This document shows, piece after piece, positions 1 through 64,000 of a stretch of DNA of 64,000 bases. The position numbers and the translations under genes were made by a program. The DNA is taken from the NCBI RefSeq assembly GCF_011009015.1, contig NZ_CP048878.1, positions 2,021,001-2,085,000 on the forward strand. The letters are read 5' to 3'. Source of the stretch: Spartinivicinus ruber (lineage in GTDB: Bacteria; Pseudomonadota; Gammaproteobacteria; Pseudomonadales; Zooshikellaceae). Numbering within the stretch: position 1 is the stretch's first letter; every line of letters begins with the position of its first letter. A model generated the notes under the pieces. It ran no database searches, had not been told where the DNA came from, and worked only from the letters and a program-made list of their open reading frames with translations.

Positions 1-1
1 T

Positions 2-412
2 TTTTCAATCGAAGGCCGACTACCCTTTTTGGATCACCAACTATTTACATTTGCTGCAGGATTGAGTACTGAAAGCAAACTTAATAGCTTGAATACTAAG
101 CAAGTTTTGCGTGAAAGTTTAGCTGGTGTATTGCCAAGTGCCATCATCAATAGGCAAAAACATCCATTTATTGCACCACCTATCTTGAGCGGATTGAGCT
201 ACTCGCGTTATGAAAGAATTATTGATTGTTTATCAACCGAATCATTTAAGTATAACCCTGTGTTTGATCAAGCAAAAGTATTACGCTGGCTAAAGGAAGG
301 GTGGGTAGCTCCTGTGTCCGAGCAAAAACGGCGAGACCCTGTTTTAATGATGCTACTGTCATTTGCTGCACTACAAAATCGTTTTAAATTAACTGATATG
401 GAGCTATGTTAG
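2..412 (+). CDS. Asparagine-synthase-like amidotransferase, C-terminal end (partial)
   Basis: The gene enters from the left edge; the open frame runs from base 2 without an upstream stop, so the real start lies outside. The visible 136 residues read EGRLPFLDHQLFTFAAGLS, the signature of the synthetase half of class B asparagine synthases, then VLPSAIINRQKHPFIAPP, matching the family's conserved 'LP..I..R.K..F..P' stretch. The family activates a carboxylate with ATP and transfers ammonia from glutamine; the N-terminal glutaminase and the ATP-binding SGGxDS motif would lie upstream. The stop overlaps the next start by 7 bp, so it is translationally linked to the methyltransferase. In this operon it may amidate or cyclise an intermediate rather than make asparagine (inference). 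Confidence 0.82.
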   Translation, partial: FSIEGRLPFLDHQLFTFAAGLSTESKLNSLNTKQVLRESLAGVLPSAIINRQKHPFIAPPILSGLSYSRYERIIDCLSTESFKYNPVFDQAKVLRWLKEGWVAPVSEQKRRDPVLMMLLSFAALQNRFKLTDMELC

Positions 413-1185
413 TGTTTGGTTGCTCCCAAAAAAAATGGTGGTACCAGCTATACGACAAGAACTTAGCTGATATTTTGTTAGAAAATACTGACTCGCTAAA
501 TGCTAAAAAAATAATAAATTTTTTACAGCAGGAGCTTGGTTTACATTCTGGTCAGAAAGTTTTAGATCAATGTTGTGGCACTGGTCGGCTCGCATTGCAA
601 CTTGCGAAACAACATGAAGTAGTTGGTGTTGATATAGTCCCTGAATATATTGAGCTTGCAGCCAAAAAAGCCAATAAACATAAACTGGAAATACAGCTTT
701 ATTGTGATGATGCTTTTAACTTCGCTTTACCAAAGACAGCAGATGTAGCCATCAATTGGTGGACAAGTTTTGGCTATACGGCAGATGATAACCTTAACCT
801 ACAGATGATTAACCGAGCCTATGAATCTTTAAAAGTAGAGGGCCATTTTGCCTTGGACTTTATGAATGTGCCTAAGCTATATCGAGATTTTCAAGCTGAT
901 GTGATGACAAAAATCAAAAGGAATAATAACTGTGAGGAACTTGTGCTTGTTCGGCATAGTGAGATCGACTTTGAGCATGATATTCTCAAAAAAGATTGGT
1001 ACTACTTTATAGAAGAAGGTGAACGTGTTCATTATCAGAGTGAAGTAAAGTTGTATTCTCCTGCTCAACTGATGTCATTATTTGAAGTGGCTGGCTTTTC
1101 TCGGGTGAGATTATTTGGTGATGTTGATGGGCAGCCATTGTCGTTGGATAGTCCAAGGTGCATTGTAGTAGGACAGCGGCTATGA
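406..1185 (+). CDS. Class I SAM-dependent methyltransferase
   Basis: 259 residues. The SAM-binding motif I VLDQCCGTGRLALQLA lies near residues 52-67, followed by VVGVDIVPEYIELA with the acidic residue that contacts the SAM ribose, so the Rossmann fold is clear. A C-terminal segment (RVHYQSEVKLYSPAQLMSLFEVAGF) is typical of small-molecule methyltransferases. The start overlaps the preceding stop by 7 bp and the stop overlaps the next start as ATGA, so the gene sits in a compact operon. Substrate is not readable; by context it is an intermediate of the peptide-type pathway encoded around it. No damage is seen in this gene. Confidence 0.85.
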   Translation: MLVFGCSQKKWWYQLYDKNLADILLENTDSLNAKKIINFLQQELGLHSGQKVLDQCCGTGRLALQLAKQHEVVGVDIVPEYIELAAKKANKHKLEIQLYCDDAFNFALPKTADVAINWWTSFGYTADDNLNLQMINRAYESLKVEGHFALDFMNVPKLYRDFQADVMTKIKRNNNCEELVLVRHSEIDFEHDILKKDWYYFIEEGERVHYQSEVKLYSPAQLMSLFEVAGFSRVRLFGDVDGQPLSLDSPRCIVVGQRL

Positions 1186-2039
1186 TCAACATTATTACTC
1201 ATGATTATGTTGTTACAAACAATGAAGTATGGAGGAGCAGTCTATATCAAGGGGAAATATATAAGCTACCCGCCAATCAAACTTCGCTTGACCTAGTGAA
1301 TTCTGTTCAGCAATTATTATTGGAAACATTTAAGGTTGATGTGTTTGGTTTTAGTGAGTTGGTAAATATCCATAGCCTATTATCTGAAGCTGATTTTTTT
1401 GCTGGTATGAAGTGCATTCGACGTAAACTTTTTGAACAACAAAAATATAATGGGCTATTGTCAGATTTCTTGTTAAGTTTGGGTTTTAAGTCAGGTGAGG
1501 TGGCTTTTTAACCACTTAGGCTACGTGCTATTCGCCATAATGTACATCTCCCAGAGCAAGCAAAAGCAGTTTATTATCTCTATCGAGATACTTGGTATGG
1601 GCATGGTCAAAGTGTAATTGTTGGTTGGTTGCCTTTACATGATCAAGCCAGCCATCAAACATTTGAAATTTATCCAGATTGGTTTAGCCAGTCTGTACCA
1701 AACAATTCTGAAGTATTTAACTATGACCAATGGCGTAGTGGTAATAATCATAAAATAATTGGCTGGCAAAAAAAAGATACTGGTTTGTCGGCTGTTTATC
1801 CCCAATCTACGACAGATGTAATATTAGGAAAGCGAATAAATATTTGCTGTAAGCAAGCTGAAGTTTTATTTTTTTCTGGTGCGCACTATCACCGTACACT
1901 TAAGCAAACACGTAACCTGTCACGTTTTAGTATTGACTTTCGCTTAGTTTATTTGATAGATGAACAACAGCACTTGGGTGCGCCAAATGTTGATAATCGT
2001 TCCCATGGTGCTGCTTTACAAGATTATATTAGGCTATGA
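1182..2039 (+). pseudogene. Fe(II)/2-oxoglutarate-type dioxygenase split by in-frame TAA
   Basis: Two open segments, 1182-1508 and 1512-2039, are in the same frame, separated only by TAA at 1509-1511. Reading through gives about 285 residues: GEVAF-stop-PLRLRAIRHN, then YRDTWYGHGQS, IVGWLPLHDQ, and near the C terminus SGAHYHRTLK and SRFSIDFRLV. The last two fit the second iron-binding His and the 2-oxoglutarate-binding Arg of phytanoyl-CoA-dioxygenase-like enzymes. In relatives as I remember them the first motif is HRDTW, so the first iron ligand may be Tyr here. Start ATG 1182 overlaps the methyltransferase stop as ATGA. The reading is a nonsense mutation or sequencing error; recoding is less likely. 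Codons after the stop keep a coding look, so the lesion would be recent. Confidence 0.75.
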
Positions 2040-4558
2040 TCAGCTTATTTTATCAGCAAGTACTGGCCCATCCTGAAAGATTAGCTTTAGTTATTGGTGG
2101 GTTTAAACTGACTTATTATGAACTATGGAATCAGGCCAATACCATAGCCTGTTTTTTAAAACAGCAGGGTGTTAAGCCGGGGCAGGTCATAGGTTTACAC
2201 TTGTCTAAAAGCAATAACTTGGTTGTTAATCAACTAGCTTGTTGGTTAGTAGGAGCTGCTTTTATGCCGCTTCCACCGGACTGGCCAGTCAAAAGAAAAC
2301 AGCAATTTCTCATTTATTCTCAAGCAGTTGGTATTATTACCGATTCAATTGTAATTGATTTAATGAATAATGGTATTAAACAGTGGCTGGTTGTTAATAT
2401 TGATAATGGGAAAAATAGTGTTACAAATAATAGTTATAGAGAACCGCTCTCAAGTGATATAGCGTATGTGATTTTTACTTCAGGGTCTAGTGGTGAACCC
2501 AAAGGAGTTTTAGTGCCATTTGCTGGTTTGCCTGCTGTTATTACCCAACAAATCGACTTTACTCAGCTAAAACCCGGTGAACGTTGTTTATGGCTTCATC
2601 ATCCTGGTTTTGATGCTTCAATTGCCGATATTTGGGTAACTTTATTAGCAGGAGCAACTTTAATTGCTGATAATAATATATCACCTGACAAACTATTGCA
2701 GTTTATTGCAGATAATAATATTAACTATGTTGATTTGCCTGCTGTGCTATTATCTACCCTTGATATTCAATTGGCTCCGAATTGTTTGCATACTCTGTTA
2801 GTGGGTGGAGAAGTTTGTGACTTTGAAGCATTACGCAATTGGGGACAGTTAAAACGTTTGGTGATCGCTTATGGTCCTTCAGAAACAACAATCTGTAGTA
2901 GTATGTATTTGGTATCAGGCAAAGAGTCAGCTGCTAACTGGATTGGTCAACCACTAAAACACCTACAGTATTGGGTGGTGGATGATCAGTTGCAACCAGT
3001 ATCTCCAGGGCAACAGGGTGAACTGTTAATTACTGGTTTAGGTGTTGCTGTAGGTTATTTAAATGGCAATAGAAGTATTAGGCGGTTTGTTCAATTTAAA
3101 GGACGAAAAGGGTATCGAACAGGTGATTTAGTACGTCAGGTTGAGCAAAACTTTCAGTTTTTAGGAAGACTCGATCGTCAATTCAAACTGTATGGTCAAT
3201 TAATTTGTCCTGAAGAAATTGAGCAGATGTTGTTACGCTATGCTTATGTATCGGAAGCTTATGTCTTTAAATATAAACAACAACTAGTCGCTGCTGTTGC
3301 ACCTGAGTTGGATTATAAGTTGCTGCAGGCTTGGTTATTAAAACGATTTCCCCAATGGATGTGTCCTCAGCAATGGCTGCTGCTGCCAAAGTTACCCAGA
3401 AGTCAAAACCAAAAAATCAGTCAAGCAGAACTTGTTAGTGGCTATGAGCAACAACAACTTAAAACACCTGCTTGTCCTGAACTCACACTGATTCGACAGG
3501 TGTTGCAGCAACCTGCCATTCAGCTTGAAGATAATTTACAAAAATGGTCACTCAGCTCAATGCAATGGTTAGAATTATTAATGGGACTAAAGCGATTGGG
3601 TTTACAAATATCTTATCAGCAATTATTGAAAAATGTATCCATAAAGGCAATTACTGAGTGGTATAGTATACAACGTAAGAATCGCCCTGAAGGTGTAACT
3701 AATAATAGTAACGGGATAAGTGCTGATTTGTTAAATCAAATGTTACTACAATACCCCGTTATTAAGCTAACCACGAAAAAAAAACAGTATAATGCTGTAT
3801 TATTAACTGGCGCTACAGGGTTGTTAGGGGCTGAATTACTTAGTTTATTGAGTTTGCAAGAACGAACTATTTATTGTCTGGTGCGTGGTGATAAATCAAG
3901 GCTGTATCAACATTGTCAAAATCAAGGAGTAAATATTAATTGGAGTAGGGTGGTAATCTTAGCAGGAGATATTTGTCAGCCATACCTAAACTTAACTAAA
4001 AGAGAATGGACGACGGTTGCTGAACAAGTCAGTGATATTTACCTCTGTGCGGCAGATACCAGTCTGCTAAAAGACTATCAGCAATTACAAAAAACGAATG
4101 TTACTGGTACCTATTATGTATTGCAATTAATGGCAACAGGTAACATCAACCAAGGTGCTTTACCAATTAAAGATTGGTTTAACTCCCGTTTACTGTTAAA
4201 GCCAGATTTTAGTCAATTGCCTGCCAATGTCTGTGTTGATTTTACTCCAGTTAACTATGCTGCAAAATTAATGTTGGGTATTAGCCAGCAAAGTGAGTCG
4301 GGCACTTTTCATATTTGCAATTCCAATCCTGTGTTAGCAAGTGATTTAGCATTACTGATTGGTGCTCAATCAAACAATCGAAGCCAGCTTATTTGGCAGC
4401 CTGAAAACCCTACGGATCCCTTGCGTTTATTTAAAATGACAAATATGAAAATAGTGTCGGATGTTACTGATCACTATGCTCAAGTATTAAAGTTAGCTTT
4501 TCCTATAGTAGATAATAATTATCTGCAAGTATATTTGGAATCTTTATGGCAACAGTAA
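2036..4558 (+). CDS. NRPS-like adenylation-carrier-reductase protein with shortened reductase
   Basis: 840 residues. The adenylation domain (about 1-460) shows core motifs VIFTSGSSGEPKGV, FDASIADIW (Asp that binds the amino group of amino acids), YGPSETT, YRTGDLV, GRLDRQFKLYG and an A10-like LPRSQNQKIS. A carrier-like domain (about 480-560) has a candidate phosphopantetheine Ser in SLSSMQWLELL, but the usual GGDS/GxDS context is poor. A thioester-reductase domain begins near 585 with LLTGATGLLGAE (NADPH binding) and continues to TNVTGTYYVLQL near 690. It then jumps to a C-terminal part (DWFNSRLLLKP...FTPVNYAAKL). The reductase has about 250 residues instead of nearly 400, and no YxxxK pair is present. 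There is no condensation domain. ATGA overlap with the upstream gene. Intact versions release an amino aldehyde or alcohol; this one is probably impaired. Confidence 0.85.
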   Translation: MISLFYQQVLAHPERLALVIGGFKLTYYELWNQANTIACFLKQQGVKPGQVIGLHLSKSNNLVVNQLACWLVGAAFMPLPPDWPVKRKQQFLIYSQAVGIITDSIVIDLMNNGIKQWLVVNIDNGKNSVTNNSYREPLSSDIAYVIFTSGSSGEPKGVLVPFAGLPAVITQQIDFTQLKPGERCLWLHHPGFDASIADIWVTLLAGATLIADNNISPDKLLQFIADNNINYVDLPAVLLSTLDIQLAPNCLHTLLVGGEVCDFEALRNWGQLKRLVIAYGPSETTICSSMYLVSGKESAANWIGQPLKHLQYWVVDDQLQPVSPGQQGELLITGLGVAVGYLNGNRSIRRFVQFKGRKGYRTGDLVRQVEQNFQFLGRLDRQFKLYGQLICPEEIEQMLLRYAYVSEAYVFKYKQQLVAAVAPELDYKLLQAWLLKRFPQWMCPQQWLLLPKLPRSQNQKISQAELVSGYEQQQLKTPACPELTLIRQVLQQPAIQLEDNLQKWSLSSMQWLELLMGLKRLGLQISYQQLLKNVSIKAITEWYSIQRKNRPEGVTNNSNGISADLLNQMLLQYPVIKLTTKKKQYNAVLLTGATGLLGAELLSLLSLQERTIYCLVRGDKSRLYQHCQNQGVNINWSRVVILAGDICQPYLNLTKREWTTVAEQVSDIYLCAADTSLLKDYQQLQKTNVTGTYYVLQLMATGNINQGALPIKDWFNSRLLLKPDFSQLPANVCVDFTPVNYAAKLMLGISQQSESGTFHICNSNPVLASDLALLIGAQSNNRSQLIWQPENPTDPLRLFKMTNMKIVSDVTDHYAQVLKLAFPIVDNNYLQVYLESLWQQ

Positions 4559-5568
4559 CTATTACAACCCACAATATTAAGCATGGTTTGGTGTTGGGTA
4601 AATTTTATCCACCACATGTCGGGCATCAATATTTAATTGCCTTTGCTAATGCCTATGTTGATGAGTTAACTGTAGTGGTAGAGGCTATGCCAGAAGAACA
4701 GATACCTGCAAGTCTGCGCATTGAATGGCTGCAATCGTTATTTGGTGGGGTCAAATTTTTATTGCTGGAGGAATATAATCCACAAGACCCAGGAGAAACG
4801 TCACAATTTTGGCAGATTTGGCAAAACAGTTTAATGAGGCTGTTGCCTCAGGCACCTGATGTTGTATTTGCATCAGAGCGTTACGGAGAACCATTAGCTG
4901 ACTGTTTGGGGGCAGTGTTTGTACCTGTTGATCCAAGCCGTCAGCTAAACCCAATATCTGCCACTCAAATTAGGGAAAACCCTTATCTAAACTGGCAGTA
5001 TTTACCTGAGCCAGTTAAAAATTATTATCGCAAGCAAGTGTGTATTTGTGGGCCAGAAAGCACGGGCAAAAGCACTTTAAGTGAGTGGTTGGCACAGGAG
5101 ATAGATTCACGCTATCCAGGGAGTGACAGCTTCGTACCTGAATATGCCCGAACATTTTTAGAACATCACCATGCTGAACTAACGACAGAGGATTTAGTAA
5201 CAATTGCTAAAGGCCAGGCAGCCAGTGAACAGATACTTAAAAGCCGAGCAGGTCCATTGCAGATTATAGATACTGGTGTAATTGCTTCTAAAGTATGGAG
5301 TGAGTTTTTATTTAACTGTAGTACATCAACCCTTGATGTACTTTTTCAGCAAGCTCAATATGACTTATATTTGTTGTGTTATCCTGATGTTCCTTGGGTG
5401 AAAGATGCTATGCGTTATTTACCTGAACAAGGCCAAGCATTTTTTGATCGCATACAATGCTTATTAATGAGTGATGAAAGGAAGCAAGTAGTTGTAATCA
5501 GAGGAAATTGGCAGCAAAGGCAGGAGATGGCATTAAAAGCTCTATTAAAACTGGTATTAAATCACTGA
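4546..5568 (+). CDS. nadR: NadR-like NMN adenylyltransferase / ribosylnicotinamide kinase
   Basis: 340 residues with both catalytic halves of NadR and no N-terminal helix-turn-helix, so it is an enzyme without the repressor domain. The nucleotidyltransferase half has GKFYPPHVGH (about 17-26) and ISATQIR (about 136-142). The kinase half has a P-loop GPESTGKST (about 169-177). The family makes NAD from NMN and NMN from nicotinamide riboside. The start overlaps the end of the reductase gene by 13 bp in another frame, and this is the last gene of the operon. That position is unusual for a salvage enzyme: it may simply be transcribed with the cluster, or it may supply or modify a nicotinamide nucleotide for it (inference). 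Some starts inside, near residue 13, are possible. Confidence 0.88.
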   Translation: MATVTITTHNIKHGLVLGKFYPPHVGHQYLIAFANAYVDELTVVVEAMPEEQIPASLRIEWLQSLFGGVKFLLLEEYNPQDPGETSQFWQIWQNSLMRLLPQAPDVVFASERYGEPLADCLGAVFVPVDPSRQLNPISATQIRENPYLNWQYLPEPVKNYYRKQVCICGPESTGKSTLSEWLAQEIDSRYPGSDSFVPEYARTFLEHHHAELTTEDLVTIAKGQAASEQILKSRAGPLQIIDTGVIASKVWSEFLFNCSTSTLDVLFQQAQYDLYLLCYPDVPWVKDAMRYLPEQGQAFFDRIQCLLMSDERKQVVVIRGNWQQRQEMALKALLKLVLNH

Positions 5569-5782
5569 GTTAAATATCTATTTATCACTTTAATAGTAGG
5601 CATATTCAGCAACTAATAAGGAAATAGAGCAAGCAGCTAAAGCAGAATAGCTCATTATACTTAAGATATTTACAAAAATTTGTGAATGAAGTTATGCTGA
5701 CTTTCTTTGGCTAGGGATTTATACGTATTGATATGATTGAATGGTGAAGATAATTTCAATTTAATAACATGAGGATATAAAA

Positions 5783-6592
5783 ATGCATTGTAGATTGAGT
5801 GTATTGTTGACTATTTGGGCTTCAATGCCTGTATTTGCTAGCCCGGTACAAATTAACAGTAGTCATAATTATATTGGTGAGCAGGTTACAGTAAAACTCG
5901 AATTGGAAAGTAAGAAAAAAATACCTATAGAGATTACTATTAAACAGCTTAAGACAAAAGATGAAAAATCAAATAAAACATATAAAATCCAATATCCAGC
6001 CATTTTCCACTCTAGCTTAGAGGTTAAAAAACTAAATGATTGTAGTAAAGAATTTAGCCATAAAATAGGTAATCATTTATTAAATGTTGTAACCAAGCAA
6101 TTAAATATTGAAACGAATCGCGTAGTTAAGTATGAATGCCCTGCTTATCATGTTGAAGTGACTGGGCAAAAGCGGGATTTTTATGGGAAGTATATGCCAA
6201 TATACAGTCTTTCAAGTGCTTTTACGAGTGAAAGTGTGATACTTGAAAAAAATGGCATTGATATTTATACATATGAAAAGCTATATAGTGTAATTGGGAA
6301 CAGTAAGCGTCAAGGATACTGTGCAAGTAATATTTCTCCAGATATGAAAATAAGTACAGGCTCTTCTTATGAAGAGGATGCAACGTTGATCAAAATACAA
6401 CCCTCTTTTATTGTGGAGTTGAGTGAAAACAGCTGTCTTGAGCTGAAAAATAATAAGTTTGTTTTTAAGGAGTATTTCTATAGTACTCCAGGCGATAGGT
6501 ATGACTCCACCGAGGTGTTAGAAGTGGCTGAAAAAAATGTAAGGGATGAAGTAGAGAAGTTGCTGCCTTTTTTTCAAGTTCAAGAGAGTTAA
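5783..6592 (+). CDS. Hypothetical secreted protein
   Basis: 269 residues that I do not recognise. The N terminus MHCRLSVLLTIWASMPVFAS is a signal peptide with likely cleavage after FAS, so the protein is periplasmic or exported. The mature part is Lys/Glu-rich and beta-like, with Cys residues (KLNDCSKEF, YECPAYH, GYCASN, NSCLEL) that could form disulfides. The start is well supported: GAGG lies 8 bases upstream (5771-5774). It stands alone, 214 bp after the NadR-like gene and just before the tRNA cluster, which is on the other strand. Codon use is AT-rich like the neighbours. Confidence 0.7.
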   Translation: MHCRLSVLLTIWASMPVFASPVQINSSHNYIGEQVTVKLELESKKKIPIEITIKQLKTKDEKSNKTYKIQYPAIFHSSLEVKKLNDCSKEFSHKIGNHLLNVVTKQLNIETNRVVKYECPAYHVEVTGQKRDFYGKYMPIYSLSSAFTSESVILEKNGIDIYTYEKLYSVIGNSKRQGYCASNISPDMKISTGSSYEEDATLIKIQPSFIVELSENSCLELKNNKFVFKEYFYSTPGDRYDSTEVLEVAEKNVRDEVEKLLPFFQVQES

Positions 6593-6658
6593 CTGAAATT
6601 AACTCTATGATTTGAAAATCTTTTGTGGGGAAAGGGCAACTTGTGAAAACAATAAAAT

Positions 6659-6735
6659 TGGTAGCGGGGGCTGGATTTGAACCAACGGCCTTCGGGTTAT
6701 GAGCCCGACGAGCTACCAAGCTGCTCCACCCCGCA
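6659..6735 (-). tRNA. Initiator tRNA-Met (CAT), copy 1
   Basis: 77 nt including an encoded CCA. The anticodon stem-loop TCGGGCTCATAACCCGA has the three G-C pairs that mark bacterial initiator tRNAs, and the 1:72 position is unpaired (U1/U72), another initiator hallmark. Body and stems match the canonical initiator cloverleaf, with a GAGC/GCTC D stem. This copy differs from the other two: the D loop reads AGCTTGG rather than AGTCTGG, and the T loop is TTCAAAT, as in the Escherichia coli initiator, rather than TTCGAAT. It is the promoter-distal member of the minus-strand cluster. Confidence 0.95.
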
Positions 6736-6772
6736 CCGATAAATAACACTTTTATTCATATAAAATGAATAA

Positions 6773-6849
<77 letters not shown>

Positions 6850-7116
6850 CCAACGTTATGAGGGTGCTGATCATATTGGCTGCAAGTATTTATGTCAACC
6901 TTTTTTGAAAATAGGTTGTAGGTTTTAAGCCATTTTCTTTAAAAATCTCTGTTGTTACATAGTCAACAGTAAGAAAGCGACTATGCCTCATAAAAGATAA
7001 TATTTCAGTACAGAGACTGAGATTAAAAGGTAACAATACTGAGTTAGATGAGAAATAACACAATTAGTGTGTAGGAGATTGAGCTAGAACAACTTCGTTT
7101 CAAGGAAATACAGCAA

Positions 7117-7146
7117 TAAAAAAAGCCATCCTATTTGGATAGCTTT
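7117..7146 (-). terminator. Rho-independent terminator after tRNA copy 3
   Basis: On the minus strand AAAGCTATCC / GGATGGCTTT forms a 10-position stem with one mismatch around an AAATA loop and runs into seven T. It lies 9 bp downstream of tRNA copy 3, so that copy is likely a separate transcript from copies 1 and 2. Confidence 0.8.
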
Positions 7147-7154
7147 ATACTAAA

Positions 7155-7231
<77 letters not shown>

Positions 7232-7435
7232 TCAATATGGGGCTATACTAAAGACATTACAATTGAATGTCAACACAGATAGCTATAATTAAAAAAATGA
7301 TCGGTAAATAGTCAGCTTTGAAGTGCTGATCTTTACTGCTCAAGAAGTAGTTATTGTAGCGGCCTTTTTATAGGTAATAGCAATTTTTGGCAAGGACAAA
7401 GAAGCTGATAATGCTCAGGGCTAGAGCAAAAGACT

Positions 7436-10312
7436 ATGAACAATAAGATTTGGTATATTTCTCTAATCAGCTTGTTTGCTGCTTTAGGGGGGGGGTATTG
7501 GTTTAAACACCAGTTAGCGGGTGATAATAGCCAACATGCTGACTTGTTGATGCAAATTGAGCGAAACATAAGCTTGCTAATGGCTCAAGATATTCAATTA
7601 TCGCCCAAGCAGCAGCCTAATATTAATAGTCAAATCCAACAGTTGAAAGAGTTACAGCTGGTCATCGAGCAATATCAGCAGCAAGTAAATGATGTTTATC
7701 AATGGCATGATGAAGTTAAACATCAACAGTTTTTAGCTGCAAGCTATGAGTTTTTGGAGCAGTATAAGCGTTTCAATGATTTAAAAAATGATATCGATCA
7801 GGCTTTTTTACAATATTCTCAGCTCAGCACTCAGCTTAAAAATAACAGACATTTAGCGCCTCATATTGTACAGCTTTCAAGTAGCTTACTGTTGTATCAA
7901 TTACGTTTACTTCCTACTGCTAAGCAGCAAGCGCAAAAGGTTACCCAGTTTTTAGCTCGCTCGGCAGATGAGCCGGGGTTTCGTTCGCTCTCTAATAATC
8001 TGTGGCAAATGGTATCTTACACGGGGTTTTTGCTAGAAAACTTGGAGCTACAAGAGGCGCAACTTATTAAACTGAAAAATAACCCGATGGTAGATTTGTT
8101 AACTCAAATTTTAAGTTATCACGACAAAAATGTACAAAGCTATCAGCGCTTAGAGACCATTATAGTAAGCGCCTTTATTGTAACTATTTTGGGATTAGTA
8201 CTTGTTTTTAGTTTGCGAAAAAACCGTGAGTTGGCACAAAAAAGTTTACAAGCAGAAGCTGCAACCCGGGCTAAAAGCCAGTTTTTGGCAAATATGAGTC
8301 ATGAAATACGCACACCAATGAATGCAATTATTGGTTTTACCGAGCTAGTATTACAAAGTAGTTTAAATAAAAAACAAGTTGATTTTGTGCGTAAAATAAA
8401 AATCTCTGCAGAGTCATTATTGCTGATTATTAATGATATTTTGGATTTTTCAAAAATAGAGGCAGGAAAGTTAGAGATTGATCAAGTCACTTTTGATTTA
8501 ACTAAACAGCTGGATATATTATGCAATATGTTTGCACGTCGCTGTGAGCAAAAACAAATTGAAATGATTATTGATGATAAAACAGAACTAGCTCATCAGC
8601 TTATTGGAGATCCCTTAAGACTTAACCAAATACTCATTAACTTAGTAAGTAATGCAATAAAATTTACCGAAGAAGGGCAGGTCGTTATTACAATCGAAAA
8701 TTTGGATAAACAGGCCTTTGATCAACTAATTCATAATAAAAGTCAAGCTAGTGAAAGAGAATCACCAACTGAAAACAGAGCTTATTTGCGGTTTAGTGTG
8801 AGTGATACAGGGGTTGGCATTCCACCAGAGAAACAGAATAAGTTATTTCAAGCTTTTGCTCAAGCTGACAGTTCTACGACACGACAATTTGGGGGGACGG
8901 GTTTAGGTTTAAGTATTTGCAAAAGGTTAGTTGAGCTAATGGGGGGGGGAATCAGTGTTACCAGTGAGCTTGGTAAGGGCAGTCAGTTTAGTTTTTGTCT
9001 GCCTTTAAAAATGGAACTAACGGAAGTGATATGCCTGAGAGCGCCTGAATTAGCTGACAAGCATATTGTCTTGGTTGATGATAATTCATTGGTCAGTGAT
9101 GTTGTGGAACATATGTTAAAAGCGACTAAAGCAGATGTAATAACCTTTAACTCTGCCGCCGCCGCCTTGACTTATTTGGCTAAGCAACCTCTTTGTGACT
9201 TATTGATTATTGACTGGTGTATGCCAGAAATGAATGGCATTGAGTTAGTTAGGCATTTACGACTTATCCCTATCTATCAAAAATTACCTGTTGTGATAAT
9301 AACGGCTTTTGGTAATGAAAAGGTTCAGCAACAGGCTATTCAAGTCGGTGCCAAAGATTTTTTGGTTAAGCCTTTCACGACTTATGGACTTTGGCAGTCT
9401 ATTTCTCAAGCGATTGGTTTGTGGAGAAAGACTCAAGTAAACCAGCCAACAGCAAAACAGGTAACAAGTTTAGAAGGCATTCAGCTGTTGTTAGTAGAAG
9501 ATAATAAAATTAATCAGTTGTTAGTAAAAGAGTTTCTAAATAATTCTGGTGCTGTATTGGATGTGGCTTTCAATGGTCTGCAAGCTGTGAACATGGTTGA
9601 GCAACATTCATTCGATATTATTTTAATGGATGTACAAATGCCTGTTATGGACGGTTATGAAGCAACCCGAAAAATACGTGAGATGTACTCTGCTGAATTG
9701 CTCCCTATTGTTGCTATGACTGCAAATGCAATGAAGGGTGACAGAGAACGTTGTATAGCTGCTGGAATGAACGATTATATATCAAAACCAATAAAAAAAG
9801 ACTTATTATTTGAAGTGCTGCAACGACAATTATCGGTGGCATTACAAACAAAATCATCACAGGTGAACACAGAGGACAAACCCATGAGCAATAGCAGCAT
9901 TGATAATGTCTATGCTGCTAGGCTTTATACAGAGTATTCTAACAACCAGAGTGATGGGTTATATCCTTTATTGGATATCAAGGATGCTATTAACCGGTTA
10001 GCAGGTGATCAGGGGATGTATTGTAATCTACTAAAAATGTTCATTGCTGAATATACTCAAATGGCTGAAATGATTGTTGAAGATATTCATACTAATGAGT
10101 TAACACAAGCAGTAGATAAAGCCCATGCGCTAAAAGGGGTTGCAGCAAATTTGTCTGCCATTCAATTACAACAGCTAGCGTCCAATGTTGAACGCCAGTT
10201 AAGAGAGCAGCAATTACCAAGTGAGAAGATATTAGCTGCTTTAATTGATACCAGTAAGAAGACAATTGAGGCTATCGAACAGTATTGTTGCAAACAAACT
10301 GCGATTAATTAA
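7436..10312 (+). CDS. Hybrid sensor histidine kinase with two receivers and Hpt domain
   Basis: 958 residues, an inner-membrane BarA-type phosphorelay kinase. TM1 is at about 5-22, a helical periplasmic sensor of some 210 residues follows, and TM2 is at about 242-259. HisKA motif FLANMSHEIRTPMNAIIGF contains phospho-acceptor His289. The ATPase has NLVSNAIKFT (about 402), DTGVGIP (about 457) and GGTGLGLS (about 485). Receiver 1 carries Asp593 (LLIIDWCMP) and receiver 2 Asp732 (IILMDVQMP). The Hpt domain has His897 in AHALKGVAANL. All catalytic residues are present. There is no partner regulator next door, so the output is an unlinked response regulator. The start codon has only a weak ribosome site. 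Two runs of nine G lie inside the coding region. Confidence 0.93.
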   Translation: MNNKIWYISLISLFAALGGGYWFKHQLAGDNSQHADLLMQIERNISLLMAQDIQLSPKQQPNINSQIQQLKELQLVIEQYQQQVNDVYQWHDEVKHQQFLAASYEFLEQYKRFNDLKNDIDQAFLQYSQLSTQLKNNRHLAPHIVQLSSSLLLYQLRLLPTAKQQAQKVTQFLARSADEPGFRSLSNNLWQMVSYTGFLLENLELQEAQLIKLKNNPMVDLLTQILSYHDKNVQSYQRLETIIVSAFIVTILGLVLVFSLRKNRELAQKSLQAEAATRAKSQFLANMSHEIRTPMNAIIGFTELVLQSSLNKKQVDFVRKIKISAESLLLIINDILDFSKIEAGKLEIDQVTFDLTKQLDILCNMFARRCEQKQIEMIIDDKTELAHQLIGDPLRLNQILINLVSNAIKFTEEGQVVITIENLDKQAFDQLIHNKSQASERESPTENRAYLRFSVSDTGVGIPPEKQNKLFQAFAQADSSTTRQFGGTGLGLSICKRLVELMGGGISVTSELGKGSQFSFCLPLKMELTEVICLRAPELADKHIVLVDDNSLVSDVVEHMLKATKADVITFNSAAAALTYLAKQPLCDLLIIDWCMPEMNGIELVRHLRLIPIYQKLPVVIITAFGNEKVQQQAIQVGAKDFLVKPFTTYGLWQSISQAIGLWRKTQVNQPTAKQVTSLEGIQLLLVEDNKINQLLVKEFLNNSGAVLDVAFNGLQAVNMVEQHSFDIILMDVQMPVMDGYEATRKIREMYSAELLPIVAMTANAMKGDRERCIAAGMNDYISKPIKKDLLFEVLQRQLSVALQTKSSQVNTEDKPMSNSSIDNVYAARLYTEYSNNQSDGLYPLLDIKDAINRLAGDQGMYCNLLKMFIAEYTQMAEMIVEDIHTNELTQAVDKAHALKGVAANLSAIQLQQLASNVERQLREQQLPSEKILAALIDTSKKTIEAIEQYCCKQTAIN
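7487..7495 (+). repeat. G9 homopolymer in first membrane segment of the kinase gene
   Basis: Nine consecutive G encode part of the LGGGY segment at residues 17-21 of the hybrid kinase. A one-base slip would end translation within the N terminus, the usual arrangement of a phase-variable gene. The tract stands out in AT-rich DNA. Confidence 0.9.
8941..8949 (+). repeat. Second G9 homopolymer, at end of the kinase ATPase domain
   Basis: Nine consecutive G follow AAT and encode the MGGGI segment just after the G2 box. Slippage here would yield a kinase truncated before both receivers and the Hpt domain, a different product from slippage at the first tract. Confidence 0.9.
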
Positions 10313-10323
10313 CTAAAAGTTGC

Positions 10324-10581
10324 CTAGGGTCTGTTAACACTATTTGAATTACTACTGCCGTCGCCCAGTAAGGCACAAGGAATGACGTGTAGTCATTCTA
10401 CATAAATGACTTGTCACACTGCTGGGTGAAAAAATAATCACGGCCCGAAGGGTTATGACTGTAAAAGCAAGACTCGTTGTAGCTCATTGTTCATTTAGAA
10501 CCACTAAATTTCTCTCTTCGCGCCTCGATTAGTGCTGTTACAGTTACAACGGTGATTTCAAATAGTGTTAACAGGCCCTAG
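10324..10581. mobile_element. MITE-like element, 258 bp, with 25-bp terminal inverted repeats
   Basis: The left end CTAGGGTCTGTTAACACTAT and following bases (10324-10348) is the inverted copy of 10557-10581 with a single mismatch (T/C at position 7). Both ends carry CTAG, consistent with a 4-bp CTAG target as used by some IS5-group elements (inference). The interior shows no open frame of useful length. The element fills the gap between the hybrid kinase and the DUF99 gene, where its ends could also act as a hairpin terminator. Confidence 0.85.
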
Positions 10582-10588
10582 CGTAGAT

Positions 10589-11176
10589 TTAAGCTTGACG
10601 GCTACTTTCCCCTGTTTTAATGGCTGCACCTATTAGATGTGCAATTCTCAATGCTTCAGGAACATGCCCTTGGTCTGTTAGTCTAGAGAGAATTTGTGCT
10701 GCTATATTAGGAGATGTCCCTTGAGTTTGAAAATAAAAAGGATGTATCGCATGAATAGGCCCGGCATTTTGAATAAGTTGCCAACGGGCTTGCCAGTTAG
10801 ATAGGTTTTGTAGTGCTTGTTTAATTGCTGTTAAATCTGGCTGTTTTCTCATGACGGTAATACAAGGGCGTTCCAATTCATTAGCTAAGCGAGGCAAATC
10901 CACAATATTAAAACCACCGAAGGCAATACCATCAAGTAAAATGACATTAATTTGTGGATGAAATTTACTCGCCTTAACACAGTCGATTAGCACTTCAGTT
11001 GAATCAAAACCATCTCGGGTAATCGTTTGCCATAACATACCCTCAAAACGGGTGTTGTTACAGATTATACCACTGATGTTAACTTGCTGATGTTGGTGCT
11101 TTTTAAAAGGCGCATCATCAAATCCAATTGCTCGGATGTGTTTGTTTAATGCAATCAGTTGTTCAAGTGTCTTCAT
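10589..11176 (-). CDS. DUF99 (UPF0215) family protein
   Basis: 195 residues from the chosen ATG at 11176. The family pattern is clear: HIRAIGFDDAPF at the start, then ISGIICNNTRFEGMLW, TRDGFDSTEVLIDCV, NVILLDGIAFGGFNIVDLPRL and CITVMRKQPDL. DUF99 proteins are best known from archaea; their biochemical role is not established, although an endonuclease-V-like fold has been noted for the group. A GTG at 11284 would add 36 residues of poor family fit, so I prefer 11176, although neither site has a strong ribosome site. The gene is followed by a MITE and lies divergent from the CrbS-like kinase. It is unusual in a gammaproteobacterium and may be horizontally acquired. Confidence 0.8.
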   Translation of the reverse strand: MKTLEQLIALNKHIRAIGFDDAPFKKHQHQQVNISGIICNNTRFEGMLWQTITRDGFDSTEVLIDCVKASKFHPQINVILLDGIAFGGFNIVDLPRLANELERPCITVMRKQPDLTAIKQALQNLSNWQARWQLIQNAGPIHAIHPFYFQTQGTSPNIAAQILSRLTDQGHVPEALRIAHLIGAAIKTGESSRQA

Positions 11177-11373
11177 TTGATGTGAATAATCACTATTTAA
11201 AAGGATGATAGCAAAATACTGGTTTAACAGCTCATCGATTTGGATGAGAATATAGCGTAAAACCCTATAGTGCAGTTGTATCACCAGTTAGACTTTTATT
11301 TACTGGGATTTATCAGGTAGCTGTGTTATGTATACTCGCCATGTTTAAGTATTAAGTTTAATAGTTAAGTGAA

Positions 11374-14300
11374 ATGATTTCTGGATGGTCGCTAGCTGCC
11401 ATAACGATCTTATATGTGTCGTTTATATTTTTAATTGCCTACTTGGGTGACAGTAAGTTTAAGCGTTGGCCTAAAAATCGTTGGTTAGTGTATAGCTTAT
11501 CGTTGGCTGTATATTGTAGCTCATGGAGCTTTTATGGTGCTGTAGGGCAAGCAGCAAATAACTTGTGGTCTTTTTTGCCGTTATACTTGGGACCTATTTT
11601 GGTATTTTGTTTTGGCTATTCATTACTTGCCAAAATTATTGCTGTTGCCAAAGCTGAAAACATTACCACTATTGCTGATTTTATTGCTTTGCGATATGGC
11701 AAATCTAGGTCTTTAGCAGTGATGGTCACGTTGCTCGCAGTTATTAGCATCCTTCCATATATTGCAATGCAACTCAAATCAATAGTTATGGGGTACACCA
11801 TTTTAACGGATGGTACTGCCCATGCTTCAGCAGAAAATGTAGCAGGCACTCAAACAGCACTAATTGTCACTATCATGTTGGCAGTATTTACGATTTTATT
11901 TGGAACCCGGCAGCTAGATGTGACTGAGCATCACCCTGGAATGATGGTAGCTATTGCTTTTGAATCTATTTTGAAACTGGTGGCCTTTTTGTTAGTGGGT
12001 GGGGTGGTTACTTACTCGATTTATGGTGGTATGAGTGAGGCATGGCAATTAGCCAAAACCCATCAAATGACGTCTGACTTATTTCAGCAAGCGATCAATC
12101 CGATGACCTTTACTAGCCATATGCTATTAGCCATGGTGGCTATTATTTGTTTGCCCAGACAGTTTCATGTGATGGTGGTTGAGCATACTTCTGGTCAGGA
12201 CTTGAGTCGTGCACGTTGGCTGTTTCCTTTATATCTATGTCTATTTCCACTGTTTATTATCCCCTTGGCCTTAACGGGGGAAATGTATTTTGATGGCCAG
12301 GTATCCCCAGATACATTTTTAATTAGTTTACCAATGGCGCTTGGTTATGAACAGTTATCATTAATTGGGTTTATTGGCGGCTCTTCAGCAGCCATTAGCA
12401 TGGTGATTATGGCAACGATTGCGTTAAGCACAATGGTAAGTAATGACTTGGTCAATCCATTGTTACTGCGTAATCGGGTAAATAACCAATACCACCCATT
12501 AGCCATGAACCGTTTATTATTAAATACCCGTCGTGTAGCAATTGTACTCATTCTATTTCTGGCTTTTGTTTTTCAAGTGTCGTTAGGTAAAGTCGAATCA
12601 TTGGCATCCATTGGCTTGATTTCGTTAGCAGGGATAGGTCAGTTAGCACCAGCATTAATTGGCATTATTTATTGGCATAAAGCGAATAAAAAAGGTGTCA
12701 TTATTGGCCTATCATTAGGCATGTTAACTTGGCTTTATACCTTAATTATCCCACTGTTTTTAGAACAAGGGGGTAGTGTAGAAACCAGTAAGTGGTTTGC
12801 TTTGGTTCAATACACTTGGCTGAACCCAAGCCAGTTTTTATTTTATTCCTCGCTAGATCCCTTGAATCATGGCATTTTAGTAAGCCTGGGTATGAATTTG
12901 GTTGGCTTTTTGGTTGGCTCTTTATTAACTGAATCGGTTGTAAGTGAACGAATACATCCACCGTTAAGTTTACTTGAACAAAATACCACTAAGTGGCTTC
13001 CGCCAAAAATGCAGACCAGTAAAATCAGTTCCAATGACTTATTGGCATTAGCGACACGATTTGTTGGGGAAGAAAAAGCTAATGCTAGCTTTCAATTTTT
13101 TGAAGCCATTAATCATGAGCAACTGAATCTCAACCAACCTGCCTCCCCAGAGCTGGTTGTCCATACTGAACGTTTACTGGCTAGCTATATTGGTTCAGCT
13201 ACTGCACGCTTAATTCTGGATTTAGCCACTAAACGGCAGCATATTTATTTATCGGATGTGGCTATGATCGTTGATGAAGCATCCGCTGCTATCCATTTCA
13301 GTCGGGAAATGCTGCATGTTGCGATAGAAAATATCAGTCAAGGTATTACTGTTTTAGATAAAGACTTATGTTTAGTGGTTTGGAATAGTCGTTACTTGGA
13401 AATTTTTGATTACCCAGAAAGTTTTATTCATGTGGGCAAATCAATAGCGGAGGTGATTCGCTATAATGCGGCTAGAGGGTTATGTGGTCCAGTGATGGTT
13501 GAAGAATATGTGGCCAATCGACTTAATTACTTCAAGCAGGGGCTGCCCCATCGTATTGAGTTATGTTGGGATAATGGCACGGTAATCGAAGTGCAGATCA
13601 ATCCGCTGTTTGGGGGAGGGTTTGTTTCTACTTATACAGATATTACCCCTTTCCGGCGTGCTGAGCAGGTGTTAAAAGAAACCAATGAGTCTCTGGAAAT
13701 AAGAGTTCAGCAGCGTACCGAAGAGTTGTCCAAACTGAATCACGAATTAATGCAAGCCAAAGCTGAGGCAGAGCGAGCTAACCATAGTAAAACCCGATTT
13801 TTGGCTGCAGCCAGTCATGACCTGATGCAGCCTTTAAATGCTGCCCGGTTATTTGCAGCTATGCTAACCCAGCAATTAGTGGGCACAGAATATGAACAAA
13901 CTGCAGACCATTTGGATAGTGCTTTAAAGAGTGCAGAAGGTATTTTATATGACTTATTGGATATTTCGAAGTTAGATGCCGGTGTCACAACAGCCAATAA
14001 AAATGTGTTCAGTTTAGCTGAGTTGTTTCAGGAGTTAACCATTGAGTTTTCAGCAATGGCGCAAGAAAAGCAAATTGATTTTGCAGTAGTCGTTTGTCAT
14101 AGCTGTATTTATAGTGATAAACGGTTATTACGACGAGTGTTACAGAACTATCTAACCAATGCTTTTCGCTATTCCCGGGGGAGGGTGTTGCTAGGAGCTA
14201 GAAGGCAGGGAACGATGTTAAGTTTACAGGTATGGGATAATGGTGTGGGTATTCCAGATCACCAGCGCGAGATTATTTTTGAAGAGTTTAAGCAGCTCAA

Positions 14301-14898
14301 CCCCCTTCAACATGAGCAAGCTGAAGGGCTAGGTTTAGGCTTAGCCATTGCCAAAAGAATTGCTACGGTATTGGAGCATAATCTGTCAGTAGACTCGTGG
14401 GTTAATAAAGGTACAGTGTTTTCGGTAGAAGTACCTGTACAGGCGCAGCAGTGTATCACTGCTCTGTCTCCCCAAGCATCACCTGCCAATAATTGGACTA
14501 ACACATTAGCGGGTAAACAAGTTATTTGTGTTGATAATGATTTATTGATTTTAGAAGGAATGATGGGACTGTTGGAAAAATGGGGATTAAAGACTGTAGC
14601 CGCTCCTAATTGGCCTTTATTGCAAGAAGAGTTGGAAAATGAGCCTGATTTTACACCTGACTTGATTCTAGTGGATTACCATTTAGCTGATTCTACTAAT
14701 GGACTGAAAGTGGTAGATAAGTTGTGGAAACAGTATCAACAAACTATACCAGCTATTTTGATTACAGCTGATAATGACGAAGGGGTAATCCAACGAACAA
14801 AAAGTGCAGGTATTGGTTATTTAGCTAAACCTATTAAGCCTGCTGCGTTACGTGCCTTAATGGCAAAGCAGATAATCGAGGCTGTAGAAATAAACTAA
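11374..14898 (+). CDS. CrbS/MxtR-like SLC5-fused hybrid sensor kinase
   Basis: 1174 residues. The first 520 or so form a sodium:solute-symporter-like (SLC5) domain with about 13 membrane segments, starting ITILYVSFIFLIAYLGD. A linker and PAS region follow (about 640-770: ISQGITVLDKDLCLVVWN), then a coiled coil. HisKA has His815 in ASHDLMQPLNAARLF, with ATPase motifs NYLTNAFRYSRG, DNGVGIP and GLGLGLAIA. A C-terminal receiver has Asp1101 in ILVDYHL. This architecture is that of CrbS (Vibrio) and MxtR (Pseudomonas), which control acetyl-CoA synthetase and acetate use. The convergent NarL-type regulator next to it matches the usual partner, so the assignment is stronger than from either alone. 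All catalytic residues are present. Confidence 0.88.
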   Translation: MISGWSLAAITILYVSFIFLIAYLGDSKFKRWPKNRWLVYSLSLAVYCSSWSFYGAVGQAANNLWSFLPLYLGPILVFCFGYSLLAKIIAVAKAENITTIADFIALRYGKSRSLAVMVTLLAVISILPYIAMQLKSIVMGYTILTDGTAHASAENVAGTQTALIVTIMLAVFTILFGTRQLDVTEHHPGMMVAIAFESILKLVAFLLVGGVVTYSIYGGMSEAWQLAKTHQMTSDLFQQAINPMTFTSHMLLAMVAIICLPRQFHVMVVEHTSGQDLSRARWLFPLYLCLFPLFIIPLALTGEMYFDGQVSPDTFLISLPMALGYEQLSLIGFIGGSSAAISMVIMATIALSTMVSNDLVNPLLLRNRVNNQYHPLAMNRLLLNTRRVAIVLILFLAFVFQVSLGKVESLASIGLISLAGIGQLAPALIGIIYWHKANKKGVIIGLSLGMLTWLYTLIIPLFLEQGGSVETSKWFALVQYTWLNPSQFLFYSSLDPLNHGILVSLGMNLVGFLVGSLLTESVVSERIHPPLSLLEQNTTKWLPPKMQTSKISSNDLLALATRFVGEEKANASFQFFEAINHEQLNLNQPASPELVVHTERLLASYIGSATARLILDLATKRQHIYLSDVAMIVDEASAAIHFSREMLHVAIENISQGITVLDKDLCLVVWNSRYLEIFDYPESFIHVGKSIAEVIRYNAARGLCGPVMVEEYVANRLNYFKQGLPHRIELCWDNGTVIEVQINPLFGGGFVSTYTDITPFRRAEQVLKETNESLEIRVQQRTEELSKLNHELMQAKAEAERANHSKTRFLAAASHDLMQPLNAARLFAAMLTQQLVGTEYEQTADHLDSALKSAEGILYDLLDISKLDAGVTTANKNVFSLAELFQELTIEFSAMAQEKQIDFAVVVCHSCIYSDKRLLRRVLQNYLTNAFRYSRGRVLLGARRQGTMLSLQVWDNGVGIPDHQREIIFEEFKQLNPLQHEQAEGLGLGLAIAKRIATVLEHNLSVDSWVNKGTVFSVEVPVQAQQCITALSPQASPANNWTNTLAGKQVICVDNDLLILEGMMGLLEKWGLKTVAAPNWPLLQEELENEPDFTPDLILVDYHLADSTNGLKVVDKLWKQYQQTIPAILITADNDEGVIQRTKSAGIGYLAKPIKPAALRALMAKQIIEAVEIN

Positions 14899-14899
14899 A

Positions 14900-14919
14900 A
14901 TGCCCCCGTCAGGAGGCAT
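14900..14919. terminator. Bidirectional hairpin between kinase and response regulator
   Basis: ATGCCCCC-GTC-AGGAGGCAT forms a GC-rich stem with a small bulge, placed one base after the kinase stop. It overlaps the last codons of the convergent regulator gene. T-rich tracts are short on both sides, so termination strength is uncertain. Confidence 0.55.
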
Positions 14920-15583
14920 TTGCGGTATTGACTTCAGGCAATTTAACAGCAAGTTGCTTCATTAAAATAACAGCTTGAGTGCGGTTACGCACATTCAGTT
15001 TTTTAAAGATAGCCGTAGCATGGGCTTTAATTGTTGCCTCAGAAACCCCTAGATCAAAAGCAATTTGCTTATTTAGCAAACCTTCGGTCATCATGATCAA
15101 TACTCGATATTGTTGGGGGGTTAATGAGGCCAGCTTGTCTGTTAAATTGTGTCGCTCAGGGTTAGTGTTAGTCACCTGGTTTGCATATTGTTCTGGCAGC
15201 CATATTTCGCCATTAAAAATACATGTCAGTGCCTTATTAATCAAAGGCAACGGAGCAGACTTGGGAATAAAGCCTGCTGCCCCTTGGTTCATCACCTGCT
15301 GGATAACACTTTGATCTTCAGATGCTGATACAACAGCAACAGGAATGGCTGGATGATGGCTGCGTAAATAAATAAGCCCTGATAAACCATCAGCACCAGG
15401 CATCATTAAGTCTAATAAAATTAAATCGATATTTTGAAATTGACGCACTACTGTTTGCAGGCTTAGCATTGAGTCTGCTTCCAATAGTGTTGCTTCTGGA
15501 AAACCTTGGCTTAAGGCTTGCTTTAAAGCAGACCTGAATAAAGGATGGTCATCTGCAATGGCAATTGTGTAAGGAGTTATCAT
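14909..15583 (-). CDS. NarL/FixJ-type response regulator, CrbR/ErdR-like
   Basis: 224 residues. The receiver domain has the acidic pair IADDHP (Asp11, Asp12), phospho-acceptor Asp58 in LLDLMMPG, and a conserved Lys in GFIPKSAP. The C-terminal LuxR-type helix-turn-helix starts LTPQQYRVLIMMTEGLLNKQIA and includes SEATIKAHATAIFKKLNV. It converges on the SLC5-fused kinase, with 10 bp between the stops. This pairing is that of CrbS/CrbR or MxtR/ErdR, where the regulator activates acs and other two-carbon genes; none of those targets is in the window. It could serve another substrate, as the SLC5 ligand cannot be read from sequence. Confidence 0.88.
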   Translation of the reverse strand: MITPYTIAIADDHPLFRSALKQALSQGFPEATLLEADSMLSLQTVVRQFQNIDLILLDLMMPGADGLSGLIYLRSHHPAIPVAVVSASEDQSVIQQVMNQGAAGFIPKSAPLPLINKALTCIFNGEIWLPEQYANQVTNTNPERHNLTDKLASLTPQQYRVLIMMTEGLLNKQIAFDLGVSEATIKAHATAIFKKLNVRNRTQAVILMKQLAVKLPEVNTANAS

Positions 15584-15827
15584 CCTTCTTACCTCTAGTG
15601 TCGTGTCCTGTAGCCAGTTAGTCCATGGGTAGTGAATCTTGGCATGGTTGATGTAGCAACCATGGGGTACTACTTATAGACTTATGTAAAGATATTATGC
15701 TTCTTATTTAAAAAAATAGATAGTACTGTCGTGTATGAAGTATTCCTAAACTTCACAGGGTGGGATGGACAGTTTCTGTGGTCTGCTGAGATATTCGAGC
15801 TAGACCAGCAACGGGTGACAAATTGTA

Positions 15828-16922
15828 GTGCAGCAGAAAATTATTCACTTAGATTGTGACTGCTTTTTTGCCGCGATTGAGGTGCGAGATAACCCTCAAT
15901 TGTCAGGCAAACCAGTAGCGGTTGGAGGCGCGCCAGAGAAGCGAGGGGTTATCGCGACCTGTAATTATGAAGCACGTCAGTATGGAGTGCGTTCAGCAAT
16001 GGCTTCTGTCTATGCGAAAAAACGCTGTCCTCAGTTGATTATTTTAAAACCTCGGATGTCTTATTACCGCGATATATCCCAGGGTATCCAGGCAATTTTT
16101 CATGAGTATACGGATTTGGTTGAACCACTTTCTTTGGATGAAGCTTTTTTAGATGTGTCTGACAGTGTTCATTGTAAAGGTAGTGCTACGCTAATTGCTG
16201 AGGAAATTCGCCAGAGAGTGTTTGAAACGCAGCATATTACTATTTCGGCTGGGGTGGCACCCAATAAATTCTTAGCCAAAATTGCCAGTGACTGGCGAAA
16301 GCCAAATGGTTTATTTGTAATTACGCCAGAACAGGTAGTAGAGTTTATTCAACAGCTGCCAGTTAACAAAATCTATGGGGTAGGTAAAGTTACAACAACC
16401 AAGCTGAAGGCAATGGGAGTAGTTACTTGTGGTGATTTACAACAAATTTCATTGGATACGTTACTCAGTAAATTTGGTGTATTTGGTGAACGCTTATTTG
16501 AGCTAGCAAAAGGTATTGATAACCGTCAGGTGCAGCCTATTAGGAGACGAAAGTGGTTAAGTGTTGAGCATACCTACCCTAATGACTTAGTTGACTGGTT
16601 TGCTGTACAAGGACAAATTCCAACGCTATTGGCAGATTTGGAGAAAAGACTAGCACCTAAGTTAGCAGAAGGGTATGCAATTGGTAAACGGCAGGTAAAA
16701 GTAAAGTTTTACGATTTTACTCAAACTACTTTAGAAGAAGCTTGCCTGCCCCTATCATTACCAGAGGTGTTAACCCTTGATAATTATCAAGGGTTATTTT
16801 CCAAAGCATTTCAACGGGGGAAAAAACCAGTAAGATTGCTGGGCATTGGTGTGGGGTTAATTGACTTGTATGCCAGACACCCTGTCGAGCAGTTGGAGCT
16901 ATTTCCGCTGCATAAACAATAA
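15828..16922 (+). CDS. dinB: DNA polymerase IV (Y family)
   Basis: 364 residues, full length for the family. The catalytic acidic residues are Asp9 in IHLDCDCFF and Asp104/Glu105 in LSLDEAFLD. The steric-gate region FFAAIE, helix-hairpin-helix INKIYGVGKVTTTKLKAMGV and little-finger domain follow. The C terminus ends in QLELFPL, a good beta-clamp-binding motif. The enzyme performs error-prone translesion synthesis. The start is GTG at 15828, chosen because it places the first active-site motif at the normal distance; no strong ribosome site precedes it. No clear LexA box is visible in the 244 bp upstream. Confidence 0.96.
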   Translation: MQQKIIHLDCDCFFAAIEVRDNPQLSGKPVAVGGAPEKRGVIATCNYEARQYGVRSAMASVYAKKRCPQLIILKPRMSYYRDISQGIQAIFHEYTDLVEPLSLDEAFLDVSDSVHCKGSATLIAEEIRQRVFETQHITISAGVAPNKFLAKIASDWRKPNGLFVITPEQVVEFIQQLPVNKIYGVGKVTTTKLKAMGVVTCGDLQQISLDTLLSKFGVFGERLFELAKGIDNRQVQPIRRRKWLSVEHTYPNDLVDWFAVQGQIPTLLADLEKRLAPKLAEGYAIGKRQVKVKFYDFTQTTLEEACLPLSLPEVLTLDNYQGLFSKAFQRGKKPVRLLGIGVGLIDLYARHPVEQLELFPLHKQ

Positions 16923-16953
16923 CACGTACTTAACTTGTTAAGTACGTGTTATT
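16918..16953. terminator. 17-bp perfect inverted repeat between dinB and yaeH
   Basis: AATAACACGTACTTAAC and its exact complement flank a TT centre. The repeat starts in the dinB stop region and sits between two convergent genes, so it is best read as a bidirectional terminator. No long T tract follows. Confidence 0.75.
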
Positions 16954-16979
16954 GTGCAAAAAGACCTGAATAAACTGCC

Positions 16980-17357
16980 TTAAAGATGCTTGAGCTGCTC
17001 TTCAATTTCAGCAATTTTATTACTAACAACCTTCTCTAGATGCTGCAGATCCTGAAGAATTTTTTTCTTGTGATCAATGATTTCTTTATCGTGTTTAGTG
17101 ACGCGATCTAGCTCATCTACCACGTGCCGTAAAATAGGAGAAATCTCTGTTACATCTTTATATTTGTGAGTACCGCTATCAACCAATACGGTTTTCTTTT
17201 GGCGGGGGTACTTAAATTTTTCGCTACGAGCAAACAGCGTGCCTTTTTCTTTTTTGTAGTAAATTTTAAGTATGTCGTACTCAGCTTCTGAGCGAAGGCT
17301 GTAGCGATCAATATTTTCGATAGCTGTAATACCCATACTTTTTAAGTGCTCGTACAT
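16980..17357 (-). CDS. yaeH: UPF0325 family protein (YaeH)
   Basis: 125 residues, close to Escherichia coli YaeH over its whole length: [21 protein letters not shown], then [43 protein letters not shown] and a C-terminal helical stretch [16 protein letters not shown]. Function is unknown even in E. coli. A strong ribosome site, AGGTGGG, lies just upstream of the ATG. The gene is monocistronic and converges on dinB across a perfect inverted repeat. Confidence 0.95.
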
Positions 17358-17601
17358 AATCCCACCTGAACCTGATCTTTATTGCTTACTTAATACCTTT
17401 GGCGTTAGGTATATTAATAAGTGTACTGGCTTATGGCGTTTTGTCACTCCGGACTAATACGAAAAATTGTTTTATCACTTTGTTAAGGGTACTTATGAAG
17501 TAGGTATCATTTGCTAGTGAGTTGTTATTAGGAGACGATATTGAAGAGATAAATACTTATATATCAAGGATGGTTAATAAGTATGTTATGTAAAACCACT
17601 T

Positions 17602-17634
17602 TGTAGCCTCCTCTTTGTGGAAGAAGCTACAGTA
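17602..17634 (-). terminator. Possible terminator after the universal stress gene
   Basis: TGTAGC ... GCTACA encloses a partly paired TTCTTCC/GAGGAGG stretch, about 35 bp beyond the universal stress protein stop. Only a short T tract follows. The rest of the 309-bp gap (17358-17666) shows nothing clear except the presumed yaeH promoter. Confidence 0.45.
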
Positions 17635-17666
17635 GTTTCTATTAGATAAAAATTAAATGCAAGTGC

Positions 17667-18092
17667 TTACTTTATAACAAGTACATTGGTGTTGCTATGT
17701 TCTACTACTTTAGCTGTTACTGAACCGAGAAAAAAATGGTTAAGCTTGCTGTTATGAGTGGCAATAACAACCAAGTCAATATTGCTTTGGGTAATTTTCT
17801 TAAGAATTTTTTTATAGGTTTTTCCTTCTGCTACATCGGTTTGGTAGTTAACTCCTTCTGGTAGATGCTGTTTTGCATATTTTTTCAAGCGAACTTGTAA
17901 GTCAGTTAGAGCCTCTCGCATTACTTCCGGAGGGAAGTGACTAGATACCATTGGCATATTGAAGCCGGGAATGACTGTAAATACATGCAGTGTTGCATTG
18001 CATGACTGGGCGAGGAAAACGGCAGTATCAATAGCTTTTTGGGCTAGCTCGGTTTCGTTTAAGTCGACAGGAAGTAATATATTTTTATACAT
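17667..18092 (-). CDS. Universal stress protein (UspA family)
   Basis: 141 residues. It begins MYKNILLPVDLNETELAQKA and ends with DLVVIATHNSKLNHFFLGSVTAKVVEHSNTNVLVIK. The conserved G-x2-G-x9-G(S/T) ATP-binding motif of the ATP-type subgroup is altered: THNSKLNHFFLGSVTAKV lacks the first glycines. It follows a TRAP transporter on the same strand, as TeaD follows the ectoine TRAP transporter TeaABC, where the stress protein binds ATP and tunes transport. A similar regulatory role is plausible here. Two hairpins separate it from the permease gene. Confidence 0.9.
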   Translation of the reverse strand: MYKNILLPVDLNETELAQKAIDTAVFLAQSCNATLHVFTVIPGFNMPMVSSHFPPEVMREALTDLQVRLKKYAKQHLPEGVNYQTDVAEGKTYKKILKKITQSNIDLVVIATHNSKLNHFFLGSVTAKVVEHSNTNVLVIK

Positions 18093-18155
18093 TGGGACAC
18101 CTTAAATAACTACCTTAAAGCAGGCGGTAACTCACTGGGATAATGGTAGTGAGAT

Positions 18156-18185
18156 TGTCAAAGCAGAAGCGCTTCTGCTTTGACA
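18156..18185. repeat. 30-bp perfect palindrome between TRAP permease and stress gene
   Basis: TGTCAAAGCAGAAGC is followed directly by its exact complement, a 15+15 palindrome with no loop. It lies in the leader of the universal stress gene. It may be an operator for a dimeric regulator or an RNA hairpin that sets the ratio of the two gene products. Confidence 0.85.
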
Positions 18186-18198
18186 TGTGTCATTTAAC

Positions 18199-18221
18199 AG
18201 CTAGATTCTGATAATCTAGCT
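18199..18221. terminator. Hairpin just downstream of the TRAP permease stop
   Basis: AGCTAGATT / AATCTAGCT forms a perfect 9-bp stem with a 5-base loop, 25 bp past the permease stop. On the plus strand it is followed by ATTTTT. On the minus strand the following run is weak (GTTAAAT), so partial termination or transcript protection is likely. Confidence 0.6.
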
Positions 18222-18245
18222 ATTTTTCGCTACTTTACAAGTGAG

Positions 18246-20903
18246 TTAAGCAGCTGCCAGTTGGTTGTGCTTGCGTCGGCGTTGCATTAAGAAAACACCA
18301 CCTAATAATAAGAGGGCAGGAATAAACATCCACTGCTTATCTGGGCTGTCAGTATTTTCTTGCTCAATGTGTAATATTTGCCAGTCGAAGTCTAAACCTT
18401 GTCTACCAATCGGGGAACTGAGATCAATCATATCAACAGTGACTTTTTCGCCTTCAATGAGTAATTCCAGACCACTGGCTTTGACCATTGCTTCGCCATT
18501 GTCACCTTTTTGTAGGGCTAACATTACGGTTTTTTCCTTGAGCTTACCGTCAATGTTTTCGCCTTGTACTCTCAGTCGAAGTTTTTGGCCTTCACCTACT
18601 TGTTCCGCCATTTGATAGATTTCTTTAGCGGGTACAAAGTTGATTGGTTCATAAATGTAATCCCACCAAAAGCCTGGGCGGAATAGGGTGAAAGCAATTA
18701 GTAATAACCCCAAGGTTTCATACCAACGGTTTTTAACAAGCCAAAACCCTTGGGTTGCAGCTGAGAAAACCAACATGGCTCCCAATGCACTGAGGATAAC
18801 CAATATCAGATCAAGTGGACCGCCAATGTCTATTAATAACAATTGTGTGTTAAAAATAAACATAAAGGGAAGAATGGCAGTACGAATATCATAGATAAAG
18901 CCTTGTATCCCTGTTTTTATGGGGTCACTCTGAGCTATGGCTGCTGCTGCATAAGCGGCTAACCCGACAGGTGGCGTATCATCGGCCAGTATACCGAAAT
19001 AAAACACAAATAAGTGCACTGCAATTAGCGGCACAATTAAGCCATTTTCTGCACCTAATGATACAATTACGGGTGCCATCAAGCTTGATACCACAATATA
19101 GTTTGCGGTAGTAGGTAAACCCATTCCAAGAATTAAGCTGATTACTGCGGTAAATATCAGTACCAACAGAATGCTACCTTGAGAGAGTAATCCAATTACC
19201 TCAGTTAGCTTTTGACCAATACCTGTTAAGGTAACCACACCCACAATAATGCCAGCTGCTGCAGTAGCTACACCAATACCAATCATATTACGTGCGCCAT
19301 TGGCAAAACCAAACATTAAATCACTAAAGCCAAGCTTGGTATTTTCACGTAGCGCTTGTTTGTATTCGTTGGCGGCTGTTTGTTCATTGCTTTTGTGAGC
19401 AAAAAATACTTTCAACGGCCGATGGGTAACCACAATAAAAATCATAAAGACGGTTGCCCAAAAAGCTGATAATGAGGCTGATAAACGCTCAACGGTTAAG
19501 CACCAAACCAAAATTACAATCGGTAATAGGAAGTACAGTCCACTTTTAACCGTAGGGCCTACCGGAGGCATTTCAATAACTTCCTGATCAGGGTTATCTA
19601 AATGAGGGGCAGGATACTTAGTGGAGTAAGCAACCAGTGCAACATAAGTGATAAACGTTATCGCTCCGATGACCCAAATAGCAGTATCCCCCATCAGCGA
19701 CTTGGTCCAGCCAATACCGTAGTAAACTGCTAGGCTGAGTAAACACAAACCAAGGATAGTGCCGATAAAGGTAAGTAATGACTGGACCAAGGTGGGCTTG
19801 TAAGGTCTTGGCAGGCCTTGCATACCGGATTTTAATGCCTCAAGGTGGACAATATAAAACAGGGCAATATAAGAAATTAAGGCAGGTAAAATAGCATGTT
19901 TGATAACTTCAATATAATCAATACCTACATATTCTACCATTAAGAAGGCCGCTGCACCCATTACAGGCGGTGTTAATTGGCCATTGGTAGACGCTGCTAC
20001 TTCAATAGCGCCCGCTTTACTTGCTGGGAAGCCAACTCGTTTCATTAGTGGAATGGTAAAAGTACCTGTTGTTACCACATTGGCAATTGATGAACCAGAA
20101 ACAATGCCACTTAGGCCTGAGGAAACAACAGCTGCCTTCGCAGGACCACCTTTAAGGTGACCTAACAATGAAAAAGCAACTTGAATAAAGTAGCTACCTG
20201 CACCTGCTCGATCAAGCAATGCACCAAAGAGGACAAATAAAAATACGAAGTCAGTGGCTACACCAAGAGCAACACCAAATACGCCTTCTGATGTAATCCA
20301 GAAATGAGAAAGGGCTTTTTGTAAGCTGGCACCTTTGTAAGCAATCACATCCGGCATATAGGGGCCAGCAAAGGTGTAAACTAAAAAGACACCTGCCACA
20401 ATCATGAGTGGAGGCCCTAACGCACGACGAGTCGCTTCTAGCAGTAGCAACATTCCAATACCTGCTGTCACTAGGTCAGCGGTGGTTGGCGCGCCCGCGC
20501 GGTTGGCTAAGTCATCTTTGAAGATTACCAAGTAAAGGGTACATGCGACCCCAATAAGAGCAAAAAACCAGTCCTGAATAGGAATATAATAGCGTGGTGA
20601 ACGTTTAAATGCAGGGTAGGCTGTAAAGGCTAAAAATAGCGCAAAGCCTAAGTGGATAGCCCGGGATTCAGTACTGTTAAATAAACCAAAGCTGAAGTCT
20701 TGGGATATGTTGTTGTAGATAAACGTATTAATACCACTGGGTAGTGGGGAAGCAATCCATAATTGGAATAGCGACCAACAGATAGGGACCAGTAACAGCA
20801 CATAAGCAGGAATTCCTCTTGGTGCTCTGGCTCCACTATCAGCTTCGGCGATCATTTGCTCCAGGTTTTGGTCTAGAGACTGATCTTGGTCTTTCGATGT
20901 CAT
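18246..20903 (-). CDS. TRAP transporter fused permease (TAXI type) with DUF3394 tail
   Basis: 885 residues. The N-terminal part (about 1-170) carries the DctQ-like small-permease segments. Residues about 180-700 form the DctM-like large permease with many membrane segments and SGLSGIVSGSSIANVVTTG, PPVMGAAAFLM, GLPTTANYIVV and DDTPPVGLAAYAA, all typical of TAXI TRAP permeases. The C-terminal region (about 760-870) is a soluble DUF3394 domain, followed by a last membrane segment and MQRRRK. It imports an organic acid with sodium symport in this family. Its binding protein is encoded 190 bp upstream on the same strand and a universal stress protein downstream, so the three form a transport locus. 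Confidence 0.94.
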   Translation of the reverse strand: MTSKDQDQSLDQNLEQMIAEADSGARAPRGIPAYVLLLVPICWSLFQLWIASPLPSGINTFIYNNISQDFSFGLFNSTESRAIHLGFALFLAFTAYPAFKRSPRYYIPIQDWFFALIGVACTLYLVIFKDDLANRAGAPTTADLVTAGIGMLLLLEATRRALGPPLMIVAGVFLVYTFAGPYMPDVIAYKGASLQKALSHFWITSEGVFGVALGVATDFVFLFVLFGALLDRAGAGSYFIQVAFSLLGHLKGGPAKAAVVSSGLSGIVSGSSIANVVTTGTFTIPLMKRVGFPASKAGAIEVAASTNGQLTPPVMGAAAFLMVEYVGIDYIEVIKHAILPALISYIALFYIVHLEALKSGMQGLPRPYKPTLVQSLLTFIGTILGLCLLSLAVYYGIGWTKSLMGDTAIWVIGAITFITYVALVAYSTKYPAPHLDNPDQEVIEMPPVGPTVKSGLYFLLPIVILVWCLTVERLSASLSAFWATVFMIFIVVTHRPLKVFFAHKSNEQTAANEYKQALRENTKLGFSDLMFGFANGARNMIGIGVATAAAGIIVGVVTLTGIGQKLTEVIGLLSQGSILLVLIFTAVISLILGMGLPTTANYIVVSSLMAPVIVSLGAENGLIVPLIAVHLFVFYFGILADDTPPVGLAAYAAAAIAQSDPIKTGIQGFIYDIRTAILPFMFIFNTQLLLIDIGGPLDLILVILSALGAMLVFSAATQGFWLVKNRWYETLGLLLIAFTLFRPGFWWDYIYEPINFVPAKEIYQMAEQVGEGQKLRLRVQGENIDGKLKEKTVMLALQKGDNGEAMVKASGLELLIEGEKVTVDMIDLSSPIGRQGLDFDWQILHIEQENTDSPDKQWMFIPALLLLGGVFLMQRRRKHNQLAAA

Positions 20904-21093
20904 ATCAGTATTTGCCTTTAGATACGAAAGAGAACAAGCTGGTAGGGCTGCTGAGCCAATGACAGCAGCACAGCGAAGATGCCATGTAAAATGACAGCTG
21001 TCTCATATAAAGATAATAAAACTTTCACATTTGACAGCTATCATTTATGACATCCAAATGATGCTTTTAGGCTAATTCACACAGTAGCCGATG

Positions 21094-22074
21094 TTATTTA
21101 ATTAAGCCGGCTTCTTTAAAGTATTTTTTAGCACCTTCATGTAATGGTGCAGACATACCATCAGATACCATACTTTCTTTTTTCAAGTGAGAAAACGCTT
21201 GGTGTAGAGCGGTGAAGTCATTGAAGTTGTCGAAAACAGCTTTCACTAAGTTATACACCACTTCAGGCTTGGTTTTAGTAGAGCTAACCAAGGTAGCAGC
21301 TACACCAAAAGTAGGGATGTCTTTGTCATTACCTGCATATAAACCACCAGGAATAACAGTTTTAGCATAATAGCTATTATCATTAACTAGCTTATCAATT
21401 TCTTTGCCTTGAACAGGCACAATAGTTGTGTCACAGGTAGTGGTCGCTTCTTTGATTGAGCCACTTGGGTGACCAGCTACGAAAACAAATGCATCAATTT
21501 TGTTGTCGCATAGTGCCTTGGCTTGTTCAGCAGACTTCAGCTCAGATACTAAAGAGAAAGCCTTCTTATTCCAGCCATATTGCTTCATCAACACTTCCAT
21601 ATTGGCGCGTTGGCCTGAACCAGGGTTACCAATGTTGACCCGTTTACCTTTCAGGTCTGCAAAGCTTTTGATGTTGGCATCTTTACGAGCAACAACCGTG
21701 AATGCCTCTACATGTAAAGAGAAAACTGCACGTAAATCTTTGTAAGGCCCTTGGGCTTTAAATTGGCTGCTTCCATTATAGGCATGGTATTGCCAGTCAG
21801 ATTGCACAACACCTAGGTCCAATTCACCAGAACGCATTGTGTTGAGGTTGTAGATAGACCCTCCAGTACTTTCTACAGAGCAACGAATGCCGTGTTCTTT
21901 ACGACCTTTGTTGACTAAACGACAGATTGCACCACCAGTGGGGTAATACACGCCGGTAACACCACCAGTACCGATGGTAATAAATTGTTGTTCTGCAGCA
22001 TGGCTTGCTGATAAACCTACAACACTTAAGCTAACACCCACTAAACCATAGGAAAGTTTTTTTAGCACGGACAT
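21094..22074 (-). CDS. TAXI-family TRAP substrate-binding protein
   Basis: 326 residues. A signal peptide ([27 protein letters not shown]) is followed by the family's opening [20 protein letters not shown], then [20 protein letters not shown] and [11 protein letters not shown]. It is the periplasmic receptor for the fused permease encoded just downstream. TAXI proteins bind small carboxylates such as glutamate or 2-oxoglutarate; the ligand here cannot be told. The 190-bp gap to the permease holds no clear terminator, so co-transcription is likely. It begins a divergent intergenic region shared with the GAPDH-like gene. Confidence 0.95.
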
Positions 22075-22629
22075 GATTACCTCGTCTCTTTTACTTTATG
22101 TAGGTATACCCATGACGGGTATATTGGTTATTTTTTGCTAAAACAGTGATGCATTGACTATACAAATATGGCTTTAACTATAGTCAAATCGCTGTCAATC
22201 GCAGCCTGTTTGACAAAAAAGGAACAATTTAATTACCAAATACCCCTTATAACTATAAGTATTTTTACCTACATAAGTGTTTTGAATTGCTATTACGTGA
22301 TGAAAAATACTTAAAAACAAGGTTGTTAGTCCTAATTAGCAGGTTTGGTAAATTTTTGTTGACTAATTGACCAGGCTGTTAGCTTTTGCCTTTCTGAATA
22401 TAATTCAATCGTTTTCTTTTTAACAGAAACTTGCTTAACATACCGCCCCAAATTAGATGATATACCCTTCGTGAATGATTTTTAGGCTTTGTTACTTCTT
22501 CACTTTATCCTTTTGACGGGATACCTGAAAAAATTCACATTGGTTATAGGCTCTGGTTAATTAAATTATTGAGAATCACTGGAAAAAATGCCTGGAGTGA
22601 AAATTGTGGGGGGGGAGAGAGTATAAACC
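22075..22629. promoter_or_regulatory. Divergent 555-bp intergenic region with G8 tract
   Basis: No gene is seen here. The region must hold the promoters of the TRAP receptor (left) and the GAPDH-like gene (right). A run of eight G at 22608-22615 lies 14 bp before the GAPDH-like start, where a length change would alter the leader between promoter and ribosome site. I find no convincing operator repeat. Confidence 0.5.
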
Positions 22630-23643
22630 ATGGCAGTGAAGGTTGGGATTTATGGGTTTAATGGCCTGAGTCGATTAGCAATAAGGGCCGCTTGGGATTG
22701 GCCTGAAGTGGAATTTGTGCTAGTCAACGATGCTTCAGCTACCCCTGAACAAATTGGCTGGTTATTAAAGCAGGATAGTAACCGTGGCTGTTGGCAAAAG
22801 TCGGTAGTGGCTGAAGAAAAAGCGATCAGTATTGATGGAAAGTTAGTTGCTTGTACCCAGTTTGCTAAAATTTCTGAAATTCCTTGGCGGAAATTAGGCG
22901 TGGACATTGTTTTGGTTGCAGAGCCCTGGCCGGAAGAAGTGAGCTTGCATGCGTTAAAAATGTTGTTACCCAAGGCAGTCTTAACCCGTCCTGTTGAGCA
23001 AGTGCTGGCTTTGGTAATGGGAGTGAATGATCATTTATATTCACCACATGATCACTCGATTATTGCTGCACTTTCAGCCAGTTGTCATATGGTTGCCCCT
23101 GTGTTTAATGTATTACTGAATGGACTGGGGATAAAGTATGCATCCTTCTACTATCAGCCAGGTAATAGTACAGTTAGCCACCATCTATCACCTGCCCATT
23201 TTAAGCAACGCCTGAATTATGAAGAAGCGTCCGTTTATAGCCAGCCCACTTGGCTAGCTAATGAACTGTTATCGGTTTTTCCTAGCTTTAAGCATCAGCT
23301 GGCTGCTAGCGCACACTTTTTGCCTAATGCTAAATTATCGCAAATACATAGTACTTTTTTAGTGGAATGTAAAACGACAGTAGCAGAGGTGAACAGCTTA
23401 TTGGAAAAAGCAGCTAAGGGGCGCTATCGGCAGCTGCTGTCCGTTAATAGTGATTTATTATGGGTTAATGATCTTTGGCAACAACCTCATTCTGTTAATC
23501 TGGAAGCGATAGCGACACAAGTTGTTGGTAGTGAAATGGTTAGCTTAACTTTATGGGCTGATGAGCAGTGGATGTATGCCCATCGTTTAATGGAGCTAGT
23601 TAGAAAAGTAGGTGCAGCATCAAGTCATCCTACTAATTCCTAA
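22630..23643 (+). CDS. Divergent glyceraldehyde-3-phosphate dehydrogenase paralogue
   Basis: 337 residues, the normal length. The N terminus KVGIYGFNGLSRLAIRAAWD matches the NAD-binding GINGFGRIGR region, and LVNDASATPEQIGWLLKQDS matches the family's VND...L..LL+YDS. The catalytic Cys appears kept in LSASCHMVAPV, but the family's SCTTN has become SCHMV, and the substrate-binding motifs around it are poorly kept. It is therefore an atypical paralogue. It may have altered activity or be non-enzymatic. It is monocistronic in front of a convergent gene. Identity with the normal enzyme is low, so a specific reaction cannot be stated. Confidence 0.75.
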   Translation: MAVKVGIYGFNGLSRLAIRAAWDWPEVEFVLVNDASATPEQIGWLLKQDSNRGCWQKSVVAEEKAISIDGKLVACTQFAKISEIPWRKLGVDIVLVAEPWPEEVSLHALKMLLPKAVLTRPVEQVLALVMGVNDHLYSPHDHSIIAALSASCHMVAPVFNVLLNGLGIKYASFYYQPGNSTVSHHLSPAHFKQRLNYEEASVYSQPTWLANELLSVFPSFKHQLAASAHFLPNAKLSQIHSTFLVECKTTVAEVNSLLEKAAKGRYRQLLSVNSDLLWVNDLWQQPHSVNLEAIATQVVGSEMVSLTLWADEQWMYAHRLMELVRKVGAASSHPTNS

Positions 23644-23657
23644 ATCAGCTATTCCGT

Positions 23658-24161
23658 TCAGGGCTGTTGATTTAAACAACATTTTTTGTATTTTTTGCCA
23701 CTACCGCAAGGGCAAGGATCATTGCGGTTTATTTTTGTCTGACCTTTAATTTTAAATGGGACTGTTGGGTCGATGTAGTACCAATGCTGATTAATTTTTA
23801 CGAAGCGAGAATTTTCAGATAAAACTTGGGTTTTAGGGTTACTTGTCAGCTGATAATAAGCATTAAAAGACACTTCACCTGCATCGTCAGATGCTTGGCC
23901 TGCCGAGACCTTTTTGACTTCCAATCTTACCCAATGACACTGGTCAGCCCAGGACTTTATTGCTTGTTTTTCGAGATTGGCCTGTTGGTCGGGGTGAGTA
24001 GTAGCAATTAAATAATCCAATGCATGTACTGAGTATGCAGAGTAACGAGATCGCATCAGTTGTTCAGCGGTTGTAGCAGATTGGCTCCCTTCAATAAATG
24101 GTTGGCAGCAACTGGTAAAGTCTTGATTACTACCACAAGGACATGATACAGGATTATTCAT
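23658..24161 (-). CDS. YchJ-like (UPF0225) protein with two SEC-C motifs
   Basis: 167 residues. A SEC-C zinc-binding motif occurs at each end: [13 protein letters not shown] at the N terminus and [15 protein letters not shown] at the C terminus. Between them is the YchJ core with [27 protein letters not shown] and an NTF2-like WYYIDPT. Function is not established; SEC-C motifs resemble the SecA zinc finger. The gene converges on the GAPDH-like gene with a 14-bp gap, so transcripts may meet. Confidence 0.92.
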
Positions 24162-24352
24162 TTTATCGTTTACCTATTAATTATGTTGGACAATAATAAC
24201 ATAAATTTCAGTAAATTTTTTATTGTGATTTATTAGATGAGGTGCTAGATTCGAACCGCTCTAGCCCGGATATTTGACCTGGTAATAAAGTGTTTGGGTG
24301 ATCTGACTATAGCGATGAAACGGTTTTAAAGTCAGCGTAATTAAAATTAATT

Positions 24353-24614
24353 AAGGGCATCTCTAATAATTGTTTATCGCCTCTGTTCAACCTGGCAGGG
24401 TCTTGAACAAGACGGCTTGCGATGATGTGTAAGGCTAATTGCCTTTCCAAAGCCAGTACAGTGTAAAACCCATCAGGCAGCGTCTTTCAGAGTTTCCTGG
24501 TACGCACTCAGCGTTGTTGCTTTTTGACAGGCCACCAGCATGCCTTCAAAGTAACGCCTTGATTGCAGGTTTGCCAGATGCTAGAGGTAGCAAACAATTA
24601 TCAGAGGTGCCCTT
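24353..24614 (-). mobile_element. IS remnant or MITE with 23-bp terminal inverted repeats
   Basis: The left end AAGGGCATCTCTAATAATTG and following bases (24353-24375) pairs with 24592-24614, with two mismatches in 23. Inside, the minus strand has a start-less open frame ending at 24473 that reads RRYFEGMLVACQKATTLSAY and then QETLKDAA. This looks like the tail of a lost transposase, though I cannot name the family. Total length is 262 bp. It lies 36 bp upstream of the first DUF4360 gene, and so may contribute to that gene's promoter. Confidence 0.75.
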
Positions 24615-24650
24615 CAGAACAATATGGACTCTTAAAAGGATTTTATTTTA

Positions 24651-25334
24651 ATGGAAAAAAAATATTTAGCTCGTTTGTTTGGAGCATCTATTTGTGCAAT
24701 TGCATTATTGCCAATGGTTTCTGTTTCTGCCAACCCCACAATAGCCCTTGAAGATCCACCTGAAAATTCAGTTTATATTGAGGATATTGTTTACGGTGGT
24801 ACTGGCTGTCCTAATGGTACGGTGGGAACTTCAATAGCACCATCGGGGTTAAATTTTGGTGTTTCTTTTGACCAGTATATTGCTGGTATTGGGGAGGATT
24901 ATACCCGTGCAGATAAAAGGAAATACTGTGAATTAAGGATTAACTTACATGTGCCGTCAGGTTATTCCTATGCAATTGCTGATATTATTTATCGTGGTTA
25001 TGCAGAGCTTGATAAAGGTATTGTAGGTACCCTTAAATCTCGCTATCGTTTTCAGGGTGAATTATTAGAGGCTGGTTTTGCAAAAACAATTCGAGGTCAA
25101 GTAGATAAAGATTTTGCTTATGAAGATACACTAGACCTTGAGTCGTATGTATGGTCTGATTGTGGTGCTACGGCGCCTGTCGTGCTGAATACCCAAATTC
25201 GTTTAAATAGCACGCCCGTTGCTGCACCGAATGCTGGAGGTACGATTGGTGTTGATAGTGTAGAAGGAAAGCTCACCCAGGAATATGGACTAGTCTGGCG
25301 CCGATGTGGCGAGTTATCCAATACATTTGAATAA
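24651..25334 (+). CDS. DUF4360 secreted protein, copy 1
   Basis: 227 residues. A signal peptide ends near VSVSANP. The mature part follows DUF4360: VYGGTGCPNGTVGTSIAPSG, LNFGVSFDQYIAGIG, KRKYCELRINLHVPSGYSYA, YRGYAELDKGI, VWSDCGATAPVVLNTQI, DSVEGKLTQEYGLVWRRC. Four conserved Cys likely form disulfides. The family is extracellular and of unknown function, known from fungi and several bacterial groups. A close paralogue follows 77 bp later on the same strand, so the two are a tandem duplication. The start is the ATG after a weak AAAGGA-type site, 36 bp beyond an IS remnant. Confidence 0.9.
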   Translation: MEKKYLARLFGASICAIALLPMVSVSANPTIALEDPPENSVYIEDIVYGGTGCPNGTVGTSIAPSGLNFGVSFDQYIAGIGEDYTRADKRKYCELRINLHVPSGYSYAIADIIYRGYAELDKGIVGTLKSRYRFQGELLEAGFAKTIRGQVDKDFAYEDTLDLESYVWSDCGATAPVVLNTQIRLNSTPVAAPNAGGTIGVDSVEGKLTQEYGLVWRRCGELSNTFE

Positions 25335-25411
25335 AGTAATTCGGCCTATCATGTCTTGAAAAATATTCGTGAAAAGCAGGTAGGCTTAAAGGGAATTTGT
25401 AAGGATTAATA

Positions 25412-26071
25412 ATGCTAATAATAAAATCATTAAGAGTAGGCCTTGTCAGCAGTCTGTTTATTATGGTCGGACAACTGGCTAATGCTTCTGCAGAATTTGA
25501 GTATGTCACCCCGCCTGAAGGACAAGTTAAAATTAATAGTATTATTTATGGTGGTTCAGGCTGTAAACAGAATTCTATTGCAACGTCTGTAGCAAAAAGT
25601 GGCTTAAATTTTGGTATTTCATTCGATAACTATATTGCGGGTATTGGTGGTGGGTTTGCTCGTCATGACAAACGGAAAAACTGTGAGTTAAGAGTAGAAC
25701 TGTCTGTACCAAGTGGTTATTCCTATACCATTGTTGATGCTAACTATCGTGGTTTTGCTGACTTGGATAATGGAATTAATGGTACTTTTGTCAGTCGTTA
25801 TCATTTCCAAGGTGAGTTATCTGAAGCAACCCTCAACCGCTCGGTACGTGGTCCGATTAACCGGGATTTTACAGTCTCTGATAGTTTAGATGTAGAGTCA
25901 TTTGTTTGGTCTAGTTGTGGTGCTACGGCACCCGTGGTATTAACCACGCAACTCAACTTAAAGAAAACCCATACCTCGAATGCTAATGCAGAGGGTGTGG
26001 TGGGGTTGGATAGTGTTGAAGGTAAGCTAACCCATCGTTATGGATTAAAATGGAGGCGTTGTAGTAATTAA
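25412..26071 (+). CDS. DUF4360 secreted protein, copy 2
   Basis: 219 residues, clearly paralogous to the preceding gene: IIYGGSGCKQNSIATSVAKS, GLNFGISFDNYIAGIG, KNCELRVELSVPSGYSYTI, YRGFADLDNGI, SCGATAPVVLTTQLNL, DSVEGKLTHRYGLKWRRC. The four Cys positions are shared. A signal peptide ends at LANASAE. AAGGA upstream of the ATG supports the start. By eye over half of the positions match copy 1, with more change near the ends, so the duplication is not recent. Likely co-expressed with copy 1. Confidence 0.9.
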   Translation: MLIIKSLRVGLVSSLFIMVGQLANASAEFEYVTPPEGQVKINSIIYGGSGCKQNSIATSVAKSGLNFGISFDNYIAGIGGGFARHDKRKNCELRVELSVPSGYSYTIVDANYRGFADLDNGINGTFVSRYHFQGELSEATLNRSVRGPINRDFTVSDSLDVESFVWSSCGATAPVVLTTQLNLKKTHTSNANAEGVVGLDSVEGKLTHRYGLKWRRCSN

Positions 26072-26153
26072 TGTCAGCAAAGATTATTTACGCGTTCTAT
26101 TTTTAGCCTTTATAAAATCACGTATCATCACTCTCTAGAAAATGAGGGTGATG

Positions 26154-28349
26154 ATGTTAAACAAAGAACTTAAGCAAACTATTCAACGTGCTTATAGCCA
26201 GTTTTTAGAGCAGAAATCGCTAAAGCCCCGTTATGGGCAAAAGTTGATGATTGCTGAGATTGCTAAGTCATTGGCTGCCGTTCAAGTTGATGAAGAAGGC
26301 AATCGTGATTCAGAGCCCTCAATATGCGCTGTAGAAGCGGGTACTGGCACGGGCAAAACCGTGGCTTATACCATTGCTGCTATTCCTGTTGCCCAACAGG
26401 GTGAAAAAACGCTTATCATTTCCACAGCAACCGTTGCATTACAAGAGCAAATTGTTCTTAAAGACTTACCAGAAATCCGTCAACAAAGTGGTTTGTCATT
26501 TAACTTTTGCCTGGCAAAAGGACGGGGCCGTTATGTGTGTTTGACCAAGCTGGATCATCAAGTCCAGAGTGCGGATGATATGCAGGGTACTATGGAATTG
26601 CTCGCTGAAGAAGGCTATAAGCTTGAGCTGGATACTAGCAAACAGCCTATTTTCCAGGAGATGCTCAACCGACTTGCAACAGGCAAGTGGGATGGTGATC
26701 GAGATAATTGGCATCAACCCGTTGACGATGAAATTTGGCGAGCGGTTACTACTGATCATCATCAATGCACTAATCGGCGCTGTGAGTTTTTTAATCAATG
26801 TGCTTTTTTTAAAGCCCGTGAGGCATTGGGTAAAGTTGATGTTGTAGTCACTAATCATGACTTGGTCTTAGCTGATTTAGCCTTAGGAGGGGGCGCCGTA
26901 CTACCCGCTCCTAATGATGCCATTTATATTTTTGATGAAGGACATCACCTGCCGGACAAAGCCGTTAACCACTTTTCACATGTAGCGCGCATGAAAGCAA
27001 CTAGCCAATGGCTGGATAGTTTGGCCAAACAGCTCGCTAAATGGTTACAGCAACATGCATTACCCGGGGAAACTGGCCGGCTGATGGAAAAGGTGGGGCT
27101 GTTGGCTCCTGAATTACAACAAATATTGGATGAAAGCTATCATGTGCTGGTTCAGTTATTAACTCAACAAGCAGCAAGTAATAATTCTCTTAGTTCATCT
27201 CAAAACCGTGGGCCTAAAGCAAGTACATCTCAGCAAAACGGTCAGGAGTTGACGATTAATTATCGGTTTCCCATGGGCATTGTGCCTGAATTGATCAAAA
27301 ATAAGGCTGAGCAGCTTAAACAGCAGTTCAGTCAATTAACGGATGTGTTGGATCAAATTGCTGAACTACTTAAAGAAGCGATTGATGGCAAATTGACAGG
27401 GGTAGATAAGCCAGAGGCTGAGCAGTGGTATCCTGTAGTGGGTGTGCATTTAACCCGAGCTACGGCCAATTTAGCGCTATGGCAAAGTTATGCTACCACC
27501 GATTCTGAAAACAGCCCGCCCTGGGCTCGTTGGTTAAAAGGTGTTGATATTGGAGGGCGGCTAGAGGTTGAGATTGCTTCTAGCCCAATTTTAGCAGCAG
27601 AAACTTTGCGACAGTCGTTGTGGAATCGTGCTTATGCTGTGGTAGTCACTTCAGCCACGCTAACCGCGTTGGGTAAATTTGATCGATTTCGAATGCGCTC
27701 GGGTATACCGAAAAACAGTACCACACTAGTGGTGCCAAGCCCCTTTAATTATGCAGTAGCAGGCCAATTGGTGGTGCCTGCTATGACAAGTGGTCCAAAA
27801 GATCAGCAAGGGCATACAGACGAGATTATCCAGCTACTGCCGGGTTTGCTTAATCAATATGTAGCGAGTTTGGTTTTATTCGCTTCTCGCAAACAAATGC
27901 TTGCTGTTTATTATGGGTTGACTGAAAAAGAGCGAAAGCTGGTTTTGGTGCAAGGGGACTTAGCTAAACATGAAATCATTAAACGACATAAGCAGGCTAT
28001 TGATAATAAACAGAGTAGTGTGATTTTTGGTTTGGCCAGCTTTGCAGAAGGTATTGATTTGCCTGGGATGTATTGCCAGCATGTCATCATTGCCAAAATC
28101 CCATTTGCTACCCCTGATGATCCTATTGAGTCAGCATTAGCGGAGTGGTTTGAAAATCAAGGGCGTAATGCTTTTATGGAAATTACCATTCCAGATGCAG
28201 CGGTTAAGCTAGTACAAGCCTGTGGTCGTTTATTAAGAACGGAAGCTGATCATGGACGAGTTACTTTATTAGACCGACGGGTAGTAACCCAACGTTATGG
28301 AGCAATGTTGTTAAACAGCTTGCCACCTTTTACCCAAGTCATTGAGTGA
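26154..28349 (+). CDS. dinG: ATP-dependent DNA helicase DinG
   Basis: 731 residues from the chosen start. Walker A is VEAGTGTGKT; the iron-sulfur cluster cysteines are RYVC, then CTNRRC and QCAF; the DEAH-like box is IFDEGHHLPDKAV. Later helicase motifs include VVVTSATLTALGKF, FASRKQMLAVY, FAEGIDLPG and VQACGRLLRTEADHGRV, the XPD-like arginine finger. DinG unwinds DNA and RNA-DNA hybrids 5' to 3' and helps resolve R-loops. ATG codons occur in frame at 26142, 26151 and 26154; AGGG at 26145-26148 favours 26154. The gap after the DUF4360 gene shows no obvious LexA box. Confidence 0.94.
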   Translation: MLNKELKQTIQRAYSQFLEQKSLKPRYGQKLMIAEIAKSLAAVQVDEEGNRDSEPSICAVEAGTGTGKTVAYTIAAIPVAQQGEKTLIISTATVALQEQIVLKDLPEIRQQSGLSFNFCLAKGRGRYVCLTKLDHQVQSADDMQGTMELLAEEGYKLELDTSKQPIFQEMLNRLATGKWDGDRDNWHQPVDDEIWRAVTTDHHQCTNRRCEFFNQCAFFKAREALGKVDVVVTNHDLVLADLALGGGAVLPAPNDAIYIFDEGHHLPDKAVNHFSHVARMKATSQWLDSLAKQLAKWLQQHALPGETGRLMEKVGLLAPELQQILDESYHVLVQLLTQQAASNNSLSSSQNRGPKASTSQQNGQELTINYRFPMGIVPELIKNKAEQLKQQFSQLTDVLDQIAELLKEAIDGKLTGVDKPEAEQWYPVVGVHLTRATANLALWQSYATTDSENSPPWARWLKGVDIGGRLEVEIASSPILAAETLRQSLWNRAYAVVVTSATLTALGKFDRFRMRSGIPKNSTTLVVPSPFNYAVAGQLVVPAMTSGPKDQQGHTDEIIQLLPGLLNQYVASLVLFASRKQMLAVYYGLTEKERKLVLVQGDLAKHEIIKRHKQAIDNKQSSVIFGLASFAEGIDLPGMYCQHVIIAKIPFATPDDPIESALAEWFENQGRNAFMEITIPDAAVKLVQACGRLLRTEADHGRVTLLDRRVVTQRYGAMLLNSLPPFTQVIE

Positions 28350-28378
28350 GGGCTGTTATAGTCACAACAGTCCTCACT
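28345..28378. terminator. Bidirectional hairpin between dinG and the Sel1 gene
   Basis: AGTGAGG-g-CTGTT pairs with AACAG-t-CCTCACT around an eight-base loop, a 12-bp stem with one mismatch. It spans the dinG stop and precedes the convergent Sel1 stop by 8 bp, so it can end both transcripts. Confidence 0.7.
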
Positions 28379-28386
28379 GGCCTGAC

Positions 28387-28935
28387 TTATTGCTCGTAGC
28401 GATCTTTAAACTGCTTAACTAATATATTGGCATTGTTTAACTGGGCTGGAGTCATCAACTTGGCGACTTCCTGCTGAGCTTGTTTGGCTTCAGTTTGTTT
28501 GGTGTGAGACTGATGACTGGATAGGGTTAGCCAAATATAAGCTGAAATAACATTGGAATCAGTCCCTTTACCTTTTAAGTATGCTTGGCCCAGATAAAAT
28601 TGGGCTTCACCTTCTTTTTCACGAGATGCTTCAGCAAACAGTTGAAACGCTTGCTTTAGATTTTTTTTCACCCCATGCCCATGGGTAAGTGCCAGCCCCA
28701 TTAACGTTTTTGCTTGAGGATTATCCGAGTTTAATGCCTGTTTAAGCCACTTGATTGCAGATGTGTAATCCTGCTGGGCATCACGACCATAGTAGTATGC
28801 TTTGGCAAGGTTGAGCTGTGCCTGATGGTCTCCTGCTTTGGCAGATGTTTCAAGCGCTGTGATTTGAGGATTGGCAGCTGTTAAGCTGGAGACTAATAAA
28901 CTCGTAAAGAAAAAGGCTAAAAATTGAACTTTCAC
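28387..28935 (-). CDS. Secreted Sel1-repeat protein
   Basis: 182 residues from GTG 28935. AAGGA lies 7 bases upstream of that GTG, which puts a signal peptide (KVQFLAFFFTSLLVSSLTAA) at the N terminus; an ATG 24 bases earlier would spoil it. At least three Sel1-type repeats follow: AGDHQAQLNLAKAYYYGRDA, NPQAKTLMGLALTHGHGV and GEAQFYLGQAYLKGKGT. Such repeats form superhelical protein-binding scaffolds in the periplasm. No partner can be inferred. Downstream it shares a hairpin with dinG. Confidence 0.88.
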   Translation of the reverse strand: MKVQFLAFFFTSLLVSSLTAANPQITALETSAKAGDHQAQLNLAKAYYYGRDAQQDYTSAIKWLKQALNSDNPQAKTLMGLALTHGHGVKKNLKQAFQLFAEASREKEGEAQFYLGQAYLKGKGTDSNVISAYIWLTLSSHQSHTKQTEAKQAQQEVAKLMTPAQLNNANILVKQFKDRYEQ

Positions 28936-28971
28936 TGGGCGTCCTTCGTAAACAATCAATGCAGACGAATC

Positions 28972-28994
28972 AGCCCTAGAAGGGCTGTTTTTTT
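28972..28994 (+). terminator. Plus-strand intrinsic terminator upstream of the Sel1 gene
   Basis: AGCCCT-AGA-AGGGCT is followed by GTTTTTTT, a textbook terminator on the plus strand. No plus-strand gene ends near it: the nearest, dinG, stops about 620 bp earlier behind its own hairpin. On the minus strand it would lie in the Sel1 leader. Confidence 0.75.
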
Positions 28995-29191
28995 AAATGC
29001 TATTGCCAGGTGACACTATTTGCAAGCTTCGACTAGTTTTAGCAAGGGACATAGTTACGGATTACTCTGTTACTCAAATTCACTTACTTTGGTGAGTGAT
29101 AGAAATAACCAGATTTGCAGAACCGATTTGGAGAAAATTGTGCTAGGATTTGCCGCCAGAATTAACCATAGCGAAATACTTTAGAGTGTGT

Positions 29192-30352
29192 ATGGATAAA
29201 TACGAAGAGATTAGGCCTTACCACGATCATGAAGTCAGAGAAGTCGTTGATCGTTTGCTTTACGATGATGGCTTTCTTGAATCACTGGCGAAGTTTAAGC
29301 TAGGCAAACTGGCAACTAAGCTGGGTCCTATTATTAAACCTTGTGTGCGCTGGCTATTACGCAGGGAATTAAAGTCGGTGAATGATGTCACCAGCTTGCA
29401 AATTGTTGTAGAAAAATATGTGGACCGTGTTATACGTTTAACAACAACTGATGTTACTTTTTCTGGTGTTGATAAGTTGGATAAACAACAAAGTTATTTA
29501 TTTATCAGCAACCACCGGGATATTGTGCTTGATCCAGCTTTTGTCAATTTTGCGCTTTACCATAACAACATGAAAACGCCGCGTCTGGCTATTGGTGATA
29601 ATCTGCTGACCCGACCTTTTGTCAGTGATTTAATGCGGTTAAATAAAAGCTTTATTGTCCGTCGCTCGGTTCAGGGAAAGCGGGAAAAGTTAGCTGCTTA
29701 TCAGTTGCTTTCCAGTTATATCAATGACTCATTAAAAGAAAATGAGTCTATTTGGATTGCTCAGCGGGAAGGGCGGGCCAAAGATGGCAATGACTTTTCT
29801 GAGGCTGCCATTATTAAAATGCTGCAGTTAAGTCAGCGAGGTAAAGACATTAGTTTCAGTGATTTTATTAATCAATTGAAAATAGTGCCTGTTGCTATTT
29901 CTTATGAATATGATCCTTGTGACTGGCTAAAAGCAAGGGAACTCTATCAGAAAGAGCGTGATGGTCATTACCAAAAAGCAAATAATGAAGATGTACAAAG
30001 TATAGTTAAAGGAATTCGTGGCTTTAAAGGCCATGTCCATATCGCTTTTGGTGAACCATTAACAGGCGAGTTTGATACCCCACAACAAGTGGCAGAAGCT
30101 ATTGATCAGCGAATATTGATGGACTATCGCTTGTATCCCGCCAACTATTTTGCTTATGACAAGCTGGGAGAAGGGCAGCAGTCACTGAATTGGGAACAGG
30201 TTAAGGAAGAGTTTCCCAACTTGGACTTGTCTGCTCGACGTCAGCGGTTTGAAGAACGCTTGACTAGTTGTACTGCTGCTTGGCAGCCATGGCTGTTGAG
30301 AATGTATGCTAACCCAGTAATCAATAAAAAGAAGTTTTCAGAAAAAGAGTAG
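29192..30352 (+). CDS. PlsC-like 1-acylglycerol-3-phosphate acyltransferase family protein
   Basis: 386 residues from ATG 29192 (MDKYEEIRPYHDHEVREV, the usual N terminus of this gammaproteobacterial subgroup). A TTG at 29150 would add 14 residues without support. The acyltransferase HX4D box is NHRDIVLD with His and Asp present. SFIVRRSV and WIAQREGRAKDGND fit motifs II and III, and VPVAISYEYDPCD fits motif IV. There is no clear membrane segment, so it is probably membrane-associated. The family transfers acyl chains to glycerophosphate lipids; the true substrate of this long subgroup is uncertain. Confidence 0.85.
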   Translation: MDKYEEIRPYHDHEVREVVDRLLYDDGFLESLAKFKLGKLATKLGPIIKPCVRWLLRRELKSVNDVTSLQIVVEKYVDRVIRLTTTDVTFSGVDKLDKQQSYLFISNHRDIVLDPAFVNFALYHNNMKTPRLAIGDNLLTRPFVSDLMRLNKSFIVRRSVQGKREKLAAYQLLSSYINDSLKENESIWIAQREGRAKDGNDFSEAAIIKMLQLSQRGKDISFSDFINQLKIVPVAISYEYDPCDWLKARELYQKERDGHYQKANNEDVQSIVKGIRGFKGHVHIAFGEPLTGEFDTPQQVAEAIDQRILMDYRLYPANYFAYDKLGEGQQSLNWEQVKEEFPNLDLSARRQRFEERLTSCTAAWQPWLLRMYANPVINKKKFSEKE

Positions 30353-30393
30353 TTGATGGAAGCTAATTCCGTGAATGGATGATGGATTAGATT

Positions 30394-30429
30394 GCCCTGA
30401 GTGCAGCTTTGTTACAGCTAGCTCAGGGC
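30394..30429. terminator. Hairpin between acyltransferase and small membrane protein
   Basis: GCCCTGAG / CTCAGGGC gives a perfect 8-bp stem, with an inner AGCT/AGCT pairing possible in the 20-base loop. It sits between convergent genes. No good T tract follows on either side. Confidence 0.5.
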
Positions 30430-30476
30430 TAAATCGAATACCTTTATGGTTTGCTGAAATGATTGGCTGTTATTCA

Positions 30477-30782
30477 CTAAAAAAACAAATAGCCCAGCAG
30501 TGCTGAAATAACAGCCATAGCCACACAGAATTGGGCTACAGCTGTGAATAAACGGTTCCACGTATGGTTAATAGTAGAGTAGTCGAGGTGGCGAGGGATC
30601 GGGAGATGCTCTTCATGGCTGGTTACCATGGCAACAACAGGCTGCTGTCTGTGTGATTGAGTACGTAACCGTACACTTACCCCTAATAACCCACCTAAAA
30701 CACTGTAGATAGTAGCCAGTATAAATAAGCTTTGTTGTGGATTAAGACTAATATATTCCCAAGCAGTTTGGCTGAAAAGCAT
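30477..30782 (-). CDS. Small two-TM membrane protein, unknown
   Basis: 101 residues from ATG 30782, which has an excellent ribosome site (AAAGGAG, 5-6 bases upstream). Two hydrophobic segments are visible: LFILATIYSVLGGLLGVSV near the N terminus and FTAVAQFCVAMAVISALLGYLFF at the C terminus. They are separated by a hydrophilic region of about 45 residues rich in His and Arg. I recognise no family. It is alone between convergent and divergent neighbours, and the 290 bp upstream hold no other gene I can support. Confidence 0.7.
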   Translation of the reverse strand: MLFSQTAWEYISLNPQQSLFILATIYSVLGGLLGVSVRLRTQSHRQQPVVAMVTSHEEHLPIPRHLDYSTINHTWNRLFTAVAQFCVAMAVISALLGYLFF

Positions 30783-31072
30783 GGTTACTCCTTTAAATAC
30801 TGACAAACCCGCATACATTCACAAATGGTTTTCAGGAGCCATTTGCTTTCGCTATATAAAAATTGATGTTGAGTGAAAAAAAGCCAGTATTGTAAAGGTT
30901 TAAAAAAGCAACACAATAGGGATTTGTTTTTATTGATGCTTATTTGATCACGCTTATTGTGTGAAGTGACTTGCAATCTGTTGCTTTTTTCGGCTGAACT
31001 TTGCGATGAGATGTGCTTCTAATATACACGCTAATTATGTGATTTCATTCATTCAAGTGAGGCTAACGGGTT

Positions 31073-31534
31073 ATGTTTAGTAATGCCGTTATGTGGCGGG
31101 AATTGATTCATCGAGGCGGGGAAGCATTTCAGCAAGAGCAGTATTTGCTTGCAAAAGAGCGGTTTCAAGAAGCGTTTAATTTAGCTGAAATAGCCCTTAT
31201 TAAGGCGCAAGCCACACCTGCTATTATTGAACAGTTTTCTGAACATCCAGCAGAACAAGTGGTGCAACAATTTCTCATTGCCTGCTGCAACTTGGCTGAT
31301 ACCCATAACATGATGGGGCACAGTGAAGTGGCTGAATATTATTATCAGTGTGCCTGGCAGTCCCTGCAAAGGTTGATAAACTCAACCAATATTTCTCCCT
31401 ATTTAAGGCAGCAGGCAGTCATTCAGCTTGAAAAAGCTGCTCTGCAATTTACTGGTATTACCAGCCTTCCAAAAAAACAAATGGTTGAAACGCAGTTGCC
31501 TTCAGAATCATCAAGTAAGCCTACCTATCATTAA
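31073..31534 (+). CDS. Small TPR-like helical protein, unknown
   Basis: 153 residues, probably cytoplasmic, all helical. WRELIHRGGEAFQQEQYLLAKERFQEAFNLAE resembles one TPR unit, and CCNLADTHNMMGHSEVAEYYYQCAWQSL a second. No signal peptide or membrane segment. Orthologues in related marine bacteria carry similar DUF-type names, but I cannot name one reliably. It is monocistronic, followed by an inverted repeat. Confidence 0.7.
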   Translation: MFSNAVMWRELIHRGGEAFQQEQYLLAKERFQEAFNLAEIALIKAQATPAIIEQFSEHPAEQVVQQFLIACCNLADTHNMMGHSEVAEYYYQCAWQSLQRLINSTNISPYLRQQAVIQLEKAALQFTGITSLPKKQMVETQLPSESSSKPTYH

Positions 31535-31560
31535 TGCCTTGTAACTGAAATAATTACCTA

Positions 31561-31593
31561 AATGGTGCAACTTTATTGGCAGGATGCACCATT
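31561..31593 (+). terminator. Inverted repeat after the TPR-like gene
   Basis: AATGGTGCA / TGCACCATT is a perfect 9-bp stem with a 15-base loop, 27 bp past the stop. No T run follows, so termination is uncertain. The rest of the 323-bp gap (31535-31857) shows nothing identifiable. Confidence 0.5.
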
Positions 31594-31860
31594 AAATATT
31601 GGAACAGTAGCTATTTTTTTAAGTCAGTCAATGTTTGCCTTAATAGGCAATGTTGTTACATGTACAGATAATCTTTCAATTGGCCATTGCTTTTTTCTCA
31701 AGCGATAATGAAAAATTGTCAGCACCATTTACTGGCTTGGTAATAGAGTATTTTCCAATTCATTGGGTCTAATCTTTTTAAGTAAGAACCATTTTTTGGT
31801 TTTGATGAGAAAGTCTTTATTACTTATCCAGCCACCTGTTAGTTAAAAAGGGTTTTTGTG

Positions 31861-32319
31861 ATGAAATATATAATGACTTGCATTGTGTCAGGGCTGTTAA
31901 CTGTACTGACTGGTTGTGTTTCCAACCTTTCTGGAGAGTCTTATTCAAGAAATGAAGTAAGGCAGCTACAGACAGTAAAAATGGGAACGATTATTGATGT
32001 GAGGCCGGTTCAGATTGAAGGCACCAAAAGTGGTGTGGGAGCCATTGCGGGTGCTGCGGCAGGTGGCATCGCGGGCTCCACTGTTGGGGGTGGCCGCGGT
32101 AGTGATATTGCTGCCATTGCTGGCGCTGTAGCAGGTGGTTTAATCGGGGGTAAAGCGGAAGAAGCTTATACGCGCTCCCAAGGGGTGCAGTTAACAGTTG
32201 AACTATATGATGGATCCTACGTTTCAGTTGTACAGCAGGTTTCACCCAATGTCCACTTCCAGCCTGGTGACCGAGTAAGAATTCTCACCCAAAATGGTAC
32301 TTCTCGCGTTGTTAAATAA
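31861..32319 (+). CDS. Glycine-zipper outer-membrane lipoprotein, SlyB/Pcp-like
   Basis: 152 residues. The lipoprotein signal ends in LTVLTGC, with Cys19 or so as lipidation site. A glycine-zipper region (GVGAIAGAAAGGIAGSTVGG and IAAIAGAVAGGLIGGKAEE) lies in the middle, and a C-terminal beta domain (VQLTVELYDGSYVSVVQQ, FQPGDRVRILTQNG) closes it. This is the layout of SlyB and Pcp, outer-membrane lipoproteins that stabilise LPS-rich complexes; in enterics SlyB belongs to PhoPQ control. A GTG at 31858 is one codon earlier. The ECF sigma gene begins 80 bp downstream. Confidence 0.88.
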   Translation: MKYIMTCIVSGLLTVLTGCVSNLSGESYSRNEVRQLQTVKMGTIIDVRPVQIEGTKSGVGAIAGAAAGGIAGSTVGGGRGSDIAAIAGAVAGGLIGGKAEEAYTRSQGVQLTVELYDGSYVSVVQQVSPNVHFQPGDRVRILTQNGTSRVVK

Positions 32320-32399
32320 AACGTATAGGTTGATTCAGTGGTAGCGCAGCTTCCCAGTAATGATGAAAGTTTTTGCTTCCCACACAGGTCTATTTGTAT

Positions 32400-32915
32400 A
32401 TGAAGAATAAGGACCAGCAGTTTCAGGCTTTGGTAGAGGCCTACCATAAGCCTTTGTATCGTTATGCTTACTGGCTGACAAGTGATGAATCCGTTGCCGA
32501 AGACTTAGTACAAGAGACGTTTATGAGAGCGTGGCGGGCTTTAGATAGCTTACAAAATGTTGATGCAGCAAAATCGTGGTTGATCACGATTTTACGGCGA
32601 GAAAATGCCCGTCGTTTTCAACGGAAGTCTTTGGAATACAGTGACATAGAAACGGATGAGCTACCTGACAACAGCGGGCATTTTGCGTATTCAACAAATA
32701 TGGAAGCGTTGAGAAGCTGCATGAGCCGTCTTTCTGAAAAGTATCGGGAACCAATAGTAATGCAATTGGTTTTAGGCTATTCCCAGGATGAAATTGCGAG
32801 TGCTTTGGAGATTCCAGCCAATACCGTGGCAACTCGGTTACGTCGTGCCAGACAGCAGTTGCAAGCAATGCTAGGTGGTGATGAGCAAGGATATTCGCGA
32901 GGTGTAGGGGTATGA
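32400..32915 (+). CDS. ECF RNA polymerase sigma factor
   Basis: 171 residues. Region 2 is clear: LVEAYHKPLYRYAYWLTSDESVAEDLVQETFMRAWRAL, with AAKSWLITILRRENARRF after it. Region 4 follows: MSRLSEKYREPIVMQLVLGYSQDEIASALEIPANTVATRLRRARQQL, a helix-turn-helix for the -35 element. It resembles RpoE-type group sigma factors. The stop overlaps the start of the next gene as ATGA, and that gene encodes a zinc anti-sigma factor, so both are made together and the sigma is probably held inactive until stress. ATG 32400 is preferred over a TTG-type start 27 bases earlier. Confidence 0.93.
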   Translation: MKNKDQQFQALVEAYHKPLYRYAYWLTSDESVAEDLVQETFMRAWRALDSLQNVDAAKSWLITILRRENARRFQRKSLEYSDIETDELPDNSGHFAYSTNMEALRSCMSRLSEKYREPIVMQLVLGYSQDEIASALEIPANTVATRLRRARQQLQAMLGGDEQGYSRGVGV

Positions 32916-33661
32916 ACTGCTTAGAATTTCGCCGAGTGGTATTGGAAGAGCCACAGCAGCTTGCGCCAGCATTAGTTGCACATAAGCAGCAATGTAAGGA
33001 GTGTCACCGCTACTATGTTCAGCTGCAAGAGCAGGAAGCGTTACTAATGGAAGCCCTGGCAGTTCCAGTACCGGATGATCTTGCAGCAAAAATTATGCTG
33101 CAGTGTAGTTTTGATGAAACTTCTGATCAAGCTGATGCTAACTCTTCAGTGGTTCCCTTAAAAAGCAAAGGTAAAACCTTTAGTCAGTTTATTGGTGGCT
33201 TTGCTGTGGCAGCTTCGGTGATGCTGGGGGTGGTTTTCTGGCAAACACACTTGAGCTCTGAGCAGCGTGAGTTAACTGAAATGTTTGTGCAACATATGGA
33301 GCATGAGGCGCACTCTTTGGTGTTAGAGGAGCCTATTTCAGTTGGCCGAGTAGGGTTTACTCTAAATAATGTTGGGATTAAGCCAATGGGCGAGCTGGTT
33401 AATGTTACTTATGCGGCTAATTGCATTATTGAGGATAAAATGGTGGCCCATTTAGTGGTAAAAACAGATAAAGGGCCTGTTACCATTTTGTTAATGCCAA
33501 ACAAACAATTTAAAACTGAATTTGCTCAGGAAGCGAAGCAATGGCAGGTGGCATTGACCAATATGAAGCAGGGTAGCGCAGCGTTTATTGGACCCAAAAC
33601 ACTGGATATGGAGCCTATCCAGCAGCAAGTCATGCAGTCAGTTGATGTGCTTCAAATATAA
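32912..33661 (+). CDS. Membrane anti-sigma factor (DUF3379, ZAS motif)
   Basis: 249 residues. The cytoplasmic N terminus has HKQQCKEC (HxxxCxxC), the zinc anti-sigma motif that binds the sigma factor. A single membrane segment FIGGFAVAASVMLGVVFW lies at about residues 91-108. The periplasmic C-terminal part (VGFTLNNVGIKPMGELVNVTYAANC...) matches DUF3379, with MEHEAHSLVLEEP just outside the membrane. The family releases its sigma after envelope stress, by proteolysis or redox change at the Cys pair. It is translationally coupled to the sigma gene by ATGA. Confidence 0.9.
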   Translation: MNCLEFRRVVLEEPQQLAPALVAHKQQCKECHRYYVQLQEQEALLMEALAVPVPDDLAAKIMLQCSFDETSDQADANSSVVPLKSKGKTFSQFIGGFAVAASVMLGVVFWQTHLSSEQRELTEMFVQHMEHEAHSLVLEEPISVGRVGFTLNNVGIKPMGELVNVTYAANCIIEDKMVAHLVVKTDKGPVTILLMPNKQFKTEFAQEAKQWQVALTNMKQGSAAFIGPKTLDMEPIQQQVMQSVDVLQI

Positions 33662-33740
33662 TTTAAAAGTAAATCTATAAGCTTAATAGCCTGGCTTCTG
33701 GTTAAGGATAATCAGAAGTCTGCTGTATATCGTCTCTATT

Positions 33741-34181
33741 TTAAAATCTCGTTGACAGTAATTTTTTTGCAGCACTTTTTATTGCTTCGCCATATTGGTC
33801 TTCTAAGTCAGTCCTTTCTATGTCCTGTTGAATTTTTAAGCTAAGCTGCATGGCTTGACGAGCATCATGCGTGGCCATGTGTTTAGTAGCGTTATAGATA
33901 GTATCAAATACAACAAAGTCAGGCTGTTTTACCAAACCTTCATCAATATTATCAAGGAGAATCTTCAGCCGAATTGCTCCTTCGGTAAGATTGAGTTGAT
34001 CATTGACAATGGCGAGTGCCAGAATTTTTACGCTAGAAGCGAGAAAGTCTTTTTGTTGTTTTTCAAACTGTTTTAATTTTGCCTGATTAGCAAATACTTC
34101 TCGCCATAAAATAACAGCCCATGCACTAAGCCCCAAGATAATCAAAATGCCAAAAATAAGGAGAGTGTTAGTATACAGCAT
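33741..34181 (-). CDS. DUF2489 membrane-anchored protein
   Basis: 146 residues. One N-terminal membrane anchor (TLLIFGILIILGLSAWAVILW) precedes a helical cytoplasmic domain with SSVKILALAIVNDQLNLTEGAIRLKILLDNI, the core signature of DUF2489 in gammaproteobacteria. Function is unknown. It is convergent with the anti-sigma gene. A weak imperfect repeat GGCTTCTG ... CAGAAGTC lies between the stops and may end both. Confidence 0.85.
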   Translation of the reverse strand: MLYTNTLLIFGILIILGLSAWAVILWREVFANQAKLKQFEKQQKDFLASSVKILALAIVNDQLNLTEGAIRLKILLDNIDEGLVKQPDFVVFDTIYNATKHMATHDARQAMQLSLKIQQDIERTDLEDQYGEAIKSAAKKLLSTRF

Positions 34182-34337
34182 CTGATAATAAACTTATGTC
34201 GTAAATTGTGGAGTGATGGGGGTTAGCTGATCATGTCGTATTAACAGAGCTAGGGTAGCATGAATTTGTGTGAAAGGGCAGTTTACAGTATAAAGCTAAA
34301 AACCAGTACTCACAGCCATTATGCAATGAATAATGTC

Positions 34338-35141
34338 CTAGGCTGGTCGATTATACTTATTCCTGCACTGGCTTAGAAACGTTAGGAGGGCTTGATTGAC
34401 ATGCTCTGGCTGATCAAGAGGAGAGGCATGCCCAGAGTCTTTAATTACTTCCAACTTGGCATCAGGCAGTTGCTTGCAATAAGCTGCTTTATAGCTCACG
34501 GAGGTATAATCTCGATCGCCGGTTAATATTAAACAAGGACATTTTATTTCAGCTAGCGGGGTGTTTACTGACCAGTTAATTAGTGCTTTAAAAGCGCTTA
34601 TATAAGCAGCTTTGTCGTTCTTTGCCCATTTTTCCACACCATGTTGACGCAGGGCATATTGTTCAGGTTTAGGAAACAGCTTTCGCATAATAAACCATCC
34701 AGTGATGTGCATTCCAAACAGTTGAGTGATTAATAATCGCTGTTGAATCAGACAGCGTATTTTCCAAGAGTCAGCAAGTAGGAAGGGGCCACTGTTAATG
34801 ATAGTTAATGACAACACTTGGTGAGGGTAATCAGTCACTAGTTGAAAGCCAATCATGCCTCCCATGGAAATACCTACCAGATGGTATTGGGTGATATTGA
34901 GTTGCTGCATGAGTCTACTGACATCTTCTGCTAGCATTTTGATGCTATAGGGGCCTGCTGGTTTATCGGACTGACCATGGCCTCGTAAATCCACCGTAAT
35001 TACTTGGTAAACCTGTTGTAGAGCCTGTACTTGGTGGGACCAATCCTGACAACTGGAACCTAGGCCATGGATAAGCAGTACTGGCTCACCTGAACCCTGT
35101 ATTTCATAATACAGTTGTAATTGGTGCGTAGTAAATGGCAT
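34338..35141 (-). CDS. Alpha/beta hydrolase
   Basis: 267 residues. The oxyanion-hole HGLGSS follows VLLIHGLG; the nucleophile elbow is GISMGG; the acid Asp is in LTGDRDYTSV; the His is in DSGHASPLDQPE. The complete triad fits fluoride-free lipolytic and enol-lactonase-like enzymes (3-oxoadipate enol-lactonase has the same layout, also DLRGHGQSDKP). Substrate cannot be assigned, as no pathway genes lie beside it. It precedes or follows trmJ on the same strand with a 54-bp gap, but the two need not form an operon. Confidence 0.9.
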   Translation of the reverse strand: MPFTTHQLQLYYEIQGSGEPVLLIHGLGSSCQDWSHQVQALQQVYQVITVDLRGHGQSDKPAGPYSIKMLAEDVSRLMQQLNITQYHLVGISMGGMIGFQLVTDYPHQVLSLTIINSGPFLLADSWKIRCLIQQRLLITQLFGMHITGWFIMRKLFPKPEQYALRQHGVEKWAKNDKAAYISAFKALINWSVNTPLAEIKCPCLILTGDRDYTSVSYKAAYCKQLPDAKLEVIKDSGHASPLDQPEHVNQALLTFLSQCRNKYNRPA

Positions 35142-35195
35142 GGGGTGGCTTCATCCTTGAAGTGCTGTGCTTACTTGACTGATATCATTAAAGTA

Positions 35196-35933
35196 TTAAC
35201 TTTCCCTTGGTTGTTGCTTGTCGATATTGCTTAAAATGCCTCGAAGGATACTGAGCTCCTGTCGCTCGGGACGAGCTCGGTTAAAAAGGCGGCGCAGCTT
35301 GAGCATGGTTTGGCCTGGGTGTTGTTTAATAATAAAACCCGTATCGGTTAATACCTGTTCTAAATGTTGGTAAAAATACTCCATTTGTTGGCTGCTAGGG
35401 TGAGCTGGCTCATTTACAGTGGAATTTTCACCAGGGTACTGCTGGGCTGTCAGGTATGCCTGGTATATTTCATAACTGATGGTTTGAACGGCCGTTGCTA
35501 AGTTTAGTACTGGATACTCAGGGTTAGCAGGGATATAGGCATGATAATTACACTGTTGTAACTCTTCATTGTGTAAACCCATAGTTTCACGGCCAAATAC
35601 CAGAGCAACCTGCTGATGGCCTGCTTCTGAGATCACTTTCTCACCACATTCACGAGCGCTGAGCATTGGCCAGCTGTGGGTGCGCTCACGGGCACTGGTA
35701 CCAATCACTAATGAGCAGTCCTCAATGGCATCTGTCAGGGTTTGAGTAATAACAGCATTAGCTAGTACATCTTTAGCACCAGCAGCCATTGCCGTGGCAT
35801 CTGCTGCTGGAAACTGTTGGGGATCTACCAGATAAAGCTGAGACAACCCCATATTTTTCATTGCGCGTGCGGTAGAGCCAATATTACCGGGGTGAAAGGT
35901 ATTAATTAAAACAATGCGAATGTTTTCTAACAT
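35196..35933 (-). CDS. trmJ: tRNA (cytidine/uridine-2'-O)-methyltransferase TrmJ
   Basis: 245 residues. SPOUT motifs are complete: RIVLINTFHPGNIGSTARAM at the N terminus, ALVFGRETMGLHNEEL (knot motif 2) and YPVLNLATAVQTISYEIY (motif 3). This is the TrmJ family, which 2'-O-methylates position 32 of several tRNAs. The C-terminal extension LRRLFNRARPERQELSILRGIL is typical. ATG 35933 is chosen over a GTG 6 bases upstream. In many gammaproteobacteria this gene precedes iscR; here it precedes the hydrolase instead. The sanA-like gene is divergent from it. Confidence 0.95.
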   Translation of the reverse strand: MLENIRIVLINTFHPGNIGSTARAMKNMGLSQLYLVDPQQFPAADATAMAAGAKDVLANAVITQTLTDAIEDCSLVIGTSARERTHSWPMLSARECGEKVISEAGHQQVALVFGRETMGLHNEELQQCNYHAYIPANPEYPVLNLATAVQTISYEIYQAYLTAQQYPGENSTVNEPAHPSSQQMEYFYQHLEQVLTDTGFIIKQHPGQTMLKLRRLFNRARPERQELSILRGILSNIDKQQPRES

Positions 35934-36047
35934 GTTCACTACATATGCCTAAAATTTTGGCCTATTATACCAAGTTTGCTGAGGGTGCCCAACGAATGAG
36001 GGGTAGAGTAGTGAAAATATTCAAGCAGTTTTTCTTTCTGGTTAGGG

Positions 36048-36671
36048 TTGCTCATGGTTTGTTTGCTATTGAGTATTGACCGGTATATGAGTTGGCAAGC
36101 AAAAGATCGCTTGTTTGTGCAGCCAGAACAACTGACGAGGCCATCTGTTGCACTACTATTAGGCACGGCTAAATATTTTCGTGGTCAGCCTAATTTATTT
36201 TATAACGCTAGAATTGATGCGGCAGTTGATTTATATAAAGCTGGTAAAGTTAAAGGTTTTCTGGTGAGTGGTGATAACTCACGAGAAGATTATAATGAGC
36301 CCGAAATGATTAAAGCGGACTTGGTTGCTAGAGGGGTTCCTGCTGAGTTAATTGGGCTGGATTTTGCTGGATTTCGTACCTTGGATTCAGTGGTGCGAGC
36401 TAAACAGGTATTTGGGCTGAATAAACTGGTGATAGTTTCTCAACCTTTTCATGTTGAGCGTGCTTTATTTATTGCAGATCATTATCAGCTTGATGCGGTG
36501 GGTTATGTTGCTGCTGATGTATCTGCCTGGCGCTGGCATTTAAAAGTGCGCAGCCGGGAAGTATTGGCTAGGTTATCGGCTTGGTTAGATGTAAAAATAA
36601 TCAATCGCTCCCCAAAATATTTAGGTGCTAAGGAAACCTTGGCATTTTTGGCTGATAACCCATCAGAATGA
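36048..36671 (+). CDS. sanA: SanA-like DUF218 membrane protein, possible N-terminal frameshift
   Basis: The DUF218 core is clear: SVALLLGTAKYFRGQPNLFY, GFLVSGDNSREDYNEPEMI, LDFAGFRTLDSVVRAKQVF and SQPFHVERALFIADHY, all near E. coli SanA, an inner-membrane protein tied to envelope permeability. The visible start is TTG 36048 or ATG 36054, which leaves a shortened membrane anchor. GTG 36011 in another frame reads MKIFKQFFFLVR, which together with GLLMVCLLLSIDRYMSW gives the same spacing as E. coli SanA. So a one-base shift within 36028-36046 may separate the real start from the body. Otherwise the protein is complete (about 207 residues). Confidence 0.85.
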   Translation: MLMVCLLLSIDRYMSWQAKDRLFVQPEQLTRPSVALLLGTAKYFRGQPNLFYNARIDAAVDLYKAGKVKGFLVSGDNSREDYNEPEMIKADLVARGVPAELIGLDFAGFRTLDSVVRAKQVFGLNKLVIVSQPFHVERALFIADHYQLDAVGYVAADVSAWRWHLKVRSREVLARLSAWLDVKIINRSPKYLGAKETLAFLADNPSE

Positions 36672-36717
36672 GTAGGATTATGCTGGCTAGGGGGCGGTTT
36701 ACAGCCCCTCAAACGTA

Positions 36718-38598
36718 CTACATATAAAGAGATAGAGTGCGTTTGGCATTATATAGGATAATTTTCCAATTATTTTTGGCTTCTGGAATTTGGATGGCAG
36801 GTGTATTTAAATTATTAAAGTTAGCACTATAAGGCACTTCATTTTCTGCAATAAAGTTTAGTCGTTCTCTGTTTGCATCATATTGATGAACCATAAAGTC
36901 AATTACTTCATTAGTCAGTGGTACTCGATAAAAGCGAATCAGGTTTTGCGCCAGGCGCTCAGCAGCGGCTGATAAATTACTTTCTACATCTTCTGCCAGT
37001 GCTTTTGCCTCAGTGGCTCGTTCTTGTACGCTGGCATCAGGCTCCAAGGCATCTATTAACATGGCATGGGAACTGTAAATAGCACGCTGAATTTTGGGTG
37101 AATGTAATTTGGTAAATCTATCTAGCATGATGGTCAATTCTACTGCTAGCTCTTTCGCTTTTAATAAAGGTAGCTGGCTAGCCCCAGCATTGTGCTTGGG
37201 TGTTTGATTGAGCACATGATTGGTTTCCTTAAGTAACAAGTTAAGGGTTTTTGCCAATGCTGCTTTTTCATCGGTATCTAACTTTATCGATTGCTCAGTA
37301 AATATAATATTGCGTTTCAAGCCACCTGCGTTAGTTAACATTTGTTGTTTTTTCTGCGTTATGTGTTGCCAGCGTTGTAATGCCCGACGAAAATGGACTA
37401 AGTCTCGGCCCAGTTTTAAATAGGCTTTACGAGCTTGTTCATAGAGTTCTAAGGCAGACTCGAATTGTTGGGTTCGCTCTTGTAAGTTCAGCGTGTATTT
37501 GATGTGGCGATCTGTCAGCTGTCGATTGTCATTTACTTCTTTGGCTAATTGTTCAATACCATTAATGGCTGAAGACAGTAACGCCTGAGCTGTTAGCCCT
37601 TCATCGGCATGAATATCTTCATTAACATCACATAAACTTAAATAGCTGGTTAAGGCTTTCAGGCGACTAAGGACTTTGGCCCGACTAATCCGGTAATCAT
37701 TTCGCTCTTCTTCCAGTCGTGTAATGGCCTTTGCAATGTCTTGGGTGCCCTGATATTCAATTTTCAGATAGCTAATTTCTCGGTCACACAATAGCTCTAA
37801 TGTTAAGGTGAATAACTCTTCGGTATCGGCCAGTGTCATTAACTCGTAATTATCTTGCTCAATAGCGGATAATATTCTTTCAATAAATAGCGGCGAGCGT
37901 TGTCGGCCATGCTGAGGACTTGGTGCAATGCCTCTCAGTCGCTCAGAGAGCTGGTCAGCCAGTTGTGGATAATTTGCCCGTAGTTTTTCGTTGGCTTCAT
38001 TAGCCTGAGCCTCAATTTGGTGAATGAGATCAATCATCCGTGAAGGTAGGCCAGCCTGACGAAGTACTTCAATTCGCTTTGCCTGTAAAGCCAACTCATG
38101 GTCTTCAGTTAATTCATAAACAGCAACTTCAATACCTTCTGCACCTAAGTTTGCCTGTTGTAGCAAATAGCTTGCTGCTTGGTATTTTCTAGCTTCTTCT
38201 GTAAGACTGGCTAATGACAAGTCCCTTACTTTCCAGACCAAAGGAGGTAGTGAGGCGATTGCCTGCCTGATGGTTTTTTGTTGCTGTTTAAGCTTACTGC
38301 CAGTGGTCAGGTGATACAGGTATTTAGATAAAATACCCAATATACCAGCTACCACTGAGTAGCCTACAAAGTAGATACCTTTATCAATAGGCATCCAAGC
38401 CCCATAGCCCGCATAATAACCTGCTAAGGCTGCTAGATAAGTCACAGGGCCTGCAGTCCAGGCAAAGCTGACCATAGTGATACCCCAGGGCTCATCCTGG
38501 GCTTTAATATGTAGCTGCTCTAGCCAGTGACGGGGACGGTTGGTTAGCTGAACAGTGCTACTGTGACCATTTTTGGGAGAGTCTTTACGCTGCCACAT
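36718..38598 (-). CDS. Large coiled-coil membrane protein, unknown
   Basis: 626 residues, no family recognised. Two membrane segments near the N terminus (FAWTAGPVTYLAALAGYYAGYG and GIYFVGYSVVAGILGILSKYLY, residues about 45-95) are followed by some 500 helical residues rich in Glu, Lys, Leu and Gln. These probably form long coiled coils in the cytoplasm (LEEERNDYRISRAKVLSRLK, QERATEAKALAEDVESNL). There are no nucleotide-binding or protease motifs. It stands alone, between sanA and an intergenic MITE. Architecture suggests a scaffold or partner of an envelope system (inference only). No damage seen. Confidence 0.75.
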   Translation of the reverse strand: MWQRKDSPKNGHSSTVQLTNRPRHWLEQLHIKAQDEPWGITMVSFAWTAGPVTYLAALAGYYAGYGAWMPIDKGIYFVGYSVVAGILGILSKYLYHLTTGSKLKQQQKTIRQAIASLPPLVWKVRDLSLASLTEEARKYQAASYLLQQANLGAEGIEVAVYELTEDHELALQAKRIEVLRQAGLPSRMIDLIHQIEAQANEANEKLRANYPQLADQLSERLRGIAPSPQHGRQRSPLFIERILSAIEQDNYELMTLADTEELFTLTLELLCDREISYLKIEYQGTQDIAKAITRLEEERNDYRISRAKVLSRLKALTSYLSLCDVNEDIHADEGLTAQALLSSAINGIEQLAKEVNDNRQLTDRHIKYTLNLQERTQQFESALELYEQARKAYLKLGRDLVHFRRALQRWQHITQKKQQMLTNAGGLKRNIIFTEQSIKLDTDEKAALAKTLNLLLKETNHVLNQTPKHNAGASQLPLLKAKELAVELTIMLDRFTKLHSPKIQRAIYSSHAMLIDALEPDASVQERATEAKALAEDVESNLSAAAERLAQNLIRFYRVPLTNEVIDFMVHQYDANRERLNFIAENEVPYSANFNNLNTPAIQIPEAKNNWKIILYNAKRTLSLYM

Positions 38599-38806
38599 TT
38601 TTACTTATTAACTACTTTTACTGTCTTTTAATTATTACTTAGATGCCTGTTAGCTGTAATTGGCTCACAGCCATGAGTATCCATTAAATGGTGGCTGAAC
38701 GAGCATTGCTTGCTGAGGGCAGGAGGCAAACGGTAATTATGTATTGTTAGAAGACTAGCTGGCTGATTGAGTGTGGGCACAGCCAGCTAATTTAACACTA
38801 CACCTG

Positions 38807-38945
38807 GAGGGTGTCGCAAAACTACTGCGCTTGCAAATACTGCGTTAAAAATCGACTCAAAATGCTCATTTATTAAGTATAAACTCCGCTTTTTCGCTGA
38901 TTTTTGCCTTGTCTTTACTTCGCTCATAACTTTTTACGACACCCT
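38807..38945. mobile_element. MITE-like element, 139 bp, with 15-bp terminal inverted repeats
   Basis: GAGGGTGTCGCAAAA at 38807 pairs with TTTTACGACACCCTC ending at 38945, one mismatch in 15. The interior has no open frame of note. Outside the ends are CCTG on the left and TGTG on the right, with no clear target duplication. It lies in the 494-bp gap between the 626-residue protein and the LEA-type lipoprotein. The remainder of the gap shows nothing identifiable. Confidence 0.75.
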
Positions 38946-39092
38946 CTGTGGAGGGGTGGGTTTGCTGGCCGCTAGTCTATGAAATTATTTGAGTTTAAAT
39001 ATTAGTAAAGCTACCTATTTTAGCTCGACTTTCCGCAGCCAAATTATTGGTAAGCTTTTCTCATGTTTATGAGCTTTTGTGGTGCTCACTTT

Positions 39093-39581
39093 TTAATGGT
39101 TGAGTTGAATCTGCCCAGTTTCAACAACAGTAGTAGAGCTGAACAGATGAGTCCCCTGCATTTTAGCTTTTAATTCGTAGTTAAGCTGCTTTTTAGGTTG
39201 TTGTAACACATCATTTAGAAAGCGAATGCTGTTAATCAAGTTAGTTGAGGTTTCTACAGTAAAGTCGGTGCTACTAAAGCCTGCAACACCTGGGATTTTA
39301 TTGGTAACACCAGAAATTACTTCATAACCTTCCAGGCTAATACTATAGAACATACCTCTGAGTTGTAAGGAGGTGCTGTTGGGGTTAATCAAGCGTAATC
39401 CAACAGCAAAGTTTTGAGTGAATCCTTCAGGTTCTAGCACTTGTATAGAAGTAATATGGATTTTGGGCTTTTCATAGTTTGGGGTGAAACTGGCACAACC
39501 TACTAACCATAATAACAGAGCAGTGATAACAGCAAAGCGGAAGCACTGAAAGAAACGATCAAAAACGAATCGACTCAACAT
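39093..39581 (-). CDS. LEA-type-2 (WHy domain) lipoprotein
   Basis: 162 residues. A signal ends in LLLWLVGC, with lipidated Cys near residue 29. The mature domain has LRLINPNSTSLQLRGMFYSISLEG, the water-stress/hypersensitive-response (LEA14-like) fold pattern found in bacterial desiccation-related lipoproteins. It is the last gene of a minus-strand run that starts with the retropepsin-like gene, 50 bp after the DUF2959 gene. Probable periplasmic face or outer-membrane location. The role in these operons is unknown. Confidence 0.82.
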   Translation of the reverse strand: MLSRFVFDRFFQCFRFAVITALLLWLVGCASFTPNYEKPKIHITSIQVLEPEGFTQNFAVGLRLINPNSTSLQLRGMFYSISLEGYEVISGVTNKIPGVAGFSSTDFTVETSTNLINSIRFLNDVLQQPKKQLNYELKAKMQGTHLFSSTTVVETGQIQLNH

Positions 39582-39631
39582 GAAAAACCTCTGTCTTGGT
39601 GAAGAAGCAAAAGTTAAGGAAAGGGTGACGC

Positions 39632-40294
39632 TTACTGGCTACGCCGCATTTGCTGGATAAATGCTTGAGATTCTCTAATTGCTTGCTGCATTGATTTTAG
39701 TAAACGATCTACATCTTTCTGAACTGTTTTTAGTTCACCGCGTAATGCTGCAATTGCGCGGGCATTCAGATTATGCTTTAAATACAACACTTGGTCATGC
39801 AATGTGGTGAGCACGGGAGCAATGGTTTTTTCAGCTCGCCACATAGATGCAATCAACTTTTCATACTGTTGCTTAGTATCCTGAAGTTTGCGAGCGCTAT
39901 CTCTTTTCAGTGTGTTATTGGAGAAGAGCGATAATTCTTCTTCCCACTCTTCAAATAGTGCTTCTGCCACATCTTCTACTTTTTCAATATGACTACGTAA
40001 GTTTTCTGCTGTGGCTTTACTCTCTTCATATTCAGTATTGAGTTGGTCATAGGTCTCTTGTAGGTTACCGCCATCAAACTGAACCACAGCTTTAAACTGT
40101 TCTAAAGCATCCTTAAACTGCTGTTGAGTTTCTTGCTGAGCTTTTTGGGTATCCTCGACACGATTAATTAAAATATCTCGCTTGTGGTAGCCCAGTTTTT
40201 CCATTGATGCGTAGTAGGCTGTTTGGCAGCCAGATATAAGGCCAAGTGTTAGTAGCAGAAGAAAGCGTGGACGGATTGGGAACAAATGTTTCAT
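39632..40294 (-). CDS. DUF2959 coiled-coil lipoprotein
   Basis: 220 residues. The signal ends LTLGLISGC (lipid Cys23 or so), and the mature part is almost entirely coiled coil: SMEKLGYHKRDILINRVEDT at its start and LNARAIAALRGELKTVQKDV near the end, as in DUF2959. The protein would form an extended helical structure in the periplasm. It is placed 114 bp after the peptidase-like gene and 50 bp before the LEA-type lipoprotein gene, all on the minus strand. No function is established. Confidence 0.85.
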   Translation of the reverse strand: MKHLFPIRPRFLLLLTLGLISGCQTAYYASMEKLGYHKRDILINRVEDTQKAQQETQQQFKDALEQFKAVVQFDGGNLQETYDQLNTEYEESKATAENLRSHIEKVEDVAEALFEEWEEELSLFSNNTLKRDSARKLQDTKQQYEKLIASMWRAEKTIAPVLTTLHDQVLYLKHNLNARAIAALRGELKTVQKDVDRLLKSMQQAIRESQAFIQQMRRSQ

Positions 40295-40408
40295 TGTAGC
40301 CTCATTGCAAACGGGATGTACGATCTTGCATTATGGCTGAACTAATTCAGTAAAGCCAACCACGACAGTAGTTGGCATTCTTTCAATAATGGAAGTAGGT
40401 AGGGCTTT

Positions 40409-41641
40409 TTAATGAATATTTTGTAAAGACTTCAGCGGACCTCCAACTAGTTTTTCTGCCATTTTTTGAGTTGCTTTTAAGGTGATAGGGACATCTGGTT
40501 TAGCAAGCCCCCTAATGATATTGTCTAAACTGGCTTTGTTATTGGTTCTTTGCTGAATTTCTTGATCAACTTTATAGAGAATACCAACGGCTTTCGCTGT
40601 GATAGGGCCATAAGAGCGATCTACTTTTAACTTGGATATTTTTTTTCCTCTGTTAATCTGCTGGCTAATAGATTTATCAAATCGCTCCTGGGTAATCGTG
40701 CCAGACCGGCGCATAATTTCTAGTGAGTAATATTCTGCAAGCCCTTCAACTAGCCAGTCGGCACCAGGTTCTGCGCGGGCTGACATTGCTACATGTATTA
40801 GCTCATGAATTGGAGGGCTAGTACCGTCTTCAGTAATTAAAGGTCTATCTGCATGAAGAAATAGAGAGCTGGGACCTGAAAGAGCACCTCGCCACATAGG
40901 GTCATTGGCACTAACAATATTGATGCGCTTAGGAAAGTGAGGAAAAATATCTAGAAAAACAGGTAAATTCCAGTTCAGCATGGCTAGAATATCCAAGCGG
41001 CGAGCGGACTGATTTTTGGGGGCTGCGACAGCCACTTTAACTCCTTTAATTGTTTCTCGCTTGACTCCAATATCACCTGCCACGATCCATCCCTTAGGTC
41101 GATCAAAAGAAGTTTCGGGATGGTCAACCTTGTAAGCGCCACTGGTATAACGAATATAAGGGGTAGCTATTGACCAGCCTTTTGGTAACTGAAAGTGTAA
41201 TTTTGCTTTGGACTGGGTGCCATCTTGCATATCGACTCGAAGCTGTGGAATGACATCAAACCCTCTGAACAGTGCCCAGTCATCTGTGATGATTGAGTCA
41301 AAGCGGCCTGACTTGCGGTGGTGGTTCATTTTTGCTGTAAACGATAAAGTACCTGATTTGCCATTAGGCTGCCAAAGGATGTAGTCATCCTGCTTCACCA
41401 GTTGGCCTGACCCTTTAAAGTTTGTATAGCGTTCTGGATTTGTTTTCACCTGAATCGAGCGCACATACTGAGCGTTTTTACGGAGTTTAATGGCTACTTG
41501 AGCTGTCTTGGCTGTTGGTTCTAGTTTGACTTCGTAATCAATGTAATAAAAAGGTTTGTCAGCTGCTGAGGCAGTTAACCCCCAACAGCAAAGTGCAATA
41601 CTCAGGATGATGTTATGAGTTGCTGATAAGAAAGGTTTCAT
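40409..41641 (-). CDS. Secreted HExxH metallopeptidase-like protein
   Basis: 410 residues from ATG 41641. A signal peptide (PFLSATHNIILSIALCCWGLTASA) leads into a beta-rich region (about 30-250). A gluzincin-like active site follows: His279-Glu-Leu-Ile-His283 in PPIHELIHVAMSA, with EGLAEYYSLEI about 22 residues later offering the third zinc ligand. This resembles M61/M1-type peptidases. Four bp separate it from the ATP-grasp gene, so it is in the same operon. It may act on periplasmic peptide or on the product of the operon's ligase (inference). A TTG at 41662 is less likely as start. Confidence 0.75.
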   Translation of the reverse strand: MKPFLSATHNIILSIALCCWGLTASAADKPFYYIDYEVKLEPTAKTAQVAIKLRKNAQYVRSIQVKTNPERYTNFKGSGQLVKQDDYILWQPNGKSGTLSFTAKMNHHRKSGRFDSIITDDWALFRGFDVIPQLRVDMQDGTQSKAKLHFQLPKGWSIATPYIRYTSGAYKVDHPETSFDRPKGWIVAGDIGVKRETIKGVKVAVAAPKNQSARRLDILAMLNWNLPVFLDIFPHFPKRINIVSANDPMWRGALSGPSSLFLHADRPLITEDGTSPPIHELIHVAMSARAEPGADWLVEGLAEYYSLEIMRRSGTITQERFDKSISQQINRGKKISKLKVDRSYGPITAKAVGILYKVDQEIQQRTNNKASLDNIIRGLAKPDVPITLKATQKMAEKLVGGPLKSLQNIH

Positions 41642-41665
41642 AGTAGTTAATTTTTCAGGCAAGGT

Positions 41666-42613
41666 TTAAACAATACCAAATTGTTGCTGTGAATACTGAA
41701 CCCGTTGGTCAACCGAAAAGCCATGTTTTTTCATGGTTTCGATGTGCGTTAACCTAGGCTCTAAGCCTGTGTTATTGGCGACCTGAATGGCAAGCCCTGG
41801 TCGGGCATTAAGCTCTAGTAACAGAGGCCCTAGCTTCTGATCCAGAACAATATCAGCGCCAAGATAGCCAAGCCGCGTCATATCATAGCAAGAGGAGGCT
41901 AACGTTAGGATTTTCTCCCAGTGTGGAACTTGTAACGTTTCGAAGTGACTTCCTGTATCTGGGTGCTCATCAACCGGGCGGTTACTTTGTACAGCACATA
42001 AGGCTTTACCATTAGCTAGATTTAGCCCAACACCAACAGCACCTTGGTGTAAGTTGGCTTTGCCATCAGAAGCATGGGTTGATAAGCGGAGCATAGCCAT
42101 GACTGGAAAGCCCTTAAAGACAATTACCCGAATATCGGGTACTCCTTCATAGCTGTATCGATCAAACACTGGGTCAAACTGAACGAGAGCTTCAATCATT
42201 GCTACATCGGGCTTGCCACCTAAACTGTGCAAACCACTTAGAATGTTCGATGCATGCCGCATTATATCAGATAAACTAAGCGCTTCGCCGCTTGGCTTAA
42301 AAAAGCCTTCAGAGGTTCGCTCAGTGATAACCAAAATCCCTTTTCCACCACTGCCTTGAGCTGGTTTGATGACAAAGCCATCATATTGGTTGACTAAGTC
42401 TGCCAGCTTTTTGATTTGATGCTGATATTCAATAACATGCAACAGTTTTGGGGTCGATACTTTAGCTTTTTCGGCAACTAGCTTGGTTTTTAGCTTGTTA
42501 TCAACCAGTGGATATAAGCTACGCTGGTTGTATTTAGCAATATACGACACATTACGCTTGTTCATGCCGAGTATGCCTTTTTGCTTAAGCTTACAGGGTG
42601 TAGCAAAAAACAT
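41666..42613 (-). CDS. RimK-like ATP-grasp ligase (alpha-L-glutamate ligase homologue)
   Basis: 315 residues. ATP-grasp features are visible: LVAEKAKVSTPKLLHV, FVIKPAQGSGGKGILVI (ATP-binding loop and Lys), DIRVIVFKGFPVMAMLRLST, LGADIVLDQKLGPLLLELNARPGLAIQ (magnesium ligands E and N). This is the RimK-related family usually found beside inactive-transglutaminase membrane proteins. It would join an amino acid to an acceptor carboxylate with ATP. It lies 5 bp after the transglutaminase-like gene and 3 bp before the peptidase-like gene, so it is tightly co-transcribed. The acceptor substrate is unknown. Confidence 0.88.
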   Translation of the reverse strand: MFFATPCKLKQKGILGMNKRNVSYIAKYNQRSLYPLVDNKLKTKLVAEKAKVSTPKLLHVIEYQHQIKKLADLVNQYDGFVIKPAQGSGGKGILVITERTSEGFFKPSGEALSLSDIMRHASNILSGLHSLGGKPDVAMIEALVQFDPVFDRYSYEGVPDIRVIVFKGFPVMAMLRLSTHASDGKANLHQGAVGVGLNLANGKALCAVQSNRPVDEHPDTGSHFETLQVPHWEKILTLASSCYDMTRLGYLGADIVLDQKLGPLLLELNARPGLAIQVANNTGLEPRLTHIETMKKHGFSVDQRVQYSQQQFGIV

Positions 42614-42618
42614 GGTAA

Positions 42619-44145
42619 TTAGTCCTCGGCTAACGGTTGAAACCTGCGTAATTCAGTTAGTCGGTAGCCGGTATATTGGCCTAACAAGATAATGCAGCCT
42701 AATAACGCTAGTAATAACTCAGGGAAATTAAACGTTAAGTGCTCAACATACTGGTTAGTCATAAGTAAGTAGGCCAGTGTTGCTACTAGTAAGCTGCCAC
42801 CTCCTTGGGTAAAGACTTCTTTGGGGCCTTCTTCCTCCCATAAAATGGACATTCTTTCGATGGTCCAGGCTAGAATGATCATTGGGAAGAAGGTAACAGA
42901 CAAGGCTTCACTAATTCCCAGCTTATGACTTAGGATGCTCATCCCAGCCATAATGCTGATGACAACAATGACCACGGCTGATATTCGTGCCACTAGGAGG
43001 AGATTGAGACGACTTAAATAGGACCGGATAAATAAGCCAATACTGACAATCACTAGAAAAATAATCAGGCCAGTAATTAGTGTGGTTTCAATGAAGGCGA
43101 TGGCAATCAAAATTGGCATGAATGTGCCTGAAGTTTTGACTCCCACTAAAATACGCATCAGTACCACGACGATAGCGCCAATTGGTACCAATAAAATGGA
43201 TTTAAAGACATTTTGCTGCTCAATAGGCAAACTATAGATGGAGAAGTCAACCAGTGCTGCTTGGTTTTCTGCGCCATGTAAAATAGCAAAAGACTTGGCA
43301 GGTTGAGAATTCTTAATAATTGAAAATGATGCTTTAGAGCTTTCCCCTCCTTCTACATCAAGCAGTGAGCTGCCACCTCGTTGCCAAAGTAAAAAGTTAC
43401 CAGGTAAGCCTTTTTGGCCTGTTTTGGGGTTAAAGAAAACCCAGTGGTCAGTATCAAAAATTTCAATCAAAGTGGTGAGTTTTTGGTTACGACGACCATC
43501 TTCTAATTGTAAACCTCTGGCAACCCTTGCTGGTATTTTGGCAAGCGCTAATGCATTAAGTGCAAGGCGGGTTTTGCTCAAGCCTTGGTTACCTAACAAG
43601 AGCTGAATATCTTCAATTGGCTCTTTATCATTGATTAGGCGAATCAGCTCAGTAGCAAAAGTCGTATTATCAGCAGAGCGGTTGTATACATAAGTAACGA
43701 GCTGGCTGATAGTAGTTTTTAGGCTAGGAGACAAATCTGGAGTTTTGGTTTCAACTGGCGGAATAGCGTTTTGCTCGTGAGCAGGTGCATCAGACTGTTT
43801 GAAAACCTGTACTTTGTAAAATAAAACTTGCTTGCCGTTGGCTTTGCGCCTGGCCCACTGAGCTCGACGCTCTTGTTGATTGCTGTCCCAGCCAAAGCCA
43901 TAGCCTGATGCCGTAAAGTCCTCATCTAAAATGCCCATTTCTGGCGGGTTGTGGGGTAGGGCAAAGGAAACAGTAACAGGCTTATCGGTTGCTTTAAATT
44001 CAATTTTGGCTTCGACTGTCCATATTGCTTTGCGCTCACCAGGCAATAAAGGGAACTCCAGTTCAGAGTTCTTATAAATGGTGAGGCCAATGCCAATAAA
44101 AATGAAAATGAATGATAGTAAGTAAACTTGTGCTCTGGACGACAT
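42619..44145 (-). CDS. Inactive-transglutaminase / 7-TM membrane protein
   Basis: 508 residues. An N-terminal membrane helix (VYLLSFIFIFIGIGLTIY) precedes a periplasmic region that includes a transglutaminase-like fold (about 150-260: LGNQGLSKTRLALNALALAKIPARVARGL). The usual Cys of GxCxxxA and the catalytic His are missing, hence 'inactive'. The C-terminal half has about seven membrane segments (SILLVPIGAIVVVLMRILVG onward), ending near RRFQPL. This layout belongs to the family found with RimK-like ligases and retropepsin-like proteins. The start shares one base with the upstream stop, so it is translationally coupled. Confidence 0.88.
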   Translation of the reverse strand: MSSRAQVYLLSFIFIFIGIGLTIYKNSELEFPLLPGERKAIWTVEAKIEFKATDKPVTVSFALPHNPPEMGILDEDFTASGYGFGWDSNQQERRAQWARRKANGKQVLFYKVQVFKQSDAPAHEQNAIPPVETKTPDLSPSLKTTISQLVTYVYNRSADNTTFATELIRLINDKEPIEDIQLLLGNQGLSKTRLALNALALAKIPARVARGLQLEDGRRNQKLTTLIEIFDTDHWVFFNPKTGQKGLPGNFLLWQRGGSSLLDVEGGESSKASFSIIKNSQPAKSFAILHGAENQAALVDFSIYSLPIEQQNVFKSILLVPIGAIVVVLMRILVGVKTSGTFMPILIAIAFIETTLITGLIIFLVIVSIGLFIRSYLSRLNLLLVARISAVVIVVISIMAGMSILSHKLGISEALSVTFFPMIILAWTIERMSILWEEEGPKEVFTQGGGSLLVATLAYLLMTNQYVEHLTFNFPELLLALLGCIILLGQYTGYRLTELRRFQPLAED

Positions 44146-44879
44146 TATTGCTGCTCATCTACTGCCAAATTAGGCGTTTTTTCTGGGGTAGGAACTTTTT
44201 GGGTAAATTGCTTGCTCACATCAACAACGGCTATGTCTTTTAGGAAGTTACGACCTATTAGCACGGGGTATTCGTAGTCGTTACGATCAGTCAAGCCGAA
44301 TGAAATGCGTTGCTCTATTGGGCCCAAGCGCACATTCATTTTAATAATGTAGCGTTTTTGTCCATCAATAGTTGTCAGTTTAGCTTTGACCTTTTTGACT
44401 ACTTGGCGACTAAGCTCGGTTACTTCTTCAGACTCTGGGTCTTTCATTTTGAATTTAACCCACTTCTTGCCATCCCGTTCAAACGGGGTGATATCAAAGA
44501 CAAATAATGTGGAGGTCAATATTCCTGTATCAATCCGGGCAGTATAAGTAACACCTGGAGGGGTGAGGGTAACTTTTTCTAACTCACCGATAGCTGGCTT
44601 TTGATCACTGGCTTCTTTCTCTTCTGCCTCTTCTGCTTTTGTCGCTTGCTTATCTGACTGTTTGGTCTGTGGACAATAGACAATAGTTTGTACTTTAGTC
44701 TTTGCTTGTTTATCAGTAGGCTTGGCTTGTTTAGCTGTTTGCTCAGGTGTAGGGGCAGTACAGTTTTCAATAGTGGTTACTACGGGCTGAATGGCCTGTT
44801 CAGAACCTTCCTTGCCAAAGCTGACTGAATTGATGCTCCAAATAACTGAAATCAATACCAGACACTGCAAATATTTCAT
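44145..44879 (-). CDS. Retropepsin-like 'ATP-dependent zinc protease' family protein
   Basis: 244 residues. A signal peptide (MKYLQCLVLISVIWSINSVSFG) and a Lys/Gln/Glu-rich linker (about 40-95) precede a retropepsin-like domain: TARIDTGILTSTLFVFDI, with the Asp-Thr-Gly active-site triplet, and YPVLIGRNFLKDIAVVDV. The family is annotated as an ATP-dependent zinc protease (DUF785), but the fold is aspartic-protease-like. It is the first gene of the operon. It is preceded by a 919-bp gene-free region with its promoter. Its location in the periplasm matches the soluble loops of the membrane partner. Confidence 0.85.
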   Translation of the reverse strand: MKYLQCLVLISVIWSINSVSFGKEGSEQAIQPVVTTIENCTAPTPEQTAKQAKPTDKQAKTKVQTIVYCPQTKQSDKQATKAEEAEEKEASDQKPAIGELEKVTLTPPGVTYTARIDTGILTSTLFVFDITPFERDGKKWVKFKMKDPESEEVTELSRQVVKKVKAKLTTIDGQKRYIIKMNVRLGPIEQRISFGLTDRNDYEYPVLIGRNFLKDIAVVDVSKQFTQKVPTPEKTPNLAVDEQQ

Positions 44880-45798
44880 ATCACTCCCTAGCTGTAGAGA
44901 TGAGTGGCCTTTATATAGTGTTACTTATGGTTGTTTGTCTGCACAACCGCTGATCTTGAGGCTTAAGCATACTTATTTCAACAGTAGACTAATAAAGTAT
45001 TACTCAGACCCTATAATCATTTAATCAGTTCAGAGAACTGAATCTCATTATTGTTAACTCTTGTATGGTTTGCCTGGGTGTTTCTTCTGCCGGCAACAAT
45101 TACCTATAGCTGTTTACGTTGCTAAGCCTCAGCTAAATGCTAAGAACAACTATTTTCTTTGCTGCTAGCTACTTAGCAAGAAACCTGATAACCCTGTTAG
45201 GAAAAGCTCATCATAAAGAAGAGCCATTCAACCATATTAGATGATAAATGAAGACGGAAGTATTATGCAGGGTTTTTGAAGAGAGAGAACCTCAAAACCC
45301 TAAGTTTGTGACCTTCTAGCTGCTTAGTGAAAGGTTCTAATATGCACTTGTGAACAATATCTAGGCAGTGAAAAGAAACTTTTTAGTTTGATGTTGTGTA
45401 CTTATTGACAGAAGGGAGATTTGCAAGTTGTTATAGAGTTGTACCTTCAGGAAAGAGGCTTCTCAGCAAGTGAGTAGTATTGGTCTAAGTTATGTTTGTT
45501 CAAATGAGCTGAAGAAAATCTACATCTATATCAAAAATGGTGAGCCAGCTATTCGTATTTACCGTAAAATTTATCCGGTATAATCTTTAATTATAGATGC
45601 ATAAGAAAATGTCATCTGCTAATTGTTCCACCGTCATCAAGCTTAGTATATCCTTCTGCTTCTTTTTTATTCGCCATATAAGACAGTTGTGTTCTGACTG
45701 GTTGACAGTTTTTACCTCCTCATAAGAGAGATACTCAAAAAGTTGGGTAAATAAGCGACTGAGGCGAAATTTGCTAGCTATTTAGGTGAGTTATTAAG
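44880..45798. other. 919-bp region without a supported gene
   Basis: Between the retropepsin operon (leftward) and nhaC (rightward). I find no RNA gene, terminator-type hairpin or family motif. A 37-codon frame at 45470-45583 reads with coding-like content (SNELKKIYIYIKNGEP), and a piece just before it in another frame looks similar, so a decayed gene is possible. The promoters of both flanking units must lie here. Confidence 0.5.
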
Positions 45799-47154
45799 AT
45801 GGAAAAACAGACTGGTAGTTTTATAGCATTACTACCTATATTGCTATTTTTAGGCATATTTATTGGCAGTGGGGTTTATTATCATCAACAGGCAGTGGAT
45901 TTTGCCTTTTATCAAATTAAAGCCCCGGTGGCGATTTTACCTGCAATTATTCTGGCGTTTATCCTGGCAAAGGGAAAAACCAGTGGCAAGATTGAAACCT
46001 TTGTGAAAGGTGTGGGTGATCAAAATATCATCTTAATGTGCTTGGTGTTTTTGTTGGCGGGTGCATTTGCTAGTGTAACCAAGTCCATCGGTGGAGTGGA
46101 TGCAACGGTGAATATTGGTTTAAGCTTGATTCCTGCAAGTCTACTATTGCCGGGTATTTTTATTATTTCTGCTTTTATTGCCACTGCGATGGGGACTTCA
46201 ATGGGAACTATTGCTGCAGTGGCTCCTCTGGCACTACAAGTGGCTATCTCAGCAGGGTTGCCTGAAGCGGTTTGTATTGGAGCTGTGATAGGTGGTGCGA
46301 TGTTTGGTGATAATTTATCAGTTATTTCTGATACCACAATTGCTGCCACTCGTACCCAAGGCTGTGACTTAAAAGATAAGTTTAGAGAAAACATTAAAAT
46401 TGCAGCACCTGCTGCTGTGCTTACCATCATTTTATTGTTTGTGATGGGGGAGCCTGGTCAGGCAATAGAAGCAAAGCTAGTCAATGGTTGGCTGGCTTTG
46501 CCCTATCTTATTGTGTTAGTGCTAGCAGTAATGGGCTTAAATGTGCTGGCTGTATTAATGGCTGGTATAGCTGTTTCTGGCATTATGGGCATGTTGATTA
46601 AACCTGATTATGGTTTAGAAACATTCAGTAAAAATATTTATGCTGGTTATGAAGGCATGCTGGAAATCATGGTGCTTTCCATGTTAATTGGTGGCTTGGC
46701 AATGATTATGAAACAACAAGGCGGCATGCAGTGGATTATTGATAAGATTACTCGACTGGGGCAAAACACTTCTAAAAAAAGCCAAAAAGCTGGAGAGGCC
46801 TCCATTGGTTTGTTAGCTGCTATCAGTGGTGTGTTTACGGCTAATAATACCATTGCAATTATTATTGCCGGTGGCGTTGCAAAAGATGTTAGCCTGCATT
46901 ATGGAATATCCAATAAGCGGAGTGCGAGCTTATTAGATATTTTTGCTTGTGTGGTACAAGGCTTATTGCCTTATGGAGCACAGATTTTATTAGCAGGGTC
47001 AATAGCCGGGCTATCTCCTTTGGCGTTGGTAGGTAATGTTTATTACTGCTGGGCTTTAGGGGGAGTGGCTATTTTGGTGATAGGGTTAGGTTTGTTTTCA
47101 AGTAAAAAAGCTGTTACTCAGTCTGAAGTACTAAAAGAACAGTCTGCTTTATAG
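45799..47154 (+). CDS. NhaC-family Na+/H+ antiporter
   Basis: 451 residues with about 11 membrane segments. Diagnostic stretches include FVKGVGDQNIILMCLVFLLAG, FIATAMGTSMGTIAAVAPLA, FGDNLSVISDTTIAATRTQGC (charged residues inside the membrane) and GLLAAISGVFTANNTIAIII. The NhaC family exchanges sodium for protons, or lactate/malate in some members (MleN), so the substrate pair is not certain. It is monocistronic, with the stop 100 bp before a convergent phosphatase gene and a hairpin between. Confidence 0.92.
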   Translation: MEKQTGSFIALLPILLFLGIFIGSGVYYHQQAVDFAFYQIKAPVAILPAIILAFILAKGKTSGKIETFVKGVGDQNIILMCLVFLLAGAFASVTKSIGGVDATVNIGLSLIPASLLLPGIFIISAFIATAMGTSMGTIAAVAPLALQVAISAGLPEAVCIGAVIGGAMFGDNLSVISDTTIAATRTQGCDLKDKFRENIKIAAPAAVLTIILLFVMGEPGQAIEAKLVNGWLALPYLIVLVLAVMGLNVLAVLMAGIAVSGIMGMLIKPDYGLETFSKNIYAGYEGMLEIMVLSMLIGGLAMIMKQQGGMQWIIDKITRLGQNTSKKSQKAGEASIGLLAAISGVFTANNTIAIIIAGGVAKDVSLHYGISNKRSASLLDIFACVVQGLLPYGAQILLAGSIAGLSPLALVGNVYYCWALGGVAILVIGLGLFSSKKAVTQSEVLKEQSAL

Positions 47155-47191
47155 TAATTTATCAATTCTCCTGGTGATTAGCTTCAAAGAA

Positions 47192-47217
47192 AGATACCCG
47201 TCAGGCTGCGGGTATCT
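47192..47217. terminator. Bidirectional terminator between nhaC and the phosphatase gene
   Basis: AGATACCCG / CGGGTATCT is a perfect 9-bp stem with an eight-base loop (TCAGGCTG), midway between two convergent stops. A T-rich tract (AAATTTTAG) follows on the plus strand. Confidence 0.75.
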
Positions 47218-47255
47218 AGTCAAATTTTAGTAGTTTATAACTATCCTATTATCGT

Positions 47256-48599
47256 TCACACATTGTCCTTATATAGAGTTGCTGCATGGTGTATCACTTT
47301 TGCTGTTACTTCATTTATCACTATTTCTGGACGTTGTAGCTTTATCATGGAAATAGCTGAGTCAGTATTAGTTGCCTGGCCTGTACCCTCCAACCAAGCG
47401 GCTAGAGCTGCTACACTGCGAGAGTAGCCTAATGCACAACAGACCAGTGTTTTTCCTGATTTCAATGCTTTATCTATAGCAGTAATTGCTTGGTATAAAC
47501 TCTCAGCAGTAGGGGGAATTAAGTCTAAGCAAGGAATAGAGTACCATTTTATAGCTGTATTTGAGCGAGAGGATAAAGTCATTTCTGCAGATAAATCTAC
47601 CACTGCTTGAAAGTTATGACTGATGAGAGAAGCATTTGATGGAAAGCGCCCAAGCCAAAGTTGCTCATAAACTTGTACAGGTGCAGGCTGTTTTCGTGTC
47701 CATAGCCGTGAATTAATAAAAGCACCTATTAGATAAGGAAAGAGCAGCCAGCGAGCAGCAAGACTTAATTGGCCATTTGCTTGTTTTTGGAAGCCATCTA
47801 CACCTATGAAAAAATAACAGCTGGCGACTAAAGTTAATGCTGTGCTGACCCATAATAGCCATAAACTAGCACCACCAACAAGTATTGCAACAAGAGTGGG
47901 GAGTAAGGCACCAAGCAAATAATAAGTACCTAGTCGATAGCGTTGTTTTTTATAGGCCCCGTCAGATGATTTGAGGATGCAATGGTTATTGTCAGGCCAT
48001 AACCATACGCAAAACCAACCCAATAAGGCGCCTGTCGGAATATCAATAAAATGATGTTGGAAAGTAGTGAGTACAGAAACAACGACTAAGCTAAACCACA
48101 AATGTAAAGTATAGTGCCAATATTTGTTAGGTAGATGCTTTATATATAGAACCCATAAAATAATAGCAAGAGCAATATGTAATGAAGGTGCTTGGTTGAA
48201 AGGTTTATCAAAACTGGCCAGGGCATCAAACATTAACCCAGGTAAGCCGCTGGTTGTTGGGCGGTCAAAAGTAAAGTGTAATGGAAGCAAAATAAAACAG
48301 CTGACAGCAATGATTTGAGCGGTGACTAGGCGTTTAACATGTATATTAAGTGCCAGAGGGTTTGCACATACAAATAATGAGGCAGCATAAAATAAGTTGA
48401 TTGACCAATATGGAATGATAGTCCACGCCATAAATGGAATGTTGTATTCCCAAGCAAAAACTACCGAGTCCACATTCGTCTGTTGGTTTGCCAGCCAGTT
48501 TGCAAACCCATAAGTTAAATAGAAAAAAGGTCCTAAAAAAGCTAACCATAAACAGGCACTTCCCCACGCCTTGTTGGCTTGGAAGTTAACTTCATTCAT
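47256..48599 (-). CDS. PAP2-like / dual-specificity phosphatase fusion
   Basis: 447 residues. The N-terminal part has several membrane segments and the type 2 acid phosphatase pattern, with PFNQAPSLHIALA and FQHHFIDIPTGALLGW (His residues of the PAP2 signature) between about 130 and 200. The C-terminal domain (about 310-440) is a cytosolic dual-specificity phosphatase with the active-site loop VCCALGYSRSVAA (Cys-x5-Arg) and VDLSAEMTLS upstream. Fusions of this type occur in marine gammaproteobacteria, usually beside phospholipid or lipid-kinase genes; none is next to it here. Probably dephosphorylates a lipid phosphate (inference). Confidence 0.88.
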   Translation of the reverse strand: MNEVNFQANKAWGSACLWLAFLGPFFYLTYGFANWLANQQTNVDSVVFAWEYNIPFMAWTIIPYWSINLFYAASLFVCANPLALNIHVKRLVTAQIIAVSCFILLPLHFTFDRPTTSGLPGLMFDALASFDKPFNQAPSLHIALAIILWVLYIKHLPNKYWHYTLHLWFSLVVVSVLTTFQHHFIDIPTGALLGWFCVWLWPDNNHCILKSSDGAYKKQRYRLGTYYLLGALLPTLVAILVGGASLWLLWVSTALTLVASCYFFIGVDGFQKQANGQLSLAARWLLFPYLIGAFINSRLWTRKQPAPVQVYEQLWLGRFPSNASLISHNFQAVVDLSAEMTLSSRSNTAIKWYSIPCLDLIPPTAESLYQAITAIDKALKSGKTLVCCALGYSRSVAALAAWLEGTGQATNTDSAISMIKLQRPEIVINEVTAKVIHHAATLYKDNV

Positions 48600-48658
48600 C
48601 TAGCTGTCCATTTCAACAAAAAAGAGAGTAAAGATACCATCACTGTTAAGCAGTTTAA

Positions 48659-51600
48659 CTACTCATTTTTGGTTTGTTTCTCTGAAATGCTGGAGTTTAA
48701 GCTATTTACTGTCAATGCTTTTTCTAGTTTGCGGGCTGTATCTCCTGGGGCGCCGGTAAATCTTGCGAGTAAATTATAGGCAACAGGGATGACGAATAGG
48801 GTAAATACTGTGGCAACTGTTACCCCAAAAAATAAGGTAATTCCTAATACCTGACGAGTTTCAGCACCTGCTCCAAACGAAATAATTAATGGGATTGAGC
48901 CTGCTGTGGTAGTAATGCTAGTCATAATAATCGGGCGTAACCTAACTTGCGCTGCTTCGGTAATTGCCTCTTTTATTGTTGCACCTTGGTCGCGCATTTG
49001 GTTGGCAAACTCCACAATAAGAATGCCATTTTTAGCGGCCAGGCCAATTAACATGACTAAGCCAACTTGGCTGTAAAGGTTGAGTGTATTGCCTGTTAGC
49101 ATTAGGCCAATTAATCCACCAGCAATAGCCAATGGTACAGTGAGCGTGATGATAAAAGGGTTAATATAACTTTCGAATTGAGCCGCCAGTACTAAAAACA
49201 TTACTAAAATGCCTAACCCAAAGGTAAAATAACTGGCGCCACCTGACTTTTTGTAATCCAATGATTGGCCTTTGTAATCAAAAACCGCATTATCGGGTAG
49301 ATGCTTTCTAACTAGATTTTCTAGGTAAGAAAGGGCTTCTCCCAGTAATAAGTGGTCTTCTAAATTGGCATCAATAGTAATGGCACGGGTACGATTATAG
49401 CGATTTAAGGTTTTCGAGCCTGCGTATTCTTCCAGTTTAACCAGATTTGATAGAGGAATTAGCTGGCCAGATCGTTCAGACCTAACATAGATATTAGTTA
49501 AATCATTAGGACTATTTTGTTGATCGCGCTTTCCTTCAACCAACACATCATACTCTTCACCATCTTCTATATAAGTAGTAACGCGCCGTGATGCGAGCAT
49601 ACTTTCCAATGTGCGGCCAATATTCTGAATAGAAACACCCAGTTCTGCTGCACGGTTGTAATTAATCATGACGTGAATTTGTGGGCTGGTTTCTTTGTAA
49701 TCACTGTCAATACCAACAAATCCTGGATTATCTTTATTAATTTCAGCAAAGAGAATGTTACGCCATTTGGCGAGTTCCTCATAAGTGCCACCACCAATTA
49801 CAAATTGAATGGGTTTTGCTGTACGGCTTCTGATGCCTTGTCGCATAATAGGATAAATCCTCACCCCGGCGAGGTCAGCCGTATTTTTACGAATTTCTCC
49901 CATAATTTTCCAGGCTGAGCGGCGTTTGCTCCATTCGCTGAGCACCATAATTACTATTCCTGAATTAAAACTACCCCTTGGTGTGCGCACTAATATTCTT
50001 TCGGCTTCACCTTTTTCTTCTAAAGGCATCAAGCGTCGTTCTAACTCATCCATGTATTCTTTCATATAGGCATAGGTGGCACCTTCTGGGCCATTGACCA
50101 AAATAAAAAAAGCGCCACGATCTTCTTTTGGTACATACTCTGTAGGAATTTTATTGGCTAAAAATGCTGATACTCCAACCATTGCAATAAACAATAAAAT
50201 GACTATATACGGCTTTTTGATGCAGGCTAAGACCCAATGGTGATAGTGTTTTTTAAACCAATTAAAAAAACTATCGACTTTTTTAACCAGAAAAAAGGAG
50301 CCATTTGTAGGTTTTAAAACCATTGATGCCAAAACAGGGGATAAAGTGAGAGCGACTAAGCTAGAAAAAACCACAGCAGCACTCATGGTGACTGCAAACT
50401 CTGAGAATAAACGGCCTATATCGCCTTCTAATACGGTAATAGGGGCGAAGACAGCGACTAAAACCAGAGTAGTGGCAATAACAGCAAACCCCACTTGACG
50501 TGTGCCTTTAAAAGCAGCAACTAAGGCTGGCTCGCCATACTCCTCCATGCGGCGATGAATATTTTCTAGTACTACAATCGCATCGTCTACCACTAAGCCA
50601 ATAGCCAATACTAAAGCGAGTAGGGTTAATAAATTAACCGTAAAGCCCATAATCATTAGCACAATAAATGTAGCAATTAACGAAATAGGGACGGTGACAG
50701 CAGGTACTAGCATGGCACGTACACTACCTAAAAATAAATAGATGGTAAAAATAACCAGTGACATTGCAATTGATAGCGTTTTATAGACTTCGTTAATCGC
50801 TTCTTCAATAAATATTGAAGAGTCATAGCTTTGATGAATATACATGCCATCCGGTAGGGTTTTATTGAGTCGATCTGCTTGTAATGTTGCAGCACGAGCT
50901 ACTTCGATGGTATTGGCTGTGGATTGTTTGGTGATGCCGATGCCCACCATACTTTCCCCATTGCCTCGGAATAGGGTACGATATTCAGTAGTACCTTTTT
51001 CTACAGTAGCAACGTCGCCTAAGCGAACCAAGTATCCGTCAGTACCGCGAGATAATACTAACTGTTTAAAATCTTCTGGATTTAGAAATAGCCGTTTTAC
51101 TCTTACGGTAAACTCTTGATTAATCGACTCGATATTGCCAGCTGGTAATTCTACATTTTCTGAGCGCAGTGCTCTTTCTACATCACTCACAGTGAGATTG
51201 TGGGCTGCGAGTTTTGCGCGATCAATCCAAACTCGCATGGCAAAACTCTGCCCCCCACCAACACGCACTCGGGCCACGCCTTTGAGAATAGAAAAACGAT
51301 CAACCAGATAGCGCTCTGCATAATCAGTTAACTCTGGTACAGACAGACGATCGCTAGTTAAATTGAGCCACATAATGACGTCTTCATTAGAATCAACCTT
51401 CTGTACATCAGGTATTTCTGCTTCTTGAGGGATGTCATCTAAAATCCGTGACACCCTGTCACGGACATCATTAGCAGCAGCATCAATATCACGAGTTAAA
51501 TTAAATTCTATATTGACTTGTGAGCGTCCATCAGAACTATTTGACTCGATGTATTTAATACCTTCTAAACCAGAAATACGGTCTTCAATTAATTGGGTAA

Positions 51601-51787
51601 TTCGGGTTTCTACGACATTTGCAGCAGCTCCAGGATAACGAGTATCTACTGATACAATCGGCGAGTCGATGTCAGGATATTCACGTAACGGCAATCGTTC
51701 AAATGCAATGATGCCAAATGCAATGAGCAGTAAAGAAATAACGGAAGCGAAAACAGGTCGTTTAATACAAATATCAGATAGGAGCAT
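48659..51787 (-). CDS. RND efflux permease (AcrB/MexB-like, HAE1)
   Basis: 1042 residues, full length. It starts MLLSDICIKRPVFASVISLLL, typical of HAE1 permeases. The proton-relay Asp pair is in LAIGLVVDDAIVVLENIHRRMEE (TM4). Large periplasmic loops follow TM1 and TM7, and the C-terminal membrane half contains GLVMLIGLAAKNGILIVEFAN. It exports drugs or toxic amphiphiles with an outer-membrane TolC-type partner that is not in the window. The adaptor gene lies directly upstream on the same strand with an 8-bp gap, so both form an operon. No regulator gene is next to it. Confidence 0.94.
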   Translation of the reverse strand: MLLSDICIKRPVFASVISLLLIAFGIIAFERLPLREYPDIDSPIVSVDTRYPGAAANVVETRITQLIEDRISGLEGIKYIESNSSDGRSQVNIEFNLTRDIDAAANDVRDRVSRILDDIPQEAEIPDVQKVDSNEDVIMWLNLTSDRLSVPELTDYAERYLVDRFSILKGVARVRVGGGQSFAMRVWIDRAKLAAHNLTVSDVERALRSENVELPAGNIESINQEFTVRVKRLFLNPEDFKQLVLSRGTDGYLVRLGDVATVEKGTTEYRTLFRGNGESMVGIGITKQSTANTIEVARAATLQADRLNKTLPDGMYIHQSYDSSIFIEEAINEVYKTLSIAMSLVIFTIYLFLGSVRAMLVPAVTVPISLIATFIVLMIMGFTVNLLTLLALVLAIGLVVDDAIVVLENIHRRMEEYGEPALVAAFKGTRQVGFAVIATTLVLVAVFAPITVLEGDIGRLFSEFAVTMSAAVVFSSLVALTLSPVLASMVLKPTNGSFFLVKKVDSFFNWFKKHYHHWVLACIKKPYIVILLFIAMVGVSAFLANKIPTEYVPKEDRGAFFILVNGPEGATYAYMKEYMDELERRLMPLEEKGEAERILVRTPRGSFNSGIVIMVLSEWSKRRSAWKIMGEIRKNTADLAGVRIYPIMRQGIRSRTAKPIQFVIGGGTYEELAKWRNILFAEINKDNPGFVGIDSDYKETSPQIHVMINYNRAAELGVSIQNIGRTLESMLASRRVTTYIEDGEEYDVLVEGKRDQQNSPNDLTNIYVRSERSGQLIPLSNLVKLEEYAGSKTLNRYNRTRAITIDANLEDHLLLGEALSYLENLVRKHLPDNAVFDYKGQSLDYKKSGGASYFTFGLGILVMFLVLAAQFESYINPFIITLTVPLAIAGGLIGLMLTGNTLNLYSQVGLVMLIGLAAKNGILIVEFANQMRDQGATIKEAITEAAQVRLRPIIMTSITTTAGSIPLIISFGAGAETRQVLGITLFFGVTVATVFTLFVIPVAYNLLARFTGAPGDTARKLEKALTVNSLNSSISEKQTKNE

Positions 51788-51795
51788 AGTTAGGG

Positions 51796-52902
51796 TTACT
51801 CTTGTTTATCTGATGAAACGGATTGTTGGTTGGTGGACTGCTGTTGCAAAAGATCAGTAATCGGTTGATTATCTTTGGCTTGTTGAGCCAAGATTTTTAC
51901 CGAGCTGCCGTTATTCAATCGCATCACTCCATGGGTGACAACGATCTCGCCTGGCCGCAGCCCGCGTTGTACGACAATAGCGCCTGGGCGTCTGGAGCCA
52001 GTGATTAATTTGCGTTTTTCTACGGTTGGTGGTTTTTTTGTTGTGTTGACGACAAAGGCGTATTTATTAAAACCTTCTTGTACTAACGCTTCTTCGGGTA
52101 ACATTAAACTTTTTTGAGCAGGTTTACGTAGCTCAACCATCATTAACATACCAGGCTTTAACCGTTGTTGCTTATTGGGTAATACTGCACGCACAATAAT
52201 TGATCGGGTAATAGGATTGATACGGGAATCGATGCTGATAATTTTGCCTTGAAAAAAATTGTTATTTACTTCTCTTGATTTGGCCTTGACTTCAAGACCT
52301 GGCTTTAATGTACCTAAAAAAACAGCAGGCACAGTAATATCTAATTTCATTACGCTATCATCATCAAGAGTGGTAATTGGATCACCGGGTGTTACCAGTG
52401 AACCAACGCTAATATTGCGTAACCCTACCACTCCATTAAAAGGTGCAATAATTAAGCGATCAGCCAGACGAGACTGGGTGGCGTGAAATTTAGCTTGGGC
52501 GGTTTCATAAGTCACACGCCGTTGATCCAACAGTGATTTGGAGGCAAGGTTAGATCTTACCAGCGATTGGACTCTCTCATATTGTCGTTTAGCTTCTTCC
52601 AAGGTGGAGCGAGCTTCTTCCAGTTGGGCATGTTCTTCAGCATTAGTCATTTCAACTAATACATTACCTGCTTTAACTCGCTGATTATCATTAAAATGAA
52701 TAGCGGTGATGGTTTCAGTGACGGTAGAGGACAGAGTGACCGCTTCATTAGCTCTTAAAGTACCTAATGCTTCAATTTTTTCGACAAAAGGCTCTAAGTG
52801 CACTGGCTTGGTAAAGACTGGAATAGGCGCAGAGTTTGCGTGGGTTGACAACAAAAAGAGCAAGCTTAAGGTAACTATGTTGCTTACTGCTTTGTAATAC
52901 AT
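51796..52902 (-). CDS. RND efflux periplasmic adaptor (HlyD/MexE-like)
   Basis: 368 residues. A signal peptide (NIVTLSLLFLLSTHANS) precedes the adaptor fold: LGTLRANEAVTLSSTVTETI, an alpha-hairpin (EHAQLEEARSTLEEAKRQYERVQ), then LIIAPFNGVVGLRNISVGSL and LDDDSVMKLDITVPAVFL. It would link the permease to a TolC-like channel. It is the first gene of the pump operon. 471 bp lie upstream before the next gene. Confidence 0.93.
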   Translation of the reverse strand: MYYKAVSNIVTLSLLFLLSTHANSAPIPVFTKPVHLEPFVEKIEALGTLRANEAVTLSSTVTETITAIHFNDNQRVKAGNVLVEMTNAEEHAQLEEARSTLEEAKRQYERVQSLVRSNLASKSLLDQRRVTYETAQAKFHATQSRLADRLIIAPFNGVVGLRNISVGSLVTPGDPITTLDDDSVMKLDITVPAVFLGTLKPGLEVKAKSREVNNNFFQGKIISIDSRINPITRSIIVRAVLPNKQQRLKPGMLMMVELRKPAQKSLMLPEEALVQEGFNKYAFVVNTTKKPPTVEKRKLITGSRRPGAIVVQRGLRPGEIVVTHGVMRLNNGSSVKILAQQAKDNQPITDLLQQQSTNQQSVSSDKQE

Positions 52903-53373
52903 GGAGTAACATCCTTGGTTTGTCGAATAGCCTTATAAATTAATCTGATTTAATCCAATAGAGAATAGATGATATAGACTTGCTAATAAACTTAAGTAAA
53001 GGCGGTGAGGATTAAGCAGGATGGAGTAGACAATAACTATCGTTAGTGAATGGAAAACAATTATTCCTTTGCTTTCCATATAGCTTGACTTTATTGCTAC
53101 TTTTAATCTTCTTTTCTTGTCATTTTGGTTTTTTAAATATTTAATCGTCTATACAAATGTCGTTACAGTTTTTTATTATAAAGACTACTTCTAAGCTAAA
53201 AAAACACTATTAAAAATGCTATTTAAAAGTGTTGTACCAACGTGCATCAACTGCTTTTGTTTACTAAATATTTCGAAATTTTTATTGATAATAGGTTGGT
53301 TATATGTATGATATGCGACTGTTTGATAAAAAGGGTTAATAGGTGAAATTATCGCCTAGTTGAGTGGAAGGAC
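52903..53373. promoter_or_regulatory. AT-rich 471-bp divergent region
   Basis: It should contain the promoter of the efflux operon (leftward) and of the orphan gene at 53386 (rightward). I see no supported gene, repeat or hairpin. Confidence 0.35.
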
Positions 53374-53385
53374 TTGAACAGTCAA

Positions 53386-53991
53386 ATGAAAAAAGCCCCT
53401 ATACAGCTTGCAGACAGGCCAGAAGATCCTGATTTATATTGGGATTTATCAGCACTACAAAATAAGAAAAAAGCAGTTGGTTTTTTTCAGTATGTTTCTA
53501 CTGGCTTTTGTGTCTATAGCCCTTCCGTTGCGAAATTATATAGCAATTTTGAAGTCGTATTGTCTAGCATGGATCGTAATGGTCTGATTGTATTACCTAA
53601 CCCTTATGCATTTCATGACACTTTTAACCGAGTGTGTGAGACTTCAGTTAAACAGACGGGTATTTCCTTGTTTCCTGGTGAGGCTATTAATAGGGAAGGG
53701 CTTATTGTGAGTATCCCCGTTGGAAAGCAGCGTAAAAATCACCATTTAGAATTAAGTACCGCTGTGGGGTTTCTCGATAGGTTATACAAAAAACGCTATG
53801 GAACACCATTTTTGCCCGTGCTGGTTAATGGTGATTTGAAAGAGTTTAGATCTCAAACACCGTATCTACATTTGCATCGGTTTGACCCAAAATCACTCAC
53901 GGAATTTAGTGAATTTGAACGCAATGATATCTGTAGCACGATTAGAGATCGGTTTTCAGATATTATGATTAGCGGTGCATACGTCAGGTAA
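53386..53991 (+). CDS. Hypothetical protein, orphan
   Basis: 201 residues from ATG 53386, or 205 from TTG 53374; GGAAGGA lies at 53366-53372, close to the TTG and far from the ATG, so the start is open. I recognise no family. No signal peptide or membrane segment is present. Local features are YWDLSALQNKKKAVGFFQYVS, an internal HLELSTAVGFLDRLYKKRYG and YLHLHRFDPKS. It sits alone between a divergent efflux operon and a convergent lipoprotein gene. Base composition looks like its neighbours. Possibly a cytoplasmic effector or enzyme with a new fold; nothing more can be claimed. Confidence 0.65.
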   Translation: MKKAPIQLADRPEDPDLYWDLSALQNKKKAVGFFQYVSTGFCVYSPSVAKLYSNFEVVLSSMDRNGLIVLPNPYAFHDTFNRVCETSVKQTGISLFPGEAINREGLIVSIPVGKQRKNHHLELSTAVGFLDRLYKKRYGTPFLPVLVNGDLKEFRSQTPYLHLHRFDPKSLTEFSEFERNDICSTIRDRFSDIMISGAYVR

Positions 53992-54040
53992 GGTTGCCCA
54001 ACTTTATGTACGCATTACTTGTGCAGATTCAGCCTTACTA

Positions 54041-55585
54041 TTACTTTGGTTGTTTTATCTGCTCGGAACGATAGTAAAACAGCTTTTCTATCAAAGCAGG
54101 ATCATCAAAATAACGTTCACCAATAAATGCCGTTGCATGGCGCCCCCATTGGCGCATCGTGCCAGCAGAGGGTACCCCTGAAGGCCAAAATAACCAGCGC
54201 TCTGGCCGTTCTGTGCCTTTGATAAGGCCTGTATTATCAAATAAGCTTTTTCTTTGTTGAGGGCCAATAGGTAAACTACGTAAGTTGTCGTATGGCTTAA
54301 GTTGGTAGGTGTGCCCAGGTGAAATAGGAAAATGCCCAATCCCAAGTACCCAGTGATCGACACTATTAATTGCAACGATAGCAGGCTGTGAAGTAGTAGC
54401 TGACACTTGAGCCTTGATATTGTCACTGACTTGAGTGGGGGGTGGAATGATCAGTGGCGGCTCTAATTGCCCTTTGGTGGACTTGGCTATTAAACGGTCT
54501 GACACAGGCATAAAGGTATGATAGCAACCACATGAGTGGATAGTGTCGTATAGCAGAGGAATGCCATCTGTATCGAGTGTAACCCGCCAGATTACCCCAT
54601 CAATGCTGCCTGCTAGAATGTCAAACCAATGATTAGCGGGCCGTTCTGTAAACCAAATAAAATAATTAAGTTGTAGTAAATGCTTTCCTTGTAATGTGGT
54701 ATAGGATGGGCGCCAGTAAACAGTCATTTGCTTTGTGGTGATGCGCCACTGGTTATTTTGCCAAACGGGTGTTCCGGGTAAATCAAACAGGCCTTGCTGT
54801 TGAATAGCCCAGTGAGGGGCAAAATATTCTGCTGCTCTCACTAATTGTTGAGTAGACAGTTGTGGTAAGTGTAGAGGGTGTTGTTTTGTTGCCTGAGTTA
54901 GCCATTGTTTTAGCTGTTGTTGATTGAAGGTATTAGCTACTTTTACTATTGGCTGAGTTTTATGTTGTGCTGATTTGGTTGAGGTTTTGCTGGTAGCAGG
55001 GCTATAAAGCTGCATGGCACCAGGGAGGGGCCTATTAAACTGTTGATGTACATCTTGATGCCACTGTTTAATTCCTGGTACTAAAAAATACTGAGTAACA
55101 GGGTAACCCCCTATAGCTTGGGCCCACTGTTGATATTCACTAGGTGGTGCCATTTGCTTTAATTGAGTGAAAAAATAGGGGGTATTGTGCTTCTTGCTTA
55201 TTTGTTCAATTAAACAACGGTTAACGTATTGATGCCAGGGGTGGTTGGTTTGCCCCGTTAAATTCGTGATTTCAACTTGCCATTTGGTTTGGTTGATAGC
55301 AAACAACTGATTAAGCCACGCTTGTTGTTGAATCGGCGTGGTCAGTTGTGGAACCAAGCTTAATAGAAAACGATTGATGCCTAAATAAGGAGTGCCAGGA
55401 ATAGGGTGTAACTGTGCATCCGCTACATTGGCTTGAATAACTTGTTGATGTAATTGAGATAGGCCTGTTTCACAAGACAAACTGTCGAGCTGCTGGTCAG
55501 TCAATGGTTTAGCTGGCTGTGATTTAATAGCCGTACAGCCTGTGAGAGTGAGCAGAAAAACCAGAAGAAACCAACGAGACAACAT
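54041..55585 (-). CDS. Large lipoprotein, unknown function
   Basis: 514 residues. The lipobox LTLTGC puts the lipid Cys near residue 17. The mature part is rich in Gln, Trp and Pro. Features include NWYFTxx-type loops such as YLGINRFLLSLVPQL, MTVYWRPSYTTLQGKHLLQL, IHSCGCYHTFMPVS (Cys pair) and GHTYQLKPYDNLRSLPI. I do not recognise a named domain. Orthologues of similar length seem to occur in marine gammaproteobacteria, from memory only. It ends 50 bp after the convergent orphan gene's stop. Confidence 0.75.
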   Translation of the reverse strand: MLSRWFLLVFLLTLTGCTAIKSQPAKPLTDQQLDSLSCETGLSQLHQQVIQANVADAQLHPIPGTPYLGINRFLLSLVPQLTTPIQQQAWLNQLFAINQTKWQVEITNLTGQTNHPWHQYVNRCLIEQISKKHNTPYFFTQLKQMAPPSEYQQWAQAIGGYPVTQYFLVPGIKQWHQDVHQQFNRPLPGAMQLYSPATSKTSTKSAQHKTQPIVKVANTFNQQQLKQWLTQATKQHPLHLPQLSTQQLVRAAEYFAPHWAIQQQGLFDLPGTPVWQNNQWRITTKQMTVYWRPSYTTLQGKHLLQLNYFIWFTERPANHWFDILAGSIDGVIWRVTLDTDGIPLLYDTIHSCGCYHTFMPVSDRLIAKSTKGQLEPPLIIPPPTQVSDNIKAQVSATTSQPAIVAINSVDHWVLGIGHFPISPGHTYQLKPYDNLRSLPIGPQQRKSLFDNTGLIKGTERPERWLFWPSGVPSAGTMRQWGRHATAFIGERYFDDPALIEKLFYYRSEQIKQPK

Positions 55586-55667
55586 TGTAAGCCTATAACA
55601 CCTTATTTTTTGCTAATTATTGCAATGGTACTATACCTGAAAGATTAACTGGCGTTGACTATTTTCA

Positions 55668-56312
55668 TCAAACTGTATGTGCCAATACCCAATAGTGAAT
55701 TAGTGGCCAACCTGCTTCATCTGCTGTTTTACCAAAACTTATTAAGCCATCTTCGTGACCTAACATGCTGATAATGCCGTGTGATTGTACTTGTTTTTCT
55801 TGCACTAAGCTGGCAATTGCTTGCGCCATGGCTGGAGTGCCATAAGCCAAGTTGGTCGGAAGGCAGGGGATAGTAAGCTGTTGGCTGTATTGCCAAATAA
55901 TAGGGCAATGGATATGAAAGATAAAGTTTATCTGAGGTAATGTTTGATAGATGATGGCGTGACTTAAGGCTTCTGAAGATGGAGCGCATAAGCCTTCTGC
56001 CGTCAATTGATTCTGTGTAGGGTTTGCCTCGATTATCATTGCATAGTCTGCAGCACTGAGTTGGGCCAACCCTCCGGTTTGGGTTCCAGTAATTAAAAAA
56101 CAGTTGTTGTGAGTAGCAGGCAAAGGTGTTAAACGCTGGCTTAGGTTGCCAAAACCGTAACCTTGATAACGGTTGGGGTGCTGTCCCACCATATCTAGGT
56201 TTTTAAGTAGTAAACGCCAGCTGTTGAGTAATTGAATTGGTGGATTTGATAATGCTTTTTTCTGATGACTAAGCTGATATTTGATAACACCTTCAGTTGG
56301 CTGTTCAGACAT
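55668..56312 (-). CDS. Class II aldolase/adducin-family protein
   Basis: 214 residues. The fold is seen in GYGFGNLSQRL, NCFLITGTQTGGL and LCAPSSEALSHAIIYQ (normally PSSE.xxH), then the metal-binding FIFHIHCPIIWQY. GIISMLGHEDGLISFG contains a further conserved His. The family includes fuculose-phosphate and ribulose-phosphate aldolases and other metal-dependent C-C lyases; this member is shorter, so its substrate is open. The YbaK-like gene lies 24 bp upstream on the same strand, probably in one operon. Confidence 0.85.
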   Translation of the reverse strand: MSEQPTEGVIKYQLSHQKKALSNPPIQLLNSWRLLLKNLDMVGQHPNRYQGYGFGNLSQRLTPLPATHNNCFLITGTQTGGLAQLSAADYAMIIEANPTQNQLTAEGLCAPSSEALSHAIIYQTLPQINFIFHIHCPIIWQYSQQLTIPCLPTNLAYGTPAMAQAIASLVQEKQVQSHGIISMLGHEDGLISFGKTADEAGWPLIHYWVLAHTV

Positions 56313-56336
56313 GGTGATTGGTAAATCTAAAAAAAC

Positions 56337-56831
56337 TTAATGGTAAAATAGGCTATATGGCGTACTCTGGGTGAGTTGATCATGCATGAGTCCTTCCATT
56401 AACTGAGCAAAGTCTTGTTTTTGCAGGTGAATCAGCACTTCATGATCACCGCCTTCCAAATAAACGTCCTCCAATGCCAGCAGTTTGTCATCAACGATTG
56501 TATCCATGTGATAAGCCTGACCAACCGGAGGAATAGCGCCTAGCTCACAGTCACGAAAGCTGGCTTGTAATTCACTCTCTTTAGCCAAATGAAAAGCATG
56601 CTCCAACATTTTGTTAATGGTTTGTATTTGTAGTTTTGACTCGGCGGGTACGACTGCCATCAAAAAATGCTGGAACTGATTTTTTAGAATAACGGGCTTG
56701 GCAATTTGCATGGGTGAGATATGAGCTAGTAAGGCAGTTTGATAAGAGGTTGCTGATGACGGATGCCACTTCATATCATAGCGAATATGGTGATTGGCAA
56801 AGTATTGTCTCAAGGTCTCTGACATGGCCAT
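56337..56831 (-). CDS. YbaK/ProX-type aminoacyl-tRNA deacylase
   Basis: 164 residues. It shows the YbaK fold: HPSSATSYQTALLAHI, AKPVILKNQFQHFLMAVVPAESKL (conserved Lys in place), ASFRDCELGAIPPVGQAYHM with the G-x-xPPxG loop, and a C-terminal GGDHEVLIHLQKQDF. Relatives clear mischarged tRNA, such as Ala- or Cys-tRNA-Pro. There is no proof for this member's substrate. The start may be ATG 56831 or 6 bases later. It lies just upstream of the aldolase-like gene. Confidence 0.88.
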   Translation of the reverse strand: MAMSETLRQYFANHHIRYDMKWHPSSATSYQTALLAHISPMQIAKPVILKNQFQHFLMAVVPAESKLQIQTINKMLEHAFHLAKESELQASFRDCELGAIPPVGQAYHMDTIVDDKLLALEDVYLEGGDHEVLIHLQKQDFAQLMEGLMHDQLTQSTPYSLFYH

Positions 56832-57090
56832 AGTTGAAAACTCCCTGAAACGTCCTGTTCCTTATTTCATTCATCATCTCTTCCATTCATTATAGCTAGC
56901 CCTTTTTCTTATGGTTTATAAGGAAAGGTTTTACTAACTATTCTTGATATTGCTGGAAACTGTATCCTAAGGACTGCACTAGGTAATACTGCACTTATTA
57001 CTGATGAAACAGTCTATACTTTTGATCATAGCCTTACCGGTTAACAGGTAAGAGCCTAGTGGTAATTTGCAGTATATAAAGGCAACTCAA

Positions 57091-58074
57091 ATGGCCCAAG
57101 CCATACCTAACCCCTCTGTCAATGAAGCTGTAAATGAATCACCTAATGCGCTTGATATCGAGAAAGAGCTGAATTACTGGTTTGATAGCAGTAAGCCCAA
57201 GGATGAGCCAGAAGTTAAAGAGCGCCTGGAACGTTTTGCCAAATCTGGTCATAGCATGTCGGGGTTTCAGCTTCGCTCAGCTAATTTGATTGATATCGAC
57301 TTGGTGAATCGTGGTTCAAAAACAGGCTATGACCTGTCTCATGCTGACTTTTATCGCGCGAATCTTACCCATGCCCATATGTTTAGGATTAATCTACAAG
57401 GGGCATCTTTAATGAAAGCAAAATTGATTGGTGCCAACTTGCATTGTGCTAATTTGGAAGACTGTAATTTGCTAGGAGCTGACTTTTCTAATGCTAAGTT
57501 AGAGAACATAAATTGGGGAGATCAAATTTTACAGGAGAAAAAGGCTATCCAGGCAGAAAAGGAAGGTGATAAGGATAAAACGCACATGCTGTATCAAGAA
57601 GCAGAGGAGGTGTACCGTAATATTAGGAAAGCTTGTGAAAATCAAGGCCTTTTTGAAAGTGCAGGAAAGTTTTTTTACCGAGAAATGACCATGCGCAGAA
57701 GGCAGTTACCAGCCTTTTCCCCTCACCGGGTACTATCTAAAACAGTTGACCTGTTTTGTGGTTATGGTGAAAAGCCACTTAGAGTAGTGACCTTTTCCTT
57801 AACGCTGATTGCGCTGTGCGCCTGTTTATATTTCTTGTTCGGCATTGAAGAAGATGGCGGTATTACAGGCTTAAATACCAGCTTAAGCCTTTGGGACAAT
57901 TTACGACAGTTCGGTGGTTGTTTGTACTTCAGTGTAGTGACTTTCACAACTCTGGGCTATGGTGATATTACGCCACTAGGGATGGCGAGACCAATAGCTG
58001 CTATTGAAGCCTTTAGTGGTAGTTTTACCATGGCTTTGTTTGTGGTCGTGTTCGTGAAGAAAATGACACGTTAA
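57091..58074 (+). CDS. Pentapeptide-repeat protein fused to a K+-channel pore
   Basis: 327 residues from ATG 57091. A pentapeptide-repeat region (about 75-145: LSHADFYRANLTHAHMFRINL, GASLMKAKLIGANLHCANLEDCNLLGADFSNAKL) forms a right-handed beta helix. A helical linker follows, then two membrane segments flanking a pore with the selectivity filter TTLGYGDITP. This combines a cytoplasmic repeat platform with a two-TM channel subunit, presumably tetrameric. A TTG 24 bases upstream is possible but less likely. It converges on a CBS-domain gene with a 4-bp overlap of the stops, which could allow coordinated expression. Confidence 0.88.
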   Translation: MAQAIPNPSVNEAVNESPNALDIEKELNYWFDSSKPKDEPEVKERLERFAKSGHSMSGFQLRSANLIDIDLVNRGSKTGYDLSHADFYRANLTHAHMFRINLQGASLMKAKLIGANLHCANLEDCNLLGADFSNAKLENINWGDQILQEKKAIQAEKEGDKDKTHMLYQEAEEVYRNIRKACENQGLFESAGKFFYREMTMRRRQLPAFSPHRVLSKTVDLFCGYGEKPLRVVTFSLTLIALCACLYFLFGIEEDGGITGLNTSLSLWDNLRQFGGCLYFSVVTFTTLGYGDITPLGMARPIAAIEAFSGSFTMALFVVVFVKKMTR

Positions 58075-58565
58075 CCCATATTGTTAGCAAGCTCTTGCTG
58101 ATGGGCCATGGAAGCTAGCGTAAAACGCTTAATGATATCTAAAGTACTAATCACCCCTATAAGTTGCTCTGCTTCAGTGATAAATACTCGATGAATATTA
58201 TACTGGGTCATTTTGGTCATAATAGTGCGAATAGAAGACTGTAAGGGAGCAGTAACTATATTGGTTGACATAACTTCTCTCACTAAGCACGTGGCAGTAT
58301 CATTAGTAAAAAGTGCTCTATTTGTAGCCCGGTCTGGTAAATTTAAATAAGCGATTAAATCAGAAAAGGTAATAACCCCTATAATTTTATTAGTATGGTC
58401 AACCACAGGTGCACCAGAAAGGTGGTGTTTTGATAAGAAGTAAGCGGTTATTGGTAGTGTCCAGGTCGCGTGTACTTTAAAGACCGGAGAAGTCATTATG
58501 TCCCCTGCGACTAAATGGTCGAGACAGGTGAAATGGAGCGGACTCACGGGGCCGTATTGTTTCAT
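58071..58565 (-). CDS. CBS-domain protein
   Basis: 164 residues with two CBS domains in tandem: DIMTSPVFKVHATWTLPITAYFLSKHHLSGAPVVDHTN (first) and EVMSTNIVTAPLQSSIRTIMTKMTQYNIHRVFITE (second). CBS pairs bind adenine nucleotides and often sense energy state. No enzyme domain is attached. It converges with the channel gene, overlapping by four bases at the stops. Divergent from the ABC operon with a 315-bp gap. Confidence 0.92.
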   Translation of the reverse strand: MKQYGPVSPLHFTCLDHLVAGDIMTSPVFKVHATWTLPITAYFLSKHHLSGAPVVDHTNKIIGVITFSDLIAYLNLPDRATNRALFTNDTATCLVREVMSTNIVTAPLQSSIRTIMTKMTQYNIHRVFITEAEQLIGVISTLDIIKRFTLASMAHQQELANNMG

Positions 58566-58880
58566 TGACTTCTTTCCTTGAATCCATGTCTATTAGATAA
58601 CATATGCTGTGTTATTGTACGCCCATGTTAATAATAAGCAACGATTTGACAGTATGTCAGTATTTGTGTTCATTACTGGGTAATTTTTAGTTGTCAATAA
58701 TAATGACATAGGTATTATTTAAGCGTTTTTATATATCCGGGATAGGTTGGGGTCAGGTGCTCAAGGGTTATTAGCTAATTAACACCTGGCACAAACATCT
58801 TGTGGGTTAAACTGTCTATGCTGATTGATAGCTATACGACAGTTTTTTTAAACCAATTGCAGGATAAAAGTTGCAGGATC

Positions 58881-59822
58881 ATGATAAAAATAGACAATCT
58901 GAGTAAAGCCTTTGGCAGTTTTAAAGCTGTTGATGGTATCTCGTTCAATGTGGCCGCCGGTGAAGTGCTTGGCTTTCTTGGCCCTAATGGTGCGGGTAAA
59001 TCCACCACCATGAAAATGATATGTGGTTTTTTAACGCCTTCTGCTGGAAGTGTATCGGTTTGTGGGCATGATGTTGTAAAAGAGCCTTTAAAAGCCAAAG
59101 AGTTGATTGGCTATTTACCCGAAGGTGCACCTGCATATGCGGACATGACTCCACTGCAATATTTAAATTTTATTGCAGAGATTAGGGGGTATAAAGGTGG
59201 TGTAAAAGCTGCGCGTGTACAATCTGTCGTAGATCAACTGGCTTTAAAATCAGTAGTTAATCGACGTATAGAGGAGTTATCAAAAGGCTTCAAGCGTCGG
59301 GTAGGTATTGCTCAAGCCATTTTACATGATCCCAAGGTATTGATTCTGGATGAGCCGACAGATGGGCTGGACCCTAACCAAAAGCACCAGGTACGCAATC
59401 TGATTAAGAATTTATCCAAAGATAAAATTGTTATTATTTCTACCCATATTCTTGAAGAAGTCAGTGCAGTTTGCAACCGCGCTATTATTATTGCTCAGGG
59501 ACAATTGGTTGCTGATGAAAAACCTGCAGAGTTAGAAGCTCGTTCTCGTTATCATCATGCAGTGACTTTACAATTACAGCAGGGTGAAGATGTTTTGAAT
59601 ACATTAAAGCAGTTATCTCTGGTCGAAGATGTAGAAATAAGTTCTGACAGTGATCGTTGCTATACCTTGATTCCTAAATCCGGAGAAGATGTTTTCCCTG
59701 CGGTTAATAACCTTATTAAAGAAAAAGGCTGGGTGGTGGAGCAGCTGTTTGTTGAGCGTGGCCGTTTAGATGATGTATTTAGAAATGTGACAGCCAATAA
59801 ACAGGCAGAGGAGGTTGCCTGA
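58881..59822 (+). CDS. ABC transporter ATP-binding protein (GldA-like)
   Basis: 313 residues from ATG 58881 (MIKIDNLSKAFGSFKAVDGISF). Walker A is GPNGAGKST, the signature is LSKGFKRRVGIAQA, Walker B is VLILDEPTDGLD, with the H-loop in ISTHILEE. It powers the exporter built with the next two genes. A start at 58800 would add 27 residues not typical of ABC proteins. The stop shares one base with the permease start. The three-gene set matches the Gld-type transporters (gldA-F-G) widespread in marine bacteria, here without evidence of gliding. Confidence 0.94.
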   Translation: MIKIDNLSKAFGSFKAVDGISFNVAAGEVLGFLGPNGAGKSTTMKMICGFLTPSAGSVSVCGHDVVKEPLKAKELIGYLPEGAPAYADMTPLQYLNFIAEIRGYKGGVKAARVQSVVDQLALKSVVNRRIEELSKGFKRRVGIAQAILHDPKVLILDEPTDGLDPNQKHQVRNLIKNLSKDKIVIISTHILEEVSAVCNRAIIIAQGQLVADEKPAELEARSRYHHAVTLQLQQGEDVLNTLKQLSLVEDVEISSDSDRCYTLIPKSGEDVFPAVNNLIKEKGWVVEQLFVERGRLDDVFRNVTANKQAEEVA

Positions 59823-60553
59823 TGGGTAAAATTAATATTATTTTAAGACGTGAACTTAGTAGTTACTTTGCGACACCACTGGCTTATGTATTTATTGTCA
59901 TCTTTTTAATGTTAACCAGTGTTTTTACCTTTTATTTGGGCAATTTTTTTGAGCGTCGTCAGGCTGACTTGTTGCCTTTTTTTGATTTTCATCCGTGGTT
60001 GTATTTATTTTTAATTCCTGCCATCGCTATGCGGCTATGGGCCGAAGAGCGCAAATCAGGTACGTTAGAGCTATTACTCACGTTGCCTATTAATTTGCGT
60101 GATGCTGTCATTGGTAAGTTCTTGGCTGCCTGGATGTTTACTGGTATTGCATTATTACTCACTTTCCCTGTTTGGATAACGGTTAATTATTTAGGCGATC
60201 CTGATAATGGCATTATTGTTGGTAGTTATTTGGGGAGTTGGTTAATGGCCGGTTCTTTTTTAGCTATTGGGTCTTGTATGTCGGCAGTCACCAATAATCA
60301 GGTTATTGCCTTTATTTTAACCGTAGTGGTGTGTTTTTTATTTGTTGTAGCAGGCTCACCGATGGTGCTGGATTTTGCCCATAAACTACCTCAAACCATC
60401 GTGGATACTATAGCTTCATTTAGCTTTCTAACCCATTTTAACTCAATTAAAAAAGGAGTATTAGATATCCGTGATCTGATGTTCTTTTTTATTATGATTG
60501 CTGCTTGGTTAATGGCAACAGCAGTTGTAATTGATATGAAGAAAGCTAACTAA
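59822..60553 (+). CDS. ABC transporter permease (GldF-like)
   Basis: 243 residues with six membrane segments: VFIVIFLMLTSVFTFYLG, WLYLFLIPAIAMRLWAEERKSGTLELLLTLP (typical ABC-2 loop), then ALLLTFPVWITV, LAIGSCMSAVTNNQVIAFILTVVVCFLFVV and a C-terminal FFFIMIAAWLMATAVVID. It is the membrane partner of the ATPase and is followed after 11 bp by the GldG-like gene. Confidence 0.93.
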   Translation: MGKINIILRRELSSYFATPLAYVFIVIFLMLTSVFTFYLGNFFERRQADLLPFFDFHPWLYLFLIPAIAMRLWAEERKSGTLELLLTLPINLRDAVIGKFLAAWMFTGIALLLTFPVWITVNYLGDPDNGIIVGSYLGSWLMAGSFLAIGSCMSAVTNNQVIAFILTVVVCFLFVVAGSPMVLDFAHKLPQTIVDTIASFSFLTHFNSIKKGVLDIRDLMFFFIMIAAWLMATAVVIDMKKAN

Positions 60554-60564
60554 AGAGGTGGCAA

Positions 60565-62667
60565 ATGACTAAGCGATTATTCTCTGGTGCTGGCCTCATT
60601 GGGTTGGCTGCTGTTGTATTAATCAGTGTAATGCTGTTGAACAATCTATTTAAAAGTTTACGGGTGGATTTAACCGAAGATAATTTATATACCTTGTCTG
60701 ATGGAACCCGTAATATGCTGGCTAATTTGCAAGAGCCAGTTACACTTACGTTTTATTTTACCAATAAGGCCAGTGAGGATTTACCTTTTTGGCGAACTTA
60801 TGCCAAACGAGTACATGAATTATTGGAAGAATATGCAGAGTTAGCCAATGGTAAGCTCACACTAGAAGTGGTTGACCCAGAACCTTTTTCAGAAGAAGAG
60901 GACAAAGCATCTGGAGCTGGGCTGCAAGCAGTACCTGTCAATTTGGGGGGAACTGAACTCTATTTTGGTTTGGTGGCTAAAGGTAAATCAAATGGTGAAC
61001 AAACCATTGACTTTTTTCAGCCAGATAGAGAAAACTTTTTAGAATATGACATTAGTAAAATCATTTTTGCAGCTAGTCAAACTAAAAAGCCAAAAGTAGC
61101 CTTAGTTGCTGGTTTGCAAGTTGACGGTGGCTACAATATGGCCACTCGACAACCTACGGATCCTTGGATGGCGGTGAGTCAGCTTGATCAATTGTTTGAG
61201 GTTGAGCGACTAGAAGATGATACAGTTGAAATCAGTGATGATTTTGATTTGCTTGTTATTATTCATCCTAAAAGCTTAAGTGATGACATGCAATTTGCCA
61301 TTGACCAATATGTATTGCGTGGAGGCAATACTTTAATATTTGTTGACCCATTAGCTGGTCAGGATACAGGTGGTGGTATGATGATGGCGATGGGGCCAAA
61401 AAGCTCTAACCTGGAAAAATTATTTTCAGCCTGGGGCGTTAAAATGGACTCTAAAAAAGTAGTTGCTGATAGTGGTTTTGCTTTGTCCATTAGCCAGGGT
61501 GCAGGTAAACGTCCTGTTCGTCATTTAGGTATTTTAGGCTTGAAACAGCCCGCATTTAATTCAGAAGAAGTGGTTATGGCTGAATTAGAGCAAATTAATA
61601 TGGCTACAGCTGGTACAATAAAAGCGGTGGAAGGATCCTCAACGAGTTTTGTGCCTCTTATTCAATCAAGCACTGAAGCCATGTTAATGGATGCCAGTAA
61701 ATTTGCGATGACTACAGATCCTAAAAAGCTTTACGATAATTTTAAGCCGACAGGTGAACGCTATACCCTGGCTGCTCGTATTCAAGGGCCAGTTAAAACT
61801 GCTTTTCCAGATGGTCGTCCTGAGAAAAAGTCTGAGGAAGAAAAGGTTGCACCAGGGACTGCAATGGATAAGGAAAATGAAGCAGCAACTGACAGCAATG
61901 AAGAGGAAATAACAGGTGAAGAAGGTTTAGTTGAGCAAACACCACCGCCAGTAGGTTCTGAACAAGTGGGTCCAGCAACAGATGAACCAGAAAGTACGGC
62001 AGCTGTTGACGATGAGAGCGAAGAGAATACAGTTAACGTAGAAGCAGCAAAAGAAGGGCTTGAAGAAGAACCAAAAAAACCATTGCTTGAACCTATTACT
62101 GAATCAAAACAGGACATTAATGTTGTCGTAGTAGCAGACACTGATATGCTTGCAGACATGTTATGGGTGAGTGTGAGGACATTTTTTGGACAACGAATTG
62201 CGCAACCTTTTGCCAATAACGGAGCATTTTTTGTCAATGCAGTTGACAATATGGTGGGTAATGCTGACTTAATCAGTATTCGTAGCCGTGGCCAATTTTC
62301 ACGTCCTTTCAGTGTAGTGGATGAAATTGAAAAAGAAGCTGAAGACAAGTTCCGGGTAAAAGAGCAGGAACTACTACAACGGCTCAACGAAACGGAGTCA
62401 AAATTAGCAGAGCTGCAGCAACAAAAACAAGGAGAAGATCAATTATCTTTAAGCCAAGAACAGCAACAGGAAATTGAACAGTTCCAGAAGGATAAGTTGG
62501 CTATTCGTAAAGAATTACGCGATGTTCAACATAAACTAGGGCAAGATATAGAAGCATTAGGGGAGAATATTAAAATATTAAATATTTTCTTATTACCTTT
62601 ACTCTTGACTGTATTACTCATCATTTCCCGGCTTGCTGCAAATAAACGACAGTACGTTACGGCTTGA
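60565..62667 (+). CDS. GldG-like ABC transporter auxiliary protein
   Basis: 700 residues. A membrane segment (LIGLAAVVLISVMLLNNL) is followed by a periplasmic domain matching the GldG/ABC-2 auxiliary family: RVDLTEDNLYTLSDGTRNML, EPVTLTFYFT and FDLLVIIHPKSLSD. An acidic, low-complexity region (about 410-510; EKKSEEEKVAPGTAMDKENE and onward) and a coiled coil (RVKEQELLQRLNETESKLAE) precede the C-terminal membrane segment ILNIFLLPLLLTVLLIISRL. The substrate of these exporters is not known. It ends the operon at an intrinsic terminator. Confidence 0.92.
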   Translation: MTKRLFSGAGLIGLAAVVLISVMLLNNLFKSLRVDLTEDNLYTLSDGTRNMLANLQEPVTLTFYFTNKASEDLPFWRTYAKRVHELLEEYAELANGKLTLEVVDPEPFSEEEDKASGAGLQAVPVNLGGTELYFGLVAKGKSNGEQTIDFFQPDRENFLEYDISKIIFAASQTKKPKVALVAGLQVDGGYNMATRQPTDPWMAVSQLDQLFEVERLEDDTVEISDDFDLLVIIHPKSLSDDMQFAIDQYVLRGGNTLIFVDPLAGQDTGGGMMMAMGPKSSNLEKLFSAWGVKMDSKKVVADSGFALSISQGAGKRPVRHLGILGLKQPAFNSEEVVMAELEQINMATAGTIKAVEGSSTSFVPLIQSSTEAMLMDASKFAMTTDPKKLYDNFKPTGERYTLAARIQGPVKTAFPDGRPEKKSEEEKVAPGTAMDKENEAATDSNEEEITGEEGLVEQTPPPVGSEQVGPATDEPESTAAVDDESEENTVNVEAAKEGLEEEPKKPLLEPITESKQDINVVVVADTDMLADMLWVSVRTFFGQRIAQPFANNGAFFVNAVDNMVGNADLISIRSRGQFSRPFSVVDEIEKEAEDKFRVKEQELLQRLNETESKLAELQQQKQGEDQLSLSQEQQQEIEQFQKDKLAIRKELRDVQHKLGQDIEALGENIKILNIFLLPLLLTVLLIISRLAANKRQYVTA

Positions 62668-62690
62668 TTAAAAGGTTTAAAGTTATAAAA

Positions 62691-62717
62691 AAGCCCGGCA
62701 TTGTCGGGCTTTTTTAT
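62691..62717 (+). terminator. Intrinsic terminator of the Gld-type operon
   Basis: AAGCCCG / CGGGCTT with a GCATTGT loop is followed by six T, 24 bp after the stop. It is strong on the plus strand. Confidence 0.9.
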
Positions 62718-62907
62718 AATCTCAGGAACCATTCATTATCTATAATGCAGAGAGTTATTTGTGGTAAAAACGGTTTGTCATTTATTAAGTTATGTTGAGA
62801 TTTGGATATAATGGATGCTTAAAGTTTGAATATTAGAGTTTGTTAAATATTTGTAAGGTCAGGTTGAAGTTAGTTTCAGGTTTTAGTTGAGCCATTAACA
62901 AATTTTA

Positions 62908-63681
62908 TTATAGCTCTTTCATTATTATATCATATTCACCGCTTTCTCTTAGTTTAGCTAACCCTGCATTAAAATCATTGAGTAAAGTTTTTGCTCTATT
63001 TGGATCAATTTTTTTGGAAATCACTACACAGATAGGGGTGTTTTGTAAAGGTTTTTCGTGAAAAATAACTCTGGAAGCTCTGGGCTCACCTATTTTATAT
63101 TTTAGTAAGTATAATCCTACCAGTTTCTCTAAAGGAACTAAGTCTGCTCTACCGGCTAGTAACATGTTTAGCTTTTGCTCATCACTATTAGAGTAGATAA
63201 TATTAATTTTGTTTAGTTTTGCAGCTTGATCAAATTCTTCGCCATAAGTATATTGCTTTGTGGCAATAGTACGTAAGTTTTTGATGTCTTGTAGTTTATT
63301 CCAGTTAAATCTGAATGAATTAAGGTGAAAGAATACCTTGGTAGAAAAGCTTACTGGGTCGCTAAAGAAAAAATCCTTGGTCCTATCTGGCGTTGGTGCC
63401 CAAGCCAGTGAGCCATCAAGTTTACCACTTGCGGCTAAAAAATAACTCCGTTTCCAAGGATAGTATTTTATTATCACAGTATATCCCATCAGATTAAATG
63501 ATTTAACTGTAATTTTTGTAAAAACACCTTCACCTTCAATTTCATTTGATACATATGGAGGCCACTCACCTGATGATAACCTGATGAGTTTATTGGAAGA
63601 GGTGGTTTGGCTTTTTTCATCTCCTAATGACTTTGGTAGTGTTAATAAAATAGCAACTAAACAGAAAACAATATTTTGCAT
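62908..63681 (-). CDS. Periplasmic amino-acid-binding-type protein (SBP family 3)
   Basis: 257 residues from ATG 63681, which gives the signal peptide QNIVFCLVAILLTLPKSLG; an upstream ATG at 63753 would bury it. The fold shows LSSGEWPPYVSNEIEGEGVFT, YYPWKRSYFLAASGKLDGSLAW and a second half with LRTIATKQYTYGEEFDQAAK. The family covers amino-acid receptors and many signalling paralogues. No permease or ATPase is next to it, so it may be an orphan receptor. The ligand is unknown. Confidence 0.85.
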   Translation of the reverse strand: MQNIVFCLVAILLTLPKSLGDEKSQTTSSNKLIRLSSGEWPPYVSNEIEGEGVFTKITVKSFNLMGYTVIIKYYPWKRSYFLAASGKLDGSLAWAPTPDRTKDFFFSDPVSFSTKVFFHLNSFRFNWNKLQDIKNLRTIATKQYTYGEEFDQAAKLNKINIIYSNSDEQKLNMLLAGRADLVPLEKLVGLYLLKYKIGEPRASRVIFHEKPLQNTPICVVISKKIDPNRAKTLLNDFNAGLAKLRESGEYDIIMKEL

Positions 63682-63770
63682 TAGTGTAGTATTATAGTTC
63701 CACAGGGTCTTCAGGGTGAAATTTCTGGTTTGTAGTTTGTTGGAATAACACACTGCTTCTTCGGTCCAAC

Positions 63771-63959
63771 CTAGTACACTTTAAAATCAGCTTTTCCATA
63801 TTGGGTTTCGATGAGGCTGTTAGCGTCTAAACAGCTTTTATAAAAGTCTCGAATTTGTTCCTGGTTGAAAAACATTTTAGGGGTAAGCTCAGGATCAGAG
63901 GCAAATGCACCTTCATGAATTTCATACACTTTATTTCTGATTGTTACGCGAATAAACAT
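63771..63959 (-). CDS. Small hypothetical protein
   Basis: 62 residues: MFIRVTIRNKVYEIHEGAFA at the start and DFYKSCLDANSLIETQYGK near the end. I recognise no family. No signal peptide is present. It lies 90 bp upstream of the substrate-binding gene on the same strand. Coding appearance is plausible but short length keeps confidence low. The remaining 41 bp of the window contain nothing identifiable. Confidence 0.5.
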   Translation of the reverse strand: MFIRVTIRNKVYEIHEGAFASDPELTPKMFFNQEQIRDFYKSCLDANSLIETQYGKADFKVY

Positions 63960-64000
63960 ACTACAGGCATTACCCCATTCGCTTTGGCTGTAATTAATAG

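Follow-up and report, generated by a model that had tools for sequence, protein, structure and literature searches.

The closest described relative of the locus analysed here is the rlo operon, a bacterial envelope-stress operon that in Pseudomonas controls tolerance of low salt, sensitivity to beta-lactams and biofilm, according to the part of the 2025 report available to us (PMC12239564). The same part of that report describes RloA, a secreted retropepsin that cleaves polyglutamate and cuts runs of 8 or 10 glutamates in vitro, together with RloB, a seven-transmembrane (7TM) inactive transglutaminase, and RloC, an ATP-grasp protein predicted to be cytosolic (PMC12239564). A P. aeruginosa rloA1-3 triple mutant has a low-salt defect that is suppressed by deletion of rloB or rloC, and RloA mutants at D48, R114 and R137 failed to rescue; R114 and R137 bind polyglutamate in the published model (PMC12239564). 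By term search, M61, HExxH and DUF2959 are absent from the main text of this paper. Disruption of the inactive transglutaminase HM2192 of Shewanella vesiculosa leads to more extracellular vesicles, as stated in the available part of its report (PMC12096838). HM2192 is RloB-type by description alone, set beside the protein studied here without sequence comparison, and the same part of its report deals with that gene only, in contrast to the gene set described below (PMC12096838). The RimB-RimK pair (retropepsin and S6 glutamate ligase) resembles rlo in combining a ligase with a trimming retropepsin of the same two enzyme superfamilies but, unlike rlo, is cytosolic.

The window is a stretch of 64,000 nucleotides from Spartinivicinus ruber (contig NZ_CP048878.1). 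A preliminary description claimed a six-gene operon at 39093-44879, and both coordinates and families agree with the six open reading frames found, whose outer ends are exactly these positions (Table 1). The first three genes are the rlo operon: rloA, rloB and rloC lie in this order on a single strand, with a 1-base overlap between rloA and rloB and a gap of 5 bp between rloB and rloC. The calling of this core poorly understood was fair until the rlo operon was published, going by the available part of the paper (PMC12239564). As in P. aeruginosa, a secreted retropepsin, a 7TM inactive transglutaminase and a cytosolic ATP-grasp protein share order and strand, whereas the window differs in a DTGI loop in RloA and an M61-like peptidase after rloC. 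Three genes follow the core, where four had been counted. The HExxH protein said to start 3 bp after it does contain the motif (HELIH, 40793-40807), but that spacing needs a TTG start at 41662 (417 aa); from the ATG at 41641 (410 aa) the gap is 24 bp. Both congener peptidases begin at ATG (MKL...), with gaps of 29 and 29 bp. Signal peptides throughout were judged by eye.

Table 1. Genes of the rlo locus in the window, with domain-profile scores and cut-offs.
Feature	Coordinates	Strand	Profile or motif
rloA-type secreted retropepsin, 244 aa	44145..44879	-	PF05618 110.8 bits (cut-off 27)
rloB-type inner-membrane protein	42619..44145	-	PF14400 172.6 + PF14402 371.4 bits (cut-offs 25)
rloC-type ATP-grasp ligase (alpha-L-glutamate ligase-like)	41666..42613	-	TIGR02291 464.6 bits (cut-off 314.2)
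M61-like secreted metallopeptidase	40409..41641	-	HELIH; PF05299 22.4 bits (cut-off, the gathering score, 22; marginal)
DUF2959 lipoprotein	39632..40294	-	PF11172 270.8 bits (cut-off 26.8)
LEA_2 lipoprotein	39093..39581	-	PF03168 47.2 bits (cut-off 25.4)

The window RloB has an inactive transglutaminase domain and 7 TM segments, and its outer domain lacks a Cys nucleophile because the sole Cys sits near the C-terminal end, inside a hydrophobic stretch. RloC belongs to the ATP-grasp, glutamate-ligase-like family and has no signal peptide by eye. Together with the cytosolic location predicted for RloC in the available part of the rlo paper, this makes the periplasmic site of tagging in the preliminary description unlikely (PMC12239564). 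The window locus is assigned to rlo by its gene set, despite the changed RloA loop; it scores below the cut-offs of the NCBIfam models for RloB (378.6 against 900 bits) and RloA1/2/3 (at most 99.8 against 280/250/210 bits), three of these four models being of type 'exception'. The RloA catalytic loop is DTGI rather than D[TS]GA (D117 at 44529-44531). D, T, G, R114 and R137 are kept, and A51, here Ile, is the only scored position that is changed; Arg replaces K46, but many intact RloA proteins share this. Congener RloA has Leu at the A51 position and has lost R114. The window protein matches the solved RloA-type structures 9g59, 9g58 and 2pma by sequence (E 9e-14 to 3e-11). Comparison with the congener G306 shows purifying selection on it (dN/dS 0.11-0.12), and it may be active despite DTGI. 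Elsewhere this genome has a RimB-like gene adjoining a RimK-like one, as well as a RimB-RimK fusion.

Judging by its family, RloC would act in the cytosol and use ATP to make a polyglutamyl product or tag, which RloB would carry or display on the outer side of the inner membrane. P. aeruginosa genetics suggests that a secreted peptidase must then trim the product and that untrimmed product harms the envelope. It is on balance probable that the rlo operon has gained a second trimming enzyme, the M61-like peptidase, which is now taking over from RloA. Where present, this peptidase would trim, presumably by cutting the same product, and RloA would thereby be free to lose active-site or polyglutamate-binding residues or to vanish. 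No link between an M61-like peptidase and rlo was found in the published literature, and the peptidase-bearing locus is a new variant of the known rlo system.

The peptidase has a gluzincin zinc site, with HExxH followed by an EG.AE stretch in 24 of 24 orthologues. In the window the spacing is HExxH-x15-E, and the putative third ligand, E299 (410-aa numbering), lies within EGLAEYY. HExxH with a downstream Glu ligand is also the pattern of peptidase family M61 (PF05299, glycyl aminopeptidase). The window protein departs from M61 in its x15 spacing and in its partial coverage of PF05299 (42 of 118 profile positions), and no PDZ domain, which M61 enzymes often carry, was matched by domain profile. 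Arg133, Arg258, Arg273 and Arg327 (417-aa numbering) are conserved in the peptidase. PF05299 is found at E <= 0.1 in 19 of the 22 members of the peptidase alignment, the best E, 1.7e-4, being the window's own; among PDB entries, 4fgm comes closest by sequence (E 0.21). M61 enzymes are known as glycyl aminopeptidases, as the Pfam name says, and are not known to be polyglutamate endopeptidases, a point against the trimming role.

Clear orthologues of the peptidase occur in 31 different sampled genomes, and rloB is present in 31 of 31. In the class sample all 7 strong orthologues (E < 1e-60) in 274 genomes fall within the 57 with rloB; in the order sample the peptidase occurs in 20 of 145 genomes, all within the 84 with rloB, and in the phylum sample in 11 of 299, all within 48. 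Without the window genome, the hypergeometric probability of this nesting is 6e-5 (class) and 1e-5 (order); counting genera of the order sample, with the window's genus among them, gives p 0.001. Five weak class-sample matches (G005, G085, G181, G196, G209; E 9e-4 to 5e-8) were not counted as orthologues. Four of them were aligned and are 18-20% identical to the window protein; rloB is divergent or cut short in G181 and G196 and absent from the other three genomes. When the 49 class genomes with rloB and without a strong match were searched again with a 7-row profile, only two partial weak matches appeared (G196, E 8e-6; G010, E 6e-4).

Direct adjacency of the peptidase to rloC is restricted to two different lineages, of different families, and in most carriers it is unlinked to rlo. 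Gene maps of five unlinked loci showed no conserved partner that stood out beside it. When the fetched rlo loci were examined for same-strand HExxH genes within 1.5 kb downstream of rloC, the M61-like gene was the only one that recurred (L004, L015, L081, L082); three further matches are mutually dissimilar. All 3 genomes sampled from the genus (G000, G306, G370) keep the six-gene order, which recurs in none of the 118 other fetched rlo loci; some of those loci stop close to rloC. The peptidase and DUF2959 genes are 114 bp apart, and one weak promoter-like match falls in that gap, so that a single transcript of all six genes is uncertain. An ordinary rlo operon followed by unrelated genes, the row of six being a chance neighbourhood, is very improbable as an account of the whole. 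It suits DUF2959 well, given the 114-bp gap and the absence of a general link between either lipoprotein gene and rlo. It suits LEA less, and it does not suit the peptidase, with its nesting in 31 of 31 genomes and its adjacency to rloC in two families.

Both lipoproteins have, by eye, a lipobox-like Cys behind a hydrophobic N terminus, and both exceed their Pfam cut-offs. DUF2959 was rejected as a part of the system: in the class sample 9 of the 35 genomes with it carry rloB, while rloB occurs in 57 of all 274, and only the window genome has both genes side by side. As sampled, it accompanies rlo in the window's genus alone. The LEA lipoprotein is near rlo in the genus and, more loosely, in a single other family, where two genomes have it 3.3-3.5 kb off behind two other genes; it was sought in 10 DUF2959 neighbourhoods of other genomes, with no match. 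The lipoproteins are thus only weakly tied to the rlo core. Of the tagging and trimming system envisaged in the preliminary description, the core fits the published work and the peptidase is backed by co-occurrence and RloA decay, while the lipoproteins lack support.

RloA was scored at D48, T49, G50, A51, R114 and R137 (Pa numbering). The RloA beside rloB is changed at these positions, which were chosen after the alignment had been seen, in 11 of 22 genomes with the peptidase and 0 of 85 without (Fisher 2e-9). The corresponding counts are 8 of 15 and 0 of 71 by genera, and 7 of 12 and 0 of 55 by families, a mixed family being counted in both. For D48, R114 and R137 alone they are 6 of 22 and 0 of 85 (p 4e-5). 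In G281 and G384 the only change is A51 to Thr, a pepsin-like residue that may be harmless. Three more peptidase genomes (G167, G120, G317) have no RloA beside rloB. No other secreted retropepsin was found in the 14 affected genomes, some assemblies being incomplete (G384, 83%); apart from rloA, PF05618 is represented there by RimB-like genes, in most of these genomes next to a RimK-like ligase, by RimB-RimK fusions, or not at all.

The count left out 14 of 121 fetched rlo loci, in which the 600 bp around rloB hold no RloA on its strand. Four of these have the peptidase (G167, G120, G317 and the second locus of G276). The ten peptidase-negative ones are eight of a divergent RloB subfamily, among them G132, with RloA on the opposite strand adjoining rloB, and G313 and G352, where an RloA with intact loop was found elsewhere in the genome. 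Also outside the count are loci from 18 of the 64 order-sample genomes that have rloB and lack the peptidase, some second rloB copies in that sample, the class matches G196 and G077, and genomes that appear in the phylum sample alone, among them 6 peptidase carriers. In four genomes with divergent RloB only (G101, G071, G197, G181), neither a secreted retropepsin nor a strong peptidase orthologue was found, so the wider family does not always have a trimmer of one kind or the other.

On a tree of 109 rloB+rloC loci there are 12 separate RloA losses, all in peptidase-positive tips, and such confinement arose in 0 of 22,073 conditioned simulations (minimum 3). Two sister genera of equal dS (1.33, 1.34) differ in RloA-domain dN, 0.141 with the peptidase and 0.016 without, while RloB and RloC are alike; for full-length RloA the contrast is smaller (0.121 and 0.089). 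Among the genomes examined, decay or absence of RloA is confined to those with the peptidase, which suggests that one enzyme is replacing the other. Adjacent RloA is intact in 11 of the 25 peptidase genomes examined, and replacement is therefore not obligatory.

That figure, together with the lack of linkage in most carriers and an occurrence nested in, rather than reciprocal with, that of rloB, would also suit a peptidase that belongs to the same envelope response and acts on another substrate. RloA would then decay from lower trimming demand, and co-occurrence would reflect shared ecology. Lower demand should also relax RloB and RloC; however, when 19 carrier loci of the order are compared with 44 non-carrier loci, profile scores of RloA are lower in carriers (p 0.002), whereas those of RloB are not (p 0.056, carriers higher) and RloC gives p 0.96. 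With RloA changes limited to peptidase genomes across the 12 events as well, this explanation appears unlikely.

We give similarly little credence to joint action, in which RloA would be a non-catalytic pseudo-retropepsin that binds the product and presents it to the peptidase. Such a partner could explain why each of the 3 congeners retains the changed RloA as a full open reading frame, at a dN/dS of 0.06-0.12, and why 11 of the 14 affected genomes keep RloA beside rloB, with D48 retained in all 11. It is harder to reconcile with the loss of R114 or R137, the polyglutamate-binding residues of the published model, in 6 of 22, or with the three peptidase genomes in which no RloA was found beside rloB or elsewhere.

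Replacement of RloA by the peptidase can be extended to a broader proposal, which we advance more tentatively, as a good possibility. From the sequence comparisons, an undescribed M61-like family may constitute a second, independent rlo polyglutamate trimmer that has taken the place of the retropepsin some dozen times, in many cases with a pseudo-retropepsin as the remnant. If true, this would be, to our knowledge, the first case in a bacterial glutamyl-tag system of an aspartic peptidase replaced by a metallopeptidase. If the peptidase stands in for RloA, the rlo product must suit both enzymes, which narrows its possible nature. The peptidase would also provide a second enzyme for trapping the rlo product and a handle on the natural substrate, and it would explain how entire lineages come to lose a protease whose joint loss harms P. 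aeruginosa.

Rlo-like operons were reportedly discussed in a 2009 amidoligase survey by Iyer and others. The core three genes of the locus, which encode a secreted retropepsin (RloA), a membrane inactive transglutaminase (RloB) and an ATP-grasp ligase (RloC), are the already known rlo operon, and the available text of its description presents the P. aeruginosa RloA proteases as dimeric, retropepsin-like enzymes with signal peptides (Lormand and others, mBio 2025; PMC12239564). As far as that text goes, reporters with 8 or 10 Glu are cleaved by RloA and those with 6 or fewer are left uncut, and RloA with Ala at Asp48, Arg114 or Arg137 gives no rescue (PMC12239564). Besides failing on low-salt medium, the rloA1-3 triple mutant shows cell-shape, biofilm and beta-lactam defects; when rloB or rloC is deleted, the low-salt failure is rescued fully and the remaining defects partly (PMC12239564). 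In the available part of a Shewanella study, an inactive-transglutaminase gene affects vesicle output (PMC12096838). No paper linking rlo to an M61-like or other metallopeptidase was found in the open-licence literature.

All six genes of the preliminary description were found as open reading frames in the window. The rloA and rloB genes overlap (gap -1 bp), and gaps of 5, 114 and 50 bp separate rloB from rloC, the peptidase gene from the DUF2959 gene, and the latter from the LEA gene. The 3 bp previously given between rloC and the peptidase gene needs a TTG start; the ATG suggested by two congeners gives 24 bp. Promoter-like sites were fewer than in shuffled sequence (11 vs 15.1) and terminator-like sites roughly equal (9 vs 7.2). 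The six-gene order is conserved in 3/3 sampled members of the genus (G000, G306, G370) and in 0/2 of a sister genus (G341, G398), where only rloABC was found. Among the 274 genomes of the class sample, 35 have DUF2959, 57 have rloB and 9 have both, and DUF2959 adjoins rlo only in the window's genome. The LEA gene adjoins rlo in the genus; in two genomes of family f173 (G274, G316) a related gene is situated 3.3-3.5 kb downstream of rloC, from which it is separated by a PPK2 gene and by a further gene that Pfam identifies in G274 as 7TMR-DISM/GGDEF. The two lipoproteins, earlier taken as parts of the system, are thus local companions of rlo.

Coordinates of the six-gene locus and of other features observed
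Feature	Location	Remarks
rloA, rloB, rloC, M61-like peptidase, DUF2959 and LEA_2 lipoprotein genes	window 39093-44879	all on the - strand
Intergenic dispersed repeat, ~150 bp, inverted ends	window 38808-38960	immediately past LEA gene; start near GGGTGTCG, end near CGACACCC; 17 matches in the genome counting itself, 13 with E < 1e-24
626-aa ORF	window 36718-38598	closely downstream; no match in Pfam
Phosphatase protein	window 47256-48599	PAP2-type region (below Pfam's cut-off) and dual-specificity phosphatase domain
RimB-RimK fusion, 478 aa, window's genome	L001 493-1929	
RimB-like gene adjoining RimK-like gene, window's genome	L002 545-1920	
f173 row: rloABC, 752-aa protein, PPK2-type kinase, LEA_2 lipoprotein related to window's	L121 159-5094; L135 1-4715	same strand throughout in both genomes; 752-aa protein is 7TMR-DISM/GGDEF in L121
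221-aa membrane-type protein with HELSH	L080 9282-9947	after M61-like gene; M50-like by eye
M61-like frame with one TAA stop	G383:C312:1276-2415	fragmented assembly, sequencing error possible; RloA of G383 intact at scored positions

The peptidase is linked to rlo. The class sample, searched with a single protein, gave strong orthologues in 7/274 genomes (five further weak matches were left uncounted), and the order and phylum samples, searched with a 7-row profile, gave them in 20/145 and 11/299; rloB is present in 57, 84 and 48 genomes, respectively. All 31 different carriers also have rloB. With the window's genome excluded, the chance of such nesting is 6e-5 (class) and 1e-5 (order); counting genera of the order sample, the window's own among them, gives 0.001. 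The phylum sample brings in little that is independent because 8 of its 11 carriers belong to one family, f3 (probably Pseudomonadaceae), whose RloB scores 1037 to 1071 bits in four genomes, above the NCBIfam RloB cut-off; among its sampled genomes, genera g3 and g272 have the peptidase and g288 (three genomes) is without it. Only the window's genus and G179, which seems to correspond to contig JAADHS010000156.1 from a metagenome assembly of a gammaproteobacterium, have the peptidase gene directly beside rloC; the remaining carriers have it on a different contig or at least 34 kb away, so the link does not depend on proximity.

In 24/24 orthologues HExxH has an EG.AE stretch after it, and D302, W303, E306, Arg133, Arg258, Arg273 and Arg327 (417-aa numbering) show at least 95% conservation in an alignment in which the G038 sequence is cut at the N terminus. 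A weak PF05299 match was obtained for 19/22 peptidases, and the best match among PDB sequences had an E of 0.21. An M61-like gluzincin of an undescribed family is the most fitting description of the protein, the zinc being predicted from the motif. In the peptidase tree most families stay together, with G327 (f187) apart, and the distances show a correlation with RloB and RloC distances (rho 0.40; pairs not independent); this would fit largely vertical inheritance with frequent loss, or ancient transfers.

We fetched 121 rlo loci, comprising 56/58 class places, the order's carriers and 46/64 genomes from the order sample that have rloB but no peptidase. RloA lies beside rloB in 107 of these loci. 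Scored at D48, T/S49, G50, A51, R114 and R137 (P. aeruginosa), placed by counting from published residue numbers, RloA departs in 11/22 peptidase-positive vs 0/85 peptidase-negative loci (Fisher 2e-9; genera 8/15 vs 0/71; families 7/12 vs 0/55), a figure inflated because the positions were fixed after the alignment had been seen. For D48, R114 and R137 only, the residues others had tested, the counts are 6/22 vs 0/85 (p 4e-5; genera 5/15 vs 0/71, p 9e-5), and with Ser and Thr accepted at A51 there are 9/22 departures (p 1e-7). Carriers G167, G120 and G317 have no RloA beside rloB in the fetched loci. With a profile built from 41 class loci that have no peptidase, the median RloA score in the order sample is 148 in carriers vs 167 (p 0.002; 19 and 44 loci), RloB scores slightly higher in carriers (p 0.056) and RloC is alike (p 0.96). 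In a single genus pair near saturation (dS 1.33 and 1.34), RloA-domain dN is 0.141 with peptidase vs 0.016 without, or 0.121 vs 0.089 for whole RloA including the linker; RloB and RloC divergence is similar. For G306 vs G370, RloA-domain dN/dS is 0.037.

Departures in the RloA loop and arginines of carriers
Change	Genomes
DTGI	window, G327
DTGL, R114A	G306, G370
DPGV, R114 and R137 lost	G179
DTGT	G384, G281
DTGS, R137D	G276
DTGR	G321
DSGS, R137E	G288
DTAA, R114A	G347

Shared descent does not explain away this decay. On a midpoint-rooted FastTree tree of 109/121 loci (RloB and RloC side by side; G313 and G352 coded RloA-intact by hand), peptidase-positive tips make up 16 clades, and intact RloA was lost in 12 separate clades, all within them. 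Irreversible loss independent of the peptidase was simulated at seven rates; at the lowest, 0.2 per unit length, a run lost 24 tips on average. Of the runs at this rate that were retained, those with 11 to 19 lost tips, 0/22,073 were free of loss in a negative tip (smallest number of such losses 3, mean 11.4).

No stand-in secreted retropepsin was found among PF05618 genes of the 14 affected genomes (signal peptides judged by eye). Apart from RimB-RimK fusions of 478 to 532 aa, their other PF05618 genes are RimB-like and, with one exception, adjoin a RimK-like frame, the RimB assignments being best matches below NCBIfam's cut-off for ten proteins scanned. The exception, in G347, is without a RimK-like neighbour or visible signal peptide; G179, G281, G321 and G384 (assembly 83% complete) showed no further copy. 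The peptidase-negative G313 and G352, whose canonical rloB has no RloA next to it, have an intact-loop RloA elsewhere in the genome. In loci L051-L054, a divergent rloB-rloC pair has two further genes after it, one for a protein of 630-670 aa whose N terminus is hydrophobic and one for a 390-410 aa protein that looks secreted, with a large lipoprotein-like gene ahead of the pair in 3/4; no retropepsin lies beside these genes. In the four genomes with divergent RloB only (G101, G071, G197, G181), neither secreted retropepsin nor peptidase was found, and G071 and G197 have no PF05618 anywhere.

That four genomes show neither enzyme, and that 11/25 carriers keep RloA unchanged, speaks against the peptidase acting on RloA's product. 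A fair rival is that the window's RloA has a binding role beside the peptidase, because only A51 (to Ile) departs among its scored positions and it is under purifying selection. In P. aeruginosa, the available text reports that losing all RloA proteases is harmful while rloB and rloC are intact (PMC12239564). Among the genomes examined, none was peptidase-negative with canonical rloBC and no intact secreted retropepsin, and in 14 sampled carriers no unchanged secreted retropepsin was found, the peptidase being present in each. Because, among the genomes examined, canonical rloBC without an intact secreted retropepsin was seen only in carriers, though loss of all RloA proteases is harmful in P. 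aeruginosa, the most economical account is that the peptidase acts on the same product as RloA.
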